A DNA stretch of 64,000 bases from positions 7,688,001 through 7,752,000 of the forward strand of contig NZ_CP077970.1 in assembly GCF_024758505.1 (NCBI RefSeq). The letters are read 5' to 3'. Position numbers and translations under genes: made by a program. The stretch comes from Bradyrhizobium arachidis (GTDB lineage: Bacteria > Pseudomonadota > Alphaproteobacteria > Rhizobiales > Xanthobacteraceae). The notes below the pieces were generated by a model that did no database searches, was not told the DNA's origin, and worked only from the letters and a program-made list of their open reading frames with translations. The number at the start of each line of letters is the position of its first letter. Within the stretch, counting starts at the first letter, position 1. Below are positions 1 to 64,000 of this stretch, piece by piece.

Positions 1-445
1 GATCGACCCATTTGGCGATGCGCTCATGTGCCGGCGGCGGGCTCTTTCCACCCGGCAACACGGTGACACCGTCCAGTACGACCAGGGCCGACACCTTGTC
101 CGGGAATGATCCCGAATAGATCAGGCTCACCATGCCGCCCATCGAGTGACCGACGAGAGTCACCCGCGGCACCGCAAGCGTCTGCACCAGCCGGGTCAGA
201 TCGTAGACATATTCAGTCAGCGCGTAGCTGCCGCCTTTGGTCCAGTCGGAATCGCCATGGCCGCGAAGGTCGGGCGCCAGCACGTGAAAATGCGGGCGCA
301 GCGCGCGGGCCAGGACATCCCAGCTCCGGCAATGATCGCGGCCGCCATGAACCAGGATCAGCGGCGGCGCCGTCTCGTTACCCCAATCGGCATAATGCAG
401 CCGCAGGCCCTGGGACTCGTAGGTGCGGCTTTCGGGAATTGCCAT
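1..445 (-). CDS. Alpha/beta hydrolase, C-terminus beyond window edge
   Basis: The reading frame opens with ATG at 445 (MAIPESRTYES) and stays open to base 1, so about 148 residues are visible and the C-terminal part is missing. The visible part has the alpha/beta hydrolase order: an oxyanion HGG motif after strand 3 (LILVHGGRDH), then LAPDLRGHGDS, then the nucleophile elbow GHSMGG with the catalytic serine. The acid and histidine of the triad would lie outside the window. The substrate cannot be told; the closest general classes are esterases, epoxide hydrolases and C-C bond hydrolases. It follows the FAD oxidase in the same direction after a 236-base gap, so co-transcription is possible but not shown. 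Confidence 0.85.
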   Translation of the reverse strand, partial: MAIPESRTYESQGLRLHYADWGNETAPPLILVHGGRDHCRSWDVLARALRPHFHVLAPDLRGHGDSDWTKGGSYALTEYVYDLTRLVQTLAVPRVTLVGHSMGGMVSLIYSGSFPDKVSALVVLDGVTVLPGGKSPPPAHERIAKWVD

Positions 446-574
446 GGCGGCCTGCATTCCTCTGTCTGGATGGCCCTTCGGTCAGTAGCGGCAGGCCGGC
501 CCCGCCGCAAGGCGAGACCGGAACGAGCCCCTCGGGACAAAGTGTCGAAACAACCCCATGCAAAGTAGAGGGCC

Positions 575-600
575 CGTCGCCCCTGATTTCCGGGGTGACG
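575..600 (-). terminator. Possible weak stem-loop terminator
   Basis: Two 9-base arms (CGTCGCCCC and GGGGTGACG, one G-T pair) flank an 8-base loop in the gap below the FAD oxidase gene. No clear T-run follows on the minus strand, so this could be a weak or Rho-assisted terminator, or chance in GC-rich DNA. Confidence 0.25.
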
Positions 601-681
601 CCTGCTACGACGTTGAGGCGTCGGACAAATCGGCGGCACAGGCGCAGCACCGCCCGGCCGAGGCGACGGCACGGCCAGAGA

Positions 682-2106
682 TCATGGATAGATCTTGCCG
701 GGGTTCATGATGCCGTTCGGATCGAGCGCGTTCTTCACCGCCTTCATCAGGGCGACGCCCTCGCCGTGCTCGGTTTCCATGTGCACGATCTTGTGCAGGC
801 CGACGCCATGCTCGCCCGAGCAAGTCCCGCCCATGGCGATGGCGCGGCGCGCGGTGCGGAAGGCAAGCGCCTCGGCGCGCGCGGCTTCCAAGGGATCATC
901 GGCATCGTAGAGAATGCCGAGATGGAAATTGCCGTCGCCGACATGGCCGACGATCGGCGCCAACAGACCCGATGCGATGATGTCGGCCTTGGTCTCCAGC
1001 AGGCAGGCCGGCAAGGCCGAGATCGGCACGCAGGCGTCGGTGCCCATGTTGCTCTTGCCGGGCGCAAGCGCCCTCACCGCCTGGTATCCATTGTGACGCG
1101 CCTTCCAGAGGCGATTGCGGTCCTCTGGACGCTCGGCGAACTGGAACGCGCCGCCGCCATTGTCCTCCGCGATCACCTGCATCGTCTCGACATCCTCGCG
1201 CACGCTGGTCGGCGTGCCCTGGAATTCGAGGAACAGTGTTGGCGTCTCCGCATAGTCGAGCTTTGAGTAGTTGATCGCGGCGCGCATCTGCACCTCGTCG
1301 AACAGTTCGACGCGCGCCAGCTTCAGATTGGATTGCAGCGCCGTGACGACGGCAGCCACAGCCCCTTCGAGCGTATCGAACTGGCAGACGGCGGCGATCA
1401 CCGCCTCCGGCAGCCCGTAGAGCCTGAGCTGAATCTCCGTGATGACGCCGAGCGTGCCTTCGCTGCCGACATAGATGTGGGTGAGATCGAGGCCAGCCGA
1501 GGATTTTCGCGCCCGGCTGCCGGTGCGCACGATGCGGCCATCGGGCGTGACCACGGTGAGGCCGAGCACGTTCTCGCGCATCGTGCCGTAACGCACCGCG
1601 TTGGTGCCGGAGGCGCGGGTCGAGGCCATACCGCCGATCGAGGCGTTGGCGCCGGGATCAACTGGAAAAAACAGGCCGGTGTCGCGGATATGCGCGTTGA
1701 GCGCCTCGCGCGTCACGCCGGCCTGGACGCGACAATCGAGCGAGTCCGGCGAGACTTCCAAAATCTTGTCGAAGCGGCTCGTGTCGAGCGACACGCCGCC
1801 GGCGAGCGCGGCAAGCTGTCCCTCCAGCGACGATCCCGCGCCGAACGGCGTCACCGGCACGCGATTGACGTTGCAGAGCGAAAGGACGAAGGCGACTTCT
1901 TCGTTGGTCTCGGGATACACGACGATGTCGGGCACGCCGATCGCGGGCAGCCCCTCGCCATGGCTGTGCTGCTCGAGCACAGCGCGCGAGACCACAACAC
2001 GCTCGCCGAGGCGCGCGACGAGCTTTTCCCGCACGGCGGCAATAACGTCAGGCGCCGGGCGCGGCAGGGCGCCGAAGGCTTGGGCATTGAAGGCTTGGGC
2101 GTTCAT
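682..2106 (-). CDS. FAD-binding oxidase of the GlcD / D-lactate dehydrogenase (cytochrome) family
   Basis: A 474-residue flavoprotein expected to oxidise a 2-hydroxy acid such as D-lactate or glycolate and pass electrons to cytochrome c or quinone. The N-terminal half is a PCMH-type FAD-binding domain with PFGAGSSLEG near residues 87-96 and GGMASTRASGTNAVRYG further on. The C-terminal half is the FAD-oxidase C domain, with CSGEHGVG near 429-436 and the terminal NPGKIYP. The frame is open 33 codons further upstream, but the ATG at 2106 is preceded by AAGGAGGTGTC, an excellent ribosome binding site, and the upstream residues are not family-like. Length and motifs match single-subunit D-lactate dehydrogenases; no GlcE or GlcF partner is adjacent. 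Exact substrate unknown. Confidence 0.9.
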   Translation of the reverse strand: MNAQAFNAQAFGALPRPAPDVIAAVREKLVARLGERVVVSRAVLEQHSHGEGLPAIGVPDIVVYPETNEEVAFVLSLCNVNRVPVTPFGAGSSLEGQLAALAGGVSLDTSRFDKILEVSPDSLDCRVQAGVTREALNAHIRDTGLFFPVDPGANASIGGMASTRASGTNAVRYGTMRENVLGLTVVTPDGRIVRTGSRARKSSAGLDLTHIYVGSEGTLGVITEIQLRLYGLPEAVIAAVCQFDTLEGAVAAVVTALQSNLKLARVELFDEVQMRAAINYSKLDYAETPTLFLEFQGTPTSVREDVETMQVIAEDNGGGAFQFAERPEDRNRLWKARHNGYQAVRALAPGKSNMGTDACVPISALPACLLETKADIIASGLLAPIVGHVGDGNFHLGILYDADDPLEAARAEALAFRTARRAIAMGGTCSGEHGVGLHKIVHMETEHGEGVALMKAVKNALDPNGIMNPGKIYP

Positions 2107-2319
2107 GACACCTCCTTGGTGACCCCGTCTTGTCCTCGGCGGGTGAAACCGACGTAGCGCGCTCCCGACCGTTCGACAAGCATGGAGGCGCATGCAGGGG
2201 GACATGAACTATTTCATCAGCCAGTTCTCCTTCGGCGACGACCAAGGCAGAGGTGCTGCACTCCGTCGGTATCTTCACGAAAGAGATGGAGCTGGCGCGG
2301 GACTGATCGACAAGACAAG

Positions 2320-2347
2320 GGCGGCCGTCCTTGCGGACGGTCGCCCC
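2320..2347 (-). terminator. Stem-loop terminator after the tyrosinase gene
   Basis: A 12-base stem (GGGCGGCCGTCC with GGACGGTCGCCC, one G-T pair) and a 4-base loop lie 20 bases below the tyrosinase stop codon. On the minus strand the stem is followed by TTGTCTTGTC, a T-rich tract, so it fits an intrinsic terminator for the tyrosinase transcript. Confidence 0.6.
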
Positions 2348-2367
2348 AGCGACAAGGCCCTGGCGTG

Positions 2368-4851
2368 CTAGCTCGGCGGCGCGACGACGAGACGGGCGCT
2401 GTCGAAGCGGACATTGGCGTCCGGCTTGATCAGGGCCGCGGCTGCCTCGGGCGCGGAGTCGGACAGGCCGGTGGTCGGTTCGAACACCAGCGAGGGCTGT
2501 TCAGCCGCACTGACGCCGAGCCGGTGCACCGCGTCGGTCGCATCGAACTCGAACTGGCTGGCATTGGCGGGGCCCGTGTGATGGGCATGGGCGCCGCCCG
2601 CGGGAGCCGAGAAGTTGAAGAAGTTGATGATGCCGACCTGCTCGCGCTGGCTGCCCTTCACCAGATAGACGTTGTAGAGCGTTCCCGGCGCCGCATCGTA
2701 TTTGAGGCCGTCGATGACCAGGCTAACGCGACGTCCGGCGAGTGGCTCGGCGGTTGCGGAAAGGCTCTGCATGCCCGCGCCGGAGACGTTCATCGGCACG
2801 GTGGTGACACCGCGTTCGAGCTTCGTCTGACCGACGGAGGCGAGCGGGCGTTCGCTCGACGCCGCTGCGGCCGTCGTCCGGTTCGCATCGCTCATGGTCA
2901 CCCCTTGCATGCTCACGCCTTCCGCCTCGGCGACCAGGGTTCCGGCCGGACAGCCACCGCCCGCGGCATAGGCATAGCCCAATTGCGAGAGCCGCAGCAT
3001 ATCACTGACCTTGCGCGTGGGGGTACTGCCGTCGGAGTCGATGAAGGAGAACTGCGTGTTGAGATGGCCGGAATCGGTCGGCAGCCGCGCCGGCTCGTTG
3101 ACCTTGAGCCAGCATTCGTACAGCCGGTCGATGTTGGTGTGGTGCGCGTAGAACACCGGATCGAGTGCCGCGACCGGCACCGAACCCATCAACCCGTTCG
3201 GGCAACCGGCGACGCCGACGGCGCAGTGAACGGAGCCGTGCGGGGTCTGTTCGAGCGACGAGTTGAACGACACATAGTTCGTTGCCGTCATCGCGCCGGC
3301 CGACGAGCGGACGCCCGCCGACAGCGTCGACGTGCCCGCGTTCAGGCTGGCCTGACGTGCCTCGACGCGCAGCGGGTTCGGAACCGTCTGCCCGCCCTCG
3401 TTGACATAGGTCGCGTCACGATACGCGGCCGGCAAGCCGGGGTCGGTCGCGTAGTCCCAATACGGCAGGCGAAGCGAGGGATCGCCGGCCGCCTGCTGCA
3501 GCACGCGCTCGAAATACCAGAGGTACATGCGGTGCCAAGTTAGGAAGCGCTGGGTGCCGTGCTCGCATTTGCACCACGTCGCGGTTTCGGCCGCGTTCGT
3601 TGCGGTGAATGTCTGCACGCCCTGCATGCCCTGCCCGCTGATCGGGCCGGCGCAATCATTGCCAAAATGCAGATGCATGTTGGCCCAGAAGATCCAGCTC
3701 CGGCGGAAGTCGGCGCTGTCGCGCGGGGCCGCATTGCGCGCCATCATCGTCGCGACGCCCTTGCGCAGCGACATCAGCTCGGCTGCCGTGAGCGAATTGA
3801 TCGACTTGCGCTGGCCGACGGCGCAGGTCGGGCACGGCCACCAGCGATGCCACATGGCGCGGTCGGTGCCGCGGGCAAAGCAATCGATGCGGTTCGCGCC
3901 CCAGCTCACGCAATTCGGCTGCTCCAGGATGACGCCGCCGAGATTTTCCCAGCCGCCCCAACTGTTGCCGTCCCACCAGCGATGGAACATCGCGAGGTTG
4001 GTGCCGCGGGCGAAGCAGTCGATGCGGTTCGGGCCCCAGCTCACGCAATTCGGTGCTTCCAGGATGATGCCGCCAAGGCTCTCCCAGCCGCCCCAGGCCG
4101 AGCCGTTCCACCAGCGATGCCACATGGCCCGGTCGGTGCCGCGGGCGAAGCAATCAATGCGGTTCGCCCCCCAGCTCACGCAGTTCGGTGCTTCCAGGAT
4201 GACGCCACCGAGGCTCTCCCAGCCGCCCCAAGAGTTGCCGTCCCACCAGCGGTGCCACATCGCCGCGTCCGTGCCGCGGGCGAAACAATCGATGCGGTTG
4301 GCGCCCCAGCTCACGCAGCTCGGCCCTTCCAGGATGACGCCGCCGAGATTCTCCCAGCCGCCCCAGGCCGAGCCGTTCCACCAGCGATGCCACATCGCGC
4401 TGTCGAGACCGCGCGCGAAGCAGTCGATGCGGTTCGCGCCCCAGCTCACGCATTCGGGCCGCTCGCGGATGACGCCGCCGAGATTTTCCCAACCGCCCCA
4501 TTCGGAGCCGTTCCACCAGCGATGAAACATCGCCTGGTCGGTGCCGCGCGCGAAGCAGTCGATCCGGTTCGGCCCCCAGCTCACGCAGTTCGGCGCTTCC
4601 AGAATGATGCCGCCGAGATTTTCCCAGCCGCCCCAGGCCGAACCGTTCCACCAGCGGTGGAACATCGCGGCGTTGGTGCCGCGCGCAAAGCAGTCGATGC
4701 GGTTCGGTCCCCAACTGACGCAGTTGGGCTCTTCGAGAATGATGCCGCCGAGACTTTGCCAGCCGCCCCATTGTGCGCGCGCCGCTCCCGTCACGAGAGA
4801 GCTCGTCGCAGTCAACGTCAAAGCGAGTGTGAGAATCTTGATGAAACGCAT
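2368..4851 (-). CDS. Secreted tyrosinase with N-terminal seven-repeat lectin-like propeller
   Basis: 827 residues. Residues 1-26 are a Sec signal peptide ending in ARA. Residues 28-338 are seven tandem 45-residue repeats of the form WGGWE(N/S)LGG...P.CVSWG.NRIDCFARGT..AM(F/W)HRWW, which matches the DUF346/PLL-type seven-bladed propeller family known from sugar-binding lectins. Residues about 380-640 are a type-3 copper tyrosinase domain. CuA ligands are H393 or H395, H431 and H440; CuB ligands are H538, H542 and H571 within HGSVH and HHTNIDR. C429 sits two residues before H431 (C-x-H), the arrangement that forms a Cys-His thioether in fungal tyrosinases and plant catechol oxidases. The C-terminal region (LVIDGLKYD onward) resembles the polyphenol-oxidase shielding domain. 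ATG at 4851 follows GGAGG. Expected activity is oxidation of mono- or diphenols outside the cytoplasm, possibly while bound to a glycan. Confidence 0.9.
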   Translation of the reverse strand: MRFIKILTLALTLTATSSLVTGAARAQWGGWQSLGGIILEEPNCVSWGPNRIDCFARGTNAAMFHRWWNGSAWGGWENLGGIILEAPNCVSWGPNRIDCFARGTDQAMFHRWWNGSEWGGWENLGGVIRERPECVSWGANRIDCFARGLDSAMWHRWWNGSAWGGWENLGGVILEGPSCVSWGANRIDCFARGTDAAMWHRWWDGNSWGGWESLGGVILEAPNCVSWGANRIDCFARGTDRAMWHRWWNGSAWGGWESLGGIILEAPNCVSWGPNRIDCFARGTNLAMFHRWWDGNSWGGWENLGGVILEQPNCVSWGANRIDCFARGTDRAMWHRWWPCPTCAVGQRKSINSLTAAELMSLRKGVATMMARNAAPRDSADFRRSWIFWANMHLHFGNDCAGPISGQGMQGVQTFTATNAAETATWCKCEHGTQRFLTWHRMYLWYFERVLQQAAGDPSLRLPYWDYATDPGLPAAYRDATYVNEGGQTVPNPLRVEARQASLNAGTSTLSAGVRSSAGAMTATNYVSFNSSLEQTPHGSVHCAVGVAGCPNGLMGSVPVAALDPVFYAHHTNIDRLYECWLKVNEPARLPTDSGHLNTQFSFIDSDGSTPTRKVSDMLRLSQLGYAYAAGGGCPAGTLVAEAEGVSMQGVTMSDANRTTAAAASSERPLASVGQTKLERGVTTVPMNVSGAGMQSLSATAEPLAGRRVSLVIDGLKYDAAPGTLYNVYLVKGSQREQVGIINFFNFSAPAGGAHAHHTGPANASQFEFDATDAVHRLGVSAAEQPSLVFEPTTGLSDSAPEAAAALIKPDANVRFDSARLVVAPPS
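3838..4770 (-). repeat. Seven in-frame 135-bp tandem repeats encoding propeller blades
   Basis: The tyrosinase gene contains seven head-to-tail units of 135 bp (45 codons), the last cut to 41 codons. Nucleotide identity between units is visibly high (for example the recurring block that encodes NRIDCFARGT). Such arrays can expand or contract by recombination, but seven units equals one closed propeller. Confidence 0.9.
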
Positions 4852-5113
4852 GACAGCCTCCGGATCGCATCTCGTTGAAAAAACGGCGATAGCTGGCGCG
4901 CTACTGTGGGGCAATAATCCCAGAGTATTCAACCTAACGCTGTGTTTGTACACCCGCGGGGAAAATCAGAGAAGTGAATTCAGTGTGACAAATTGAGTTA
5001 ACCTGCGGTTGCATCACTAAATGCATGCATCTACGGCAGCAATGGTGACGTGATGAGGCAGGGAACCGCGGTGAGACGTTTCTCAGAAGCGTCGTAGATC
5101 GGGTAAAGGGCCT

Positions 5114-6313
5114 TCAGCCGTGATACGCGAACAACTCGACGGGCTCGCTGAAGCCGCGTACCGGATGTTCGCCGACGCGTTCGAGTTCGAAATCGCTCTT
5201 TACGAGGTCGGCGAATGCGCGGGAGAGCAGAACGGTTCGCCCCAACTGTTTGGTGAGGGCTTCGAGGCGCGAGGCCATGTTGACCGCAGGACCGATGACG
5301 GTGAAATCGAGCCGCGAGCGCGAGCCGATATTGCCGTACATGACGTCGCCGACATGGGCGCCGATGCCATAGTTCAGCGGCGCGCGCCCGTTCTCCTTGT
5401 TACGCTCATTCAGTGCCGCCATGGCCTGGCGTGCCTCGGTCACGGCATGCAGCAGATTGGCGCAGGCCGCGGGCTGGCTGAGCGGAAAGATGGCGAGCAG
5501 GCCGTCGCCGATGAATTTCAGGATTTCGCCGCCATACTTCGCGATCGGCTCGCTCATAGCGTCAAAATAGTCGTTGAGGAGATCGATGACGTCGTCGCGC
5601 GGCCAGTTGTCGGAGATCTTCGTGAAATCCCTGAGATCGCAGATCAGGATCGCGGCGCGCACCGTCGTTCCGGTACCGCGCCTTGTGGCGCCGGCCAGAA
5701 TGAGCTCGCCGGCATGTGAGCCCACATAGGTCTCGAGCAGCGTGCGCGCCAGCCGGTTCTTGATGCGGATCTCGCTGACCAGCGCCAGCACCGGCAGCAA
5801 GCTCTTCAGGGCAGCGATATGCGCCTCGTCAAAGCCGCCGGGACGGTCGGTCGCAAAGGTGACGAGATGCCGCTTGCCGAGCGTATGGTAGAGCGGCCAG
5901 GCGACGTATTCGGTCAGGCGCATCGCCCGCATCTCGTCATAGAGAGCGTGCTTGCGCCCGAGCGCGGGGTCGCGTTCGAGATTCTCGCGCACCTCGGTTG
6001 CACCATCAAAAATCTCGTTGGCGGGGCTGCCGATGAATTCGGACCGTTCCCGCACGTCGAAGTCGACCCGCGAAATCTCCGCCTCGCGCATTCCGTCGGC
6101 CCACATCATCCGCGCGCCCAGCCATTGCGGGTGCTGGATCAGCATATGCAGCGTCCCCCGCTTGACGGGAATGCCCGCCTGCTGCAGGCGGATGCACATC
6201 TCGGCAAAGAGATTGTCGATGAAACGCTGGTCGCGCGTCTCGTTGGTCAGCCAGTGCAGAACGCCGGCGGCTGAATGCCCTGCGGCGGGGGCGATGTTGG
6301 GCGGCGCGTTCAT
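5114..6313 (-). CDS. Class III adenylate/guanylate cyclase
   Basis: 399 residues with no membrane segment or signal peptide, so a cytoplasmic cyclase. The N-terminal 190 residues form a sensor-like region seen in many rhizobial cyclases (start MNAPPNIAP, later LTEYVAWPLYHTLG). The class III catalytic domain begins near residue 215, with metal-binding Asp in CDLRDFTKIS (about D226) and KFIGDGLLAIF (about D270). The lysine in EILKFIGD suggests ATP as substrate. FTVIGPAVNMASRLE supplies the transition-state region. ATG at 6313 follows AGGAG. The 262-base region between this gene and the tyrosinase start holds no gene that I can support. Product is probably cAMP; the signal sensed is unknown. Confidence 0.9.
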   Translation of the reverse strand: MNAPPNIAPAAGHSAAGVLHWLTNETRDQRFIDNLFAEMCIRLQQAGIPVKRGTLHMLIQHPQWLGARMMWADGMREAEISRVDFDVRERSEFIGSPANEIFDGATEVRENLERDPALGRKHALYDEMRAMRLTEYVAWPLYHTLGKRHLVTFATDRPGGFDEAHIAALKSLLPVLALVSEIRIKNRLARTLLETYVGSHAGELILAGATRRGTGTTVRAAILICDLRDFTKISDNWPRDDVIDLLNDYFDAMSEPIAKYGGEILKFIGDGLLAIFPLSQPAACANLLHAVTEARQAMAALNERNKENGRAPLNYGIGAHVGDVMYGNIGSRSRLDFTVIGPAVNMASRLEALTKQLGRTVLLSRAFADLVKSDFELERVGEHPVRGFSEPVELFAYHG

Positions 6314-6612
6314 GGCTGGCTCCTGGACCGGGGCGGGCTTTGGCAGGTGCAGCCTATGTCGTGTCTCGGACGCTTGGCGTCAATGGAGCGTGGAGCGGCG
6401 AATGCAGAGCGGCGTCTCGCCCTCGGAATCCGTCGGATCGTGCCAGCCGCCCTCCGCCGAGCACCAAGTTCCCAAGCACGGCCCCCTGGCCTTTGCCATA
6501 CGCGCATTCGCCAATTCGCCGCAGGCTTCCCGGCCTCGTCGACATTGCCGCCTCGTCCATGATGAAACATGATGGGTGTGACGACTTTTCTTCGAGAGGT
6601 AGAGATCATCCG

Positions 6613-8412
6613 ATGAACGAACACGAAATCCGCAAGTCCATCGCGCAGGTGAAGCAAGGCACGCTGTCGCGACGCTCGTTCATCCAGAAGCTGGCTGCGG
6701 TCGGGATCGCGGCGCCGGTCGCGAGCCAGATCCTGCTCTGGAACGACGTGGCGATGGCGGACGCCACGCTGGAGTACAAGCCGACCAAGGCCGGCGGCGG
6801 AGGCCCGCTCAAGATCCTGCTGTGGCAGGCGCCCACCTTGCTCAATCCGCATTTCGCGATCGGCACCAAGGATCAGATCGCCTCGCGCATCTTCTTCGAG
6901 CCGCTCGCCGGCTGGGACAAGGACGGCAACCTCATCCCGTGCCTTGCCGCCGAGGTCCCGACCAAGCAGAACGGCGGCCTCTCGGCCGACGGCACCAGCG
7001 CGATCTGGAAGCTGAAGCAGGGCGTGAAGTGGCATGACGGCAAGCCGTTCACCGCCGACGACGTCGTCTTCACCTGGGCCTATGCCGCTGATCTTGCCAC
7101 GGCCGCGTACAGCACGGGATCCTACAAGGACATCACGGTCGAGAAGATCGACGACCACACCGTCAAGGTGCTCTTCAAGGCCCCGACCCCGTTCTGGGCC
7201 GACCCCTTCGTCGGCTCGGTCGGCCAGATCCTGCCGAAACATCACTTTGGCGACTATGCCGGCGCGAAGTCGCGCGAGGCGCCGGGCAATCTGAAGCCGG
7301 TCGGCACCGGCCCGTACAAATTCGTCGAGTTCAAGCCCGGCGACTTGATCCGGGCCGAACGCAATCCCGACTATCACATCAAGAACCAGCCGCATTTCGA
7401 CACGCTCGAGATCAAGGGTGGCGGCGATGCCGTCTCCGCGGCGCGCGCGGTGCTGCAGACCGGCGAATACGATTATGCCTGGAACCTGCAGGTGGAGGAC
7501 GAGGTCCTCAAGCGCATGGAGGCAAGCGGCAAAGGCAAGATCGACGTCACGCTCTCCGGCAATGTCGAGTTCATCATCCTCAACACGACGGACCCGTGGA
7601 CCGAGGTCGAGGGCGAGCGCTCCAGCGTCAAGACCAAGCACCCGACGCTGTCTGATCCGGCCGTTCGCCAGGCGTTCAACCTGCTGATCGATCGCGACTC
7701 GATTCAAAAGTTCATCTACGGCCGCGGCGGCGTTGCGACCGCAAGCTTCGTCAACCAACCCGCGCAGTTCAAGTCGAGCAGGCTGAAATACGCGTTCGAC
7801 GTCGACAAGGCGAACAAGATCCTCGAGGATGCCGGCTGGAAGATGGGTGCAGACGGCATCCGCGAGAAGGACGGCAAGAAGCTCAAATACGTCTTCCAGA
7901 CATCGATCAACGCCCCACGCCAGAAGACGCAGGCCATCATCAAGCAGGCCTGCCAGCGCGCCGGCATCGAGATCGAGCTCAAATCGGTCGTTGCATCGGT
8001 GTTCTTCTCGTCTGATGTCGGCAACCCCGACACCTACTCAAAGCTCTATTGCGACATGGAGATGTATAATACGACGCAGCCGCAGCCCGACCCGGAGCGG
8101 TTTTTGAACCAGTGCGTCTCCTGGGAGATCGCAACCAAGGACAACAAATGGCTGGGCCGGAACATCTCGCGCTGGTCCGATCCAGAGGCCGACAAGGCCT
8201 ACAAGGCCGCGCAGAACGAGCTCGATCCGGTCAAGCGCGCCGCGCTGCTGATCAAGGTCAACGAGATCTTCTGCGAGGCAAATGTGCTCGTGCCGCTCCT
8301 CTCGCGCAACATCGTCGGCGGCGGCGTCAATAACCTCATGGTCGACATCTCGGGGTGGGACGTGACGACCTGGAATGTGGCGAGCTGGTATCGCAGCTCG
8401 AAGGATGGGTAG
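6613..8412 (+). CDS. Tat-exported family-5 ABC transporter substrate-binding protein
   Basis: 599 residues of the SBP_bac_5 type that bind peptides, opines or nickel for ABC importers. The N-terminus carries a twin-arginine signal, TLSRRSFIQKL at about residues 17-27, followed by a hydrophobic stretch ending near ADA at about 50. Family features include the ligand-domain stretch LKQGVKWHDGKPFTADDVVFTW and GTGPYKFVEFKPGDLIRAERN. The frame is open 91 codons further upstream, but ATG at 6613 is right for the signal peptide and lies after GAGAGGTAG. No permease or ATPase gene lies beside it: the neighbours are a divergent cyclase and a convergent HutD-like gene. It is therefore an orphan receptor that must use a transporter coded elsewhere, or it is a remnant of a larger operon. 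Ligand unknown. Confidence 0.88.
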   Translation: MNEHEIRKSIAQVKQGTLSRRSFIQKLAAVGIAAPVASQILLWNDVAMADATLEYKPTKAGGGGPLKILLWQAPTLLNPHFAIGTKDQIASRIFFEPLAGWDKDGNLIPCLAAEVPTKQNGGLSADGTSAIWKLKQGVKWHDGKPFTADDVVFTWAYAADLATAAYSTGSYKDITVEKIDDHTVKVLFKAPTPFWADPFVGSVGQILPKHHFGDYAGAKSREAPGNLKPVGTGPYKFVEFKPGDLIRAERNPDYHIKNQPHFDTLEIKGGGDAVSAARAVLQTGEYDYAWNLQVEDEVLKRMEASGKGKIDVTLSGNVEFIILNTTDPWTEVEGERSSVKTKHPTLSDPAVRQAFNLLIDRDSIQKFIYGRGGVATASFVNQPAQFKSSRLKYAFDVDKANKILEDAGWKMGADGIREKDGKKLKYVFQTSINAPRQKTQAIIKQACQRAGIEIELKSVVASVFFSSDVGNPDTYSKLYCDMEMYNTTQPQPDPERFLNQCVSWEIATKDNKWLGRNISRWSDPEADKAYKAAQNELDPVKRAALLIKVNEIFCEANVLVPLLSRNIVGGGVNNLMVDISGWDVTTWNVASWYRSSKDG

Positions 8413-8425
8413 TCCGGTGGTCGCA

Positions 8426-9010
8426 TCAGCCGATCAGCTGGATCGATCCCAGCACCGCCAATCCTGAAACGAGCGCGAGGTTCGATGCCTCGCTCAGGTC
8501 GACCCTCAACGTACCGTCGTTGGGAATCGCAAACTCCTCGTCATCGAGCCGGACGCTGCAATCGCCGCACGCCGCATAAAGGAGATGTGTGCCGGTGGGC
8601 AACCGCCGATCGCCGGGCTCTCTGAGAGCGACAAGTTCAATCTCCGCCGCACCGCGCCGCGCCATCAGATTCACCACCTCGACCGGACCGGCCTCGAGTT
8701 CGGTTACGATCGCAAGCTCGCCGGTGAAGCGCACCGTCGTGAACGCCTCGCGCTCGTCAAAATCCTGGCCCGGCGCCTTGAGCACCAGCCCGCGCCCGCG
8801 GATAACCATCTGCAAGCGATCGATGCCGGGCATATGCGAGAACGGGCCGGGCGTCACGATCGGCGTGCTGGCGAAGCGCCAGAGCAGGCTGTCCCAATCC
8901 TTCGCCGGCGCATCGGCGCGATGGGCATCCGCGATATCGGTAAAGATGCCGCCGCCGTTCTTCCACGGCGAGCGGGTATAGTTTTCAGATTTCAGCAGCG
9001 TGGTTTTCAT
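8426..9010 (-). CDS. HutD/Ves family cupin-like protein
   Basis: 194 residues beginning MKTTLLKSENYTRSPWKNGGG. The pattern YTRSPWKNGGG...TDIADAHR...WDSLLWRFASTPI...GPFSHMPGIDRLQMVIRGRG is typical of the HutD/Ves family, a bicupin fold linked to histidine utilisation and to stress responses. No other hut gene is adjacent, so the histidine link is only from family knowledge. The gene converges on the binding-protein gene with 13 bases between stops. Confidence 0.85.
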   Translation of the reverse strand: MKTTLLKSENYTRSPWKNGGGIFTDIADAHRADAPAKDWDSLLWRFASTPIVTPGPFSHMPGIDRLQMVIRGRGLVLKAPGQDFDEREAFTTVRFTGELAIVTELEAGPVEVVNLMARRGAAEIELVALREPGDRRLPTGTHLLYAACGDCSVRLDDEEFAIPNDGTLRVDLSEASNLALVSGLAVLGSIQLIG

Positions 9011-9104
9011 GTCTTGACGCGCGTCCGGAGAGCGATGTCAGCCGATATCACCCGCGCGCATCATACGCCAGCCAGTTTGACGGACGACTCCCGCAAACGG
9101 CTTA

Positions 9105-10787
9105 TCAGCCCTGCCCGAGCGCACCGGCAAGAACCCGGCCGAGCATCCCCGCTTGTGACACACTGCCGCGCCAGGCCACGATCTGATCGGGACGGATGAG
9201 CGCGAGGTCGGCCTCGTAGAGGTCGCGCAACTGGCTCGGCAGCGTGACGAGCTTCACGTCGGCGCCGAGTGCTCGCGCTGCTTCGTGCAGCGGACCATCA
9301 ACAGACACGACGTCGTCGAATTGGAGCAGCGTCCATTCGAATCCGAACAGGTCGTACAGGGATACGCCGTCCGCGAGCCAGGCATGCGGCGCGCGGCCTC
9401 CGGGACAGGCGCTCGGCACGTAGACATTTGCGGCGTCGGGCGGAGGCTTTGTGCCATCGGCCAGGATGATCGGCGAGGTGTCATAACGTCCGCCGAAGGT
9501 GATGCCGGGAATGTTGAATTCGGCGCGGGCGTGCTGGTCGAGATAGGTACCGGCCGCGCGCCTTGCGTCATTGCCCGCTTCAGTCGCGTCCTCCAGTTCC
9601 GGCACGGCCGCAAACAGGCCGAGCGAGTCGGCGAAGCGCCGCGCATAGCCCGTGTTGCGCAGCGCGACCGGACGGCGCTCGACCTCGTAGCTGTCGAGGA
9701 GCGCAACGGGACTGATGCCCTTGACGACGCTTGAGAGCTTCCAGCCGAGATTGACGGCGTCCTCGATCGCAGTGTTGTAGCCAAGCCCGCCGGTCGGGGT
9801 GAACAGATGCGCAGCATCGCCGCCGAGGAAGACCCTGCCCCGCTGCATGCCGTCAGCGACCAGCGCATGACCTGCGGTCCAGGTCAGATGGGACAGCACC
9901 TCGCATGCGATCGGTGCGCCGCATGCGCGCTGGAACGCGGCTTTCGCTTCATGAGCGGTGATCGTCGTCTCGTCCTCACCGGGCCGAAGCTGGGTGTGGA
10001 ACGCGAATTCGTCGCGCCCGTTCACGGATGCCATGAAGGCGCGGCGGTCGCCGTTGAAGCAGTTGTACATCCACGCCCTGGCGTGGGGGATGCTCGCGTA
10101 AAAATCCGGCGACCGGAGATAGACGGCGAGCATCCGCCCGCCCATGAAATCGCGCTGGATCCCGGCCTCGCCGCCATAGGCAATGCCGAGCGACTGCCGC
10201 ACCATGGAGCGCGGCCCGTCTGCGCCAACCAGAAAATCGGCATGAACCTCAAAGCGGCGGCCGTCGTCGCGGCATTCGATGTCACCGACGATGCCGTCGT
10301 CGTGTTCGGCATAGCTAATCAGACGGTGACCGTAATGAAGCCGGATTCCCGGCAGCCGCTCGGCATACCGGCGCAGCACCGCCTCGACATATTTTTGCGA
10401 GACGCGATGGGGCAGCTCGGCGGCGCTCCACGAGCCCGACAATCCCTTCACGAGTTCGGTTGCGCGGCTCGAGGACGGCAATTGAAACCGCGCCAGCTCG
10501 TAGCCAGTGTAACGGGTGAAGTAGGCGACGTCGGTCGGATAGTCGGCAGGCAGTCCCGCCTGCCTGATCTCGGCGGCAAAACCGAGCCGGCGATAATGCT
10601 CCATCGAGCGGGCCTGAGTCGCATTGGCCTGCGGATTGAATGCCGTCCCGGGCTTTTCGTCGACCAGCACCGCAGAGACACCGCGCCGCCCGAGCTCGTT
10701 GGCCAGCATGAGCCCGCAGGGGCCGCCGCCCACGATGAGCACGGAGGTCGTCAGGCGTGTTTCCAAGGGGCGTCTCCAACGAGGCAT
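9105..10787 (-). CDS. FAD-dependent aromatic-ring-type monooxygenase
   Basis: 560 residues of the class A flavoprotein hydroxylases (PheA/TfdB/MhpA-like), which use NAD(P)H and O2 to hydroxylate phenolic substrates. The Rossmann FAD motif GGGPCGL is at about 20-26, the DG motif GADGPRSMVR at 188-197 and the GD motif GGDAAHLFTP at 322-331. A thioredoxin-like C-terminal domain (about 410-560) is typical of the phenol hydroxylase branch. ATG at 10787 follows CAGGAT. It lies 38 bases below the MarR regulator gene in the same direction, so control by that regulator is likely. Substrate not evident. Confidence 0.9.
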   Translation of the reverse strand: MPRWRRPLETRLTTSVLIVGGGPCGLMLANELGRRGVSAVLVDEKPGTAFNPQANATQARSMEHYRRLGFAAEIRQAGLPADYPTDVAYFTRYTGYELARFQLPSSSRATELVKGLSGSWSAAELPHRVSQKYVEAVLRRYAERLPGIRLHYGHRLISYAEHDDGIVGDIECRDDGRRFEVHADFLVGADGPRSMVRQSLGIAYGGEAGIQRDFMGGRMLAVYLRSPDFYASIPHARAWMYNCFNGDRRAFMASVNGRDEFAFHTQLRPGEDETTITAHEAKAAFQRACGAPIACEVLSHLTWTAGHALVADGMQRGRVFLGGDAAHLFTPTGGLGYNTAIEDAVNLGWKLSSVVKGISPVALLDSYEVERRPVALRNTGYARRFADSLGLFAAVPELEDATEAGNDARRAAGTYLDQHARAEFNIPGITFGGRYDTSPIILADGTKPPPDAANVYVPSACPGGRAPHAWLADGVSLYDLFGFEWTLLQFDDVVSVDGPLHEAARALGADVKLVTLPSQLRDLYEADLALIRPDQIVAWRGSVSQAGMLGRVLAGALGQG

Positions 10788-10805
10788 TATCCTGCATGGT
10801 AAGGA

Positions 10806-10837
10806 TACCTGACGATTTAGTCAAGCTACCTGACGAT
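10806..10837. promoter_or_regulatory. Direct repeats, candidate MarR operator
   Basis: TACCTGACGAT occurs at 10806-10816 and again at 10827-10837, a 21-bp spacing equal to two helical turns. The first copy is just upstream of the monooxygenase start and abuts a GGTA-AGGA-TACC imperfect palindrome (10798-10809). The second covers the marR stop codon. Position suggests control of the monooxygenase; binding is not shown. Confidence 0.35.
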
Positions 10838-11299
10838 CTCGTCATCGAGCGTATCGAAACTCGCGCCATAGGCCGCGAGCCCTTTCAGGATCGCCTCCAT
10901 GCTCGCCTTGCCGAGTTCGGCGCGCATTTCCCGCTCCGCGACATCAACCGCATCCCGAAAGGCATTTAGCCAGATCAGGCCGGCCGGCGTGAACTTGACG
11001 ATGCGGGCGCGGCCGTCGCTCGGATCAGGAATGCGGTCGACCAGGCCGAGCTCGACACATTGGTCGACCAGCTCTCCCATGGCCTGCTTGCTCATCGAGG
11101 CCCGCCGGGCGAGCTCGGTCAACCGCGTTCCCTCGACGTCGAGATTTCGGGTCAGGCCGACATGGGCGATGCGCGTCTCGGCATGCCCGCGCGCGCTCAT
11201 CAGCTCGAGGACGCGGGCCTCGAAGCGGCGCACCGCGTTGTTGAGAAGGCGACCGACATTGGCATGCCGCCACGCAGTCCCGGACTTTCTGGCATTCAT
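10826..11299 (-). CDS. MarR family transcriptional regulator
   Basis: 157 residues with the winged-helix core of MarR proteins: RLLNNAVRRFEARVLELM as the dimer helix, TRLTELARRASMSKQAMGELVDQC as the recognition region, and LGLVDRIPDPSDGRARIVKFTPAG as the wing. Its start lies two bases after the stop of the molybdoenzyme gene, and it ends 38 bases before the monooxygenase, so the three look like one leftward transcript. MarR proteins of such operons usually respond to phenolic ligands, which fits the flavin hydroxylase below; this is inference. Confidence 0.88.
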   Translation of the reverse strand: MNARKSGTAWRHANVGRLLNNAVRRFEARVLELMSARGHAETRIAHVGLTRNLDVEGTRLTELARRASMSKQAMGELVDQCVELGLVDRIPDPSDGRARIVKFTPAGLIWLNAFRDAVDVAEREMRAELGKASMEAILKGLAAYGASFDTLDDEIVR

Positions 11300-11301
11300 C
11301 C

Positions 11302-13623
11302 CTACACCGGATCGAATGCGCGGATTGGCGGCAGATTGCCGGTGAACTTCTCCACCTCGACCGTCGTGAGCTGGCCGGTGCAGCCCTGCGCGAAGGATGA
11401 GGTGCCGATGTCGCGGGTCAGCACGTTGGGATTGCCGTGAACGCAGAGCGGCGCCTCCTCCTCCGGATCCATCGGATCGTACCAGGCACCGGTCGGCAAC
11501 TGGACGATGCCGGGCGCGATGCCGTCGGTGACATGCACCGCGGCAAGGCAGGCGCCGCGCTCGTTGAACAGGCGAATGATGTCGCCGTCCTTGATGCCGC
11601 GAGACTCGGCGTCACGCGGGTTCATGCGCGCGACCTCGCGTCCCCGATGTTTTGCGCCCAGGGAATGTCCGCCAAAATCGAGCTGGCTGTGCAGGCGCGT
11701 CACCGGCTGATTGGCGACGAGGAAGCACGGCGCCCCGGGTTTTGGCATATCGGTCTTCTCGAGCCACACCGGATGGCCCGGACAATCCGCATCGCCATGA
11801 CCCGCGATCTTTGCCGAAAAGATCTCGATGCGGCCGCTCGGCGTCGGTAACGCCTGCGCAACCGGATCCTCGCGGAAGCGGCGCAGCCTGCCGCCGTCGT
11901 CGGGCTGCTGCGGCACCACCAGGCTGCCACGCGCCCAGAATTCGTCGAAGTGTGGGGCCTCGAGGCCCCGCTTGGCGAGCGAGGCGCGGGTCGGCTCATA
12001 GAGATATGCGAGCCACTCCCGCGACGTGCGGCCTTCGGTGAAAGGCTCGCGCGCGCCAAGACGGTCGGCGAGATCGGCAAAGATGTCGTAGTCGTCGCGC
12101 GCGAGCCCAAACGGCTCGGCGATGCGGTGCATGGCGACCATCAGGGGATCGTTGGTGGAATAGCCGATGTCCTCGCGCTCGAGCGTCATGGTCGCGGGCA
12201 GGACGATGTCGGCGTGCCGGGCCGTGGCGGTCCAGGCGAGCTCGTGCACGACCAGCGTATCGACCTTCGCAAACGCCTTGCGCAGGCGGTTGATGTCCTG
12301 GTGATGATGGAAGGGATTGCCGCCGGCCCAGTAGACGAGGCGGATATCGGGATAGGTGCGCGTCTCGCCGTTGTAGCGATAGGTTATTCCGGGATTGAGC
12401 AGCATGTCGGCGATGCGCGCCACCGGAATGAAATCGGCAACGCCGTTGCGGCCCTGCCCCAGCGTCGGCCCCGGCACGTCGTTGACGCGGCGGCCGTAAT
12501 AGCCGATCGCCCCGAGCGAATAGGCGTAGCCGCCGCCGGGAAGGCCGATCTGGCCGAGCGCGGCCGCGAGCACCATGCCCATCCACACCGGCTGCTCGCC
12601 ATGCTCGGCGCGTTGCAGGGAATGCGAGACGGTGATGAGCGCCCTTTTGCCGGCGAGGCGGCGCGCGAGCTTGCGGATGTTGTTCGCATCGACGCCGCAG
12701 ATCGCGGCGGCCCAGTCGGCGTGCTTCGGCTGCCCATCGCTCTCGCCGGTGAGATAGCGCAAAAAGACCGGCCAGCCTTCGGTGTAGCGATCGAGGAAGG
12801 CCTGATCGTGCAGGTCTTCGGTGACCAGCGTGTGCACGATGCCGAGCATCAGCGCGGTGTCGGCGCCGGGCACGCATGTCATCCATTCGGCACCGGCCTC
12901 CGCGGGCAGATCGTCGCGCAGCGGACTGACCAGGACGAACTCGCAGCCGCGCCGGCGTGCCTCTGCCATGGCGCCGCGCTCGACATGCTTGCTGATGGAG
13001 CCACCGGCCACCATGGAGTTCTTCAGCGCCATACCGCCGAACGCCAGCACGATGTCCGTCTCGGCCGCGATCTGCTCCCAGGTCACGTTGCGCCTGGTGA
13101 TGTCCTCGTAACCGCAGAGAATCTGCGGCAGCAGCACCGAGGATGCACCCGACGAATAAGTGTTCACCGAACGCACATAGCCGCCCATCGCGATGTTGAG
13201 GAAGCGATGGACCTGGCTCTGCGCGTGATGGAAGCGGCCCGCACTCGACCAGCCATAGGAGCCGCCGAAGACGGCCGAGGGACCGTGCGCGTCGCGGATG
13301 CGCGAGAGCTCGTCACCCAAGAGATCGAGCGCCTTCTCCCAACTCACGGAGACGAATTCGTCGCGGCCGCGGCGATCATCGGGGCCCGGGCCATTCTCGA
13401 GCCAGCCGCGGCGGATCGCCGGCTGGGCGATACGGGCCTGGTGACGCAACGCGCCGGGAAAATTGTCGATGATGCCGCTCGGATCGGGGTCGCCCGCATA
13501 GGCCCTGACTTCGAGCCCGGCCGCACTGTTGCGCGCCGAGAACACGCCCCAGTGCGAGGTGTGCGGCTTGAAACCGTCGGAGAGGTCGAGGCCGGGATCG
13601 GGGAAGCCTATGGTGTCGGTCAT
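11302..13623 (-). CDS. Molybdopterin-guanine-dinucleotide oxidoreductase, BisC/TorA/DorA family
   Basis: 773 residues of the DMSO-reductase family. The opening HTSHWGVFSAR, the SYGWSSAGRFHHAQSQ block, the NTYSSGASSVLLPQ block (which should hold the serine molybdenum ligand of S/N-oxide reductases) and YWAGGNPFHHHQD all match biotin-sulfoxide/TMAO/DMSO reductases. There is no N-terminal Fe-S cysteine cluster and no twin-arginine signal, so it is probably cytoplasmic like BisC, reducing a sulfoxide or N-oxide. The frame opens upstream, but ATG at 13623 follows AAGGA. It is first of a probable operon with marR and the flavin monooxygenase. Substrate could be methionine sulfoxide, biotin sulfoxide or another S/N-oxide. 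Confidence 0.9.
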   Translation of the reverse strand: MTDTIGFPDPGLDLSDGFKPHTSHWGVFSARNSAAGLEVRAYAGDPDPSGIIDNFPGALRHQARIAQPAIRRGWLENGPGPDDRRGRDEFVSVSWEKALDLLGDELSRIRDAHGPSAVFGGSYGWSSAGRFHHAQSQVHRFLNIAMGGYVRSVNTYSSGASSVLLPQILCGYEDITRRNVTWEQIAAETDIVLAFGGMALKNSMVAGGSISKHVERGAMAEARRRGCEFVLVSPLRDDLPAEAGAEWMTCVPGADTALMLGIVHTLVTEDLHDQAFLDRYTEGWPVFLRYLTGESDGQPKHADWAAAICGVDANNIRKLARRLAGKRALITVSHSLQRAEHGEQPVWMGMVLAAALGQIGLPGGGYAYSLGAIGYYGRRVNDVPGPTLGQGRNGVADFIPVARIADMLLNPGITYRYNGETRTYPDIRLVYWAGGNPFHHHQDINRLRKAFAKVDTLVVHELAWTATARHADIVLPATMTLEREDIGYSTNDPLMVAMHRIAEPFGLARDDYDIFADLADRLGAREPFTEGRTSREWLAYLYEPTRASLAKRGLEAPHFDEFWARGSLVVPQQPDDGGRLRRFREDPVAQALPTPSGRIEIFSAKIAGHGDADCPGHPVWLEKTDMPKPGAPCFLVANQPVTRLHSQLDFGGHSLGAKHRGREVARMNPRDAESRGIKDGDIIRLFNERGACLAAVHVTDGIAPGIVQLPTGAWYDPMDPEEEAPLCVHGNPNVLTRDIGTSSFAQGCTGQLTTVEVEKFTGNLPPIRAFDPV

Positions 13624-13812
13624 CGCGTCGTCCTTGTGGCGGGAGGCGCCAATCGTGCCGTTCCCGTTACAGGTATCCGAACCGCATGGTGAGGCCAACT
13701 GGATATGTTATCGCCAAGTTGCATCGCGGGGTCGCGCGATTGCACGCTTCTGGTTCCCTGGCTTCTCAGGGCGCAGCGCAACATGCAGACACAGGCGCGC
13801 GGTGGCGCAACG

Positions 13813-15177
13813 TTATCCGCCGTCTCTCGCGCGACGGAACAGATCGGCTCCGCCGACTTGTCCGCCCTTCAGCGCGATTTCGGTTCTCGCATGCGCGCGA
13901 TCCGATGACGCGCGGCAGAGCGGTGCCCCCTCTGCGAGCGGAGCGATCGCTGTCAACGCATAGATGCCCATGGCTTGTAGCGCATGGCCGGATGTGTCCC
14001 CGCCGGCGACAACGGCACGTTGGAGCCGCGCGGTTTCAAGAATGGAGTCCAGCGCCTGGCCCAGTCCGGCGCCGATGCGATCATTCACCGCTGCCGCATT
14101 TGCGCCACTCGCCTTGATCGCCGCGTTGAGTGTGCCGATCGCCGGATCGTCGGGGCCGCTTGCGGTGATCAGGAGCGCGTCGCGGCCGGACGAGAGCGCG
14201 GCGAGCCCACGCTCAGCAGCTCGGCCGATTTCCTTGGTCCATTCGACCGCGTCGACGGCACGCGCTGCATCGAGCCGCACGATGTCAAAACCGTTCTCCG
14301 CGGCATGAGTGATCTGCCCCGCGGTGACGGGCGAGCAGGAGCCGGAGACGCAGGCGATGCGCTCGACGCCGGTGAGCCGCAGGTCGGGCTTGCGGTCCGG
14401 GATCAGCCCGGCCGCACGCCAATAGGCGACCAGCGCCTGTTCGACGCCTTGCGAACCGGCGGCAAAGAGCCGCTCGCCGCGATGCTGCCAGATGAGGCGG
14501 CCGGCCTCGATCAGCGAGGCCTGGTCGAGCACGTCGAGCGAGATGATCTCGGTGCCGGCGGTTTTCGCGCGCGCCAGCGCCTCGTCTGCACCGCCCCTTG
14601 CCATGGTGACGAAGTCGATCAGGCCGATCGACCGCGCCGTCTGCTTGGCGAGATGGCGGCCGAGGTCGGACTCGTCCATCGGCGTCACCGGATGGCGCGA
14701 CATCGTCGGATGACGGTCGAGGCGATGGCCGACGCCGTTCACGGCCGCGAACAGATTTCCGAACATCTGATAGCGGCCCATCGCCGGCGATCCCACGAGA
14801 AGCGGATGCCAGCTACCGCCGAGGCGCGGCACGGCGAGATCGATCGCGCGTCCGATCGAGCCGATATGCGGTGCGGAGTCGAAAGTCGAGCACACCTTGT
14901 AATGCGCGATCGGCGCACCGATGCCGGCGAGGACGTCGAACACCGCCGGAAGATTCTGCTCCATCCAGGCGGGATCCTTTGCGCGCGCAGTGCCGGCAAT
15001 GCCGATGCCGCGAAACTGCCCGGAGGCCGCAAGGCGTTCCGGTGTCGGGGGCTCGAGGAACAGGATCGTGGGTAGCCCGGCGAAGGTGAGCGCCTCCATC
15101 GCGGCCGACGAGCCGGTGTAATCGTCGCCATAGAATGCGACGAGAGGACCGTCTGGCAGGAATGTCGTGCCGCTCAT
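13813..15177 (-). CDS. Four-carbon acid-sugar kinase (DUF1537; OiaK-like)
   Basis: 454 residues of the DUF1537 kinase family, which phosphorylate four-carbon acid sugars or 3-oxo-isoapionate. The N-terminal domain has the substrate-binding FYGDDYTGSS at about residues 15-24 and GSPAMGRYQM. The C-terminal domain has the nucleotide-binding SGSCSPVTAGQI and VVAGGDTSGHA motifs. The long upstream frame was rejected: ATG at 15177 overlaps the stop of the RuBisCO-like gene by 4 bases, showing translational coupling. A DUF1537 kinase next to a RuBisCO-like protein is the signature of the D-apiose pathways, where OiaK makes 3-oxo-isoapionate 4-phosphate for a RuBisCO-like enzyme. The other pathway enzymes are not in view. 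Confidence 0.88.
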   Translation of the reverse strand: MSGTTFLPDGPLVAFYGDDYTGSSAAMEALTFAGLPTILFLEPPTPERLAASGQFRGIGIAGTARAKDPAWMEQNLPAVFDVLAGIGAPIAHYKVCSTFDSAPHIGSIGRAIDLAVPRLGGSWHPLLVGSPAMGRYQMFGNLFAAVNGVGHRLDRHPTMSRHPVTPMDESDLGRHLAKQTARSIGLIDFVTMARGGADEALARAKTAGTEIISLDVLDQASLIEAGRLIWQHRGERLFAAGSQGVEQALVAYWRAAGLIPDRKPDLRLTGVERIACVSGSCSPVTAGQITHAAENGFDIVRLDAARAVDAVEWTKEIGRAAERGLAALSSGRDALLITASGPDDPAIGTLNAAIKASGANAAAVNDRIGAGLGQALDSILETARLQRAVVAGGDTSGHALQAMGIYALTAIAPLAEGAPLCRASSDRAHARTEIALKGGQVGGADLFRRARDGG

Positions 15178-16379
15178 GATTTGCCCGCGATTGCGGCATC
15201 CCACGCAGCGCGCAGATCGGCGACCCCTGCAGCGGGGCCATCGGGATGCGCAAGGATGCCACCGCCGGCGGCAAAGATCAGATCGGTCGAACCGAGCGCG
15301 CGCCAGGTTGGAAGTGCCTGCGCCGGCGACTGGCCCGACGAGAACACCGGCATGGCGATGCACGGCTTGTGCGCGAACATCGGCGTCAGCGCGGCGCGCG
15401 CCGACGTGACGACGCTGTCATCGGTCTCGCTGAACTTGTTGCCGATGCCGTTGACATGCATGTGATCCGCACCGGCAAGCCGCCAGATTTTTTGCCACGC
15501 CGTGTAATCCCACCCGAGCGCAGGATGGCGGTTCAATGCGCCCCAGCCGTTGCGATGCGCGTGAATCGGAAGCTGTGTATGGCGGCCGAGCTCGATCATG
15601 CCGGCGAGCCCGACCGAATTGATGCTCACCATCACGCAGGTGCCGCCTTCCCTAAGCACCAGATCGTGGCGGCGACGCATCTGGTCGATCTCGCCGGTCA
15701 GGTTGAAGGCGATCATCACCTTCTTGCCGGTGCGATCAGCATGGTCGTTGACGACGCGCATCACGGTTCGCACGCGTTCGTCGAACGGGCAATAGGCGCC
15801 GTCCGATTGCAGCTCGTCATCCTTGATGAAGTCGATGCCCGCCTCGCACAGCGTCGCGACGAGACCGGCCGTCTCGGCCGGGCTCAGCCCGATGCTCGGC
15901 TTGATGATGGTGCCGATCAGCGGACGACCGCTGACGCCGGTGAGCTCGCGCGTGCCGGCGACGCCGAATTTTGGACCGAAATAGGCGGAGGCGAAGGCAA
16001 GCGGAAGCCGCAAATCGAGCAGTCGCAGGCCGGTGAGCTGGCGCAACTCCCAGAGATTGCCGGCGATCGCCGTGACCAGATTGGGCAGCGACACGCCGAT
16101 ATTGTCCAGCGGCCACGACAGCGTCACGCGCGCGCGGTGCCAGGGACCGTCTGGATTGACCGGCCGTGCCACGGGGAGCGATGGCGCGGAGGCGGCCTCG
16201 AGCAGCTCGATGCTCTCGACCCGCGCGGCCGCGCGCGCTTTCAACTCCGGCGTCTCACCGGGCACCGCGACGAACGTTCCGCTCGACTGCTCGCCCGCCA
16301 TCGTCTCGGCGGCAACGCGTGGATCGACTGATGTCTCGATCAGATAGTCGGCTTCGATGCGAACAGGGTTTTCCGTCAC
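15174..16379 (-). CDS. RuBisCO-like protein (form IV; OiaX/OiaT-like)
   Basis: 401 residues with the RuBisCO large-subunit fold but altered active site. K160 in TIIKPSIG matches K175 of spinach RuBisCO, but the K177 position is serine (S162), so CO2 fixation on ribulose bisphosphate is not expected. The metal-carbamate triad is kept: K186, D188 and E189 in FIKDDE. HAHR at 273-276 and the loop-6 lysine in GIGNKFSE (about K315) are also kept. Members of this family act as 3-oxo-isoapionate-4-phosphate decarboxylase or transcarboxylase/hydrolase, or as isomerases/enolases in methionine salvage. The adjacent DUF1537 kinase favours the isoapionate role; the kinase start is coupled to this stop codon. 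Which of the two RuBisCO-like activities applies cannot be decided here. Confidence 0.88.
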   Translation of the reverse strand: MTENPVRIEADYLIETSVDPRVAAETMAGEQSSGTFVAVPGETPELKARAAARVESIELLEAASAPSLPVARPVNPDGPWHRARVTLSWPLDNIGVSLPNLVTAIAGNLWELRQLTGLRLLDLRLPLAFASAYFGPKFGVAGTRELTGVSGRPLIGTIIKPSIGLSPAETAGLVATLCEAGIDFIKDDELQSDGAYCPFDERVRTVMRVVNDHADRTGKKVMIAFNLTGEIDQMRRRHDLVLREGGTCVMVSINSVGLAGMIELGRHTQLPIHAHRNGWGALNRHPALGWDYTAWQKIWRLAGADHMHVNGIGNKFSETDDSVVTSARAALTPMFAHKPCIAMPVFSSGQSPAQALPTWRALGSTDLIFAAGGGILAHPDGPAAGVADLRAAWDAAIAGKS

Positions 16380-16394
16380 GGGATCGCAGACAGG

Positions 16395-16934
16395 CTAGAG
16401 TTTTGTCAGATCGGGAAATGGCCGCACGGGATCGCGTCCGTCCCAGCCCTTGGCCGCTTTGCGGATGAGGTCGAACATCTTGCCCTTGGGACCCGCGACT
16501 TCAGACAATTCGATCACCGTTCCCGGATGATACTCCGTGTCGAAATAGACAAAGCGGCCGCGGGCGCCGACCTCGCCGCTCATGACGGGCTTGAAACCCT
16601 CTGCCTCGAGGCGCGAGAGATCGGCGTCGTAATCTTCGGTCCAATAGGCGACGTGCTGCAAGCCCTTATTCCCTGCTTTGAGGAAATCGGCATACATCGA
16701 CGGCGCATCGTTGCGGATCTGGATCAGCTCCATCTGCAACGGCCCGGAATTGGCAAGCGCCACGGAATTGTGCGGCTCGTAGGCCTTGCCGCGATAGCGG
16801 TAGTTCACGATCGGCACGCGCGGATTGTAGAACCACGGCCCGATGCCGAGCTCGCGGCTCCAATAGTCCATCGCCTTCTCGATGTCGTCGACGACGTAGC
16901 CGGCCTGCCGGATCTCGCCAAAAAAGCGGCTCAT
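16395..16934 (-). CDS. VOC (glyoxalase/bleomycin-resistance) family protein
   Basis: 179 residues with a two-module vicinal-oxygen-chelate fold: IRQAGYVVDDIEKAMDYWSRELGIGPWF opens module 1 and GLQHVAYWTEDYDADLSRLEAEGFK opens module 2, ending in FDTEYHPGTVIELSE with a likely metal-ligand glutamate. ATG at 16934 is family-like; the upstream 32 codons are not. It sits between the TRAP permease and the RuBisCO-like protein with short gaps (19 and 15 bases), so it should act in the same sugar-acid pathway, perhaps as an epimerase, isomerase or lyase. Its role is not defined in the apiose pathways that I know. Confidence 0.8.
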   Translation of the reverse strand: MSRFFGEIRQAGYVVDDIEKAMDYWSRELGIGPWFYNPRVPIVNYRYRGKAYEPHNSVALANSGPLQMELIQIRNDAPSMYADFLKAGNKGLQHVAYWTEDYDADLSRLEAEGFKPVMSGEVGARGRFVYFDTEYHPGTVIELSEVAGPKGKMFDLIRKAAKGWDGRDPVRPFPDLTKL

Positions 16935-16953
16935 TGAACGATTCCCACTCTGT

Positions 16954-18864
16954 TCAGAATTTGAGGAAGCCGGTCGACAGCCACGGGAATGCCGCGACGA
17001 TGACGAGGCCGACGAACAGTGCCGCGACATAGCCCCAGATGTGCTTGAGGCCTTCGTCGGGCGATATCTTGCTGATCGCGCAGGCGCCGTAATAACCGAC
17101 CCCGAAGGGCGGCGAGAACAGGCCGATGCCCATCGCGATGATCACGACCATCGCGTAGTGCACCTCGTGCACGCCGGCCTGCCTGGCGATCGGAAACAGC
17201 AGCGGGCCGAACAGCACGATCGCCGGAATCCCTTCGAGCACGCTGCCGAGCACGACGAAGGCCAGAATCGAGATCGCGAGGAAGCCGTAGGCGCCGCCCG
17301 GGATTGCCGCCATCGCCTTCGCCAATTGCTGCGAGAAGCCGGATTGCGTCAGGCCCCAGGCCATCGCCGTGGCGCAGCCGATGATGAAGATGATCGCACC
17401 CGTCAGCGACGCGGTCTCGACCAGCATGGGCTTTAGGCGTGCCCAAGGAAACTGGCGGTAGACCAGAAGCCCCATCAACACGGCGTAGGCGATGCCGATG
17501 GTCGAGACTTCCGTGGCGGTTGCAACTCCTTCCACCACGGCAGTGCGGATCACGAAGGGCAGCAGGATGGCAGGCAGGGCGACGATCGCGAGCTTGCCGA
17601 TCTCGCGCCTGGAGGCGCGCACCACATGACTCAAATCTTCGTGCCGGTAGCGCCGCCAGACCACGACGCAGAGCGCCGCGCCGACAACCAGGGCCGGCAA
17701 TAGCCCGCCGGTGAAGAGCGCGGCAATCGAGACGCCGGTCACCGAGCCGATGGTGATCAGGACGATGCTCGGCGGAATGGTTTCGGTCTGCGCGCCCGTG
17801 GCGGACAGCAGCGCGACGAGATCGCCGGGCTTGGCGCCGCGCCGCTGCATTTCCGGCAGCAGCACCGGCGCGATCGCGGCCATGTCGGCGATCTTCGAGC
17901 CGGAGATGCCGGAGACCAGATACATCGCGCCGATCAGCACATAGGACAGGCCGCCCCTGACATGACCGAGCAGGCTCGCCAGGAACTGGATCATGGCGCG
18001 CGCCATGCCGGTCATCTCGATCAGCGCGCCCAGGAAGATGAAGAGCGGCACCGCGAGCAGGATGAGGTGCGACATGCCTTCATCGAGCCGGCCGACCATC
18101 ACCAGCATCGGCGTGGATGTCGTCAGCGCCAGATAGCCGAAGGTCGCGAGCGCGAAGGAGAAGGCGATCGGCACGCCGGCGAACACATTGACCGCGACCA
18201 CACCGACGAAGAAGACGATGAGGTTGTAGCGCCCAAGCGGCGCGAGACTTGGTCCGGCGAGCCAGAATGCGGCGATCAGGATGGCGGTCGTGATGAAGGC
18301 TGCAGCGACCAGCGCAGGGCGGTGTCGCAATGCGAGCCGGATCGCGGCGATGACGGCCATCAGTGTCATTCCGACGGGAATCGCGGCCGCCCGCCAGGCA
18401 TTGCTGATCTCCAGCGCCGGCGTGACGATGATCCGTTCCTCGCTCGCATAGTCGAAGGCGGGATGCAGGATCAGCGCCAGCAGAGCCAACGGCGCCACCG
18501 CTGCGATCGTCTCGAGGAAGGCGCGCGCACCCGGGCCGACATGGCTGACGAGCCCCGTCATGCGCATGTGCTCGCCGCGGCGCAGGGCAATCACCGCGCC
18601 CAGCATCGAAAGCCACAGAAACAGGATCGAGGCCAGCTCGTCCGACCAGACCAGCGGCCTGTGGAAGACGTATCGCATCACGACGCCGGCGAGCATGATG
18701 GCGATCTCGACCAGCACGAGGCCGGCGGCCGTCGTTTCCACGACAGCACCGAGCCAGCGGTCGACGGCGCCGCAGGCTTTCGCGAAACGGCGCGCGCTCC
18801 CATTGGAGGCAGCGCGAGCATCTGCCTCCAGATAGTCCGTCATCTGATGCTCTGCGACCGTCAT
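16954..18864 (-). CDS. TRAP transporter fused small/large permease (DctQ-DctM)
   Basis: 636 residues, an inner-membrane fusion of the TRAP small subunit (about residues 30-190, four membrane spans, with WSDELASILFLWLSMLGA and RRGEHMRM typical of DctQ) and the large subunit (about 200-636, DctM, with VPLFIFLGALIEMTG, GSKIADMAAIAPVLLPEM and IPPSIVLITIGSVTG). It imports an organic acid with sodium or protons, using the binding protein encoded 5 bases upstream. Fused QM subunits are common. Start at 18864 overlaps the region of the dctP stop; a second possible start is at 18843. Confidence 0.92.
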   Translation of the reverse strand: MTVAEHQMTDYLEADARAASNGSARRFAKACGAVDRWLGAVVETTAAGLVLVEIAIMLAGVVMRYVFHRPLVWSDELASILFLWLSMLGAVIALRRGEHMRMTGLVSHVGPGARAFLETIAAVAPLALLALILHPAFDYASEERIIVTPALEISNAWRAAAIPVGMTLMAVIAAIRLALRHRPALVAAAFITTAILIAAFWLAGPSLAPLGRYNLIVFFVGVVAVNVFAGVPIAFSFALATFGYLALTTSTPMLVMVGRLDEGMSHLILLAVPLFIFLGALIEMTGMARAMIQFLASLLGHVRGGLSYVLIGAMYLVSGISGSKIADMAAIAPVLLPEMQRRGAKPGDLVALLSATGAQTETIPPSIVLITIGSVTGVSIAALFTGGLLPALVVGAALCVVVWRRYRHEDLSHVVRASRREIGKLAIVALPAILLPFVIRTAVVEGVATATEVSTIGIAYAVLMGLLVYRQFPWARLKPMLVETASLTGAIIFIIGCATAMAWGLTQSGFSQQLAKAMAAIPGGAYGFLAISILAFVVLGSVLEGIPAIVLFGPLLFPIARQAGVHEVHYAMVVIIAMGIGLFSPPFGVGYYGACAISKISPDEGLKHIWGYVAALFVGLVIVAAFPWLSTGFLKF

Positions 18865-18869
18865 CGCAC

Positions 18870-19886
18870 TCAGGCCAGCTTGCCGACGGCGCCTTCGAGC
18901 AGCCCCCAGGCCTCGTCACCGAAGCGGCCCTTCCATTCGCCGTAGAAGCCGGCATCGCGCAATTTTGCACGGAACGACTCGGGCGCGGGCTTTGTGAAGG
19001 TCAGCCCCTTGCTTTGCAGATCGGCCTGCACCGTCGCATTGAACGCCTTGATGTCGTCGCGCTGCTTCAGGCCGGCATCGTTGATGGCGTTGGAGACGAT
19101 CTTCTGCATATCGGCCGGCAGGGCCTGGAAGGCGCGCGCGTTGGCAATGAACCAGAAACCGTCCCAGATGTGGTTGCTGATGGCGCAGAATTTCTGCACC
19201 TCGTAGAGCTTCGCCACCTGGATGATCGGCAGCGGATTTTCCTGCGCGTCGACGATGCGGGTCTGCAGCGAGGAGTAGACCTCGCTGAATTGCAGGCTCG
19301 TAGGCGAGGACGCCAGCGCCTTGAACATGGAGATGCTGAGCGGGCTGACCGGCACGCGGATCTTCAGACCATCCATGTCCTTGGCGCTTTCGATCGGCTT
19401 GGCGCCGCTCGTGATCTGGCGGAACCCGTTGTCCCACATCTTCTCGAACGTATGGAGGCCGACCTTGGCCATCGCGGCACGGACATGCGCGCCGAGCGCG
19501 CCATCCATCGCCTTCCAGACCTGGTCATAGTCAGCAAAGGCAAAGCCCACCGCGTTGATGGCGGCAACCGGCACCAGGGTCGCAACCACCAGCGCGGAAG
19601 GCGTGAAGAAGGTCAGCGCACCGCTGCGCACCTGCGCCAGCATGTCGGTGTCGCCGCCGAGCTGATTGTTCGGAAAGATCGCCATCTCGACCCGGCCGTT
19701 GCTCTCCTTGGCTATGCGGTCGGCGGCTTCCTGCGCGCGGATGTTGAGCGGATGCGTGAGCGGCAGGTTGTTGCCGTATTTCAGCGAGAACTCGGCCGCA
19801 CGGGCCGGGCGCGGCAAGGTGCCGACCAGGCCCGCCGCGGGAAGAGCAGACAGGGCTTGCAGGGCACGCCGACGGGTCAGGGACAT
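18870..19886 (-). CDS. TRAP transporter substrate-binding protein (DctP family)
   Basis: 338 residues. The N-terminus MSLTRRRALQALSALPAAGLVG is a Tat-like signal cut near ARA|AEF. The DctP core is clear: KYGNNLPLTHPLNIRAQEAADRI, GRVEMAIFPNNQLGGDTDMLAQV, GLKIRVP with the conserved arginine that pairs with the ligand carboxylate, and EVYSSLQTRIVDAQENP. ATG at 19886 follows GGAGGAG. First gene of the leftward sugar-acid operon; divergent from the LacI regulator. Confidence 0.92.
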   Translation of the reverse strand: MSLTRRRALQALSALPAAGLVGTLPRPARAAEFSLKYGNNLPLTHPLNIRAQEAADRIAKESNGRVEMAIFPNNQLGGDTDMLAQVRSGALTFFTPSALVVATLVPVAAINAVGFAFADYDQVWKAMDGALGAHVRAAMAKVGLHTFEKMWDNGFRQITSGAKPIESAKDMDGLKIRVPVSPLSISMFKALASSPTSLQFSEVYSSLQTRIVDAQENPLPIIQVAKLYEVQKFCAISNHIWDGFWFIANARAFQALPADMQKIVSNAINDAGLKQRDDIKAFNATVQADLQSKGLTFTKPAPESFRAKLRDAGFYGEWKGRFGDEAWGLLEGAVGKLA

Positions 19887-19906
19887 GGCTTCTCCTCCAA
19901 TCACGA

Positions 19907-20000
19907 TTTGATGTTATTTGATGTCTCTGCGACAATCTTGATGCGAAAATCGCGGCTTAGGGCTAGTGTGTCAAACACCAAAAATGATGTCTTTTGATGT
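19907..20000. promoter_or_regulatory. Divergent promoter region with TTTGATGT repeats
   Basis: The 135-base gap between dctP and lacI is AT-richer than its surroundings. It holds three copies of TTTGATGT, at 19907-19914, 19917-19924 and 19993-20000, all in one orientation. CAAAA-N8-TTTTG near the third copy could form an 18-bp operator half-symmetry. These are candidate sites for the LacI-type protein or for RNA polymerase. Confidence 0.4.
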
Positions 20001-20021
20001 ACTCGAAGCCCGAGCTGTGAA

Positions 20022-21077
20022 ATGGACAAGCAGGTCGCGCCCCCGCTGAGCCGCATCGTCGACGTCGCGCGCCGTGCCGGTGTCTCCACGGCGACGGTCG
20101 ACCGCGTGCTCAATCGCAGGCCCGGCGTGCGGGCGATCACCCAGCAGCGCGTACTCGCCGCCGCGTCCGAGCTCGACTACATGCCGGCCGACGATCTCCT
20201 GGCAGCGATGCGGCCGAAGCCGATGCGGCTCCTGTTCCTGCTGCCGGCCGGCACCAACCGCTTCCTCTCGACGCTGGGGCAGTTGATCGCGCATTCCGAT
20301 GGCCGGCTCGCGCCGTTCAACGTCCATTGCCAGGTCGACACCATCAAGAGCTTCAATCCCGAGCTCCTGGCACGCCGGCTCTGGCAATCCCGCGACAAGG
20401 CCGACGGCATCGCCTTCATGGCGCTCGAGCATCCCGCCGTGAGGGAAGCCGTCGACCGGCTCGCGGAGCGAGGCGTGCCGACGGTGACGCTGATCTCTGA
20501 CATCCTGAACACGCGTCGCGCCGCTTACGTTGGATTGGACAATCGTTCCATCGGACGCACCGCCGGCTACATGATCGCGCGCTTCCTCGGCGAGCGTCCG
20601 GCCAAGGTCGCGATGATCGCGGGCAGCCTCAGCTACCGCGCGCATGAAGAGCGCGAGATGGGCTTTCTGCACGTGTTCGAAGAGCTGTTCCCTTCCATCA
20701 AGGTCGTGGGCCTGCGCGAAGGCCATGATGATGCCGATCGCAACTATCGCCAGACCCGCATGCTGCTCGGCCAGCATCCCGATCTTGCCGGCATCTACAA
20801 TATCGGCGGCGCCGCCGACGGCGTCGCGCGGGCGCTGAAGGAAATGAATCGCGCGCGCGACGTGGTCTTCATCGGCCACGGCCTGACCTCTGATACGCGC
20901 AGCTTCCTGCTCGACGGAACGATGGACGCCGTCATCACCCAAAATCAGCTCAACACGATGATGAGCTGTGTCGGCATCTTCGACAATCTCCGCGCGGGCC
21001 GCGGAGCCATGCACGGCATTGAGGCGCCGCGTAGCGAGATCATCTTTCGCGAGAACATTCCTGCGCTGGGCGGCTAG
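20022..21077 (+). CDS. LacI family transcriptional regulator
   Basis: 351 residues. The N-terminal LacI helix-turn-helix is RIVDVARRAGVSTATVDRVLNRRPGVRAITQQRV at about residues 11-44, followed by a periplasmic-binding-protein-like sensor domain (DGIAFMALEHPAV, YVGLDNRSIGRTAGYMI, VAMIAGSLSYRAHEEREMGF). It is divergent from the TRAP/kinase/RuBisCO-like operon and is probably its sugar-acid-responsive repressor. The protein lacks the usual LacI hinge LxxMR/Lxxxx pattern in clear form. Confidence 0.9.
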   Translation: MDKQVAPPLSRIVDVARRAGVSTATVDRVLNRRPGVRAITQQRVLAAASELDYMPADDLLAAMRPKPMRLLFLLPAGTNRFLSTLGQLIAHSDGRLAPFNVHCQVDTIKSFNPELLARRLWQSRDKADGIAFMALEHPAVREAVDRLAERGVPTVTLISDILNTRRAAYVGLDNRSIGRTAGYMIARFLGERPAKVAMIAGSLSYRAHEEREMGFLHVFEELFPSIKVVGLREGHDDADRNYRQTRMLLGQHPDLAGIYNIGGAADGVARALKEMNRARDVVFIGHGLTSDTRSFLLDGTMDAVITQNQLNTMMSCVGIFDNLRAGRGAMHGIEAPRSEIIFRENIPALGG

Positions 21078-21092
21078 AGGCGACCAGCGTCT

Positions 21093-24000
21093 TCAATCGT
21101 CCAGGAGATCCAAAAACTCCTCCACCCGCACGAATGGGTCCTCTTGCCCCCTGCTGGCATAGACGACCCGATCGCCATCGCGCTGCAACGAACGCGCCTT
21201 GGATTTCCGCAAGCGCCCGGGGAGGAATGTCGCCGCGACGGCCTCGTGCCCGACATCCAACCTGACGATGCCTCGTCGCTTGCACTCGATCCTGAGCCTG
21301 GCTGCAGCGAAGAAATCGTGGGCCGGCTGCGGCAGCTTGCCGAAGCGGCGGGACGTCTCCTCCTCAAGGTCTTCCAGATCGTCCTCGCTGCGACACCTGG
21401 CGGCGCGGCCATAGATTTCGAGCCGAACTGATTCCGACTGCACATAGCTTGCAGGCAACATGTCCGCGAGCGGGAGGTTGAGATCGGGCACCCACAATTC
21501 GCCGCCGCCGTCGCTGGTCTTCTCGGAGGCCAGCTTCAGGAGATGACTGTAGAGCACCGGTCCAAAGACCTGCACGTGGCCGGACTGCCGTTCCGAAAAC
21601 AGGTCGCCCGCTCCTCTGAGGTCCAGATCGCGCTCGCTGATCGCAAAGCCCGCGCCCGGTCGACTAAACTCCTCCAGAACGGCCAGGCGCTTTTCGGATT
21701 GCTCGGACGTCGAGTCGGTCAGCAGATGTGCGAAGGCCCGCGTTCCGCCGCGTCCGACCCGCCCTCTGAGCTGGTGAAGCTGGGCCAGGCCGAACTTTTC
21801 GGGCCAGCACACCACGATGGTATTCGCCCTGGGAATATCGAGCCCACTCTCTACGATGTTGGTTGCCAGCAAGACGTCCGCGTCGCCTTCAACGAAGCGC
21901 ATCATCCGGTCGTCGATGTCATCGACGGGCAACCGGCCGTGGAGAGAGACGATGCGGAGATCGGGAGCCACCGATTGCACGCGCGCCAGCATCGGATCCA
22001 GATCCTGGATGCGCGGACAGATCAGGAAGCTTTGCCCGTGTCGCCTCTGCTCTCGCAGCAGCGCCGCGGCAATGGCCGCATCCGACAGCGGTGCGATCCT
22101 GGTTACGATCGGGAGACGATGGACGGGCGGGGACGCGATGACGCTGAGGTCCCGAAAACCTGCAAGGCCCGCCGCAAGGGTTCGCGGGATCGGCGTGGCG
22201 CTCATCCAGAGCGCATGGGCACCTTTTGCCAGCCCGGACAGCATCGCCTTCTCGGCCGCGCCAAAATGCTGCTCTTCGTCGATGATCACGAGGCCAAGGT
22301 CAGCAAACCTGACGTCCTTCGCGGCTAGCGCCTGCGTGCCGACCACGACTTTGAGTTTTCCGCTGCGCAGCCCTTCCTTCGCCGCCCTCGTCTCCGGCGC
22401 CGAATTGGCGCGCGACAGGCTTGCGACCTCGATACCGAAGGGACCGAACCGCTTGCGAAACGTTTCGACATGCTGCCTTGCCAAGACCGTTGTCGGCACC
22501 GCAATCGCCACCTGCTTTCCCGCAAGCGCGACGGCGGCTGCCGCCCGCAATGCCACCTCGGTCTTGCCAAAGCCGACGTCGCCGCAGATCACGCGGTCCA
22601 TGGGATGACCTGACGCCAGATCATCGAGCACGTCCTGAATGGCTTTTGCCTGGTCCACCGTCGTGAAATAGGGAAAGCGCGCGACGAACCTCTCGTATCC
22701 CGGACCGGGAGGGACCAGTTTGGGCGCGCGCCGACGGCGGCGCTGGCTGATGTGTTTGGCAAGCTGTTTTGCGGCAGCCTGGATCTCCTGCTCCGCCTCG
22801 GTGCGTCGAGCCCACCACGTACTTCCGTCCGCCCTGTCCAGCGCCAGCTTGCCGCGCTCCGCCGCATACGGCCAGATCAACGCAAGATCGGCCGGTGGAA
22901 CGAGGATCGCGTTGTCTCCGGCGGAGGCCAGCCTGATCATCTCCCGCCGCGTCCCGCCGCCCATGTCGACGGTCTGCAAGCCATCGAGCAAGGCCAGCCC
23001 GCGCTGCAGATGGACGACAACAGAGCCTTGCTCCGGTACATCGGGGTGATCGAACGCGGCGTTCCAAGCCCTGGCCATGGGCTGCGGATGATGAGCCCGG
23101 CTGCCGAGCACGTCGGATGCCGTCACGATGACGAGCGGCTTCTTGCCAACGCCAACGAAGCCGACATCGAAATCAGCCAACAGCGCGCCTTCGTCGCTCC
23201 GTGCCTTCGTCACTGCGTTCCAATCGGCGAACCGCTCGGCCTTGATCCCGCTCATGCGCTCCATTGCGCGCAAATCGTCCTCGACGGCCGCGACGAAAAG
23301 CAGCCGCGATCCTGCGCGCTGGGTATCGGCGACGAATGTGCGGAAAGCCTTTCTCGGCGTGGGGACTTTCGAAAACTCCTGCGTCGGGCTGAAAGCCGCT
23401 TTTCGCGGCAGCACGCTCATCCGCTTCTTCAGCCGCTTCCACTCCCCTTCGCCCAAATACTCGCGTTCCGCTTCCCTTCGGCCGGCCTCCTTGATCGTAC
23501 CGAGCCAGCTTTCGGCGTGGGCCAACACCCCGGCATCCACAATCCACCGGGCGCGACCGCAATAGTCCGGTAGCGTTGCTCGCTGTGCGCGCTTGCCTCC
23601 AAACGCGAGCCGTTCGGACATGGGATCGACGATCAACTCCTTGGTCTCGAAGACGACTTCGTGCTCGATGGGGTCAACGGCCACGATCCGCCGAACCAAA
23701 CCATCAGAGTGCTCTATCCTGAACGGACCAAGCGCGCCCGCGGGAAACACCTCGAAGGTCTTGCCGTGGAACAGAACGCCCCCCGGGTACTCCGCCTCCT
23801 CGTCGAGATCGTAGCCAAGGGCGGCCAGTCGGTCTTCCAGCTCCTGCTCGGAGAAAGCCGCCTCCACCTTCAGGCTCAGGCTCGACCGCAACCAGTTCGC
23901 CGGCGGCGGAAGGCGCTCCATGATGGCCTCTGCCGTCGACACCAGGAAAACGGGTTTCTTTGTCCTGGCCAGACGCCGCAATACCGCGCTGCGCCGGCCG

Positions 24001-24290
24001 GCAATCTCTCGCGACGGCTCAAGGCCATCGAATGGCAGGGTATTCAACCGCGGAAACACCAGCACATCGACCGAAGGATCGAGCGCGTGGATGATGCCGC
24101 CGAGCCGCTCCGCCCGGTTCTCGTCTTCACAAAGGAAGACGATGCCGTCGCGGCCGGACTTTCCCCATTGTTCGAGAAGGTGGAGGGCCACCATGCCAAG
24201 CGGCGAGGACGAGGAGATCGCGAAACGCGGTGGGCTCTTCTTTTTCTTCGTCGCGCCAATCGTGGCGCGGGCCTTTTTGGGATGCCCCAC
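21093..24290 (-). CDS. Divergent Mfd-like DEAD/DEAH helicase (second transcription-repair coupling factor-type protein)
   Basis: 1065 residues with Mfd order: a UvrB-like N-terminal module (LNTLPFDGLEPSREIAGRR near 82-100), a degenerate RNA-polymerase-interacting module near 420-470 where VVHLQRG replaces the usual VVHxxHGIG, a RecG/Mfd helicase with Walker A GDVGFGKTE (570-578), motif II DEEQHFG (671-677), SATP (697-700), a GRVGRGG arginine-finger region, and a shortened C-terminal domain. Standard Mfd proteins are about 1150-1170 residues, so this is shorter and diverged, and is likely a paralog beside a housekeeping mfd elsewhere. The start appears to be GTG at 24290 after an in-frame TGA; the ribosome site is weak, and a downstream start such as M33 is possible. 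It is convergent with lacI. Role in repair or displacement of stalled RNA polymerase is inferred. Confidence 0.85.
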   Translation of the reverse strand: MGHPKKARATIGATKKKKSPPRFAISSSSPLGMVALHLLEQWGKSGRDGIVFLCEDENRAERLGGIIHALDPSVDVLVFPRLNTLPFDGLEPSREIAGRRSAVLRRLARTKKPVFLVSTAEAIMERLPPPANWLRSSLSLKVEAAFSEQELEDRLAALGYDLDEEAEYPGGVLFHGKTFEVFPAGALGPFRIEHSDGLVRRIVAVDPIEHEVVFETKELIVDPMSERLAFGGKRAQRATLPDYCGRARWIVDAGVLAHAESWLGTIKEAGRREAEREYLGEGEWKRLKKRMSVLPRKAAFSPTQEFSKVPTPRKAFRTFVADTQRAGSRLLFVAAVEDDLRAMERMSGIKAERFADWNAVTKARSDEGALLADFDVGFVGVGKKPLVIVTASDVLGSRAHHPQPMARAWNAAFDHPDVPEQGSVVVHLQRGLALLDGLQTVDMGGGTRREMIRLASAGDNAILVPPADLALIWPYAAERGKLALDRADGSTWWARRTEAEQEIQAAAKQLAKHISQRRRRRAPKLVPPGPGYERFVARFPYFTTVDQAKAIQDVLDDLASGHPMDRVICGDVGFGKTEVALRAAAAVALAGKQVAIAVPTTVLARQHVETFRKRFGPFGIEVASLSRANSAPETRAAKEGLRSGKLKVVVGTQALAAKDVRFADLGLVIIDEEQHFGAAEKAMLSGLAKGAHALWMSATPIPRTLAAGLAGFRDLSVIASPPVHRLPIVTRIAPLSDAAIAAALLREQRRHGQSFLICPRIQDLDPMLARVQSVAPDLRIVSLHGRLPVDDIDDRMMRFVEGDADVLLATNIVESGLDIPRANTIVVCWPEKFGLAQLHQLRGRVGRGGTRAFAHLLTDSTSEQSEKRLAVLEEFSRPGAGFAISERDLDLRGAGDLFSERQSGHVQVFGPVLYSHLLKLASEKTSDGGGELWVPDLNLPLADMLPASYVQSESVRLEIYGRAARCRSEDDLEDLEEETSRRFGKLPQPAHDFFAAARLRIECKRRGIVRLDVGHEAVAATFLPGRLRKSKARSLQRDGDRVVYASRGQEDPFVRVEEFLDLLDD

Positions 24291-24422
24291 GTCGAATCCA
24301 TCGATGTTTCATAAGAGGAGTTGGTCGACGCTGGTAGCGCAATTCCGCCCGCAGTGTCCAACGACCTCTTACGCGCTCGTAATCGTGTTGACCAGCGTTC
24401 GCGGGTGCGCCGAGTTCCAGCC

Positions 24423-24526
24423 TAAAGCGCGATGGCGTTAGGTCGAATCGTCATCGTGCTTTAGCTCATTGTTTGAGCATGATCTTTTCGGAAAACCGCT
24501 GTGCACTTTTCCGGATCATGCTTTAG
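24423..24526. repeat. Rhizobiales-type palindromic intergenic repeat
   Basis: Two nested palindromes lie back to back. The first runs from TAAAGCGCGATG to CATCGTGCTTTA (24423-24463). The second runs from GCATGATC (24477-24484), then TTTTCGGAAAA, to TTTTCCGGATCATGC (ending 24521). The element looks like the dispersed mosaic repeat common between genes in Bradyrhizobium and relatives (from memory; not searched). Its right edge supplies the TAA stop of the small gene at 24523. Confidence 0.7.
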
Positions 24527-24681
24527 TCGTCTTGCGACAAGTTCTTTCGCGACGGAGGCGCCGTAATCGCCCCTCCCTCGCCGACCGACAGGTCGCGGCC
24601 GCCCTGCTCGGGGCGCTCGGCCTCGTCCTTCTCGGGATCCGGCCTCTGAGAAATAGGCACGTCCCGTGGCTTCTTTGGCAT
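24523..24681 (-). CDS. Small hypothetical protein, 52 residues
   Basis: MPKKPRDVPISQRPDPEKDE is the start of a 52-residue charged, probably disordered protein rich in P, E, R and D. ATG at 24681 is preceded by GGAGG at six-base spacing, which is strong support for translation. Its TAA stop lies inside the intergenic repeat. I recognise no domain. The flanking gaps (24291-24422 and 24682-24852) hold no gene I can support. Confidence 0.55.
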   Translation of the reverse strand: MPKKPRDVPISQRPDPEKDEAERPEQGGRDLSVGEGGAITAPPSRKNLSQDD

Positions 24682-24852
24682 CGTCGGCCTCCGCCACGAT
24701 AAGACGCGAGGCCCGAAATCGTTCATTGCCTATTCATCTGCGACAACGCCACCTGACGCCGTCGGAGCTTTCGAACCCAATCTGCAGCTGCAACTTCTGA
24801 ACGTGCCGGCAGAATCGAGGACCAACGCGGTCATTTTCGCACGAAGAGCCAG

Positions 24853-26475
24853 CTAGTAGCCGATTGCAGCCCCGTCACTGCGCGGGTCAGACCCTCCACC
24901 CAGGATTCCGGTTTGTGGATCGACCGTAATGCCGTGAGCGTGGCCGGCCATCTCGTTCCATGCGCCCCAGCGATTGATGATGTGCCCCCTCTGCGCAAGC
25001 GCCCGCAGGGTCTCGTCGGGAAGGCGGCCTTCCAGGTGCAGGGTGTCCCGCGCCTCGCCAAGCCCGAACCGGCCGGACAGGAAGCGTGGCATTTCGATCG
25101 CCTCCTGGATATCGAGGCCAAAATCGATCATCGCCGAATAGAGCTGCAACTGGATCTGCGGTTGTCCGTCCGCCCCCATGCAGCCGAGCACGCTCCACAG
25201 TCTGCCATCGCGCTTGGCGATGGAAGCGATCAACGTGTGCAAGGGAATCTTGCCGGGTTCGAGGCGATTGGGATGGTCGGGATCGAGTGAGAAGTAGGCG
25301 CTGCGGTTCTGGAGCACCACGCCGGTGCGGCCGGCAACGAGGCAGGATCCGAACGCGCCATATAGACTCTGGATCAGCGAGACAGCATTGCCCTCCCCGT
25401 CGACCGCGGCAACATAGACGGTGTCACCGGCGAGACTCCCGTAGGACGGGACCTGGTCCCATCGCAGCGCCGAGCGGATGTCGATCAATTCGGCGCGCTT
25501 GGCCGCGTATGATTTGGAGATCAGCCTTTCGACCGGCACTTCGGCGAAGGCGGGATCGGCGAGCACGCCGTCGCGGTCGTGATAGGCGATCTGCTTCGCC
25601 TGCACCATGAGATGCACGCGCTCCGGTCCGAGCAGATCCCTTTTGTGCAGCTCATAGGGTTCGAGCAGGTTGAGCATCTCGAGCACCGAAAAGCCCTGGG
25701 TCGGCGGCGGGGTGTTGTAGATCTCGACATCGCGGTAGCGGCCCACAAGTGGCGCGCCCCAGCTCGCCGTCTGCTGCTCAAGATCAACGTCTCGAAAGAA
25801 GCCTCCCGCCTCGCGCGCGAAGCGTGCCAGCTCTTCGGCAACTGCCCCGCGGTAGAAGCCGGCCCAACCCGCATCCGCAATGGCTTGCAGCGTGCGGGCG
25901 AGATCCGGATTTGCCAGCTTCGCTCCGGGCGCCGGGGTCTCTCCACCGGGCAGGAACAGCGCGGCAGCCTCAGCCTGTCGTGCAAGCTCGCCCCGCATCA
26001 GATCGATGAAGCTCGCAAGCCGAGCCGTGACGGGAAATCCGTCCCGCGCGCAAGAGATCGCGTTCTCGAGTACCTTCGCAAGCGGCAGTCGCCCATGTGC
26101 CTGATGGGCTTCGGTCCAGCTTGCGACTGCGCCAGGCACCGTCAGCGTCGCAGGAATGATTCCGCGCAGTGGGATCTCGCTCATACCCCTCTCGCGCAAC
26201 GCTGCCAGCGATGCCGTGCCGGCCGCCTTCCCGCCACCGTTGAGGAATTTGACGGCGCCGCTGCGTCCCTCGTGGATCAGCCAGAACGCATCGCCGCCGA
26301 GCCCCGTCCTGTGCGGATACATGACCGCCAGGACGGCGCTGGTGGCAAGCGCGGCATCGGCGGCGGAGCCGCCTGCACGCAAGATGTCGATGCCCGCGCT
26401 CGAGGCCAGCGCATGCGGCGACGTCACCATTCCGCGCGGCGCAAGGGTCACGGGGCGACCGGTGGTGATCTCCAT
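24853..26475 (-). CDS. Gamma-glutamyltransferase family protein
   Basis: 540 residues of the GGT/cephalosporin-acylase N-terminal-nucleophile family, which hydrolyse or transfer gamma-glutamyl groups after self-cleavage. Family blocks: MVTSPHALASSAGIDILRAGGSAADAALA at the N-terminus, HRTGLGGDAFWLI, NTPPPTQGFSVLEMLNLLE and, before the likely nucleophile threonine, YGSLAGDTVYVAAVD. No signal peptide is seen, so it is probably cytoplasmic, unlike the periplasmic E. coli enzyme. ATG at 26475 follows AGGGGG. It is last in the leftward uptake/catabolism run, 18 bases after the amidase stop, so the substrate probably enters through the Liv-type transporter. Confidence 0.88.
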   Translation of the reverse strand: MEITTGRPVTLAPRGMVTSPHALASSAGIDILRAGGSAADAALATSAVLAVMYPHRTGLGGDAFWLIHEGRSGAVKFLNGGGKAAGTASLAALRERGMSEIPLRGIIPATLTVPGAVASWTEAHQAHGRLPLAKVLENAISCARDGFPVTARLASFIDLMRGELARQAEAAALFLPGGETPAPGAKLANPDLARTLQAIADAGWAGFYRGAVAEELARFAREAGGFFRDVDLEQQTASWGAPLVGRYRDVEIYNTPPPTQGFSVLEMLNLLEPYELHKRDLLGPERVHLMVQAKQIAYHDRDGVLADPAFAEVPVERLISKSYAAKRAELIDIRSALRWDQVPSYGSLAGDTVYVAAVDGEGNAVSLIQSLYGAFGSCLVAGRTGVVLQNRSAYFSLDPDHPNRLEPGKIPLHTLIASIAKRDGRLWSVLGCMGADGQPQIQLQLYSAMIDFGLDIQEAIEMPRFLSGRFGLGEARDTLHLEGRLPDETLRALAQRGHIINRWGAWNEMAGHAHGITVDPQTGILGGGSDPRSDGAAIGY

Positions 26476-26493
26476 GGCAGGCCCCCTCAAAGA

Positions 26494-27963
26494 TCAGATG
26501 CGCGGCGCCCGGGTGAAGCCGCCCAATGCTTGCTCGACCAGCTGGGCAAATCTCAGCGTGGTGCGGTCCCCGAGATAAGGTCCCACAATTTGCACGCCGG
26601 CCGGCACACTGCCGACCATCCGGCCCGTCGGAACGGCGGTGGCCGGTAGATTGGCGACCGTGACGAGACCGGGCCAGGCCAGATTGTCCATGTATGGGAC
26701 CGTGCGGCCGTTCACGGCGAGGCGACGGGTAAATTGCGCGGCGAGATCGAGGCGCTCGATGTCGTGCGGGAACGCCACCGTCGGCGTGACCGGGCATAGC
26801 AGCACGTCGTAATCGGCGAAGAAACGACGCCACGCGCGATAGAGCTGGTGCCGCTGCTCCGTCCCCGCGAAGAACTGCGGCAGTGTCTGCCGAACCGCGT
26901 CGGCAACACGACGCGGATAGCTGCCGCTCTCGGCCACCTCCCCCGCAGCGAGGAGGGCCTCGCGCGCGGGCGGCGGCAGCCCGGCGCCGATGATCCCGAA
27001 CAGGGTTTGCAGATAGACGTCGTAGCTTGCAGCGGGATCAATGGCTGGCCGCGCGGCCCTGTCGACCGTTACGCCGATGCGCACGAGATCATCGACCAGT
27101 CCGTCGATCGCGGCCGCGTAGCCGTCGTCCAGCGGGTAAGCCTGCGCATCGTTCCAGACCGCAACGCGAAAGGACCGGAGGTCGTCATGCCGCGGTGCCG
27201 GCAGCCGCAACTGCGCGCCGGCAGCCTCGACGTCGGACGCGCCGAGCACGACGTCGAGCAGCAGCTCAAGATCGAACGCGCTGCGGGCCAGAGGTCCGGC
27301 GACACCGAGCTCCGCGGGTGCGATGTGGCCGGGCGGTGGTGGAATGTGTCCCTCGGTACTGACGAGACCATAGCTTGGCTTGTGGCCGTAGACGCCGCAG
27401 AAATGCGCCGGCACGCGGATCGAGCCTCCGATATCGCTGCCGAGCTCGAGCGACGTCAGCCCCGCCGCGAGCGCAGCGGCCGAGCCTCCGGAGGAACCGC
27501 CGACGGTGCGCTCACCATCCCATGGATTGCGCGTCAAGCCGAACAGCGTGTTGCGGGATTGGTGGTCGGCGGCACCCGCCGGCAGATTGGTCTTGCCGAA
27601 GATGACCGCACCGCCCGCGCGGATTTTTGCGACCGTGACGGCGTCCTCACGCGGCCGATAATCGCGCAACTCCTCGAGCCCGCAGGTCGCGGCCATGCCG
27701 GCGACGGCGAAGGAATCCTTGATGGTCATCGGCAGGCCGTGCAGCGGCCCGGTCGTTTCACTGCGCACCAGCTTCTCGTCGGCGATGTGCGCCTGGCGGC
27801 GCGCCCCTTCTTCATCCAGCGCGACCACGGCATTGCAGGATGGATTGACGCGTTTCACCCGATCGAGATGCAGCTCAAGCAGTTCGAGCGCACTGATGCG
27901 CCGCGACGCAAGCAACGTCTTCTGCTCGGTTGCGGTGAAGAAACAGGTTTCGTCTGCAGACAT
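26494..27963 (-). CDS. Amidase (amidase-signature family)
   Basis: 489 residues. The Ser-cisSer-Lys triad of the amidase signature is visible: K82 in MTIKDSFAVAG, S157 in GGSSGGSAAAL and S181 in GSDIGGSIRVPA. It hydrolyses a carboxamide or carbamate to acid plus ammonia or amine. The start is MSADETCFF at 27963, five bases below the livM stop; the frame stays open for another 1.1 kb upstream through livM and livH in a different frame, but that part is not coding. Its position between GGT and Liv permeases suggests an amide- or glutamyl-containing substrate. Confidence 0.92.
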   Translation of the reverse strand: MSADETCFFTATEQKTLLASRRISALELLELHLDRVKRVNPSCNAVVALDEEGARRQAHIADEKLVRSETTGPLHGLPMTIKDSFAVAGMAATCGLEELRDYRPREDAVTVAKIRAGGAVIFGKTNLPAGAADHQSRNTLFGLTRNPWDGERTVGGSSGGSAAALAAGLTSLELGSDIGGSIRVPAHFCGVYGHKPSYGLVSTEGHIPPPPGHIAPAELGVAGPLARSAFDLELLLDVVLGASDVEAAGAQLRLPAPRHDDLRSFRVAVWNDAQAYPLDDGYAAAIDGLVDDLVRIGVTVDRAARPAIDPAASYDVYLQTLFGIIGAGLPPPAREALLAAGEVAESGSYPRRVADAVRQTLPQFFAGTEQRHQLYRAWRRFFADYDVLLCPVTPTVAFPHDIERLDLAAQFTRRLAVNGRTVPYMDNLAWPGLVTVANLPATAVPTGRMVGSVPAGVQIVGPYLGDRTTLRFAQLVEQALGGFTRAPRI

Positions 27964-27968
27964 GGCAA

Positions 27969-28979
27969 TTATCCCAATTGTCCGGCTTTTTCGGCCAGCG
28001 GTGCGAGGCCGAACGCAGCCGGCGCCTTCCGGCCGACGCCGAGAAGCCGCAGGCCGAAGTGGTCGCGCAGCGGCGGCCACAGCCCCCGCGGCGACCAGAG
28101 CATCACGATGACGGCGACGGTACCCAGTGCCACCAGGTACCAGCCGGCGGATATCCCAAGCTGGTCCGTGATGACCTCGCGCAAGCCGAAGAATATCACC
28201 GTGCCGATGACGGGGCCTTCGAGCGTGCCGATGCCGCCGATCATCACGATGAACATCATGTAGACGACCCAGTTCACGTCGAAGGCCGCCGCCGGAGAGA
28301 CATAGAGGTTTCCGAGGAAAGACACGGCGCCGGCAAGTCCGCAGCCGGCCGCGGACAGCACGAACACGATGAACCGGTTGCGCTGGACATCGACGCCGAC
28401 GCTCATCGCGGCAAGATCGTTGTCGCGCACGCTCATCAGGCCAAGACCGAAGCTCGACCGCATCAGAAGGAACAGGCCGCCGATCGTCCCGAGAGCCAGC
28501 GCGCCGGCAGTCCAGAACAGCACCGGCTCGAACCAGTCGAGGTCGAGCAACCGGCTCGATTTCAGCGGCAGACCGGACGTGCCGCCGAGCCAGGTTGCCT
28601 TCATCACCAGGGCCGCGACGATCTCGGAGAACACCCACATGGCAATCGAGAAATAGGCCTCGCGTAGCCGGAACAGCGGCAGCGCGATGACGGACGCAAC
28701 CAGCGCGCCGGCAAGTGGAGCGACCGGCAGAACCCAATAGGGCGACAGATCGAAGGTGTCGGAAATCAGGAACAGCCCGTAGGCACCGATCCCGACGAAG
28801 ACCTGATGGCCGAAGGATACCAGGCCGGCATAGCCCGCGAGCAGATTCCACATCTGCGCCATGGCCAGGATCAAGAGGCACTCGGTCGCAAAGCGCAGGG
28901 CGCCCTCGCCGAGCAGCAGCGGCCCTGCGGCGAGCAACACGGCAGCGACGGCACAGGAGATCGTGATTCCCTTCGACAT
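27969..28979 (-). CDS. livM: Liv-type ABC transporter permease LivM
   Basis: 336 residues, eight to ten membrane segments, with the LivM hallmarks LAGYAGLVSFGHQVFVGIGAY near the N-terminus, RLREAYFSIAMWVFSEI, and MMFIVMIGGIGTLEGPVIGT in the cytoplasmic coupling region. It pairs with LivH, encoded 3 bases upstream. The family imports branched-chain amino acids and also amides, urea and aromatic acids; the neighbours point to an amide or glutamyl compound. Confidence 0.92.
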   Translation of the reverse strand: MSKGITISCAVAAVLLAAGPLLLGEGALRFATECLLILAMAQMWNLLAGYAGLVSFGHQVFVGIGAYGLFLISDTFDLSPYWVLPVAPLAGALVASVIALPLFRLREAYFSIAMWVFSEIVAALVMKATWLGGTSGLPLKSSRLLDLDWFEPVLFWTAGALALGTIGGLFLLMRSSFGLGLMSVRDNDLAAMSVGVDVQRNRFIVFVLSAAGCGLAGAVSFLGNLYVSPAAAFDVNWVVYMMFIVMIGGIGTLEGPVIGTVIFFGLREVITDQLGISAGWYLVALGTVAVIVMLWSPRGLWPPLRDHFGLRLLGVGRKAPAAFGLAPLAEKAGQLG

Positions 28980-28982
28980 CGA

Positions 28983-29849
28983 TCAACCCCTGCTCGCGAC
29001 AAGACCCGCGGGACGGATCAGGAGCATCACGAAGAACAGCAAGTGCGCATAAAGCAAGCCCGCATTCGCGTCCCATTTCAGGCCGACCAGTTGTGCCATT
29101 CCGAGCACGATCCCGCCGAGCAACGCGCCCCAGAACGAACCGATGCCGCCGAGCACCACGACCTCGAAGGCGATCAGCAAACGCTCCACGCCGGAGAATG
29201 GCGTGAAGCTCGAGCGCACTGCGAGCAGCACACCGCCGATCGCGCCGAGCGCCAGCGACAGACCCATGACGTAATTATAGACGAGCTCCGGCTTGACGCC
29301 GAACAGCCGGACAATGTCGCGGCGGTCGGCGGTCGCACGCACGATACGTCCAAAGATCGTGCGCTTGAGCGCCCACTGCAGAAGCAGGAACAACAGCACT
29401 GCCGCGATCAACGTCAGCAAGGGCATGACGCCGATGCTGAGTCCGAACAGCTTGATGCTCGCGCGCGAGAGCTCGCCCAGCTGGAGCCCTCTGACGTCCG
29501 CGCCGAAGACTTCGACCATCAGGTTGCGCAGGACGATGGAGACGCCGAAGGTCAGCAGCAGCGGTGCGAGCGGATCCGGCGCCCGCGCCACTCGATTCAT
29601 GATGACCGCCTGATAGAGATAGCCGACCACGAAGGCCGCGATCACGACCGGAATCAGCACGAACAGCGGGTGGACTTGCGGAAAAAGGCTGACCAGGATC
29701 ACCGCGAGATAGCCGGCAAGTACCATGAACTCGCCATGGGCGATGTTGACGAGCCGCATCACGCCGAAAACGAGCGCAAGGCCGATGCCAAGCAGGCCGT
29801 AGAGACCGCCCAGCAAGGCTCCGTTCACCAGCGTCTCGATCCAGGCCAT
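28983..29849 (-). CDS. livH: Liv-type ABC transporter permease LivH
   Basis: 288 residues of a polytopic inner-membrane protein. YGLLGIGLALVFGVMRLVNIAHGEFMVLAGY and VVVLGGIGSFWGALLGGIVLG are diagnostic of LivH. ATG at 29849 follows GAGGGGAA; the seven codons before it were excluded. Forms the channel with LivM. Confidence 0.92.
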   Translation of the reverse strand: MAWIETLVNGALLGGLYGLLGIGLALVFGVMRLVNIAHGEFMVLAGYLAVILVSLFPQVHPLFVLIPVVIAAFVVGYLYQAVIMNRVARAPDPLAPLLLTFGVSIVLRNLMVEVFGADVRGLQLGELSRASIKLFGLSIGVMPLLTLIAAVLLFLLLQWALKRTIFGRIVRATADRRDIVRLFGVKPELVYNYVMGLSLALGAIGGVLLAVRSSFTPFSGVERLLIAFEVVVLGGIGSFWGALLGGIVLGMAQLVGLKWDANAGLLYAHLLFFVMLLIRPAGLVASRG

Positions 29850-29859
29850 TTCCCCTCGC

Positions 29860-30558
29860 TCACATTCCAAAATAGGCTTGCGTCAATTCGGCAACGCTGA
29901 CGTCGCCTGCCTTTGCCGTCAGCGATACGCGCCCCTTCAGCAGGCAATAGATGCGGTCGCTCGCGCTTGCGGCGCGCTTGACGTCCTGCTCGACCAGCAC
30001 CAGCGCCGTTCCTTCCTTGCGGATGTCGTTGAATGCGCCGTAGATCTGCTCGACCATGACGGGTGCGAGCCCCAGCGAAATCTCGTCGCACAGAAGGAGG
30101 CGCGGGTTGCACATCAGCGCGCGTCCGATCGAGACCATTTGCTGCTGCCCACCCGAAAGCTGCCGCGGCAGGTGGCCGCGCCGCTCTTCCAGCGCCGGAA
30201 ACAGGTCGAACACGCGACGCAGCGTCCACGATCCCGATCGCTTGCTGACCTGGCCCATCAGAAGGTTCTCCTCGACGGTCAGGGTGTCAAACAGCATACG
30301 CCCCTCCGGCACCATGCCGAGACCAAGGCGCGCGATCGTCTCCGCCGGCGTGTCCTGGATGTCGCCACCATCGAACCGGATCCTGCCCTGCTTGCTGTCG
30401 ATCAGTCCGACCAGCGCCCGCAGGAACGTAGTCTTGCCTGCGCCGTTGGCGCCGACCAGCGCAACCGCCTCGCGCTCGGCCACGCAGAAGGCAAGACCGA
30501 ACACCGCCTGGAGGTCGCCGTGAAAGACGTCGAGGCCCTCGACTTCAAGCAACGTCAT
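29860..30558 (-). CDS. livF: Liv-type ABC transporter ATPase LivF
   Basis: 232 residues. Walker A GANGAGKTT near residues 36-44, the ABC signature LSGGQQQMVSIGRAL, Walker B LLLCDEISLGLAP, and the typical LivF phrase GMVPEGRMLFDTLTVEENLLMG. Its start overlaps the end of livG by 14 bases. Note E-to-I neighbours: the Walker B is DEIS where DEPS is most common. Confidence 0.92.
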   Translation of the reverse strand: MTLLEVEGLDVFHGDLQAVFGLAFCVAEREAVALVGANGAGKTTFLRALVGLIDSKQGRIRFDGGDIQDTPAETIARLGLGMVPEGRMLFDTLTVEENLLMGQVSKRSGSWTLRRVFDLFPALEERRGHLPRQLSGGQQQMVSIGRALMCNPRLLLCDEISLGLAPVMVEQIYGAFNDIRKEGTALVLVEQDVKRAASASDRIYCLLKGRVSLTAKAGDVSVAELTQAYFGM

Positions 30559-31276
30559 CGGCGGTCAATCCCATGTAGATTTCCTTGACCGTGCGGCTTT
30601 CCATCACCTCTCCCGGAGGGCCGTCGAGCACCTTGCGACCGAAATTCAGCACGAGGATGCGATCGGCCACCGCGCGCAAGGCATGGGGGATGTGCTCGAT
30701 CCAGATCATGGCGTGATCGGCCTTCACGCCTGCAATGACCTCGATCAGCCGCTCGACCTCCGGCTCGGTCAGTCCGGCTGCGATCTCGTCGAGCAGGATC
30801 AGGCGCGGCTTCGAGGCGAGCGCCTTGGCGAATTCGAGCCGCTTGCGGTCGATCAGCGGCAGGGCGCCGGCGATGCGGTCCGCCTTGCCGGCAAGCGAGG
30901 TGCGGCAAAGCACGTCCATGGCCCAGTCGGCCGCCGCCGCGCCATGCAGGCCGCCGCCATAGGTCGCTGCCACCAGCAGGTTCTCGTAGACGGAGAGATG
31001 CGGGAACGGCTGCGGGATCTGGAAAGCCCGCCCGATGCCGAGGCGCACGCGGCGATGCGGCAGCAACTCGGTGATGTCAATGCCATCGAGCGTAATCGAG
31101 CCGGCATCCGGCTTGATCAGCCCAACGATCAGGTTCAGCACCGAACTCTTGCCGGCACCGTTTGGTCCGATTACGCCCAGGCATTCGCCGAGCGCTAGCT
31201 CGAAATCGAGATCATCCGCGACCCGGATGACCCCGAAATTCTTGCAGAGACCTGCAACGCGCAGCACTTCAACCAT
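30545..31276 (-). CDS. livG: Liv-type ABC transporter ATPase LivG
   Basis: 243 residues. Walker A GPNGAGKSS, IGRAFQIPQPFPHLSVYENLLVAA as the LivG-type Q-loop region, and Walker B LILLDEIAAGLTEPE. The usual LSGGQ is degenerate: the stretch before KRLEFAKALASKP reads ALPLIDRKRLEFAKA, that is LPLID where LSGGQ/LPYGRQR is normal. That is a notable change because this loop contacts ATP. Overlaps livF. Confidence 0.88.
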   Translation of the reverse strand: MVEVLRVAGLCKNFGVIRVADDLDFELALGECLGVIGPNGAGKSSVLNLIVGLIKPDAGSITLDGIDITELLPHRRVRLGIGRAFQIPQPFPHLSVYENLLVAATYGGGLHGAAAADWAMDVLCRTSLAGKADRIAGALPLIDRKRLEFAKALASKPRLILLDEIAAGLTEPEVERLIEVIAGVKADHAMIWIEHIPHALRAVADRILVLNFGRKVLDGPPGEVMESRTVKEIYMGLTADDVA

Positions 31277-31309
31277 CTGCTTACGTGTCCGCGTCGATCC
31301 GTATCCCGC

Positions 31310-32635
31310 TCAGGCGAGCTTCGATAGCAGTGCGAGATCGGCCTGCTTCGGAATGAACGGCGCGGTGCCGTTGTGCACGATCAGGAGCTCGTAAGACGAC
31401 TTGCCGCCCTTGGTCTTGCGCCATTGCCCGCCGGACAGCGAAGTCACCGCGACATTCTTGATCGGGCTGCCCTTGAACTTGACGGGGCCGACGACGGTTT
31501 CGAGATCGAGACCGGCGATGGCATCGCGCAGCGAATTCTTGTCCTTGGGGTCGCTGTTGCGCAGCGCCGCGAAGCCGACCTCCCAGAGCGCGTGCGCATA
31601 GCCGATCGGCTGGGTCCATTGCTTGCCGGTCGTCTTCTCCCATTCGGCCGCAAGTTCGGCGGCGCTCTGGCCGGTGAGCGAAGATTTGAACGGATAGGCC
31701 GGCGTCCACCAGACCTCCGTCGACATGCCGTCGCCGCGATCACCGAGCGCATTGACCGCGCTCGGGAACAGAAAGGCCGCCGCCACCGTGCAGATCTGGG
31801 GTTTGAAACCAGCCTGCGCGGCCTGGTTCCACAACGTTACCCAGTGATTGCCGTAAGTGAATCCGGAGACGATGTCCGCGCCGGCGTTCTTGAACGCCGA
31901 GACCTGGTTGGAGAAGTCGTCCGTCGCGATCTGAAAACTGCCGGTCGAAATCTCCTGCAAGCCGGCCTGCCGGATACCCGCCGGCAAGCCCAGCTTCTGA
32001 TCGGAGAACGCCGTTCCGGCCGGGTTGTCGATATAGAGCGTCCCGACCTTCTTGTTGGTCTCGACCGACTGCCACATGCCGACGAAATTCTTCACGACGT
32101 CATCGGCCCCCCAGAAGAAATGGAACGTATAGGGAAAGCCCTTATCGGGCGTCGACTTGCGCGGGAACATCCAGCCCTGCCAAGGCAGCATGGTCGAGAT
32201 CGTCGGCACACCGCGCGCGTCGGCGAGCTCGCCGATCGGGATCTCGGCATCGCCATCCTCGACCAGGATGAGATCGCATTTTTCGCGGAGCACGAGCTCG
32301 CTCGCCACCACCGAGGCGCGATTCGGATCGGACTGGTCGTCCTTGATGACGAATTCGACCGCGTAATTCTTGCCGCCGATCTTCAGCCCATCCTTCACCA
32401 AAGCCTTCATCCGCTCGTGGATCCAGGGGTCGGGCTCCGCGAAGGCCGCGCGCACGCCGGACAGGCAACCGGCCCAGCCGATCTTGATCGTCGTCGAGGC
32501 CGCGCCGGCGATATTGACCAGCGGCACGTTGCTGGCCGCGGCAAGTCCCGCAGTGCCGGCCGCCTTGAGCAGGCTACGCCGGCTGATCTTTCCGCCGCCA
32601 ACCTTCGTCGCTGTGAACTTGTTGGTCTCGCTCAC
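31310..32635 (-). CDS. Liv-type ABC transporter substrate-binding protein
   Basis: 441 residues of the Peripla_BP_6 family. The start is taken as GTG at 32635 because AGGAGG lies six bases before it. A twin-arginine signal, KISRRSLLKAAGTAGLAAA, covers about residues 16-34 and ends near IAGAAS. The binding core starts TIKIGWAGCLSGVRAAFAEPD and continues with VLREKCDLILVEDGDAE and AFKNAGADIVSGFTYG. It opens the transporter group of the leftward operon, with 33 bases to livG. Ligand unknown. Confidence 0.9.
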   Translation of the reverse strand: MSETNKFTATKVGGGKISRRSLLKAAGTAGLAAASNVPLVNIAGAASTTIKIGWAGCLSGVRAAFAEPDPWIHERMKALVKDGLKIGGKNYAVEFVIKDDQSDPNRASVVASELVLREKCDLILVEDGDAEIPIGELADARGVPTISTMLPWQGWMFPRKSTPDKGFPYTFHFFWGADDVVKNFVGMWQSVETNKKVGTLYIDNPAGTAFSDQKLGLPAGIRQAGLQEISTGSFQIATDDFSNQVSAFKNAGADIVSGFTYGNHWVTLWNQAAQAGFKPQICTVAAAFLFPSAVNALGDRGDGMSTEVWWTPAYPFKSSLTGQSAAELAAEWEKTTGKQWTQPIGYAHALWEVGFAALRNSDPKDKNSLRDAIAGLDLETVVGPVKFKGSPIKNVAVTSLSGGQWRKTKGGKSSYELLIVHNGTAPFIPKQADLALLSKLA

Positions 32636-32680
32636 GACATGCCTCCTGCAAATCATCCGTTGATTTAGAACCGTTCCGTC

Positions 32681-33742
32681 TCATGCCGTCGATCGCACAA
32701 TGGCCTCGCGGCTGATCTTGCCGAACCGCGCGAGCGTGTGCTCGATCGCCTCCCTGGAGATGTCGCGGGTGATGAAGATCAGGCGCGAACTGCGGTCGTC
32801 CAACGGCCAAGCGTCCAGCGCGATTGGCGGGTGCAACACGTGCTGAACGGCATGCACGACAACCGGCCCCTGCGGTCGGTCGGCGACGTTGACCAGTGCC
32901 TTGAAGCGCAGCAGGTCGTCGCCTTTGAGCGCGGCAACATAGTCGAGCCAGCGCGAGAACGCCGCCCACCGGATCGGCTCGTTCACGACCAGGCTGAAGG
33001 AGGAGACTCCCGAACCGTGCGCGTGATGATTGTGATGATGTGAGGTACGCGACTGCGTCGCTGTCGCGGCCGCGGCCCTCGCGAACCAGCTTGCGACCTG
33101 CTCCGACCGCGCTTGCGGCACGAACAGGCCCGCTTCGAGCACTGCACCCGGTTCGACGGATCCATGGTTCACGCGCATCACGGAAACGGTCGGATTGATC
33201 GAACGGATCCGCTGCTCCACCGCCGCAACAGTATTCCCTTCGGCAAGGTCCGCCTTGGTCAACAGAATGCGGTCAGCGACCGCGATCTGCTTGATCGCTT
33301 CGGCGTGATTGTCGAGCGAACGAAGCGCGTTGACCGCGTCGACGGTAACCACGACGCCATCGATCCGATAGCGGGCAACCACGTTTGGTGCCGTCATCAG
33401 CGTATGCAATACCGGCACGGGGTCGGCGAGGCCGGTGGTTTCGATCAGGACGCGACGGATCGGCGGCAGCTTTCCGCCGGCTTCCCGCGTCGACAGATCT
33501 GCGAGCAGCGTGACGAGATCCTCGCGGACCGAGCAGCAGACGCAGCCATTGTCGAGCAGCGCAAACCGCTCCTCGCTCGTCTCGACCAGAAGATGATCGA
33601 GCCCGACCTCGCCGAACTCGTTGATAACAGCGACCACGCCGTCCATGCCGGCTTGCCGCAGCAGATGATTGAGGACCGTGGTCTTGCCGCTGCCGAGGAA
33701 GCCGGTCAGCACGGTTACGGGAATGAGCGGAGCGCTGGTCAT
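32681..33742 (-). CDS. CobW/G3E-family GTPase, probable metallochaperone
   Basis: 353 residues. Walker A GFLGSGKTT is at 14-22, the metal-binding CxCC motif GCVCC at 66-70 (C67, C69, C70), the switch region ETTGLADP at about 101-108, and TKAD for guanine binding near 162. A histidine-rich stretch HHHNHHAH at about 235-242 leads into the CobW C-terminal domain. The frame is open far upstream, but ATG at 33742 overlaps the amidohydrolase stop by 4 bases. Such proteins insert zinc, cobalt or iron into client enzymes; the coupled amidohydrolase is the obvious candidate client. This client link is inference. Confidence 0.9.
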   Translation of the reverse strand: MTSAPLIPVTVLTGFLGSGKTTVLNHLLRQAGMDGVVAVINEFGEVGLDHLLVETSEERFALLDNGCVCCSVREDLVTLLADLSTREAGGKLPPIRRVLIETTGLADPVPVLHTLMTAPNVVARYRIDGVVVTVDAVNALRSLDNHAEAIKQIAVADRILLTKADLAEGNTVAAVEQRIRSINPTVSVMRVNHGSVEPGAVLEAGLFVPQARSEQVASWFARAAAATATQSRTSHHHNHHAHGSGVSSFSLVVNEPIRWAAFSRWLDYVAALKGDDLLRFKALVNVADRPQGPVVVHAVQHVLHPPIALDAWPLDDRSSRLIFITRDISREAIEHTLARFGKISREAIVRSTA

Positions 33743-35412
33743 CGGCGGCGCTCGTAGACCTTGCGACCTTCGAAGAAGGTCATCTCCACATTGGTCTCCG
33801 CGATCTGATCGACGGGGATGTCGAACAGCGCCTGATCGAGCACGATCAGGTCGGCGGACTTTCCGACCTCGATCGATCCCGTGATCGTGCCGAGGCCCGC
33901 GGCGCGCGCGGCATTGATGGTGTAGATCTCGATGACGGTTTCGAGCTCGAGCGCCTGCTCCGGCCAGAGTGAGGCGCCGGGAAAGTCGCCGGCGGGATTG
34001 CGCCGCGTCACCATGCCCTCGATGCCGTGCCAGGGGTCGGGATTGGGAATGACCGGCCAATCCGAGCCGCCGGCCATCAGCGCACCGACGATCTTGAGGT
34101 CGCGGTTTGGCCAGAAGCGCTGCGCCCGCTCCGCGCCCATCGCCGCCTTGTGCGCCTCGAGGAACACGGTCGGAAACCAGATGATCGGCGAGAGGTCAGC
34201 GGCGACGCCGAGTTCGGCAAATCGCGGGATGTCGTCGGGCGTGATGTAGCTCGCATGCGCGATGTGATGGATGAGCGTGGTCGGTCCGTCGAACGAGCGC
34301 ACCACCTCGATCGCATCGAGCGCCTGCGTGACGGCGGCGTCGCCCGCGCAGTGGATCTTGGCCGCGAGTCCCAGCTTCTCGCATTTGCCGAGCCAGCGGA
34401 TCAGCTCCGGCACCGTCAGCATGGTGGCGCCGCGGAAGCAGCAGCCGCGCACGGGATCGGCGACATACGGCTCGTGGAACGCGGCTGTCTTGGCGCCCGG
34501 CACGCCGTCCAGAAACATTTTTGCGTAATCGGGCTTCACATGGGCGGAGCGATACTGACCACGTAGCGCGAACAGTTCCTCGCCCGCCGTTCCAAACATG
34601 AAGCCGGGCTCAACGATCGGCATGGCGCAGACGGCCCAGGCCGAGAGCTCGCCGCGATCATCGAGCCCTTTCAGCGCGGCGAGAATCGGTTGCATGCTCG
34701 CGGCATCGACGAAACCCGTGACGCCGAACGAATTGAGCACCCCGATCGAACGCGCGACGGCGGCGCGGTCCATCTCCGGCGTGTAGTGGCCGGCCTTGGC
34801 GAGCGCGCGCTCGATGATGCCGGAGGCCGCTTCCACCATCAGCCCGGTCAGACGGCCACTGCGGAGGTCCCGGCCAATCTCGCCGTCGATGGGATCAGGC
34901 GTTTCGGTCGTGATGCCTGCGATCCGCAAGGCCTCGGTGCTGGCCCAGCGATTGTGATAGCTGTCGTCGCGCAGCAACACGGGATGGCCGAGGCTCGCGG
35001 CGTTGAGCTCGGCTGCGGCGGCGTCGGTGTTGAGCTTTTGCAGGAGATCGTTGCCGAACTGGCCGCCGACGATCCAGCTTCCGGGAGCAGCCTTTGCAGC
35101 GGCCTCCTTCACGGCGCCGGCGATCTGGCTGATCGAGTGGTTCGACGGGAAGCGCAGTTCGTAGAGGTCCGCCTGGCCGCCCATCATGATGTGATTGTGG
35201 ATGTCGATGATGCCCGGCATGGCGGTGCGGCCGCCGAGATCGACCACCTTGGTGTCGCTGCCGACGAACGACTTGACGTCGCCTTCCTCGCCGACGGCGA
35301 CAAAACGCCCGGCCTTGACCGCTGCGCAACTCGCCCAGGGCTGATCGCGATTGACGGTGTAGATCCTGCCGTTTCGGAACAGCGTGTCGGCGCTGGTCTT
35401 GATGTCGCTCAT
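33739..35412 (-). CDS. Amidohydrolase family protein (YtcJ-like, Amidohydro_3)
   Basis: 557 residues of the metal-dependent amidohydrolase superfamily. The N-terminal strand TLFRNGRIYTVNRDQPWAS is typical of YtcJ-like proteins. The first metal motif is DIHNH, followed later by IHCAGDAAVTQALDA and HHIAHASYI with histidine ligands, and GSDWPV with the catalytic aspartate. ATG at 35412 is chosen over an upstream start that adds 38 atypical residues. It probably hydrolyses an amide, lactam, N-formyl or N-acyl bond. The stop is translationally coupled to the CobW-type gene. Confidence 0.9.
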   Translation of the reverse strand: MSDIKTSADTLFRNGRIYTVNRDQPWASCAAVKAGRFVAVGEEGDVKSFVGSDTKVVDLGGRTAMPGIIDIHNHIMMGGQADLYELRFPSNHSISQIAGAVKEAAAKAAPGSWIVGGQFGNDLLQKLNTDAAAAELNAASLGHPVLLRDDSYHNRWASTEALRIAGITTETPDPIDGEIGRDLRSGRLTGLMVEAASGIIERALAKAGHYTPEMDRAAVARSIGVLNSFGVTGFVDAASMQPILAALKGLDDRGELSAWAVCAMPIVEPGFMFGTAGEELFALRGQYRSAHVKPDYAKMFLDGVPGAKTAAFHEPYVADPVRGCCFRGATMLTVPELIRWLGKCEKLGLAAKIHCAGDAAVTQALDAIEVVRSFDGPTTLIHHIAHASYITPDDIPRFAELGVAADLSPIIWFPTVFLEAHKAAMGAERAQRFWPNRDLKIVGALMAGGSDWPVIPNPDPWHGIEGMVTRRNPAGDFPGASLWPEQALELETVIEIYTINAARAAGLGTITGSIEVGKSADLIVLDQALFDIPVDQIAETNVEMTFFEGRKVYERRR

Positions 35413-35500
35413 TCCCGGATCCCGATTGTGAGAGGAGCTTGTTCCGCGTGCGCGTTCGTCACAATCAGCCGTTCGGTTGATGAGGCCGCTGCAAGGCGCG

Positions 35501-36292
35501 TCAGCCCCATTGCCGCTCGACGGCAAAGCCGGTTTCGGGAAGCGTCGTCCCGCCGTCGACCACGATGGTCTGTCCCGTCACGTAGCTTGCCTGCTCGGAG
35601 GCGAGATAGAGCATGGCGTAGGCGACGTCGTCAGCGGTGCCGATCCGCCCCATCGGAATGTGGCGGGCGATGCGCGACAGGTTATCCGCCGTGCTCAGCG
35701 AGCCTCGCCCCGGCTTGGAAATAAAGCCCGGCTCGACGACGTTGGCCGTGATGCCGTCGCGGGCAAGCTCGAAGGCGGCGCCCCGAATGAAGGCGTTGAC
35801 GCCGGCTTTCGCCACGGAATAGTGCGCGCCGCCGCCCATCGCCAGGCGCGACGAGATCGAAGACGTCACCAGAATGCGGCCATATCGCCTGGCGCGCATA
35901 TGTGGAACGGCCGACTGAATGAGCCAGATTGCCGAAGTGAGATTGATCGACAAGGCCTGTTCGAGCCTGTCTTCATCGAGGTCATCGAGGGCCGCCCAGG
36001 GACAGCCGCCGGCGTTGTGGACGAGGATATCGAGCCGGTCGAACCGGCTAATCACCCGATCGACAAGGTCACCGAGGCCGGACCGGTCAAGCCTGTCGAA
36101 TGTCGTCGTACTCACGCCAAGACCGCGGCGGCTCAGATCGACAGCAAGCGCATCGGCCACATCCTGGGAGCGGTTGGCGATCACAACATGGGCGCCTGCT
36201 TCTGCGAGGCGGGTCACGATTGCGGCACCAATGCCCCGCCCGCCGCCGGTGACCAGGGCCATTCGCTTCGTCAAATCGAACGGCGACGCCAT
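35501..36292 (-). CDS. Short-chain dehydrogenase/reductase
   Basis: 263 residues. NAD(P)-binding TGGGRGIG at about residues 15-22, HNAGG at about 90-94, catalytic SSISS...YSVAK (Ser and Tyr-x-x-x-Lys) and the C-terminal YVTGQTIVVDGG. No acidic or basic residue pattern that I would trust to name the cofactor. It lies two bases after the class III aminotransferase stop, in the same operon, so it likely oxidises or reduces a carbonyl or alcohol intermediate of that pathway. Confidence 0.92.
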   Translation of the reverse strand: MASPFDLTKRMALVTGGGRGIGAAIVTRLAEAGAHVVIANRSQDVADALAVDLSRRGLGVSTTTFDRLDRSGLGDLVDRVISRFDRLDILVHNAGGCPWAALDDLDEDRLEQALSINLTSAIWLIQSAVPHMRARRYGRILVTSSISSRLAMGGGAHYSVAKAGVNAFIRGAAFELARDGITANVVEPGFISKPGRGSLSTADNLSRIARHIPMGRIGTADDVAYAMLYLASEQASYVTGQTIVVDGGTTLPETGFAVERQWG

Positions 36293-36294
36293 GA

Positions 36295-37683
36295 TCAGAT
36301 CACTCCTGCATCCTCCACCAACCCAACGAAGCGCTCGAAGACGTCACCATGCCGATCGACATCGGCCAACGACGTCGCCGGGCAGGTCAGCAGCATGCCG
36401 TGGAATGGCGTAATCAGGATTCCTTCATTCATGTAGAAGGCATGCATCAGCGTCTCGAGATCGGGCTGTCGTCCGGCGATCACGTCGGCACCGTTGCGCG
36501 GCGCATTCGGCATGAACATGATCTCGATGCGGGCGCCGATCTGGGTCGCATGCCAGGGTAATCCTTTCCGGCCGATGACGTCGCGGGCGCGCGCGGCCAG
36601 GCGCTCGGCATGCGCGATCATGCTGACATAGGCCGGCGCCGTCAGCACCTCCTGCAGCACCGCGCGCATCGCGGCGACCGCCAATGCGCCGCCCGCCAAC
36701 GTGCCGCCGAAGCCGAGATGCGCCGATTGCCGCTGCCGCGGATTGACCGGGGGAACGATGCGCCAGAGCCGCTCCGCGGTGGCGTAGTCGAGACCGAAGA
36801 TGCCCGCCGGAATGCCGCCGGCAATCGCCTTGCCCGCGACCAGGATGTCCGGCTCGAGACCGTGAAGCGCCGTATAGCCGCCCGGCCCGCACGACAGAGT
36901 ATGCGTCTCGTCGATGATCAGTACCGTGCCCGCCCGGCGCGTCGCATCCCGCAATGACTGATGGAACCCATCCGCGACCGGGATCATGCCGAAATTCGTC
37001 ATTATCGGCTCGGTGAGCACGCAGGCGACGTCGCCTGAGGCCAACGCCGCCTCCACCGCCGCGACGTCGTTGAATTCGACAACGTTGGTCACCGCGTCGT
37101 AGTTGACGGCGTTCGGGTGGATCATGTTGCGCAAACCGATCCGCCCGTCGCGGATCTCGACATGCGCTTCGTCGACGCCGCCGTGATAGCAGCCGGAGAA
37201 CACCAGGACCTTGGACTTGCCGGTGATCATGCGCGCGATGCGAATAGCCGCACGGTTGGCATCTGTTGCCGACGTTGTCAGGGTCCAATAGCGAGGACCG
37301 AACCGGCGCGACAGTTCGGCGCCAACCCAGAGGCTGTTCTCGGTCGGCAGCATCATGGTGGCGCCGCGCTCGATCTGTCGCGTCACCGCGCGCGTGACGG
37401 CGTCCGGCGCATGGCCGCACATGGCACCGGTGTCGCCGAGGCAGAAGTCGACGTAGTCGCAGCCGTCGATATCCCTCACATGCGCGCCCAAGGCCGTGTC
37501 GACACAGATCGGAAATCCTCCGGCCCAACGGCGCATCCAGTGCGACGGCGCGCCATAGAGGAAGTGACGCCGGCCTTCCCGCCATGCGGCCGCAGAGCGC
37601 GGATGCAGGCGAAGGAAGCGCGCCTGCTCGTCGTTGATCAGCCGGTCGAGCGTCGCCGCCCGTGCTTCTGTTGCTACCGTCAC
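36295..37683 (-). CDS. Class III aminotransferase / glutamate-1-semialdehyde aminomutase-like
   Basis: 462 residues of PLP fold-type I. Recognised blocks: DYVDFCLGDTGAMCGHAPDAV (substrate-side region of GSA aminomutases), TTSATDANRAAIRIAR (phosphate-binding, with TSATDAN where GSEAN is common), LIIDETHTLSCGPGGY with the pyridine-nitrogen aspartate, and AGKAIAGGIPAG with the Schiff-base lysine. ATG at 37683 overlaps the aldehyde dehydrogenase stop by 4 bases. It is unlikely to be the heme-pathway HemL because of its context; an amino-acid or amine transaminase or a 2,3-aminomutase-like activity fits better. Confidence 0.88.
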   Translation of the reverse strand: MTVATEARAATLDRLINDEQARFLRLHPRSAAAWREGRRHFLYGAPSHWMRRWAGGFPICVDTALGAHVRDIDGCDYVDFCLGDTGAMCGHAPDAVTRAVTRQIERGATMMLPTENSLWVGAELSRRFGPRYWTLTTSATDANRAAIRIARMITGKSKVLVFSGCYHGGVDEAHVEIRDGRIGLRNMIHPNAVNYDAVTNVVEFNDVAAVEAALASGDVACVLTEPIMTNFGMIPVADGFHQSLRDATRRAGTVLIIDETHTLSCGPGGYTALHGLEPDILVAGKAIAGGIPAGIFGLDYATAERLWRIVPPVNPRQRQSAHLGFGGTLAGGALAVAAMRAVLQEVLTAPAYVSMIAHAERLAARARDVIGRKGLPWHATQIGARIEIMFMPNAPRNGADVIAGRQPDLETLMHAFYMNEGILITPFHGMLLTCPATSLADVDRHGDVFERFVGLVEDAGVI

Positions 37684-39164
37684 AGCGCGATCCAGGCCGT
37701 TTTCCGATCGGTGTATTCGTCAAGCGCGTGCAGCGACTTGTCACGGCCGAAGCCGGACTGCTTGAAGCCACCGAGCGGCACCGTCACATCGGTGCCGCCA
37801 TAAGCGTTCACGTGCACCACGCCGGCATTGATCGCACGCACCATCCGGTGTGCCGTGCGAAGCGAACCTGTCCAGACCGCGGCTGCCAGCCCGTAGTCGC
37901 TGGCATTGGCGAGCCGCACCGCGTCCTCCTCGTTCTCGAACCGGGTCACCGCGAGCACCGGCCCAAAGACCTCCTCGCGCCAAAGCTTCATTTTGGAGTC
38001 CACGCCGGCAAAGATCGTCGGCGCCATGTAGTAGCCGCCGCTCTCTTCATGTAGTCGCCCGCCGCCGCACAGCCGCTCGCCACCCTCTTCCTCCGCTCGC
38101 CGCACGACGGCAAGATTCTTGCGCAACTGCGCTTCGCTGTTGACCGCACCGATATCGAAGGCGAGATCGAGGGGATCGCCGATCCTCAGCTTGCCTGTGA
38201 CCGCGAGCAGTTCGCTCATGAACTCGTCGTAGACCCCGGACTGCACCAGAAGCCGCGAGCCGGCGACGCAGACCTGCCCGGAGTTGCGAAAGATACCGTT
38301 CGCCGACACCTTGGCGGCCTGCTTGATATCCGGGACATCGGAGAACACGACGTTCGGCGACTTGCCACCGAGTTCGAGATAGACCCGTTTCAGATTGGAG
38401 CGCGCTGAATATTCCAGGAGTCGCCGGCCAACCGGGCCTGATCCCGTGAACGCCAGCACATCGACGTCCATATGCAACGCCAGCGCTTCGCCAGCCGTGG
38501 CGCCGCTCCCGGTAACGACGTTGAGCACGCCATCGGGCAATCCGGCTTCCCTCGCCAGGACAGCCAGACGCAGCAGCGTCAGCGAAGCAGCCTCGGGCGG
38601 CTTCACCACGACGGAATTGCCGGCGGCGAGCGCGGGCGCGATCTTCCAGGCGCCGATCATCAAGGGAAAATTCCAGGGGACGATCACCCCGACGACGCCG
38701 AGCGGCTCGCGATGAATGAGCCCGAGCACGTCCCGACCGGTCGGCGCGATTTCGCCATAGACCTTGTCGATCGCTTCCGCATAGTAGCGGATCGTCGCAA
38801 CCGCCGATAACGGCTCGGCCTTGTACGCCATCCCGATTTCGGTGCCATTGTCACGCACGCCAAGGACCGCGAGTTCCAAGGCGTGCCGCTCGACGAGATC
38901 GGCGAACCGCAACAAAACTCTCTTGCGCTCCGCGGGCGCGGCACGCGACCATGCGCCACCGTCGTAGACCCGTCGCGCTACCTGCACCGCGCGATCGATG
39001 TCACCGGCATCGCCGTCTGCGATCGTCGTCAGACGCTTGCCGTCGATGGGAGAGATCACGTCCAACCGGGCGCCGCCCGCGCTCTCGACCGCAACACCTG
39101 CGATCAGATGCTGCTGCGGGGAAACGCCCGTTGCGCGCAGCGCGTCGATTTCAGATTGCAACAT
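37680..39164 (-). CDS. NAD(P)-dependent aldehyde dehydrogenase
   Basis: 494 residues from MLQSEIDALRATG. PWNFPLMIGAWKIAPALAAGN forms the cofactor site, LELGGKSPNVVF holds the general-base glutamate and NSGQVCVAGSRLL the catalytic cysteine; EEVFGPVLAV closes the family pattern. It resembles PuuC-type gamma-glutamyl-aminobutyraldehyde and betaine-aldehyde dehydrogenases. The frame continues 22 codons upstream to MM at 39230 without a better ribosome site, so the start is uncertain. It is first in the leftward run and divergent from UPF0261. Confidence 0.9.
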   Translation of the reverse strand: MLQSEIDALRATGVSPQQHLIAGVAVESAGGARLDVISPIDGKRLTTIADGDAGDIDRAVQVARRVYDGGAWSRAAPAERKRVLLRFADLVERHALELAVLGVRDNGTEIGMAYKAEPLSAVATIRYYAEAIDKVYGEIAPTGRDVLGLIHREPLGVVGVIVPWNFPLMIGAWKIAPALAAGNSVVVKPPEAASLTLLRLAVLAREAGLPDGVLNVVTGSGATAGEALALHMDVDVLAFTGSGPVGRRLLEYSARSNLKRVYLELGGKSPNVVFSDVPDIKQAAKVSANGIFRNSGQVCVAGSRLLVQSGVYDEFMSELLAVTGKLRIGDPLDLAFDIGAVNSEAQLRKNLAVVRRAEEEGGERLCGGGRLHEESGGYYMAPTIFAGVDSKMKLWREEVFGPVLAVTRFENEEDAVRLANASDYGLAAAVWTGSLRTAHRMVRAINAGVVHVNAYGGTDVTVPLGGFKQSGFGRDKSLHALDEYTDRKTAWIAL

Positions 39165-39256
39165 GAGCGAACTCGGCGTGGAAACGTTGAATTCGACGGC
39201 TGCGCAGCCGATCGTGATGGTGCGCATCATTCAGCTTCGACGCGGCGTCTCTCACA

Positions 39257-39274
39257 ATCCACCGATAGGTGGAT
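39257..39274. promoter_or_regulatory. Perfect 7-bp-arm palindrome, candidate operator
   Basis: ATCCACC-GATA-GGTGGAT is an 18-bp inverted repeat in the 213-base gap between the divergent aldehyde dehydrogenase and UPF0261 genes. Position and symmetry fit a dimeric regulator site; the LuxR-type protein at 42695-43363 is one candidate binder. Confidence 0.5.
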
Positions 39275-39377
39275 GTCATGCATCGCAGCAGCTTCATAAA
39301 TTTGCCGCCAACAATCACCCTGCGCACTGCCACGGCCCATTGCGCGTCCATTCGCCAGACACCGGCATTCCGAAGAC

Positions 39378-40643
39378 ATGACCAACAGATCACGCCCGCG
39401 CATCCTGCTGATCGGCACCGGCGATACCAAGGCCGACGAGCTCCTGTTCATGCAGCGCTGCATTGGTGAAGCAGGCGGCGTGATTGTCATGATGGACATC
39501 AGCGTGCTCGGCGACCCCCCTTACAAGGCGGCGCACGACAAGCATGCGGTGGCCGCCGCAGCCGACAAGACGATTGAGGCCGTGATCGCCAGCGGCGATG
39601 AGAATTCGTCGATGACCTTGATGGCACTCGGCGCCTCCCGCTTGACCAGGCGGCTGTGCGACGACGGCGAGATCGATGGCATGATCACGATCGGCGGCAC
39701 GATGGGCACTGATCTCGCGCTCGACGTCGCACTCGGCCTGCCCCTCGGCTTCCCCAAGCTGATCGTATCGACGATCGCATTCTCCCACCTGATCCCGCCG
39801 GAGCGCATTGCCGCGGATCTGATGATGATCTTGTGGGCCGGAGGCCTGTACGGACTCAATGGCACCTGCAAGGCCGTGTTGTCACAGGCCTGCGGCGCTA
39901 TCGTCGGCGCATCCCGCAGCGCCATTCGGCCGCGGCCGCAGCGTCCGATCGTGGCGCTAACGTCTCTGGGCAAAAGCTGCCTCAGCTACATGGTCGAGCT
40001 GAAGCCGCAGCTTGAAGCACGCGGCTACGAAGTCGTCGTGTTTCATACCACCGGCATGGGCGGCCGCGCGATGGAATCGATCGCCGCGCAAGGCGGGTTT
40101 GCCGCGGTGCTCGACCTCAGCCTCCAGGAAGTCGCCAACCAGTTGATGGGCTCGGTGGTAAATTCCGGCGCGGACCGCCTGATGAATGCAGGCCGCCATG
40201 GCATCCCCCAGATCGTGGCGCCCGGCGCCATCGATATGGTGGACTTCCCGGCTTGGCTACCGGTGCCAGCAGAACTCGCCGATCGTCCATTTCATGCGCA
40301 TAATCGCCTGCTCGCGTCCGCGACCTCGGGTCCCGAGGATCGCCGCCGGATCGCGCGCGCGATTGCAGCGAAGCTTGCAGAGGCGACGGCCCCGATTGCC
40401 TTCGTGCTCCCGACCGGCGGCATCCAGCAATGGGACCAGGAGGGCGAGCCGCTGCACGACCCGGAAGGGCTGCGCGCGTTTGTCGCGGAGATGCGCGCCG
40501 CGATCCGCGCACCGGTCGAGCTTCACGTGATCAACGATCACATCAACGAGCGCGGTTTTGTCGAAAAGGTGCTCGCGATCTTCGACCGCTGGGTCGCCGA
40601 TGCCGTCGTTCCCGCCGGCAAGGTTGCGGTAGAACGGATATGA
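39378..40643 (+). CDS. Tm-1-like ATP-binding domain protein (UPF0261)
   Basis: 421 residues. The N-terminal half opens ILLIGTGDTKADELLFM and includes GGTMGTDLALDVALGLPLGFPKL, typical of the Tm-1/UPF0261 family; the C-terminal half begins LTSLGKSCLSYM and contains FHTTGMGGRAMESIAAQGGF, a TIM-barrel signal-transduction-like module. Plant Tm-1 binds ATP and a viral replicase; bacterial members are uncharacterised and often sit in catabolic operons. Translationally coupled to the HAD gene (ATGA overlap at 40640-40643). Confidence 0.9.
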   Translation: MTNRSRPRILLIGTGDTKADELLFMQRCIGEAGGVIVMMDISVLGDPPYKAAHDKHAVAAAADKTIEAVIASGDENSSMTLMALGASRLTRRLCDDGEIDGMITIGGTMGTDLALDVALGLPLGFPKLIVSTIAFSHLIPPERIAADLMMILWAGGLYGLNGTCKAVLSQACGAIVGASRSAIRPRPQRPIVALTSLGKSCLSYMVELKPQLEARGYEVVVFHTTGMGGRAMESIAAQGGFAAVLDLSLQEVANQLMGSVVNSGADRLMNAGRHGIPQIVAPGAIDMVDFPAWLPVPAELADRPFHAHNRLLASATSGPEDRRRIARAIAAKLAEATAPIAFVLPTGGIQQWDQEGEPLHDPEGLRAFVAEMRAAIRAPVELHVINDHINERGFVEKVLAIFDRWVADAVVPAGKVAVERI

Positions 40644-41305
40644 CCGCAACTGCGGCAAGCGCGCTGGTGCTGGATTTCGGCGGGGTGATCTCAAAGACCC
40701 TGTTCGAAACCCATGATGCGACGGAAGCCGCGCTCGGCCTTGCGCCGGGGACATTGACCTGGCGCGGGCCTTTCGCCGAGGACACTGACCCGCTCTGGTC
40801 GACGATGCAGCGTGGGGAATTGTCCGAGCGCGACTACTGGCGCACGCGCAGCCGCGAGGTCGGCCAGCTCGTCGGCGAGCACTGGCAGGATATGCAGACC
40901 TTCGTCCGGCGCGCACGCGGCGCTGATCCGATGCTGGTCATCCGCCCGGAAGCCGAGCGCGCGATCCGCATCGCAAGCACGGCCGGCCGCAAGCTCGCCA
41001 TTCTCTCCAATGAGCTCGACCTGTTCTATGGCGTGGACTTCCGGCGCAAGCTACCGCTGCTCGAGCATTTCGACGTCATCGTCGATGCCACCCACACCGA
41101 CATTCTGAAGCCCGACCCGCGCGCCTATGGATCCGTGTGCGATGCCCTCGGGCTCGCCCCTGGATCTTGCGTCTTCGTCGACGACCAGGAGCGCAACATC
41201 AAGGGCGCGATCGCCTGCGGGCTCCCGACCGTCTGGTTCGACGTCCGACAGCCCGAAGACTCTTACCGGAAGGCCCTGCACTTGCTCGGCCTTGCCTTCG
41301 ATTGA
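40640..41305 (+). CDS. HAD-superfamily hydrolase (subfamily IA)
   Basis: 221 residues. Motif I is LVLDFGGVISKT at about residues 10-21, with the nucleophile Asp and glycine at the +2 acid position as in several IA members; motif II is LAILSNELD, motif III the lysine in DILKPDPRAYG, and motif IV VFVDDQERNIKGA. Start at 40640 overlaps the UPF0261 stop; the earlier in-frame part is a shadow. Likely a small-molecule phosphatase or dehalogenase-like enzyme in the same rightward operon. Confidence 0.88.
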   Translation: MTATAASALVLDFGGVISKTLFETHDATEAALGLAPGTLTWRGPFAEDTDPLWSTMQRGELSERDYWRTRSREVGQLVGEHWQDMQTFVRRARGADPMLVIRPEAERAIRIASTAGRKLAILSNELDLFYGVDFRRKLPLLEHFDVIVDATHTDILKPDPRAYGSVCDALGLAPGSCVFVDDQERNIKGAIACGLPTVWFDVRQPEDSYRKALHLLGLAFD

Positions 41306-41323
41306 CGACAAGCGGAGCCATCC

Positions 41324-42673
41324 ATGCGCGAAATCAATTTCCTGGTCGAGAACAATGCCCGCCGCATCTGGCATCCAATGGCGCATCCCAAGGACATGCA
41401 GGACCATCCGCCGCGCATCATCATGAAAGGTGAAGGCATCTTCGTCACCGACATCGAAGGCAAGACTGTGCTTGATGCGGTGGGCGGTCTCTGGAACGTG
41501 ACGCTCGGCTATAGCTGCGATCCGATCAAGAAGGCAATCGCCGATCAGCTCACTGAATTGCCCTATTACTCCGGCTTTCGCGGCGTCTCCACGGGACCCG
41601 CGATCGAGCTCGCCTATGAGCTGACCGAATGGTTCAGGCCGGAAGGCATGGTGCGCGCGTTCTTCACTTCAGGCGGATCCGACTCCGTCGAGACTGCGCT
41701 GCGGCTCGCGCGGCAATACTGGAAGATCAGGGGTCAGCGCGACCGCACCAAATTCCTGGCATTGAAGAAGGGCTATCACGGCACGCATTTCGGCGGCGCC
41801 TCGGTGAACGGCAACGCCAATTTCCGTCGCAACTATGAGCCGCTGCTGCCCGGCGTCTATCACATCCCCTCGCCCTGGACCTATCGCAATCCATTCAACG
41901 AGACCGATCCGGCCAGGCTCGCGCGGCTCTGCGCCAATGCGCTCGCCGACGAGATCGAATTCCAGGGGGCCGACACCATCGCCGCCTTCATCATGGAGCC
42001 GGTGCTTGGCGCCGGCGGAGTGATCGTGCCGCACGAGAGCTTTATGGGCCTGGTGAGCGAGATCTGCGATCGCTACGGCATCCTCCTGATCTCGGACGAG
42101 GTTGTCACCGGCTTCGGCCGGAGCGGCGCCTGGTCCGGCGCGCGGCTCTGGAACGTCAAGCCGGACATGATGACGATCGCAAAGGCCGTGACGTCAGGCT
42201 ATTTTCCTCTGGGTGCCACCATGATCGGCGACAAGATCGCCGAAGCCTTCGAGAGCGACGAGACGAGTTTTGGTTCGATCGGCCACGGCTACACCTATTC
42301 CGGCCATCCCGTCGGCTGCGCGGCCGGCATTGCGGCGCTGGCTGAAACGCGCCGGCTGAAGCTCGACGTCAAGGCGACAACCTCCGGCGCCGTGCTCAAC
42401 GAGGCGCTTGCAGCTCTCAAGCAGAAGCATGACATCGTCGGGGACGTTCGCGGCAAGGGTCTGATGGCGGCACTCGAACTGGTCGCCGACCGCGGCACCA
42501 AGAAGGCGCTCGACAAGAAGATCGTCGGGAAGATTGCGGACGCGATCTACGATGCCGGCGTGATGGTGCGCGTCTCCGGCAGCAACATCATCCTCTCGCC
42601 GCCTCTGATCATCACCGCCGACGACGCGAGAACGATCGCACGTGCGATCGACCACGGCCTCTCGGCTGCCTGA
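41324..42673 (+). CDS. Class III aminotransferase (omega-amino acid:pyruvate type)
   Basis: 449 residues. Family blocks: WHPMAHPKDM near the start, GLWNVTLGYSCDPIKKAIADQL, FTSGGSDSVETALRLARQYW (phosphate binding), LLISDEVVTGFGRSGAW (Asp to PLP nitrogen) and MTIAKAVTSGYFPLGA (Schiff-base Lys). It resembles omega-amino acid, taurine and putrescine:pyruvate transaminases. ATG at 41324 follows GCGGAG, 18 bases after the HAD stop. A second class III aminotransferase gene lies in the divergent run, so the pathway handles one amine in two steps or two related amines. Confidence 0.92.
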   Translation: MREINFLVENNARRIWHPMAHPKDMQDHPPRIIMKGEGIFVTDIEGKTVLDAVGGLWNVTLGYSCDPIKKAIADQLTELPYYSGFRGVSTGPAIELAYELTEWFRPEGMVRAFFTSGGSDSVETALRLARQYWKIRGQRDRTKFLALKKGYHGTHFGGASVNGNANFRRNYEPLLPGVYHIPSPWTYRNPFNETDPARLARLCANALADEIEFQGADTIAAFIMEPVLGAGGVIVPHESFMGLVSEICDRYGILLISDEVVTGFGRSGAWSGARLWNVKPDMMTIAKAVTSGYFPLGATMIGDKIAEAFESDETSFGSIGHGYTYSGHPVGCAAGIAALAETRRLKLDVKATTSGAVLNEALAALKQKHDIVGDVRGKGLMAALELVADRGTKKALDKKIVGKIADAIYDAGVMVRVSGSNIILSPPLIITADDARTIARAIDHGLSAA

Positions 42674-42694
42674 CGAGAGACCGGAGCAGCCGCG

Positions 42695-43363
42695 CTAGTT
42701 CGGCCGCGCCATCAGCGCCACCACAGCGGAGCGCGTCTCCACGCCGAGCTTCTCGAAGATATGGATCAGGTGCGTCTTCACCGTCGCCTGGCCGATCTTC
42801 AGGCACTCGCCGATCTCGCGATTGGTGCGGCCGCAGCACAGAAGCCGCACCACGTCCATCTCGCGGCTGGTCAGGCCATAGCGTTGCCCGTCATCGGATG
42901 CGGCCGAGCGGCCGACAAGGTTGAACTGGAGATACTGGTGAATCTTCCGGGCGATGGTCACGGCGCCCTCCGGGATCCTCGCGTCCCTGTCCCATGCGAC
43001 ACTCATGCCAGCGACGATCTGGTCGCCGCGCCGGAAGAAAAAATCGACCATGTCGACGATCCCGCACTGATCGACGAAGGAGCGGTACAGCGCCGTCTCG
43101 CGCGGCTGCCGATCGGCAATCGTGTTACTCAGGCGTGCGACCGCAAGGCCCCCCGCATGACGAGGATGCTGCGGGTCAAACTCGCTCATACCCTCGAGAT
43201 ACTGCCGATGAAACGGCTCCGGAATGCCGGACAGAAGGAAGCGCCTGAGGTTATAGGTCTCGTCGACCTCATAGAAAGCGGTCGCCGACCCGTCCAGCAT
43301 GGACTGGGCAAAATGCACGGCTTCGCTCGTTGCCGGATCCGAGCGGCCCATGAGCATCAGCAT
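42695..43363 (-). CDS. LuxR-type HTH transcriptional regulator
   Basis: 222 residues. The C-terminal GerE/LuxR DNA-binding domain is clear: YGLTSREMDVVRLLCCGRTNREIGECLKIGQATVKTHLIHIFEKLGV. The N-terminal 150 residues (FYEVDETYNLRRFLLSGIPEPFHRQYLEGM onward) match no acyl-homoserine-lactone or receiver domain that I know, so it is not an ordinary LuxR or response regulator. ATG at 43363 follows GAGGAGGG. It converges with the aminotransferase gene (21 bases between stops) and probably controls the adjacent amine operons. Confidence 0.88.
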   Translation of the reverse strand: MLMLMGRSDPATSEAVHFAQSMLDGSATAFYEVDETYNLRRFLLSGIPEPFHRQYLEGMSEFDPQHPRHAGGLAVARLSNTIADRQPRETALYRSFVDQCGIVDMVDFFFRRGDQIVAGMSVAWDRDARIPEGAVTIARKIHQYLQFNLVGRSAASDDGQRYGLTSREMDVVRLLCCGRTNREIGECLKIGQATVKTHLIHIFEKLGVETRSAVVALMARPN

Positions 43364-43524
43364 GGCCTACCCTCCTCGATTCCACTCCATTCGGGACATC
43401 TGGCGCGTCCTCGCATAAGCGACGCTGGGACACGCACAGCACTTAGTCAAGCAATTTCCGGACCACGGCTTTTACGTGACATGAACTTCGGTCCGGTCGG
43501 ATTTGCGCCTCCACCGATTGGTTG

Positions 43525-43658
43525 ATTGACGGGGCAGTGATCAACGGCCGCGACGCGGCCAAGCTCGACAGGACCGCCACTGAATTGCGAAGCATTGCGC
43601 CAAGGCGACGTCACCGCCGTGGCGCCGACGTCACCACCACCGACGGTCAGGCGCCGCG
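43525..43658 (+). pseudogene. Decayed fragment of a short-chain dehydrogenase
   Basis: Translation in one frame gives VINGRDAAKLDRTATELR, then SIAPRRRHRRGADVTTTDGQ. VINGRD..KLDRTA.ELR is the beta2-alpha3 region of many SDRs, and moving frame through the RRRHRRG stretch gives GDVTAVA before returning to ADVTTTDGQ. So two small indels have broken a former SDR coding stretch. There is no glycine-rich start motif upstream and no catalytic Tyr/Lys; only about 45 codons remain. The rest of 43364-43659 shows nothing else. Confidence 0.45.
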
Positions 43659-43659
43659 C

Positions 43660-44568
43660 CTATTTCAGGTAACTCGCGAGATTCATGCTCAGAATTTTTC
43701 CGAGCGCCGAGTAGGACGCGGTGAGTTGGGACTGGTAGGTCGAGAGCTGCGCCGTGATCGCCGCAACGTCGACGCTGGTCAGGTCGCTCGACAGCGTCTC
43801 GGCAAAACCCTTGTAGTCGCTCTGCCGGGCGGTCGCCGTCTCGATCTGCGAGGCCGCGCTCGAAAGCCTCGCCTGCACGGCCGCCGTGTCGTCGAGCGCT
43901 GTGCCCGCCAGATCGAGCGCCGCGGTAATGTCGGAGGACGACAGCGAGGTGCTGTTGGCCACGAACTTCAGGACGCGCATCACCTCCTCGAACGCCGAAT
44001 TGTCAGCGGTCACGCCATAGGAGACGGTCTGGTCCGCGGAGACGCGGACCGAGGCGATTTCGCTGTCCCCCGAATAGTAGCTGGTATCCGCGGTCGTCGT
44101 CGATCCGGTGCCTGAGGCAAAGCTCGTGAGATCGACCGGCGCCGTCTCGGTCTTGCCGCCGGCAAACACATATTGGCCGTCATACTGCGTATTCAGCAGC
44201 GAACCCATCTGCTCCAGGAGTTGCTGCGCGGTTGATATCACCGAGCTCGTCTCGGTTGAGCTGCCGGTCGAGGCCGCCGTGAGCTGCGCACGCAGTTGCG
44301 TGACGATGTCTGTCACCGAGCCGACCGCGGAGTACATCACCTGGACCCTGCTGTCGGCGAGCGTCGCCGCGTCGATATGGGATTGCGCCCGTGTCACCGA
44401 AACCTGGAGATTGACCACGTGCTGCGCGGTCGAGCCATAGCCACCGAAATCGGTCGAGGTCACCCCGGATGATTCCTGGATCTGCTCGTTGGCCATGACC
44501 GATTGGATGCGCAACGCGTCCGCGATCATGGTGTTGGACTGCGCGAAGGTTGCAACCCGCATCGCCAT
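43660..44568 (-). CDS. flgL: Flagellar hook-filament junction protein FlgL
   Basis: 302 residues of the flagellin-like family. The N-terminus MAMRVATFAQSNTMIADALRIQSVMANEQIQ and the C-terminus ending YSALGKILSMNLASYLK are the conserved coiled ends; the centre is Ser/Thr-rich and carries QYDGQYVFAGGKTETAPV, typical of FlgL. ATG at 44568 sits after GGAGGAGG; an upstream GTG at 44574 is the only alternative. Last gene of the leftward flagellar run, 14 bases after flgK. Confidence 0.9.
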   Translation of the reverse strand: MAMRVATFAQSNTMIADALRIQSVMANEQIQESSGVTSTDFGGYGSTAQHVVNLQVSVTRAQSHIDAATLADSRVQVMYSAVGSVTDIVTQLRAQLTAASTGSSTETSSVISTAQQLLEQMGSLLNTQYDGQYVFAGGKTETAPVDLTSFASGTGSTTTADTSYYSGDSEIASVRVSADQTVSYGVTADNSAFEEVMRVLKFVANSTSLSSSDITAALDLAGTALDDTAAVQARLSSAASQIETATARQSDYKGFAETLSSDLTSVDVAAITAQLSTYQSQLTASYSALGKILSMNLASYLK

Positions 44569-44582
44569 CGGCACCTCCTCCT

Positions 44583-46331
44583 TTAGGCCGATTGCACGGC
44601 GGTGAGAAGCGCCGAGTACATCGTGTTGATGGCCTGGATCAGCGCGGACGCCGCGGAGTATTTGTTCTGCAACGTGCTCAGCCGCGCCGACTCCTCGTCG
44701 AGATTCACACCCGACTGCGAGGAGAGCGAGCTCGCATAGGTCGACTGCGCCGTTTCCTTCGCTGTGTAGGTCGAGGAGGCCTGCGACGACTTGCTCGCGA
44801 CGTCCGAGACGATCGTGGCCGCATAGTCGGCAAAGGAGCCCGTGGTCGCAGCGAGCCCGCCAGCGGCCGCAAAACTGCGCGAGCCGGTCAGCATGTCGTA
44901 GAGATCGTTGACAACAGTGGCCGAGCCCGACGACAGCACCTGGCTGCCGACCGTCAGCGTCGACGACGAATCCAGCGTGGCGAGCGGCAACTCGGAGGTG
45001 CCGGACAGAATGCTGCTGTTGACGGCAAAGTCCGCGGCGCCGGTTCCGGTGACGATGTCGTTCAGTCCGAAATATACGGAAAATCCCTCGCCGGAGCTGC
45101 CGACGGAGCTGGTCATCTCGCTAGTCGCGATGCCATTGCCGGAGCCCGTCGCGGAGATCGAGAGATGACCCTTGGCATCGACCGACGCCGACAGGCCGGA
45201 AATGCCGTTGATGGCGGTCACGAGGTCGCCGACCGTCGCGTAGGACGACAGGTCGAGATCGCTATAGGACACCAGATTGCCGCTCTGGTCGGTGACGGCA
45301 AGGCGCACCGTACCGGTCGCCGAGAGCGCGTCCGTGCTGGCGACCGCCGACGTCCCGGTCAGGCTGGTCGGCGGCGGCACCGACGAGGCGCTGTTCGACA
45401 CGCCGTTCAGGGCGGAGGCGAGCTGTTGGGCAAGCTGGTCGAGCTGGGACTGTGCGGCAGGCAAGGTCTTGTCGCGCAGGGCGACGAGCGCGCCGATGTC
45501 GCCGCTCGTGATCTGGGACGTGATGTCGACACCATTCACGGTGATGGCGCTGAAACTCGTCGATGACGTGACGCTGGCGGCGGTCGTGTAGCTGATCGTG
45601 TGCGCGGTGCTGTCGACCAGCGCCTGGCCAGACGTCGTGTAGACCTGGAGGTCGCCGTTCGACGCGGTAAAATAGCTGACGTTCATCTTCGACGCGAGCT
45701 CCTGCAGCGCAGTGTTGCGCTGGTCCTCCAGGTCGGCGGTCGACTGGCCGGACGCGGCGACTTGCTTGATCTCAGCGTTGAGGTCGGCGATCTCTTGCAG
45801 ATCCTCGTTCGCGTCGTCGACCGAGGAGGCGATGTCCTGGTCAGCATTGGAGCGGAGTTTCTGGATGCCGGCCGAGGTTTCCCGAAGCTGGCTCGCGACG
45901 TCGTCGAGCGCGCTCACCACGTTGGATTGCAGCGACGCGCTGCTCGGCGTGCTTGCGAGCGATGACAGCGCCGACTCCAGCGAGGCCAGCGTATTGGCGA
46001 GTGAGGTTCCAGTCGACGAGCTGTCCGAGGTACCGGTCGAACCATATAGCTTCTGCAGCGAGGTCAGATAGGTGTTGGTGGTATCGGCCGCGCCGAGCTC
46101 CGAGGTGGCGCCGATCAGCGACTTCAGCAACAGCTTGTCAACGGTCGAGCTGATGCCGGTCACCGTGACACCGGTGCCGACACCGTTAGTGACGCTGCTC
46201 GACTGGTTCGCGGTCTTCCGGGTATAGCCGGTCGTGTCGGCGTTGGAGATGTTCGACGACGTGACGCTGATCTGGACCTGCGTGGCCGAGAGCCCGCTGA
46301 AGGCGACCAGTCGTGCGATATCGAGCGACAC
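44583..46331 (-). CDS. flgK: Flagellar hook-associated protein FlgK
   Basis: 582 residues. FSGLSATQVQISVTSSNISNADTTGYTRK is the standard FlgK N-terminal motif, the middle contains VNGVDITSQITSGDIGALVALRD, and the end holds GVNLDEESARLSTLQNKYSAASALIQAINTMYSALL, the FlgK C-terminal helix. First of the two junction proteins between hook and filament. It lies 18 bases below the FlgN-like gene. Confidence 0.92.
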   Translation of the reverse strand: MSLDIARLVAFSGLSATQVQISVTSSNISNADTTGYTRKTANQSSSVTNGVGTGVTVTGISSTVDKLLLKSLIGATSELGAADTTNTYLTSLQKLYGSTGTSDSSSTGTSLANTLASLESALSSLASTPSSASLQSNVVSALDDVASQLRETSAGIQKLRSNADQDIASSVDDANEDLQEIADLNAEIKQVAASGQSTADLEDQRNTALQELASKMNVSYFTASNGDLQVYTTSGQALVDSTAHTISYTTAASVTSSTSFSAITVNGVDITSQITSGDIGALVALRDKTLPAAQSQLDQLAQQLASALNGVSNSASSVPPPTSLTGTSAVASTDALSATGTVRLAVTDQSGNLVSYSDLDLSSYATVGDLVTAINGISGLSASVDAKGHLSISATGSGNGIATSEMTSSVGSSGEGFSVYFGLNDIVTGTGAADFAVNSSILSGTSELPLATLDSSSTLTVGSQVLSSGSATVVNDLYDMLTGSRSFAAAGGLAATTGSFADYAATIVSDVASKSSQASSTYTAKETAQSTYASSLSSQSGVNLDEESARLSTLQNKYSAASALIQAINTMYSALLTAVQSA

Positions 46332-46349
46332 AGCGGCCTCCCCGTTCCG

Positions 46350-46808
46350 TCAGGCGCGCCGGCTGGTGCCGCTGGAGACGGCCCGTGCGGCGGCGACACG
46401 GCCAGAGGCGCCATAGGGTGACACCGCGGCGATCTGCTCGCGGATCGCCTGCATCACCGCCTCGATCCGGCGGTTGCTGGCCTCGATCGCCGCACGCAAT
46501 CGCACGAGGTTCTCGTCCATGGCCAAACGCAGCTTCAAAATCCGCTCCATCAGCTGCTCGCGCAGGATCCGGTCCTTGACGTGCAGGCTGGTGGTGCCGC
46601 CGGCGCATTCGGCGACGGTCCGCTCGAACAGCTCGGCCAGCCGGTTCTTCTCATCGACCTGCTTCATGCGCGAGGCGGGCAGCCCCTTGGCGAGCTCCGC
46701 ATTCTCTTCGGCAACCAGAGTGGTCAACACGTCGATCAGCGCGATCAGCGACTTGATCCGGGTATCGCCCGCAGCTGCACTGGTCCTGGTAAGCTCTGCC
46801 TGTTTCAT
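46350..46808 (-). CDS. FlgN-like flagellar export chaperone (tentative)
   Basis: 152 residues, mostly helical with long heptad-like stretches (IKSLIALIDVLTTLVAEENAELAKG, RLAELFERTVAECAG, ILKLRLAMDENLVRLRAAIEASNRRIEAVMQAI). FlgN-type chaperones of FlgK and FlgL have this size and form, and the gene sits directly upstream of flgK, where flgN is often found. The C-terminal 20 residues are Ala/Ser/Arg-rich. Sequence match to FlgN is by shape and place only. ATG at 46808 is preferred, with GTG at 46823 possible. Confidence 0.6.
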   Translation of the reverse strand: MKQAELTRTSAAAGDTRIKSLIALIDVLTTLVAEENAELAKGLPASRMKQVDEKNRLAELFERTVAECAGGTTSLHVKDRILREQLMERILKLRLAMDENLVRLRAAIEASNRRIEAVMQAIREQIAAVSPYGASGRVAAARAVSSGTSRRA

Positions 46809-46832
46809 GTTCGTTGCCTTCACATCATTCGC

Positions 46833-47093
46833 TTAATTCCGCGGTCGGCTGCGGCCCGCCTGTGACCCGCGCAGATAAGCGCCGATCGCGGTCGTTCGTA
46901 CCGATGCGCGCCGCATCTCGTCCTCGACCTGTGCGCACTCGCGCAGCAGGCCGCAGCGCGTCGTCTCGATGTCGTCTAGCAGCGCCAGCACTTGTCCGCG
47001 ATCGGCGGTTTTCGCGGTGCCTGCGCGCGTCACCAGCCGCTTGAGGCGCAGCAGCAGCCCCTCGCCGACGGCATGATCCCTGACGCCGCCCAC
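46833..47093 (-). CDS. Small hypothetical protein in flagellar operon
   Basis: 86 residues, start GTG at 47093 after GAGG, three bases below the flgE stop. It is helical and charged (LLLRLKRLVTRAG, LALLDDIETTRCGLLRECAQVEDEMRRA) with two cysteines and a basic tail. No domain recognised. Length, position next to the FlgN-like gene and helix content would suit a second chaperone or export adaptor; that is conjecture. Confidence 0.55.
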   Translation of the reverse strand: MGGVRDHAVGEGLLLRLKRLVTRAGTAKTADRGQVLALLDDIETTRCGLLRECAQVEDEMRRASVRTTAIGAYLRGSQAGRSRPRN

Positions 47094-47096
47094 GGC

Positions 47097-48354
47097 CTAC
47101 CTCATCGCCGAGATCAACGTGTCGTACATCTTGTTGACGGTCGAGATGACCTGCGATGCCGCGGAATAAGCCTGCTGCGCCGAGATCATGCTGGAGAACT
47201 GGCTGCTGGTATCAGTGGTCGAGGATTCGAGCTCGCTGCCGTAGATGGTGCCCGCGCCGTTCTCGCCTGAGGCCTGCAGCGCTGCGTCGCCCGACGTCAC
47301 GGTCGCCGAATAGATGCCGTCGCTCTGCGCCGAAAGGCCATTCGGATCGGAGAAGGTCGCCACCGCGCTCTTGTAGATCGGAATGGTCTTGCCATTGGAA
47401 TAGGTGGCCTCGACGAGGCCGCTCTTCCCAATCGCGATGCTGGAGAGTTTTCCATAGGACAGGCCGTCCGACGTGATGCTGGTGAGGTTCACCGACGGCG
47501 TCGTCTCACCCGAGGCATACTGCGTCAGGCCGTCGGTTGCGCCGGCGGTGCCGAGATCGAGCGTGATGGTGCTGTCGGTGGCGCCGTCGGTCCAGCCCGT
47601 CACCGAGATCGTCGCCGGGCTCGGGCTGGTGCTAGCGAGCGAACCGTCGCTGTTGAAGGTGATATCGACGGTTCCGCTCGCCGTGCCGGTGGAAGTGGTC
47701 GTGTCCGAGGCCGACGTCGGATTGGCGAAACTCGCGCTCCAGGTGTTGGTGGCTGTCTTGGTCCAGGTGATCTGGATCGAGTTGGCCGCACCGAGCGAGT
47801 CGTAGACCGTCATCGAAGGTATCGCCGGTGGCGGCATCGGACGGCAGGTTCGCCGCGATCGTAGTCTTGGTGGTAGCGCTGCCGCTGCTCGATGCGACCT
47901 GGGTGTCGATGGCCTGGAGGCTGCTCGCCGATTCGTTGCCGACGACGTTGCCCTCAGCGTCGGTGCGCCAGCCCTCCAGATAGTAGCCGTTGTTCTCCAG
48001 ATAGCCTTCGTTGTTGATCGTGAAGGCGCCGTTGCGGGTGTAAGAGACCGTGCCGCCGGCCGTGGCGTCGGTCACCACGAAGAAGCCGCTGCCCTGGATC
48101 GCGACGTCGGTGGCGTTCGATGTCGCCGCGAGCAGTCCCTGCTGGGTGATGTTGGCGCGGCCGGAGACGGTGACGCCACCCGACGCATAGGAGGTCGCAT
48201 TGCTCGAGGCGGTGACGAGCGCATCGAACATCGCCGACGTCGTCTTGTAGCCCGTCGTGTCCGAGTTGGCGATATTGTCGGAGATCATCGACAGGGACTG
48301 GCTCTGCGCGCTGAGCGCCGAGATTGCCGAGGAAAGTGCGCCGGTGAGACTCAT
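47097..48354 (-). pseudogene. flgE: Flagellar hook protein FlgE, frameshifted
   Basis: The first 179 codons from ATG 48354 encode a normal FlgE N-terminus: MSLTGALSSAISALSAQSQS, then NIANSDTTGYKTTSAMFDA and GSGFFVV. At about 47813-47817 the frame breaks. After GDTF the sequence reads DDGLRL in frame 1, but the expected SMTVYDSLG continues in frame 2 down to the C-terminal NKMYDTLISAMR at 47097. The total is 1258 bases, two short of 420 codons. The local TTCGATGACG looks like TTC TCG ATG ACG with one TC lost, that is, a 2-base deletion in a TCTC tract. Frame 1 would end at 47632 with a wrong tail of about 60 residues. Sequencing error cannot be excluded. Confidence 0.85.
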
Positions 48355-48373
48355 GGGAAAACTCCGGATGAAA

Positions 48374-49039
48374 TCAGGACGTGACGCCGATGATGTTGGC
48401 GGCGCTGACCGAGACGCCGCCGACCGTGAGCGACGGCGTCGAGGTCGAGGTGTCGATGCCGGTCACCGTGCCGGTGACGGTCGTGTAGTAGAGGACCGAG
48501 TTTCCGGCCGAGTCGGTCGCGGTGACGGAGATCGTGTACTGGCCGCCATCAGAGAGCTGGTTGCCGCTGGAGTCCTTGCCGTCCCAGGTGAAACTGTTGG
48601 AGCCGGAGTTACCGGTGCCCGAACCGGTCCACACCGTGTTGCCCGAGGAGTCCTTGATGCTGATCGAGACGTTCTCGGCCGCCGAGGACAGCGAATAACC
48701 GAACGTCGCTGAGCCGTTGCTGAGCGTCGCCGTATCGGTCTTTGCCTCGACGGTGTGGCCGATGTAATTGACCGAGTTCAGCGTCACGAGGCTGGAGAAC
48801 GAGCTCGCCAGCGCCGAGAGATTGCTGTTGATCGACTGCTGCGAACTAAAATTGGCGTAGGAGGTGAGCTGGTTGATGAAGTCGGTCGTCGAGGTCGCGT
48901 TCAGCGGATCCTGGTTCTGCAACTCGCTGACGAGCAGGCTCAGGAAATCGCTCGACGTCAGCCCTGACGTTGCGGACGAGCTCGTCGACGTCGTCGTCGT
49001 TGTTGCAGTTGAGACGGAACTCGTCGCGGAAACGGTCAT
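48374..49039 (-). CDS. flgD: Flagellar hook capping protein FlgD
   Basis: 221 residues. The N-terminal FlgD signature LTSSDFLSLLVSELQNQDPLNATSTTDFINQLTSYANFSSQQSIN is preceded by a Thr/Ser-rich leader. The C-terminal tudor/FnIII-like part includes FTWDGKDSSGNQLSDGGQYTISVTATD. ATG at 49039 follows GGGGTG; the earlier in-frame ATG adds 14 unlike residues. It caps the growing hook; 19 bases upstream of flgE. Confidence 0.9.
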   Translation of the reverse strand: MTVSATSSVSTATTTTTSTSSSATSGLTSSDFLSLLVSELQNQDPLNATSTTDFINQLTSYANFSSQQSINSNLSALASSFSSLVTLNSVNYIGHTVEAKTDTATLSNGSATFGYSLSSAAENVSISIKDSSGNTVWTGSGTGNSGSNSFTWDGKDSSGNQLSDGGQYTISVTATDSAGNSVLYYTTVTGTVTGIDTSTSTPSLTVGGVSVSAANIIGVTS

Positions 49040-49248
49040 CGCACACCCCGGTTCAAGGCCGACCTGTGCGCTCTTCGTCACGAAGCGGTTGCGCAGAGAT
49101 CCCAGTGCTGATGAAACGGGTCGCGGTGCGAATTCAGGCGCGGAATTGCGCGTGTTCGAACGCTGCCTAAGGCGGCAAAATCTGCCGCGTCTGCAGCGTC
49201 AATTCGAAAATGACCAGTGTTGAAATGTGGACGCGAAACAGCGGGCGT

Positions 49249-49521
49249 TCAGCCCCTCGCGGTCTCGCCCTCGCTGTGCGCCTCGGCGGCGTCGGTGCTC
49301 CGCTTGGTCGCCGCGGTAACGATGCGATCGGCGAGACCAGCCGGCGCCCGGACCGGCGGCGCGGCCAGAGCGGCACGAAGTTCGCACGCTTCGGCAAGTA
49401 AAGATTGCGCCTCAGCAGATTCGGCCAGCAAGCGTTCGGCAGGCAAACGGCGATCATCAGGCCAAAGCGAGAGATCCTCGCCCAGCCGATCGATCAGGTC
49501 CTCAAACTCGGTGACGTCCAT
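49249..49521 (-). CDS. Small acidic hypothetical protein in flagellar/ECF locus
   Basis: 90 residues from MDVTEFEDLIDRLGEDLSLW. The pattern DRLGEDLSLWPDDRR...AESAEAQSLLAEACELRAAL...APAGLADRIV is a short helical protein type that in Bradyrhizobium-like genomes tends to accompany ECF sigma genes (from memory). No membrane segment is seen. Start is uncertain: in-frame ATGs also lie at 49560 and 49665. It could be a sigma-binding protein or a flagellar regulator; no function is assigned. The gaps either side (49040-49248, 49522-49698) show nothing else. Confidence 0.55.
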   Translation of the reverse strand: MDVTEFEDLIDRLGEDLSLWPDDRRLPAERLLAESAEAQSLLAEACELRAALAAPPVRAPAGLADRIVTAATKRSTDAAEAHSEGETARG

Positions 49522-49698
49522 CGTCCGGATATCCGCCTCGCCAAGCCCCTCATAGAGCATTGCAGGCGACGCGGAAACCGAATTCACACTGTTAGCCGCG
49601 CCAAAGCGCGCCGGCATGGCCGGAACAGCGGCCAAAGACGGCCTGCGGCCGCAGCTCCCGGTCATCCGCAGCAGACCGGAACCGCCCGGCTCCCGCGG

Positions 49699-50118
49699 TT
49701 ACCACTTCAGTGCCGAATCGGCCTTGCCGCCCCGGCGCGTCGCGTCGACAAACTCCCAAGCTTCGCGCATCTCGGTCAGGCCGGCAATGATCCGCCCGAA
49801 ACTCTCGCGGGCATGCGGCCGGCCGTAGGCCTTCAGGCTCGCCAGGATCAGGGCGCTATAGGTCTGGTACAGCCGCTCGGCAACCGCGCCGCCATTGGTG
49901 AAATCGAGATTGTGGCTGAGCCCCCGCAGGATGGCGGTTGCCTTCGTCAGATGTTCATGCCCTTCCTCGAAACGCCGCGCCTCCTGGGCGACCAGCGCCT
50001 TCTGGAGGAAGGAGACCGCTCCGCCGAGAAGCATCGACACCGCCTTCAGCGGCGGCACGGTGGTCGCAGCTCCCCGATAGGCCTGGTTGGCCATGTATGC
50101 CATCTGGTTATGCATCAT
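49699..50118 (-). CDS. fliS: Flagellin export chaperone FliS
   Basis: 139 residues. The N-terminal NQMAYMANQAYRGAATTVPPLKAVSMLLGGAVSFLQKAL and GLSHNLDFTNGGAVAERLYQTYSAL fit the FliS four-helix fold, which keeps flagellin unfolded before export. It lies right after fliD, the common fliD-fliS order. Start is ambiguous among GTG 50121, ATG 50118 and ATG 50115. Confidence 0.85.
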   Translation of the reverse strand: MMHNQMAYMANQAYRGAATTVPPLKAVSMLLGGAVSFLQKALVAQEARRFEEGHEHLTKATAILRGLSHNLDFTNGGAVAERLYQTYSALILASLKAYGRPHARESFGRIIAGLTEMREAWEFVDATRRGGKADSALKW

Positions 50119-50139
50119 CACTCACTCGATTCCACTGGA

Positions 50140-51822
50140 TCAATCGCTCGACGAAGCATTGAGCAGCGCCTTCAGATAGGTCAGCGTGCTGTTGGCGCTC
50201 TCAATCGCCGCCTGGTACTTCGCATACTGGGTCTGAAGCTGCGCTTGCAGCGTCGACGCCGCGCTGTTGATGTCGTCGACCTTCTGCTGGAGCTCGTCGT
50301 CGCGCGTCGTCAGATTGGTGATCAACGTTTGCAGCGCGCCGGTCGACGAAGAGTAGTTCTTGGCGACCTGATAGAGCTGCGTGGCGAGACCTGACGTCGA
50401 CGTCACCGTGATCGACTGCGAGGTCGAACCGCTATAGGTGAAGGCCATGCCGGCATAGATCGAGCCGGACGCGCCGATGATCGTACTGCCGCTGACGGTG
50501 AACAGCGACGAATCGCCGCCGATCGAAGCCGAGGCGAGATTGCCGTCGGAATCGACCGTGAGGTCCAGCGCGAAGGACTGCGGCGACGTGCCGGTGTTGA
50601 CGACGGTGAGCTGGTTCGACGACGTCGTGGTCTGCGCCGACAGGAGCTTGGTGACGCCGCTGAGATTGGTGCTCAGGATATCCGACAGCGTCGAGGTGTC
50701 GAGCTCGAGCTCGTTGTTCTCGTTGAAGGACAGGCCGAGATCGGCCATCGTCAGATCGCCGACGGTGCTGTTCAGCGCTGCCTGGAGCCGGTCCATGATG
50801 TTGCGCATGGTTCCGTCGCCGAACAGCACCGCGCTCGAGGATGCCGTGCCGTCGGTGTCGGTCGACTGCTGCGCGATGACCTCGTCGCGAAATGCATTGT
50901 AGTTGGTAACGAACGTCTCCAGCGCCGATTCGATCTGGCTGGTGTCGGTCTCGATGCTGATGTTCAGCGTCGTTCCATCCGGTGTCGCCTGGAGCAGATT
51001 GAACGTGACCCCCGTCAGGACGTCCGAGATGTCGTTGGTGTCGCGGGTCATCGCGATGCCGTCAAGGGTGAACTCGGCCGACTGTGCCTCCTGAAGCACG
51101 TCTGCAAACTCCCCGGAACTGTCGGTGACGCCGAGCTTGTTGAGGATGTCGTCGCCGGACGTGCTGGAATAGGCGATGTCGGCGGCGTCCTCCGTGCCCG
51201 TCAAGACCATCTCGTACGAGCCGCTCGACACCTGCACGATCGAGGCCTGGACGTTGGTCGTCGAGGTCTGGGCGTTGATGGCGTCGACAACGTCCTGGAG
51301 CGACATCGTGCTGGTCACCGTGATGTCGGCGGAAGAGCCGCCCGAAAGGCCGAGCGAGAAAGTCCCGGAATATCCAAGCTCGTCGGTCTGGCTCGACTGG
51401 GTGGTCCCAACCACCTTGTGCGCGGTGGCGAGCTGACTGATCGTCAGCGTGTGGTCGCCGGTCGCGGCGCCGTTCTTGATGGTCATGGACAGCGCCGACG
51501 AGGCGCTGACGTCCCCGCTCGAGCCGATGGTTGCCGAGCGGGTTGAAAATGCGTTGGTGGCAAGCGAATTGACCACCGACGTCGCGAGCGACGCCAGCCC
51601 GGAATACAGCGTCTTCAGGTCGCTTTGGAGCGTCTGATAGGCCGAGATCTTGGCCTGGTTGTTGGTGATCGACGTCGAGATCGTCGTCGCCTGCGTCGTC
51701 TTCGCGCTGACCGCGGCTTCGATCAACGCCGACCAGTCGATGCTGCTCGAATTGGTCGTCCCGCTCGTGGTGATCGAGACTCCCGAGCTCGCAGTGCTTG
51801 TGCTCGAACTGACGCTGGTCAC
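50140..51822 (-). CDS. fliD: Flagellar filament capping protein FliD
   Basis: 560 residues. N-terminal FliD segment: SSIDWSALIEAAVSAKTTQATTISTSITNNQAKISAYQTLQSDLKTLYSGLASLA. Middle: ATAHKVVGTTQSSQ and LTLSIS-like hook-associated domain. C-terminal FliD_C: ALETFVTNYNAFRDEVIAQQS, LFGDGTMRNIMDRLQAALN, LQTQYAKYQAAIESANSTLTYLKALL. Caps the filament and folds arriving flagellin. Follows fliC by 73 bases. Confidence 0.92.
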   Translation of the reverse strand: MTSVSSSTSTASSGVSITTSGTTNSSSIDWSALIEAAVSAKTTQATTISTSITNNQAKISAYQTLQSDLKTLYSGLASLATSVVNSLATNAFSTRSATIGSSGDVSASSALSMTIKNGAATGDHTLTISQLATAHKVVGTTQSSQTDELGYSGTFSLGLSGGSSADITVTSTMSLQDVVDAINAQTSTTNVQASIVQVSSGSYEMVLTGTEDAADIAYSSTSGDDILNKLGVTDSSGEFADVLQEAQSAEFTLDGIAMTRDTNDISDVLTGVTFNLLQATPDGTTLNISIETDTSQIESALETFVTNYNAFRDEVIAQQSTDTDGTASSSAVLFGDGTMRNIMDRLQAALNSTVGDLTMADLGLSFNENNELELDTSTLSDILSTNLSGVTKLLSAQTTTSSNQLTVVNTGTSPQSFALDLTVDSDGNLASASIGGDSSLFTVSGSTIIGASGSIYAGMAFTYSGSTSQSITVTSTSGLATQLYQVAKNYSSSTGALQTLITNLTTRDDELQQKVDDINSAASTLQAQLQTQYAKYQAAIESANSTLTYLKALLNASSSD

Positions 51823-51895
51823 TTGCCTGACGACCCCTTGAGAAGAGCCGGGCCAGCCTCATGCCGGCCCGGTCAGATCAGATCAGCCCGCGAAT

Positions 51896-52720
51896 TTAAC
51901 CGAGCAGCTTGAGCAGGTACTGCGGCATCTGGTTCGCGGCCGCCAGCGCCGACACGGCCGCCTGGGTCTTCACTTCGGCAGACGACAGTTTGGACTGCTC
52001 GGCCGCGATGTCGACGTCCTTGATCGCCGAGTTCGCCGCCTGCAGGTTCTGGGTCTGGGTCGAGATCGAGTCCGCGCTGAAGTTGAAGCGCGATTCCTGC
52101 GCGCCGATGCTGGCGCGGGCGGCCGAGACGGTGTCGATCGCGGTATCGAGCGCGGTCAGCGCCGAGGTCGCGCCAGACTGGGTGCTGACGTCGAGCGAGG
52201 ACACGCTGAGCGACGACGCCGTCAGGCTCGACAGCGTGATGGTGATCGTGTCGGAGCCGGACGAGCCGACCAGCACGGAGACGCCCGAGGCGAACACGCT
52301 GGAGCCGTCGAGCAGGCTCTGGCTCGAATAGCGGGTGCCGGTCGCGATGGAATCGATTTCGCTCGTGAGCTGCGAGAATTCCGAGTTGATATAGGCGCGG
52401 CTGGAGTCGGTCGTGGTGCCCGAAGCGGATTCTGACGCCAGCGACTTCATGCGAGCGAGGATGTCGGAGATGTTCGAGGCGCCGCCGTCGGCGGTCTGCA
52501 GGATCGCAGTGGCCTGCGAGGCGTTGGTTGCGGCCTGCTGCAGCGTGGTGACGTCGGAGGAGATGCGGGTCGAGATCGCGAGACCGGCGGCGTCGTCGGA
52601 CGCGGACGTAATGCGCGAGCCACTGGACAGTTTCGAGAGCGAGCTAGTCTCCTGCGCGGAATTGACGTTGAGGTAGCGGACTGCAGCATTGGCGGCGGTA
52701 TTGGTGTTGATCGCGGGCAT
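51896..52720 (-). CDS. fliC: Flagellin
   Basis: 274 residues, a short flagellin with conserved D0/D1 ends and almost no variable domain. N-terminus: INTNTAANAAVRYLNVNSAQETSSLSKLSSGSRITSASDDAAGLAISTRI. C-terminus: GAQESRFNFSADSISTQTQNLQAANSAIKDVDIAAEQSKLSSAEVKTQAAVSALAAANQMPQYLLKLLG. The centre is Ser/Thr-rich (residues about 95-190), which offers O-glycan sites. ATG at 52720 follows AGGAG. The 141 bases to the sigma gene probably hold its promoter, but I see no confident sigma-28 or sigma-54 match. Confidence 0.95.
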   Translation of the reverse strand: MPAINTNTAANAAVRYLNVNSAQETSSLSKLSSGSRITSASDDAAGLAISTRISSDVTTLQQAATNASQATAILQTADGGASNISDILARMKSLASESASGTTTDSSRAYINSEFSQLTSEIDSIATGTRYSSQSLLDGSSVFASGVSVLVGSSGSDTITITLSSLTASSLSVSSLDVSTQSGATSALTALDTAIDTVSAARASIGAQESRFNFSADSISTQTQNLQAANSAIKDVDIAAEQSKLSSAEVKTQAAVSALAAANQMPQYLLKLLG

Positions 52721-52861
52721 TGGAAGCTCCTGTGCTGATGGGCATGACGCCGCATCGTTGAAGGCGATTGACGACGACGCGGGCGCAGCCCCGTCCGCTC
52801 GCTCAAACGAAGGAGCGCCAGCAGATCAGGCGGAAAACTTTTCGCGGGCTGAATTTTATGG

Positions 52862-53560
52862 TTAGCAGTCGGTAAACGCAGTGCGGATGTCGCGTTCGTG
52901 CCGGCGCAGGAGCTGACGAAGCTGCTGGCGGCCGCGCTTGAGAAGCGACTCCACGGCAGCCACCGTGGTGTCCATAACCTCTGCGATCTCGCCGTTGCTC
53001 ATGTTCTCATGATAGGACAGGATCACCGCAATGCGTTGCTGCTCGGGCAGCCGCTGCATCGCATGCTCCAGCATGTCGTTCAACTCGTTGCGCTCGATCA
53101 CGCGCGAGGCATCCGGCTGCCCGTCGGCGACCTCGGGCACGGTGTCGACATTCTCGGTGCGCGGCTTGCGGCGCAGGTCGATGCAGCGGTTGGAGATGAC
53201 GCGATAGAGCCAGGTGGAGAACTTTGCGCGGCCGTGCTGCCAGCGGCCGCGATGGCTCCAGATCTTCAGCATGGTGTCCTGCACCACATCCTCGGCATCC
53301 GCCGCGTTGCCGACGATGCGCAATGCGATCGCATAGGCGCGATCGATGTGGCGTTCGACCAGCATGCGGAACGCCGTCTCGTCGTCGGCGGCAAGCCGAT
53401 CAAGAAGCTCGCTGTCCTCGTCGAACACGATATCGGCCGCGACCGGCTCGCTGTCCGGCGCGATCGAGGCCGACGAGACCTTCGGCGCGTCAGCTTCGCT
53501 CGTGACCGTCGTCGCGATCTCGGCTTCGGCGGGAGCAAAAACGTCCAGCGCAAAACTCAT
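52862..53560 (-). CDS. ECF (RpoE-like) sigma factor
   Basis: 232 residues. After a 50-residue acidic leader, region 2 reads DETAFRMLVERHIDRAYAIALRIVGNAADAEDVVQDTMLKIW, followed by GRAKFSTWLYRVISNRCIDLRRK; region 4 is MQRLPEQQRIAVILSYHENMSNGEIAEVMDTTVAAVESLLKRGRQQLRQLL. ATG at 53560 lies after GGAG; an upstream start adds 14 atypical residues. It heads the flagellar filament genes in the same direction, so it may drive them. No membrane anti-sigma gene is adjacent. Confidence 0.9.
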   Translation of the reverse strand: MSFALDVFAPAEAEIATTVTSEADAPKVSSASIAPDSEPVAADIVFDEDSELLDRLAADDETAFRMLVERHIDRAYAIALRIVGNAADAEDVVQDTMLKIWSHRGRWQHGRAKFSTWLYRVISNRCIDLRRKPRTENVDTVPEVADGQPDASRVIERNELNDMLEHAMQRLPEQQRIAVILSYHENMSNGEIAEVMDTTVAAVESLLKRGRQQLRQLLRRHERDIRTAFTDC

Positions 53561-54069
53561 CCCGCAATCTCCAACCCGCAATGCCGGCGGCGCATCTTCC
53601 ACACGGCTTCCAGGCGTTGAACGCGGGGCGAAAACAATCCAGGCGATGAATTTTTGTTATTTTTCAAGATGTTAGGTGGAATCTTTTGCCGACCAGCCGG
53701 CAAAGATTGCCGACGGCGCGCAGCCAGGCGCGGCTTGGTCCTGCAATCGTCGGCATCGTCTCGCATCATCGCGGATCATTCATCTCGAACAGAGCTGCAC
53801 AAAAAACGCTGTGATTACGCGGCACTGAACCGATCGCGCACATCACGCGACGTGCGCGCGACTATCGATTGTTTCCGAGTGGAAATGAACGCGCGACGGC
53901 TTTTTCACTCGGCAATTTTTTCCGAATCACAATTCGAACCTAACGGATTTTTTGAATCTGTCAGTCGCGAGATCCGCGATTTTGAATCGCGCATCGATTT
54001 TTTTCGACGTCGTACGCCTGAATTCGTGCGCACGTACGTTGATCGCTTCGATTGGCGGAGAATTTTGGG
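53561..54069. other. Divergent intergenic region, AT-rich, no gene supported
   Basis: About 510 bases separate the ECF sigma gene and the HAD-protein gene. It is visibly lower in GC than its neighbours, with tracts such as TTTTTGTTATTTTTC (near 53651). An inverted repeat TTTGCCG-N6-CGGCAAA lies at 53685-53704. The AT-rich part continues to the HAD gene start, as expected for divergent promoters. Open frames here lack codon bias. Confidence 0.6.
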
Positions 54070-56502
54070 ATGAACGTCGCAACGATCGACGCACAGCGTC
54101 GCGCGAAAATTGTTTCTGCTTGGTCGTTCGATGTTTTCGAGACGTTTCTGATGCGCGCCTGCACGACGCCGGACGGCGTGTTTGAAAGGACTTACGAGCT
54201 TTCCGGCATTTCACGAACTTGTCCGAATGTTTCCGCCAGTTTCGTTCAGCATCGAATGCAGGCCGAATCACGTGCGCGACGGACTGCGAAGGACACGCGT
54301 GGCACGAGCGAGGTGCATATCGACGACATCTATTCCTTGTTTCCGTTCAGGCTGTTCGGCCTGAAACGCGCGCATCTTCACGATCTCGTTGACGTCGAGT
54401 TCGAGGCCGAGCTCGAGCTCTGCCGCGTCAACCCGGACATGCTCCGGCAATATCTGGACATGAAGCAGTTGGGCCATCGGGTCGGATTCATCTCCGACAC
54501 CTATTGGAACTCCGATCAGCTCGCGCGTCTGCTGCGTGCCTGCCGCCCGGGATTGTCCTGGGATTTTCTTTATGCGTCCTGCGACCATGGAAGCAGCAAG
54601 AGCGAAGCGCTGTTCGCAAAATACCTCGCCGAACAGACCGTCGATCCCGCGGCGTCCTTTCACATCGGCGACAATGAGCGCGCCGACATCAAGGGGGCGC
54701 GGCGCCACGGCATTCGTCCGCGCTACTATCCGCAAGCCGGCCCGCAACTCGCCTCAAAGCTCCAGCGCGAGACGGCGTTGTTCGAATTGCTGTGCCAGGG
54801 GTGGCCTGCGCGACTCGACCATGGCTCGCGCACGCTGCGGCGGATGGTGGCAGCGCGTGGCGCGGAGAAGTCGCCGGCCTTTCAACTCGGACTGACGGTC
54901 CTCGGTCCGGCCATGACGGCGTTCGATGCCTTCGTCGCGGCCCGCCGCGACGCGCTCGACGAGCCTGGCCGGCAAGTCGTCGTCGGCTTCCTCGGGCGCG
55001 ACGGCTTTCTGTCGCACCGGGTGTGGCAAAGCAGCCGAGACACTCCCTCCGCTTATATCGAGATCAACCGCCGCGTCAGCCTGATCGCCTCGGCCGACAC
55101 CATGCAGCCGCTCTGCGATCTCCTCGGCAAGGTCCTGAAGATTGACGCGACAACCTTTCGCGACATGGTGAAGGTGCTGCCGCCCAAGGTCGCCGAATTC
55201 TTCGCCAAATTCCCTGATGGCATCGCGACCGGCGAGGAATTGGCGGACGCCCTGCCTCACCTGATGAATGCGAGGGAGATCACCGAGCTCGCCACGGGTC
55301 TGCGCGCCCGGCTGCTCGCTTATCTGCGCCATGTCATCCCGGAATTCGATCGCTGCACGGATCTCGTGCTGGCCGATCTCGGCTACTCCGGCAGTGTCCA
55401 GAAGGCGTTGCGCCGCATTTTCGACCAGGAAGGCCTCGCGATCCACCTGCACGGCACCTATGTGATGTCGCTGGACGATGCCTTCGACGATGTCGCGGAG
55501 GCCGATACGGCGCACGGGTTCATCTCCGATCTCGTCGTCACGCCCCACGTCAAACGCATGCTGATCCGCAATGTCGCCCTGCTGGAGCAAATCTGCTGCG
55601 CCGCCGACGGCTCGGTGCGCGACTATGAGGGCGGACAGGTACTGCGCGAGATCAATCCGCGCTCCGCGGCACAGATTGCGTTGGCTTCGGAGATCCAGGC
55701 CGGTGCGCTTAGTTTCGCCGCCAACGCCGGCGAAACTGCCGCGGGCTTCGGGCTGCAGCCCTATGCGGCGTTCGATATCGCGGCGCGCTGGAGTGCGGCG
55801 ACGCTGGCGCGGCTCCTGCTGCTCCCCGACGACGACGAGCTGGTGCTGCTCGGCGAACTGAAGCACGACGTCAACCTCGGCACGCATGCGCTCGCGCCGA
55901 TGCTCGACACCGGCTTCGTCCGCGAGCAGCTCACCGCGCGCGGGCTGACGGCCGCGTGCACCTCGGTGGCGCCGCCGATGTGGCTGGCCGGCAGCTTCGC
56001 CGGTCTGTCCCCGTCCCACGCCTATCTCTATACGCTGTTCGGTGCGAACCGCCTGCCCGCCGATGTCTTCGAGGAGACGCCCTGCGGCGCGTTGCAGGTC
56101 GGATTGTTCCGCGCAAGCGGAGACGCCTCGATGGAAACAGTCACGATGTACCGCACCGGTCTCGGCGAGCTGCGCCTGCGCATCCCGGTATCGCGCGCCA
56201 TGGCGATCGCCATGATCGCGTTGCCGATCGCAAAAGCGGCACGCGACAGCCTGCTTCACGGCGTGACCGTGCAGCTCGGCGACAACGTTCGCGACGCCGC
56301 CGAAAGCCAGGAGGTGACGGGCATCCCTGCGGAGCAATTGACCTATGCCGGACTCACGCTGAGTGGCACCTCATATCACGCCGCCGATGACGAAGGTTGC
56401 CTGCTGATCCCGGTCGGCCGGCTGGCGCGCGAGATCGCGATCTATTCGGTGGCAATCACCCCACTCGGCCACGCGCGCGTGCTCGCGGACCATCGCGATT
56501 AG
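54070..56502 (+). CDS. Large HAD-superfamily hydrolase (COG5610-like), possible glycan enzyme
   Basis: 810 residues. The N-terminal HAD domain has motif I SFDVFETFLMR at about 19-29 (FDVFET where FDxFDT is usual), motif II GFISDTYWN, and motif IV FHIGDNERADIKGARRHGI. After this (about 230 onward) comes a large region shared by proteins seen in surface-polysaccharide and flagellin-glycan loci, with VVGFLGRDGFLSHRVW and VLADLGYSGSVQKALRRIF repeated motif-like blocks. ATG at 54070 follows GGAG. First of a rightward three-gene set, divergent from the flagellin genes. Its reaction is unknown; sugar-phosphate hydrolysis or glycosyl transfer are possible. Confidence 0.8.
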   Translation: MNVATIDAQRRAKIVSAWSFDVFETFLMRACTTPDGVFERTYELSGISRTCPNVSASFVQHRMQAESRARRTAKDTRGTSEVHIDDIYSLFPFRLFGLKRAHLHDLVDVEFEAELELCRVNPDMLRQYLDMKQLGHRVGFISDTYWNSDQLARLLRACRPGLSWDFLYASCDHGSSKSEALFAKYLAEQTVDPAASFHIGDNERADIKGARRHGIRPRYYPQAGPQLASKLQRETALFELLCQGWPARLDHGSRTLRRMVAARGAEKSPAFQLGLTVLGPAMTAFDAFVAARRDALDEPGRQVVVGFLGRDGFLSHRVWQSSRDTPSAYIEINRRVSLIASADTMQPLCDLLGKVLKIDATTFRDMVKVLPPKVAEFFAKFPDGIATGEELADALPHLMNAREITELATGLRARLLAYLRHVIPEFDRCTDLVLADLGYSGSVQKALRRIFDQEGLAIHLHGTYVMSLDDAFDDVAEADTAHGFISDLVVTPHVKRMLIRNVALLEQICCAADGSVRDYEGGQVLREINPRSAAQIALASEIQAGALSFAANAGETAAGFGLQPYAAFDIAARWSAATLARLLLLPDDDELVLLGELKHDVNLGTHALAPMLDTGFVREQLTARGLTAACTSVAPPMWLAGSFAGLSPSHAYLYTLFGANRLPADVFEETPCGALQVGLFRASGDASMETVTMYRTGLGELRLRIPVSRAMAIAMIALPIAKAARDSLLHGVTVQLGDNVRDAAESQEVTGIPAEQLTYAGLTLSGTSYHAADDEGCLLIPVGRLAREIAIYSVAITPLGHARVLADHRD

Positions 56503-56547
56503 TGCGCCTGGATCCGCCCCTTCGGCCGTTGAGGTGAATGGGCCGGC

Positions 56548-57879
56548 ATGACGCAAGGGGCACGGGAATTGACCGACGACACGTACGCGAACCTCGATAA
56601 CCTCCTGCGGTCGGCGGGGATCAGGCTCGGCCGTATCCAACGCGATCGCCTCGCCTGGCTGGTCCGCCGCTACGGTGCCCCAACCGTCGGCGGCCAGCAT
56701 GAGGGCCTGCGCCCCGGCGGGGTCGTCATCCTGACGGAGCCCCCGAGCGGTGCCGCGGCCGAGCTGTTCCATCGTTCGCTGCATTCCGGCTGTGCCGTGG
56801 TCATACCCTTCGGCGAAAATCCCGGCTTCGATTTCCTCAAGTCAAAGCTCACCGAGTTCGGCACGGTCAGCCCGAGCGCCGAGGGCCCGCACGAATTGTG
56901 GTGGGGCGGCATCGGTTGGTCGAAGCTTATCGCCAGCGCCGACGGCGCCACGATCCGGCCACGCATCATCTCGTATTATCCCTATGGCAGTGATCCGGAC
57001 GGCATCCGCGGCCTGAGGCAATCGCTCGATGAGCTGGAGCTGGACTCGCACATCGAGCCGATCGCGGCCGAGCTCGGTGAGCAGGTGCTGTGTTTCGAGA
57101 AGGCCGAGTTTTTGGCCCGGATGTGGCAGCGCTACAGCGAACCGCTGCTATTCGTGGAGGCCGGCGCGATCTTGCGCGAGGCGCCCTTGCTGCCATCTGC
57201 GCTCGGCTGCGACGTCGCACTCCATAAATGGAACCGCTGGGAAATGTCGTCGCGCACGCTCTATCTCGGCCGCACCGTGCGCGCCGAGCGATTGCTGCGG
57301 AGCTGGCATCATCTCGCGGCGTCCTATCCGGCGATCTGGGACGGCTATCTGCTGGACCAGGCCTGGAGCCTCACCTCCTCGCAAGTCCCACTCGACACGG
57401 TGTGGCTGCCGCGCTCCTACCACGCCATGAACGGCGACCTCGGCGCCGCGCGCGCCACCATCCTGCATAGCGGGCAGACCACGACGACCAGCCTCGGCCC
57501 CGATCCGAACTTCGCCGGTCTCGTCCGCACAGCCCGCCGCGCCAGTCGGACCGGCGCGCGCGACGCCTTCATGGTCATGACGTCGGAAGCCGCCAACGAA
57601 AACGGCATCGCCGTGATCCTGCGCGACGTCGAGGCCAATGACGCCCGTGCGGTGGCCGCGACAGTGGAGGCCGTGACCAGCGCCTTTGCGGCCGATTGCG
57701 GCGGCTATGGCCGGCTCGAGCTGTCGCTCTGCGCTTGGCAGGACGATGTCGGCGCAGCGCGAGAGGCCGCGCGCCTGGCGCGCTACCGCGTTCTGGAGGT
57801 CACGCCGGGACGGACCATCGCGCGCAATTTCTTCGCCAACGCCGCGGCTGATCCTGTTCGCCACCACTTCATCCCCTGA
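56548..57879 (+). CDS. Hypothetical protein, possible glycosyltransferase-like
   Basis: 443 residues, start ATG 56548, 45 bases after the HAD stop. I recognise no named family with confidence. The central part (about 185-290) has PLLFVEAGAILREAPLLP, CDVALHKWNR, SSRTLYLGRTVRAERLLRSWHHLA and IWDGYLLDQAW, which is laid out like nucleotide-sugar transferases that report a capped sugar at a DxD site, here EAG. The C-terminal 110 residues form another alpha/beta segment ending NFFANAAADP. Placement with a HAD and a formyltransferase-like gene beside flagellin genes suggests glycan synthesis; this is inference. Confidence 0.7.
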   Translation: MTQGARELTDDTYANLDNLLRSAGIRLGRIQRDRLAWLVRRYGAPTVGGQHEGLRPGGVVILTEPPSGAAAELFHRSLHSGCAVVIPFGENPGFDFLKSKLTEFGTVSPSAEGPHELWWGGIGWSKLIASADGATIRPRIISYYPYGSDPDGIRGLRQSLDELELDSHIEPIAAELGEQVLCFEKAEFLARMWQRYSEPLLFVEAGAILREAPLLPSALGCDVALHKWNRWEMSSRTLYLGRTVRAERLLRSWHHLAASYPAIWDGYLLDQAWSLTSSQVPLDTVWLPRSYHAMNGDLGAARATILHSGQTTTTSLGPDPNFAGLVRTARRASRTGARDAFMVMTSEAANENGIAVILRDVEANDARAVAATVEAVTSAFAADCGGYGRLELSLCAWQDDVGAAREAARLARYRVLEVTPGRTIARNFFANAAADPVRHHFIP

Positions 57880-57892
57880 CGAGAGCCATACG

Positions 57893-58423
57893 ATGCTGAA
57901 GACCATCATCCTGCTCACAAAGACCACCGGACAGCAGCCGCCACTCGGCGCCCTGCTCCGCGAGCACAATCCCGACCTCGTCTTCTGTTCCGCACTGTCG
58001 GCGCAAGACCTGCTCGCGATCGATCCGGCTGTCTTGGAAGAGGCCCGCCTGGTGTCTTTTGCCAACGACATCGCGGTTCCCGAAAAATTCCTGCTCCGGC
58101 TCGGACACGGCGCCTACAAATTCCATGTCGCGCCGGTACAGTATCCGGGTCTTCCGACATCGCCCGACAACGGCGACGATCCGCGCTGCTTCTCGGCGAT
58201 CGCACAATCGATCACGATCTGGCCGGACTGCCGCCGCGTGGTCGGGCTTGAGACCGTGACCGTGCCTGACGACGCCGCGCCCATGGAGCGCGAGCGGTTG
58301 GCCTTCACCCGCCTCGCGCATCTATTCTGGCGGATGTCGGGCCTGATCGCGAAGGACGCAACAGAGCTACCCGGCATCATCGACAGCGTAGAGAGCAGGC
58401 CGACGTTTGCGCAGATGAACTAA
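57893..58423 (+). CDS. Hypothetical protein, possible formyltransferase-like
   Basis: 176 residues, ATG 57893, 13 bases after the previous stop. The order FCSALSAQDLL, LVSFANDIAVPEKFLLRLGHGAYKFHVAPVQYPGLP resembles the part of formyltransferases where FxxxIPxxxLxxLxxGxxNxHPSxLPxYRG is found, with KFHVAPVQYPG for NIHPSLLPxYRG. The catalytic Asn-His-Asp set is only partly visible (H present, Asn replaced), and the nearby D in DNGDD could serve. If real it would formylate a sugar amine or be a non-catalytic relative. Confidence 0.65.
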   Translation: MLKTIILLTKTTGQQPPLGALLREHNPDLVFCSALSAQDLLAIDPAVLEEARLVSFANDIAVPEKFLLRLGHGAYKFHVAPVQYPGLPTSPDNGDDPRCFSAIAQSITIWPDCRRVVGLETVTVPDDAAPMERERLAFTRLAHLFWRMSGLIAKDATELPGIIDSVESRPTFAQMN

Positions 58424-58551
58424 GCCGTGGGCCATGCACCTTGCTTCGCGACTCAAGCGGACGTTGCTTAACTAGCTCGTTATTGCCATCGACAAGTCGG
58501 AGCTACACCAGCTCGCGGGTGCGTCCATCTTGCTCGAACAGGCAGTTGCAC

Positions 58552-59322
58552 CTACGCAGGAAGCGCAACACCGGTCAGTTCGCCCAACCTGGCGATGAGC
58601 CGGTTCTGGAACTCGGGATCAGTGGCCTCACTCGCTGGCTGCTCCCGTCGGAGGTGATGCCAGTAGAGACCCGTGACCAAGGCGGCTGGATCGTGGCTGA
58701 CGGCCAGCCAGGTCTGGGTCCGCTGCCCGGTGTCGATGTCCACCGGCGCGCTCGAGCCGCCCATCTTCGTGCGCGCCCAACCGGGGTCGACGGCGTTGCT
58801 GAAGACCTGCGGCCAGCGTCGCGCCAGCGCGAATGCGAGTGCGACCACGTGCAGCTTGCTTTCGGCGTAGGCCCGGGCCGGATCCCAGGGCCGCTTCGTC
58901 CAGTCAAGATCGCGCAGTGAACCCTCGCCACCGCGGTGCAGACCGCTACTGAGGTAGACCAGTCGACCGGGGCGTTCGATGAGCGCCGTCAGCATGTACG
59001 GCGCAAGAGTGTTTATCGCAAGGATGCCGGCGTGACCCTCTGGGCTCGAGCCGCGGCTTCGCTCCGAGTAGACGCCGGCGTTGTGGATGACCGCATCCAT
59101 CCTCCCGATCGCGTTGACCTGGTCTGCGATGCTCATGGTCTCAACGGCGCTGCGAAGATCACCGACTACGATTCCAGCGGCACGCGACGCGAGACCGGCA
59201 ATCGTTGCGGCGCGATCCGCCGATCGGGCGTGCAGCACCACTTGATGGCCGGCATCCAGAAGTGACTGCGCCGCCGCGCGTCCCAGCCCGTCCGTGCTGC
59301 CGGTTATCAAGACAGTCGCCAT
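58552..59322 (-). CDS. Short-chain dehydrogenase/reductase
   Basis: 256 residues. TGSTDGLG at about 7-14 (NAD(P)-binding), HNAGV at about 79-83, SSGLHRGG near the catalytic Ser and YAESK for Tyr-x-x-x-Lys. The pattern resembles the retinol-dehydrogenase/WWOX-like SDRs with NxDPGWARTKMGG. Stands alone, 90 bases below the LysR gene in the same direction; a shared transcript is possible. Substrate unknown. The 128 bases before it (58424-58551) show no gene. Confidence 0.9.
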   Translation of the reverse strand: MATVLITGSTDGLGRAAAQSLLDAGHQVVLHARSADRAATIAGLASRAAGIVVGDLRSAVETMSIADQVNAIGRMDAVIHNAGVYSERSRGSSPEGHAGILAINTLAPYMLTALIERPGRLVYLSSGLHRGGEGSLRDLDWTKRPWDPARAYAESKLHVVALAFALARRWPQVFSNAVDPGWARTKMGGSSAPVDIDTGQRTQTWLAVSHDPAALVTGLYWHHLRREQPASEATDPEFQNRLIARLGELTGVALPA

Positions 59323-59412
59323 CTCTGGTCCTCACAACCTCGATAGTAGCTTCTGACGAAGCAACGCGCCACTCGTCACCAATGTGGCGCCGCCAGCACT
59401 GGGACTGCTCCT

Positions 59413-60351
59413 TTACCCAACCTTCATCTGTGCTGCCGGAGTTCGATCAACCTCGGAAGCAACGTCGGTTATTATCTCGCGTAACCACGCCAGCGCCGGA
59501 TCCATGTGAAACGATGCCGGCCATTGAAGAGCCTCCCGAAATGCTGGGATACGGACTGGGGCGCGCAGCAGCTTCAACGGAAAGTTTCTCGCAAAGATGG
59601 CAGCGAGTCGATGATGCATCGTTGCGATACGGTCTGTCCCGATCACCATGGCAGCCATCGCGGTAAAGTTCGGGGCGATGACTTCGATACGTCGTCGATA
59701 ACCGAGCTGAACCAGCGCCCGTTCATCAAAGGATGCCCCGCCCATTAGCCCGAGTTGAGCCGTTATATGCCCAGCCTGAAGATAGCGCCGGAGCGAGATC
59801 GAACGGCCGATCTTCCGGTTTCCTCGCCAGGCGATGCAGCAGAATTCGTCCGTAAACAAACGTTGGCTGGGATGACCGTCAATGAGATTTGCAGCGGGAA
59901 CTACGACAAAATCGACCTCTCCCCGCTGAAGCTGTTCATCGACCCGATCGCTAAAGGGAAGGATTTCGAGACAAACCCCCGGAGCATCCCGATAGACGCG
60001 CTTCATTACGGCATGCATCAACACAATGCTCGCATAATCGGAAACGACCAGCCGAAATCGCCGTTCCGAGCTCGCCGGGTCGAATTTCGGCGGCGAGATC
60101 AAATTGGCCCGGATACGCAGCAAGATGTCCCGTGTCGGCTTTTCCAACGATTGCGCTAATGGCGTCGGCACGAGCTTTCGCCGTGAAATCGTGAAGATTT
60201 CATCGCCGAAGTACTGACGCAATCTTCCAATGGCGGCACTCATCGCCGGCTGGCTCAGATGAAGGCGCCGACTGGCTCCCATGACACTGCGCTCTTCAAG
60301 GATCGCATCGAGAGCGATCAGGAGGTTGAGGTCCAAGCCTTCGAAGCGCAT
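59413..60351 (-). CDS. NodD-like LysR family transcriptional regulator
   Basis: 312 residues. The N-terminal HTH opens MRFEGLDLNLLIALDAILEERSV and includes LHLSQPAMSAAIGRLRQYFGDEIF, VPTPLAQSL; this wording is the same as in NodD proteins (NLLxALDAL..., LSQPAMSAAxxRLRxYFxDxLF). The sensor domain keeps NodD-like landmarks: RRFRLVVSDY, LEILPFSDRVDEQLQRGEVDFVVVPA, RRRIEVIAPNFTAMAAMVIGTDRIATMHHRLA, and ALQWPASFHMDPALAWLREII. ATG at 60351 lies 8 bases from a nod-box-like sequence. NodD proteins respond to flavonoids; this one is divergent from a flavin-monooxygenase operon, not nod genes, so it is probably a catabolic relative (compare LinR and PcpR). Confidence 0.9.
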   Translation of the reverse strand: MRFEGLDLNLLIALDAILEERSVMGASRRLHLSQPAMSAAIGRLRQYFGDEIFTISRRKLVPTPLAQSLEKPTRDILLRIRANLISPPKFDPASSERRFRLVVSDYASIVLMHAVMKRVYRDAPGVCLEILPFSDRVDEQLQRGEVDFVVVPAANLIDGHPSQRLFTDEFCCIAWRGNRKIGRSISLRRYLQAGHITAQLGLMGGASFDERALVQLGYRRRIEVIAPNFTAMAAMVIGTDRIATMHHRLAAIFARNFPLKLLRAPVRIPAFREALQWPASFHMDPALAWLREIITDVASEVDRTPAAQMKVG

Positions 60352-60358
60352 GGGATCA

Positions 60359-60407
60359 CATCCATGATGTAAATATCACGGATCAATATAATCGATTTTT
60401 CAAATTC
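60359..60407 (+). promoter_or_regulatory. Nod-box-like LysR operator
   Basis: The 49-bp sequence starts CATCCATGATGTA and ends ATCGATTTTTCAAATTC. Against the classical nod-box consensus it keeps the two ATC-N9-GAT modules: ATC-N9-AAT at 60360-60374 (one mismatch) and a perfect ATC-N9-GAT at 60382-60396, with 22 bp between module starts as in the consensus. The 3' AATC(R)ATTTT core is also kept. It sits directly upstream of the NodD-like lysR start and 80 bases before the rightward monooxygenase gene. The 3' core faces the rightward operon, as in real nod boxes. Confidence 0.7.
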
Positions 60408-60487
60408 AAGGAAACCCGGATAATCGAGAACGAGCCGATCAAAGGGCCGCCAATCAAGAAACAGTCAAGCCTGGGGAGAAACACACC

Positions 60488-61528
60488 TTGATCAAGCCGT
60501 GGATTTTTGAGTTCATGCAGGCCCCGACTCCGAGCGATGAGGAGGCCCTGCCCGGCACTGTGAACACCGCATTCAACGAAGGTTACGCATTTTGGCTCGA
60601 AGCCGAACGGCTGGGGTTCGAAGGAATATTCTTCAGCGAGCATCACTTCGGCCATTCACTAAGCCCCTCCCCCAATCTCTTGATCGCAGCTCTCTCTCGA
60701 CACACCACCCGGCTGCGCCTGGGAACGATGGGAATCGTCGTGCCTTTCTACGAGCCGTGGCGCGTCATCGAAGAACTGACGATGCTCGACCACCTGACCA
60801 ATGGACGCCTCGAGATCGGCTTTGCAGCCGGCGTGCCCCAGGAATTGCAGCGGATAGGTTTGGGAATGGAGGAGGCCCGCGAACGGTTCAACGAGGCTCT
60901 GGAATTTCTCGATGCTGCCCTGATGAACCCCGTCGTCAGCCACAGCGGAAAAAATTGGAAGCTCAACAACCTCAACCTGATGCCGGGTGTCTTCCTGCAG
61001 CCCGCGCCGCCGAAATGGACGACTGTCGTCAGCACCGGGTCTGCACAGAAATCAGCTCACAGGCGATCCAAGATTTGCACCGGCTTCGAATCCGTCGCTC
61101 GCATATCGGAGATCTTCGACGTGTATCGAGGTGAATGTAACCGACTTGGACTGCCGTCGGGTCCCGATCAGCTCGCAATCCGGCGCAATGTCTCCATTTC
61201 ACGTGATGCGGCGGAGGCCCGAGAAGAAGCCCGGGCCGCGAAGGCAGCCACTCTGAAGATTGTGGCTGGCGATCCCCGCGTCGTTGACCGCGCGTCGTCG
61301 ACGCTCGATGCACCGAAAGCCGGGGCCGGATTTTCATTGCACGACGATGACTATGTCGCGGGCACGCCGGCGCAAGTGGCCGAACAAGTCATCGATCAAT
61401 GCCGCAAATGCGGTGCAGGCCATTTTCTCGCGATGCTGGGCAGGAGCACGTCGCCGCATCGCCGCGAATCGCTCGCCCTCTTTGGCGAGGAGGTAATTCC
61501 CCAAATGCGCCGCGCGCAGATCGGTTGA
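60488..61528 (+). CDS. LLM class flavin-dependent monooxygenase (luciferase family)
   Basis: 346 residues of the bacterial-luciferase fold, using reduced FMN and O2. Family blocks: GYAFWLEAERLGFEGIFFSEHHFG, SPSPNLLIAALSRHTTRLRLGTMGIVVPFYEPWRVIEELTMLDHLTNGRLEIGFAAG and DDYVAGTPAQVAEQVIDQ. The start is TTG at 60488 with GGGGAG nine bases before it. FMN reductase gene follows 121 bases down, which gives the expected two-component system. Oxidised substrate not evident; alkanals, sulfonates, amides and aromatic-ether types are all known. Confidence 0.9.
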   Translation: MIKPWIFEFMQAPTPSDEEALPGTVNTAFNEGYAFWLEAERLGFEGIFFSEHHFGHSLSPSPNLLIAALSRHTTRLRLGTMGIVVPFYEPWRVIEELTMLDHLTNGRLEIGFAAGVPQELQRIGLGMEEARERFNEALEFLDAALMNPVVSHSGKNWKLNNLNLMPGVFLQPAPPKWTTVVSTGSAQKSAHRRSKICTGFESVARISEIFDVYRGECNRLGLPSGPDQLAIRRNVSISRDAAEAREEARAAKAATLKIVAGDPRVVDRASSTLDAPKAGAGFSLHDDDYVAGTPAQVAEQVIDQCRKCGAGHFLAMLGRSTSPHRRESLALFGEEVIPQMRRAQIG

Positions 61529-61649
61529 TCGACCCGGCCGGTTGAGCACGCATCAATCGGCTCACACGCGACGATACTCCGGCATCTTCGACTGGCATTT
61601 CCGGCAGGCCCGAGGAAGCCGTCGCCACGAGACACAACTTGAGCAGAAG

Positions 61650-62264
61650 ATGATCCACGATAAACCTCTCATTGTCGGAATTGGCGGCACTCTGCGACGC
61701 GGGTCCTCATCCGAACGCGCGCTCGCGGTCAGTCTCAAGGCGGCCGAGGATAAAGGCGCCAGGACAATACTTCTGTCCGGCGCAGAACTTCTTTTGCCGA
61801 TGTATATGCCCGGGCAGCAGCAATCCGACCAGGCTTCACGTCTCCTCGCCGCGCTTCGCGAATGCCACGGCATTATTATCTCGTCGCCTGCCTACCACGG
61901 CTCCATATCAGGCTTGATCAAGAACGCCCTCGACTACGCTGAAGAACTCCGGGCGGATGCGCGCGCTTACCTCGACGGAATTCCGGTGGGCTGCATCGCG
62001 TGCGCTGGCGGGTGGCAGGCAGTGGGGCAGACATTAGCCGCACTGCGAACGATTGCGCACTCGCTCAGGGGCTGGCCCACGCCCCTGGGTGCGATGTTGA
62101 ACACGTCCACAGCCCTGTTTGACGCGGAAGGCAATTGTACCGACATGGCAACCCAGCGTCAGCTCGAGACGGTCGGGCACCAGGTGATCGACTTCGTGCG
62201 CGTGCAAGGGCTTGGCAGACAGAGAGCACCATCCATCCCGGCAGACGCAACGGTCGAGCCATAG
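61650..62264 (+). CDS. NADPH-dependent FMN reductase
   Basis: 204 residues from ATG 61650 (the 36 upstream codons are atypical). Flavodoxin-like fold: IVGIGGTLRRGSSSERALAVSLKAA with the FMN-phosphate loop, then GIIISSPAYHGSISGLIKNALDY with the isoalloxazine loop typical of NADPH:FMN reductases (SsuE/MsuE/WrbA-like). It probably supplies reduced FMN to the luciferase-family monooxygenase upstream. Confidence 0.9.
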   Translation: MIHDKPLIVGIGGTLRRGSSSERALAVSLKAAEDKGARTILLSGAELLLPMYMPGQQQSDQASRLLAALRECHGIIISSPAYHGSISGLIKNALDYAEELRADARAYLDGIPVGCIACAGGWQAVGQTLAALRTIAHSLRGWPTPLGAMLNTSTALFDAEGNCTDMATQRQLETVGHQVIDFVRVQGLGRQRAPSIPADATVEP

Positions 62265-62303
62265 TCGCAGCGTCGGGCAAACGGGATCAGCAAGGAGTTT
62301 GAC

Positions 62304-63083
62304 GTGACATTCGAAACGATGAGACTCGAAATCGACGGCGTCGACACGGTGATAAGGGTCATCGGAGAGGGCCCCGCCGTCCTGGCGCTGCACGGCGCAG
62401 CAACAATCGAGGGGCATGAATGGGCACGAGCCTTGGCCAGCAGGTTTCGGATCTATCTGCCGTTTCATCCCGGCTTCGGCGAAAGTGGGCCCGCGCCGCA
62501 TATCTGCGGGATGCAGGATTTGATTGTTCACAACCTGCGGCTCATCGCGGCACTGGGTCTGGATCGACCGCACCTCGTGGGGCATTCCATGGGCGGTTGG
62601 ATGGCGGCGGAACTTGCCGCCGTCGCCGGTGAACGTTTTGCTCGCCTGGTGCTCAATGCACCTGCCGGGCTCAATCCCCCCGATCATCGCGGCGTCGACC
62701 TCACCAAAGTCGCCCCGCAGGATTTGCCCCAATACCTGGCTCATCGAACGGAAGTCGCAGCCCGATACTTTCCTGGAGGCTCGCTTGCACCTCCGCCAGA
62801 ACAGTTCATTGCGGCTCGCGAAAGGGAAAGCCAGGCGCTGAGCAATATTCGGAAGTCCCACGGCGTGGGACACCCGAATCTGCGCCGATGGCTGAGCCGG
62901 ATACCCAACGAAACTCTGATCTTATGGGGCGACAGGGACAGGGTGGCACTAGCCAGCCAGGCAGAGCTCTGGGCGAGAGAAATCCCGAAAGCACGCGTCC
63001 ATATCGTGCCCGGTGTCGGGCACTTCGCCATGCAGGAAGACCCGAGCTGTATCACGACGATCGGCGATTTCCTCGACGGTTGA
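62304..63083 (+). CDS. Alpha/beta hydrolase
   Basis: 259 residues, GTG start at 62304 after AAGGAG. Nucleophile elbow GHSMGG, oxyanion region LALHGAATIEGHEWARALA, acid in LILWGDRDRVALA and the histidine in VPGVGHFAMQEDP complete a hydrolase triad. Related families include MhpC-type C-C hydrolases and epoxide hydrolases. In the operon it would cleave an ester, lactone or beta-diketone-like product of the monooxygenase. Confidence 0.9.
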   Translation: MTFETMRLEIDGVDTVIRVIGEGPAVLALHGAATIEGHEWARALASRFRIYLPFHPGFGESGPAPHICGMQDLIVHNLRLIAALGLDRPHLVGHSMGGWMAAELAAVAGERFARLVLNAPAGLNPPDHRGVDLTKVAPQDLPQYLAHRTEVAARYFPGGSLAPPPEQFIAARERESQALSNIRKSHGVGHPNLRRWLSRIPNETLILWGDRDRVALASQAELWAREIPKARVHIVPGVGHFAMQEDPSCITTIGDFLDG

Positions 63084-63185
63084 ACGCAAGTTGCTCGAGC
63101 CGCTCTCTTACATGGGAAACGCGAGCCTGCGGACGAGGCGAAAATCCACCACCTTCTTCCAATAACACAACCTGGGGAGACCGAC

Positions 63186-64000
63186 ATGAGGGCCATTGCA
63201 ATCGCGCTCGCTTTCGTCGTGGGCGTTATATCGACATCGCTCGCGCAGACTTGGCCCGCTCATCCGATTCGTCTCGTCGTCAACTTTCCTCCAGGAGGGG
63301 TCGCCGACCTGCTTGCTCGCCTCATAGGTCAGTCCCTCGGCGAAACCTTCGGTCAACCCGTGGTCGTCGAAAACAAGGGCGGGGCAAACGGAAATATCGG
63401 CGGAGACATGGTGGCCCGATCCGGCCCCGATGGCTACACGTTGCTCATGTCGTCAGGCGGCATGGTCGCGATCAATCCGCATCTTTATGCCAGCCTGCCT
63501 TTCGATCCGGTGAAGGATCTTGTTCCCGTCGCGTCCGTCGCGCGCGTCCCCTTCTATCTCGTTATTCGCGCAGACAATCCGGCACAGGATTTCACGGCCT
63601 TTGTCGCCGACCTCAAGGCCAACCCGGGAAAGCGAAACTTCGGGTCGCCAGGGATCGGCAGCTCCCCGCATCTTGCGGGGGAAATGCTCAAGAAGATGAC
63701 CGGCACGGATGCCGTGCATGTGCCTTATCGTGGCGCAGCACCGGCGCTCAACGATCTGCTTGCAGGTCAGATCGATTTCCTGTTCGACCCCGGTATCGCC
63801 ATCGAGCACGTGAAAGCCGGCAGGTTGCGAGCCCTTGCAATCGGGAGCCTGCAACGCTCGCCGCAACTTCCTGACGTACCAACGTTGCAGGAGCTTGGCC
63901 TCGCGGGCTTTGACGCGGACGCTGTCTTCGGCGTCTATGCACCCGCCGGAACCCCGGCCGAAATCATTACTCGCCTGAATTCCGAGATTAACCGGGCGCT
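63186..64000 (+). CDS. Tripartite tricarboxylate transporter substrate-binding protein (TctC/Bug), C-terminus beyond window
   Basis: About 271 residues are visible; the family is usually near 320. Sec signal MRAIAIALAFVVGVISTSLAQ, then the Bug core WPAHPIRLVVNFPPGGVADLLAR, VVVENKGGANGNIGGDMVA, VPYRGAAPALNDLLAGQID and GVYAPAGTPAEIITRLN. It is a periplasmic receptor for an organic acid. ATG at 63186 follows GGGGAGA, 102 bases after the hydrolase stop. TctAB partners, if any, lie outside the window or elsewhere. Confidence 0.92.
   Translation, partial: MRAIAIALAFVVGVISTSLAQTWPAHPIRLVVNFPPGGVADLLARLIGQSLGETFGQPVVVENKGGANGNIGGDMVARSGPDGYTLLMSSGGMVAINPHLYASLPFDPVKDLVPVASVARVPFYLVIRADNPAQDFTAFVADLKANPGKRNFGSPGIGSSPHLAGEMLKKMTGTDAVHVPYRGAAPALNDLLAGQIDFLFDPGIAIEHVKAGRLRALAIGSLQRSPQLPDVPTLQELGLAGFDADAVFGVYAPAGTPAEIITRLNSEINRA

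Follow-up and report, generated by a model that had tools for sequence, protein, structure and literature searches.

Gene content of the locus

The window, a stretch of 64,000 nucleotides from Bradyrhizobium arachidis, carries a gene for a 312-aa LysR-type regulator of a putative NodD-sister lineage (59413–60351, minus strand; PF00126, HTH_1, and PF03466, LysR_substrate), bordered by a divergent intergenic region of 136 bp (60352–60487) with a GC content of 44%, compared to 64% for the window. Across this spacer, the plus strand encodes an LLM-class (luciferase-like) flavin-dependent monooxygenase (60488–61528; TTG start; PF00296, 2e-39), an NADPH-dependent FMN reductase-like flavoprotein (61650–62264; PF03358, FMN_red; reading frame open from a TTG at 61542), an alpha/beta-fold hydrolase (62304–63083; PF00561), and a TctC-type solute receptor (63186–64000; PF03401), the ORF of which continues beyond the window to about 64148, an end taken from L065. 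These domain matches bear out the gene identities given in an earlier sequence-only reading, whose coordinates for the regulator gene, the gap, and a nod-box-like site were also recovered. That reading had further noted that no nod gene is near, and indeed none of the six neighbour genes scanned is a nod gene. The host is a nodulating Bradyrhizobium with nodD and nodA at 1.789 Mb and the LLM locus at about 7.748 Mb; NodA, of which the genome has one, was the sole nod gene searched genome-wide.

In the domain scan, the tandem of a PF00296 enzyme and a PF03358 partner matches a predicted two-component LLM flavin monooxygenase. The top NCBIfam match of the LLM protein was under its cut-off, and family matches do not reveal the substrate. 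AlphaFold models were poor for both the LLM protein (mean pLDDT 50.6) and the LysR protein (62.6). Beyond the TctC gene, this genome encodes a GntR regulator, a TRAP receptor, malonyl-CoA decarboxylase, and malonyl-CoA synthase.

The nod-box-like operator and its conservation

The 47-bp site at 60360–60406 (plus strand) points towards the LLM gene and begins 8 nt from the LysR start codon, the same spacing as at the genome's own nodD-nodA and within the 8–12 nt of nodA-linked cases. Its layout is as originally described: the first module, ATC-N9-AAT at 60360–60374 (AAT at 60372), has one mismatch to the canonical ATC-N9-GAT, the second, ATC-N9-GAT at 60382–60396 (GAT at 60394), is perfect, and the two lie 22 bp apart. 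We scored it with a matrix of 15 non-redundant NodA-divergent boxes from other Bradyrhizobium genomes, a set that excluded the host genome and every LLM-type locus. The training boxes were chosen by the classical consensus (NodA-divergent, at least 33/39 positions), which gave 40 boxes, 25 of them unique and 15 kept, including that of L137 with its tail out of register by one base. The site reached 38.9 bits, the top score in the window on both strands (next 5.6 and 0.7), with p = 3.4e-14 per position and 6.5e-7 sites expected per 9.43-Mb genome at GC 0.63. When the gap was shuffled 20,000 times with dinucleotides preserved, no shuffle attained this value (maximum 20.8); the nod-box resemblance noted in the sequence-only reading withstood scoring against both the genome and shuffled DNA. 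Upstream of nodD-type genes in other genera, the same matrix gave 41–62 bits in five of eight reference stretches, and −8, 6, and 18 bits in the remaining three.

Compared with the classical consensus, the site agrees at 31 of 39 specified positions, versus 33–38 for NodA-proximal nodD boxes (25 for one that contains an N). The two-module skeleton with at most one mismatch occurs at 27 genome sites, three of them perfect and the present site among the other 24; given this number, the skeleton alone is weak evidence and was not used for the claim. Another pattern has four perfect genome matches, three in the nod region and the present box as the sole one outside, and serves as illustration only, since its free positions were picked with this box in view; the claim rests on the held-out matrix. 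By score, position, and orientation, the site is probably a variant nod box and a putative operator.

Of 265 genomes of the genus, 21 carry orthologous circuits, at 22 loci in all. At every one of these loci the LLM gene diverges from the regulator, with matches to the FMN reductase at 14, the alpha/beta hydrolase at 17, and TctC at 19, while flanking genes differ from locus to locus in the 13 loci compared. Within the spacers (21/22 loci, omitting L082 with its runs of N), pairwise identity was 0.82 in the box and 0.47 outside, with 17 invariant columns versus one, and the best-conserved 47-bp window begins at spacer position 8, the box at position 9. The box is kept among orthologues 74–96% identical, and AAT is the usual form of the first-module half. 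Matrix scores are low for the deepest members (L083, 1.1 bits; L084, 18.4 bits) and a relaxed two-module pattern is absent in 5/22 loci, indicating that the box has drifted from the canonical form. A 60% LLM homologue in G040 has neither this regulator nor the box nearby, and another in G169 has no regulator match, on a contig that starts inside the gene. Regulator, box, and LLM monooxygenase are a conserved unit.

Relation of the regulator to NodD

The LysR protein shares no more than 49% identity with any NodD-type protein. In the tree, the LLM-linked clade (support 100/100) is sister to 62 NodD and NodD-like rows at 100/99, and its regulator is about equally distant from Bradyrhizobium and Sinorhizobium NodD. 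Phylogenetically, the regulator is therefore a NodD sister lineage and not a NodD: it lies outside the NodD clade, an outcome that the sequence-only reading had named as counting against its proposal, although NodDs are its nearest sampled relatives. The circuit proposed in that reading is otherwise strongly supported by the box score, the spacer footprint, and the 22/22 synteny. The tree was reduced from 131 to 93 rows by removing near-duplicates and filtered rows. It omits L086 (frame cut at 110 aa in the assembly), L089 (433 aa, length filter), six regulator rows below 270 aa, the host's LysR rows L004, L006, L008, and L010 (motif filter), and its loci L009 and L011–L019; it holds no beta-rhizobial NodD, PcpR, or LinR rows, and L160 bears the NodD2 label there solely because its box contains an N and so scored lower.

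The winged helix is 61–68% identical to NodDs and MhpA-linked relatives, as against 45–62% for relatives from outside the rhizobia and 39% for NahR. Over the protein, identity to NahR was 29.8%, chains of a type that we take to be DntR matched at E = 1e-38, and a PcpR domain at 3e-18. The top PDB matches were 9x6w and 9iib, both of which S. meliloti NodD1 matches far better.

The MhpA-linked relatives belong to a second circuit, a nod box and NodD-like regulator on an MhpA-type hydroxylase, found in 8/257 genomes. The host's own NodD-like gene at 1.743 Mb has an ORF of 302 aa, and its adjoining hydroxylase and box have decayed; that this gene is broken by a TGA was considered and dropped, the TGA probably being its end. 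L145 (genome G246; NodA 146 kb away), NodD-like and without a box, branches below the MhpA-linked rows, and a single clade of LLM- and MhpA-linked regulators was not rejected (AU test, p = 0.114), so that the branching order near the base of NodD is not fixed. The position of L145 weakens the view that MhpA circuits lie outside symbiotic NodD and leaves the place of the LLM clade unaffected. Most non-rhizobial relatives of the regulator adjoin oxygenase-type genes (L133, L134, L177, L178, L189); a Massilia relative has no oxygenase beside it. The identification of the LLM gene with the one beside S. fredii GR64 nodD2 was also dropped, at only 37% identity over 150 aa.

Proposed function and origin of the circuit

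We propose, with a probability of roughly 0.7, that this locus is a chromosomal LysR switch in which a NodD-sister regulator and a variant nod box drive a catabolic flavin-monooxygenase operon, probably for a plant-derived phenolic. The proposal builds on gene content, the box and its conservation, geometry, synteny, tree position, and occurrence without full-length NodA, from which we infer that the regulator binds DNA, represses its own gene, and activates the operon, as well as the nature of its ligand and of the substrate. The regulator most likely occupies the two ATC-N9-GAT-like modules as a dimer of dimers and would repress its own gene, as proposed from the start of the box 8 nt from its start codon. 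Binding of a small aromatic ligand would then activate the divergent operon, yielding a reduced-flavin-dependent monooxygenase and, in most loci, also FMN reductase, hydrolase, and periplasmic receptor for breakdown of the phenolic, which in some relatives may be channelled to a hydroxyquinol/maleylacetate route.

Hydroxyquinol-pathway genes lie downstream in 4/22 loci. In G190 and G191, aromatic hydroxylase, hydroxyquinol dioxygenase, and maleylacetate reductase genes follow directly on the same strand, thus combining ring hydroxylation with ring cleavage in 2/22 loci; in two more, G090 and G065, the dioxygenase and reductase genes are downstream on the same strand. These four loci lend some support to the suggestion of the sequence-only reading that an aromatic or flavonoid compound is sensed and degraded. 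Given the malonyl-CoA genes, GntR regulator, and TRAP receptor that follow TctC here, and the absence of hydroxyquinol genes from this genome's 19-kb stretch at the locus, the cargo could instead be a carboxylate.

The arrangement shares with NodD-nod box-nodABC the LysR branch, the divergent target operon, and the layout, orientation, and regulator spacing of the box, but differs in that the regulator belongs to a sister clade, the target is an LLM operon, NodA is megabases away, and the circuit is kept without full-length NodA. The y4wEFG genes of NGR234 are reportedly a nod-box-controlled non-nod locus with an LLM-like y4wF in the symbiotic NodD1 regulon; by this account both systems place a nod box before a flavin monooxygenase, while the present operon has its own divergent regulator. 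NahR, DntR, PcpR, and LinR are LysR regulators of aromatic catabolism with divergent control of oxygenase genes, and the LysR architecture is common to them and the present regulator, which is closer in sequence to NodD than to NahR. The fde flavonoid-degradation operon of Herbaspirillum is said to combine the LysR protein FdeR with flavonoid-degrading monooxygenase genes, as here; we know of no nod box there, in contrast to the present locus.

A chance resemblance in an AT-rich spacer, to which the low GC content and the 24 one-mismatch skeleton sites might point, has a negligible probability: even at GC 0.35 the site is expected 7e-4 times per genome (p at most 4e-11 per position), the shuffles and the conservation of the box among orthologues speak against it, and the spacer footprint already refutes it. 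A generic LysR operator, resembling a nod box through ATC/ATT-type palindromes common to this branch, would fit the weaker upstream sites of similar style at the outgroup regulators L133, L134, and L176 (best 8–14 bits) and a 21.4-bit site at another LysR locus of the host. However, the latter is the best of 16 such loci and lies 17 bits below the present site, which retains an ATC-N6-AATCGATTTT core at nodD spacing, and we consider this explanation improbable.

Two further alternatives involve symbiotic NodD directly. The flavonoid-activated NodD1 of the same cell might bind the box, with the local LysR protein a mere co-regulator; the site scores just under the nodD-type sites of other genera, and 15 of the 21 circuit-bearing genomes encode full-length NodA. 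Yet the six without it, each of which yielded just one NodD-type match at E ≤ 1e-60 (eight candidates scored per genome) and thus no other close NodD, still keep the box at 18.4–37.5 bits, boxes of the LLM clade have conserved bases of their own unlike those of nod boxes (AAATATCA, ATAATCGATTTTTCAAATT), and the association between circuit and NodA was not significant (15/21 versus 119/236, Fisher p = 0.07, taking the two genome draws as identical), which makes membership in a NodD1 regulon unlikely. A nodD copy and its box might also have been captured from the nodulation cluster beside the oxygenase operon and then diverged, consistent with a box geometry equal to that of nodD-nodA, a NodA-bearing host, and the AU result and L145 position near the NodD base. 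Such rewiring, a little harder still to sustain, is at odds with the place of the LLM clade outside all sampled NodDs, its similar distance to the NodDs of both genera, and its presence in genomes without full-length NodA. Of the two origins raised by the sequence-only reading, ancestral or rewired, the tree favours the former without proving it.

The catabolic switch may perhaps resemble an ancestral use of the nod box. Tentatively, and at somewhat less than even odds, we suggest that the NodD/nod-box pair predates nodulation as a switch for plant phenolics that drove flavin hydroxylases in Bradyrhizobium ancestors, that LLM- and MhpA-type circuits survive from that use, and that symbiosis recruited a sensor and operator already in place, which would explain why NodD senses flavonoids. 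The malonate-type neighbours and L145 weigh against both this origin and the catabolic switch itself.

It has long been asked how rhizobia acquired the ability to recognise the flavonoids of legumes. Our results suggest that two conserved circuits put oxygenase operons under NodD-type regulators and nod boxes, the regulator of one forming a lineage outside all sampled NodDs, in bradyrhizobia that include some without full-length NodA. Together, the circuits offer an outgroup for NodD ligand recognition, and their operons are candidates for the breakdown of flavonoids or phenolics by Bradyrhizobium. Nod-box matches outside the symbiosis region are not all noise, and the comparisons presented here suggest that a NodD/nod-box-type switch also serves the breakdown of aromatic compounds.

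The divergent locus and its nod box

The divergent LysR/LLM pair with a 136-bp gap described in the sequence-only reading is present, with a LysR-type regulator ORF on the reverse strand (59413–60351; HTH_1 and LysR_substrate) and the ORF of the luciferase-like flavin-dependent monooxygenase (LLM) on the forward strand (60488–61528; Bac_luciferase). Domain matches for the rest of the operon (FMN_red, alpha/beta hydrolase and TctC) also agree with the FMN reductase, hydrolase and TctC neighbors it had named; the window end cuts the TctC ORF, which continues for ~148 bp. The window lies at 7.69–7.75 Mb of a 9.43-Mb one-contig genome, whose single NodA match is at 1,789,359, beside a NodD-type gene. 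An SDR gene (58552–59322), in line behind the LysR gene, was matched in none of the 27 further loci compared (cut-off, E ≤ 1e-20), and is therefore outside the conserved unit.

A 47-bp matrix was built from 15 non-redundant NodA-divergent boxes, all from other genomes. The site at 60360–60406 scored 38.9 bits, the highest in the window on both strands (runners-up, 5.6 and 0.7). Sites as good are expected 6.5e-7 times per genome at GC 0.63 and 7e-4 times at GC 0.35. When the gap was shuffled 20,000 times with its dinucleotide content kept, the score never exceeded 20.8. Of eight reference stretches, each surrounding a nodD-type gene from another genus, five had a 41–62-bit site (NGR234, S. meliloti, R. 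leguminosarum, R. tropici, and a Mesorhizobium), while none was found in Microvirga (−8), at S. fredii GR64 nodD2 (6), or in A. pusense (18). The classical consensus matched the box at 31 of 39 positions, and NodA-proximal nodD genes at 33–38, except one with an N in its box. Together, the matrix score, the shuffles, and the reference loci identify this site, at the sequence level, as a divergent nod box. The highest score at 16 other LysR-matching loci in the same genome was 21.4 bits, belonging to a site near a 31% identical LysR gene (L005; G000 C1 7286082) that may be a similar operator, more distantly related. Six further nod-box-like sites, with 0–2 mismatches to a separate nod-box pattern search, occur at 1.26–1.82 Mb (G000 C1 1264900, 1461195, 1480207, 1769215, 1817956, and 1819360).

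A regulator beside NodD

In the main tree (93 rows, IQ-TREE, LG+C20), LLM-linked regulators formed a single clade (100/100), whose sister was a group of 62 rows with all sampled NodDs and NodD-like proteins (100/99). Both sides were jointly separated (100/96) from Massilia, Sphingobium, Novosphingobium, Azospirillum, NahR, and other outside rows, and the LLM group remained on one side of a branch (100/99) in a smaller tree with the longest branches removed. The protein had been read as NodD-like throughout; its clade falls beside, and outside, all sampled NodDs, and this phylogeny makes the LLM-linked regulator the sister of NodD. On the NodD side, the deepest branching order is provisional, because a single clade of LLM-linked regulators and those linked to an MhpA-type FAD hydroxylase was not rejected (AU test, p-AU 0.114), and because a NodD-like row, L145, diverges below the MhpA-linked rows. 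L145 (G246 C1 1213931) has no recognizable box, and NodA is located 146 kb away in that genome.

Compared with NodDs and MhpA-linked rows, the LLM-linked regulator was 61–68% identical in the winged helix and 36–43% in the remainder. Its top structure matches were PDB 9x6w and 9iib (E 7e-49), which are labeled just “LysR family” and are very probably NodD effector domains, given their match to S. meliloti NodD1 (E 5e-115). The box begins 8 nt from the regulator start at the LLM locus and in the genome’s own nodD–nodA spacer alike (8–12 nt in nodA-linked cases), and its direction relative to regulator and target is the same in both, a match that joint descent of spacer, regulator, and operator would predict.

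Conservation within Bradyrhizobium and occurrence without full-length NodA

A regulator orthologue (74–96% identity) was found in 21 of 265 genus genomes; the next matches were only 49% identical, with nothing between. These genomes yielded 22 loci, as G073 holds two, and one orthologue is split in its assembly: in B. retamae (L086, G092), the LysR gene lies in two frames, and the box is intact. The LLM gene was divergent from the regulator in 22/22 loci, accompanied by TctC in 19, the hydrolase in 17, and the FMN reductase in 14, and flanking genes were not alike among the 13 loci compared. Across the spacers of 21 of the 22 loci, mean pairwise identity was 0.82 in box columns versus 0.47 outside, and 17/47 columns were invariant in the box versus 1/89 outside. 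The clade’s box has distinctive bases, AAATATCA and, in its usual form, GATCAATATAATCGATTTTTCAAATT. Drifted boxes (L083, 1.1; L084, 18.4; L085, 27.7 bits) and the five of 22 loci in which a relaxed two-module pattern was not found count against a uniform picture. G040 and G169 had a 60% LLM homologue and no regulator match; the G169 contig starts inside this gene. All named orthologous loci (14 of the 18 from one orthologue search) were Bradyrhizobium, including hereditatis, murdochi, lablabi, jicamae, macuxiense, tropiciagri, and retamae. That search found no orthologue outside the genus, and neither did a scan of 397 genomes drawn from the order, genus members included, in which five candidates were scored for each genome.

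Full-length NodA was present in 15/21 LLM-circuit genomes, and NodA at E ≤ 1e-60 in 134/257 genus genomes (Fisher p 0.07 for association, treating two genome draws as one set). G064, G067, G233, G234, and G236 had no NodA match; that of G125 was weak and partial (E 1e-6, over Pfam’s low cut-off). These six genomes had one NodD-type match each at E ≤ 1e-60 (eight candidates scored per genome) and kept the box at 18.4–37.5 bits. Judged by NodA and NodD-type genes, the LLM circuit is not tied to nodulation.

A second circuit, candidate substrates, and proposed working

MhpA-type hydroxylases at least 74% identical to that of locus L091 were found in 9/257 genomes, each with a divergent NodD-type regulator 46–49% identical to the LLM-linked one, and a nod box of 33.8–58.1 bits at eight of the nine loci (L087–L092 and L202–L209; G222, G084, G069, G109, G191, G196, G113, and G054). 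An alpha/beta hydrolase follows the hydroxylase in L089 and L091. The ninth copy, at 1.743 Mb of the window’s genome (G000 C1 1741000–1746000; L175, L210), is decayed: an internal stop and split frames interrupt the hydroxylase, the box lacks its middle, and the regulator frame remains open (302 aa). Five MhpA-linked regulators and that of the decayed copy fell just outside a 55-row group with the nodA-linked NodDs (100/98; 93-row tree). Of the nine genomes, G084 and G222 gave NodA matches no better than weak and partial (E 3e-5). In G191, the two circuits are ~13 kb apart.

Downstream of the LLM operon in the two nearest relatives, G190 and G191, the same strand carries genes for an aromatic-ring hydroxylase, an intradiol dioxygenase with PnpC and hydroxyquinol 1,2-dioxygenase as top structure matches, and a maleylacetate reductase (proteins scanned from G191; G190 counterparts 93–95% identical). 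G090 and G065 have a more distant dioxygenase/reductase pair (60–66%), likewise downstream on the same strand. Given two versions this unlike in two sublineages, it looks as if the hydroxyquinol dioxygenase and maleylacetate reductase (L066, L067, L080, L082) were recruited separately. LLM homologues in Paraburkholderia sprentiae (47%) and Novosphingobium pentaromativorans (41%) lie amid Rieske, FAA-hydrolase, and protocatechuate-dioxygenase genes; on the N. pentaromativorans US6-1 plasmid (L189), whose neighborhood includes sulfatase, GH3, and protocatechuate dioxygenase genes, a same-branch LysR is two genes from the homologue. None of the hydroxylase, dioxygenase, and maleylacetate reductase genes occurs within a 19-kb stretch of the window’s own genome, where TctC is followed, just past the end of the window (L065 10167–16845), by a GntR regulator gene on the opposite strand and by genes for a TRAP receptor, a malonyl-CoA decarboxylase, and a malonyl-CoA synthase; these neighbors do not favor an aromatic substrate. 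On balance, gene neighborhoods point to an aromatic compound as the putative substrate. An isoflavonoid would be a guess, because breakdown of a resorcinol-type A ring would yield hydroxyquinol. In S. fredii GR64 (L185), an LLM oxidoreductase, only distant kin of the one studied here, and an SDR gene lie directly upstream of nodD2 on the same strand.

We know of no earlier description of an LLM operon under a nod-box circuit that has a non-NodD regulator of its own. NodD binds two modules as a tetramer, ligand changes the DNA bend, the divergent promoter is activated, and NodD represses its own gene. By analogy, a regulator tetramer would occupy both box modules and repress its own gene, and a ligand would alter the DNA bend, whereupon the divergent LLM promoter would be activated.
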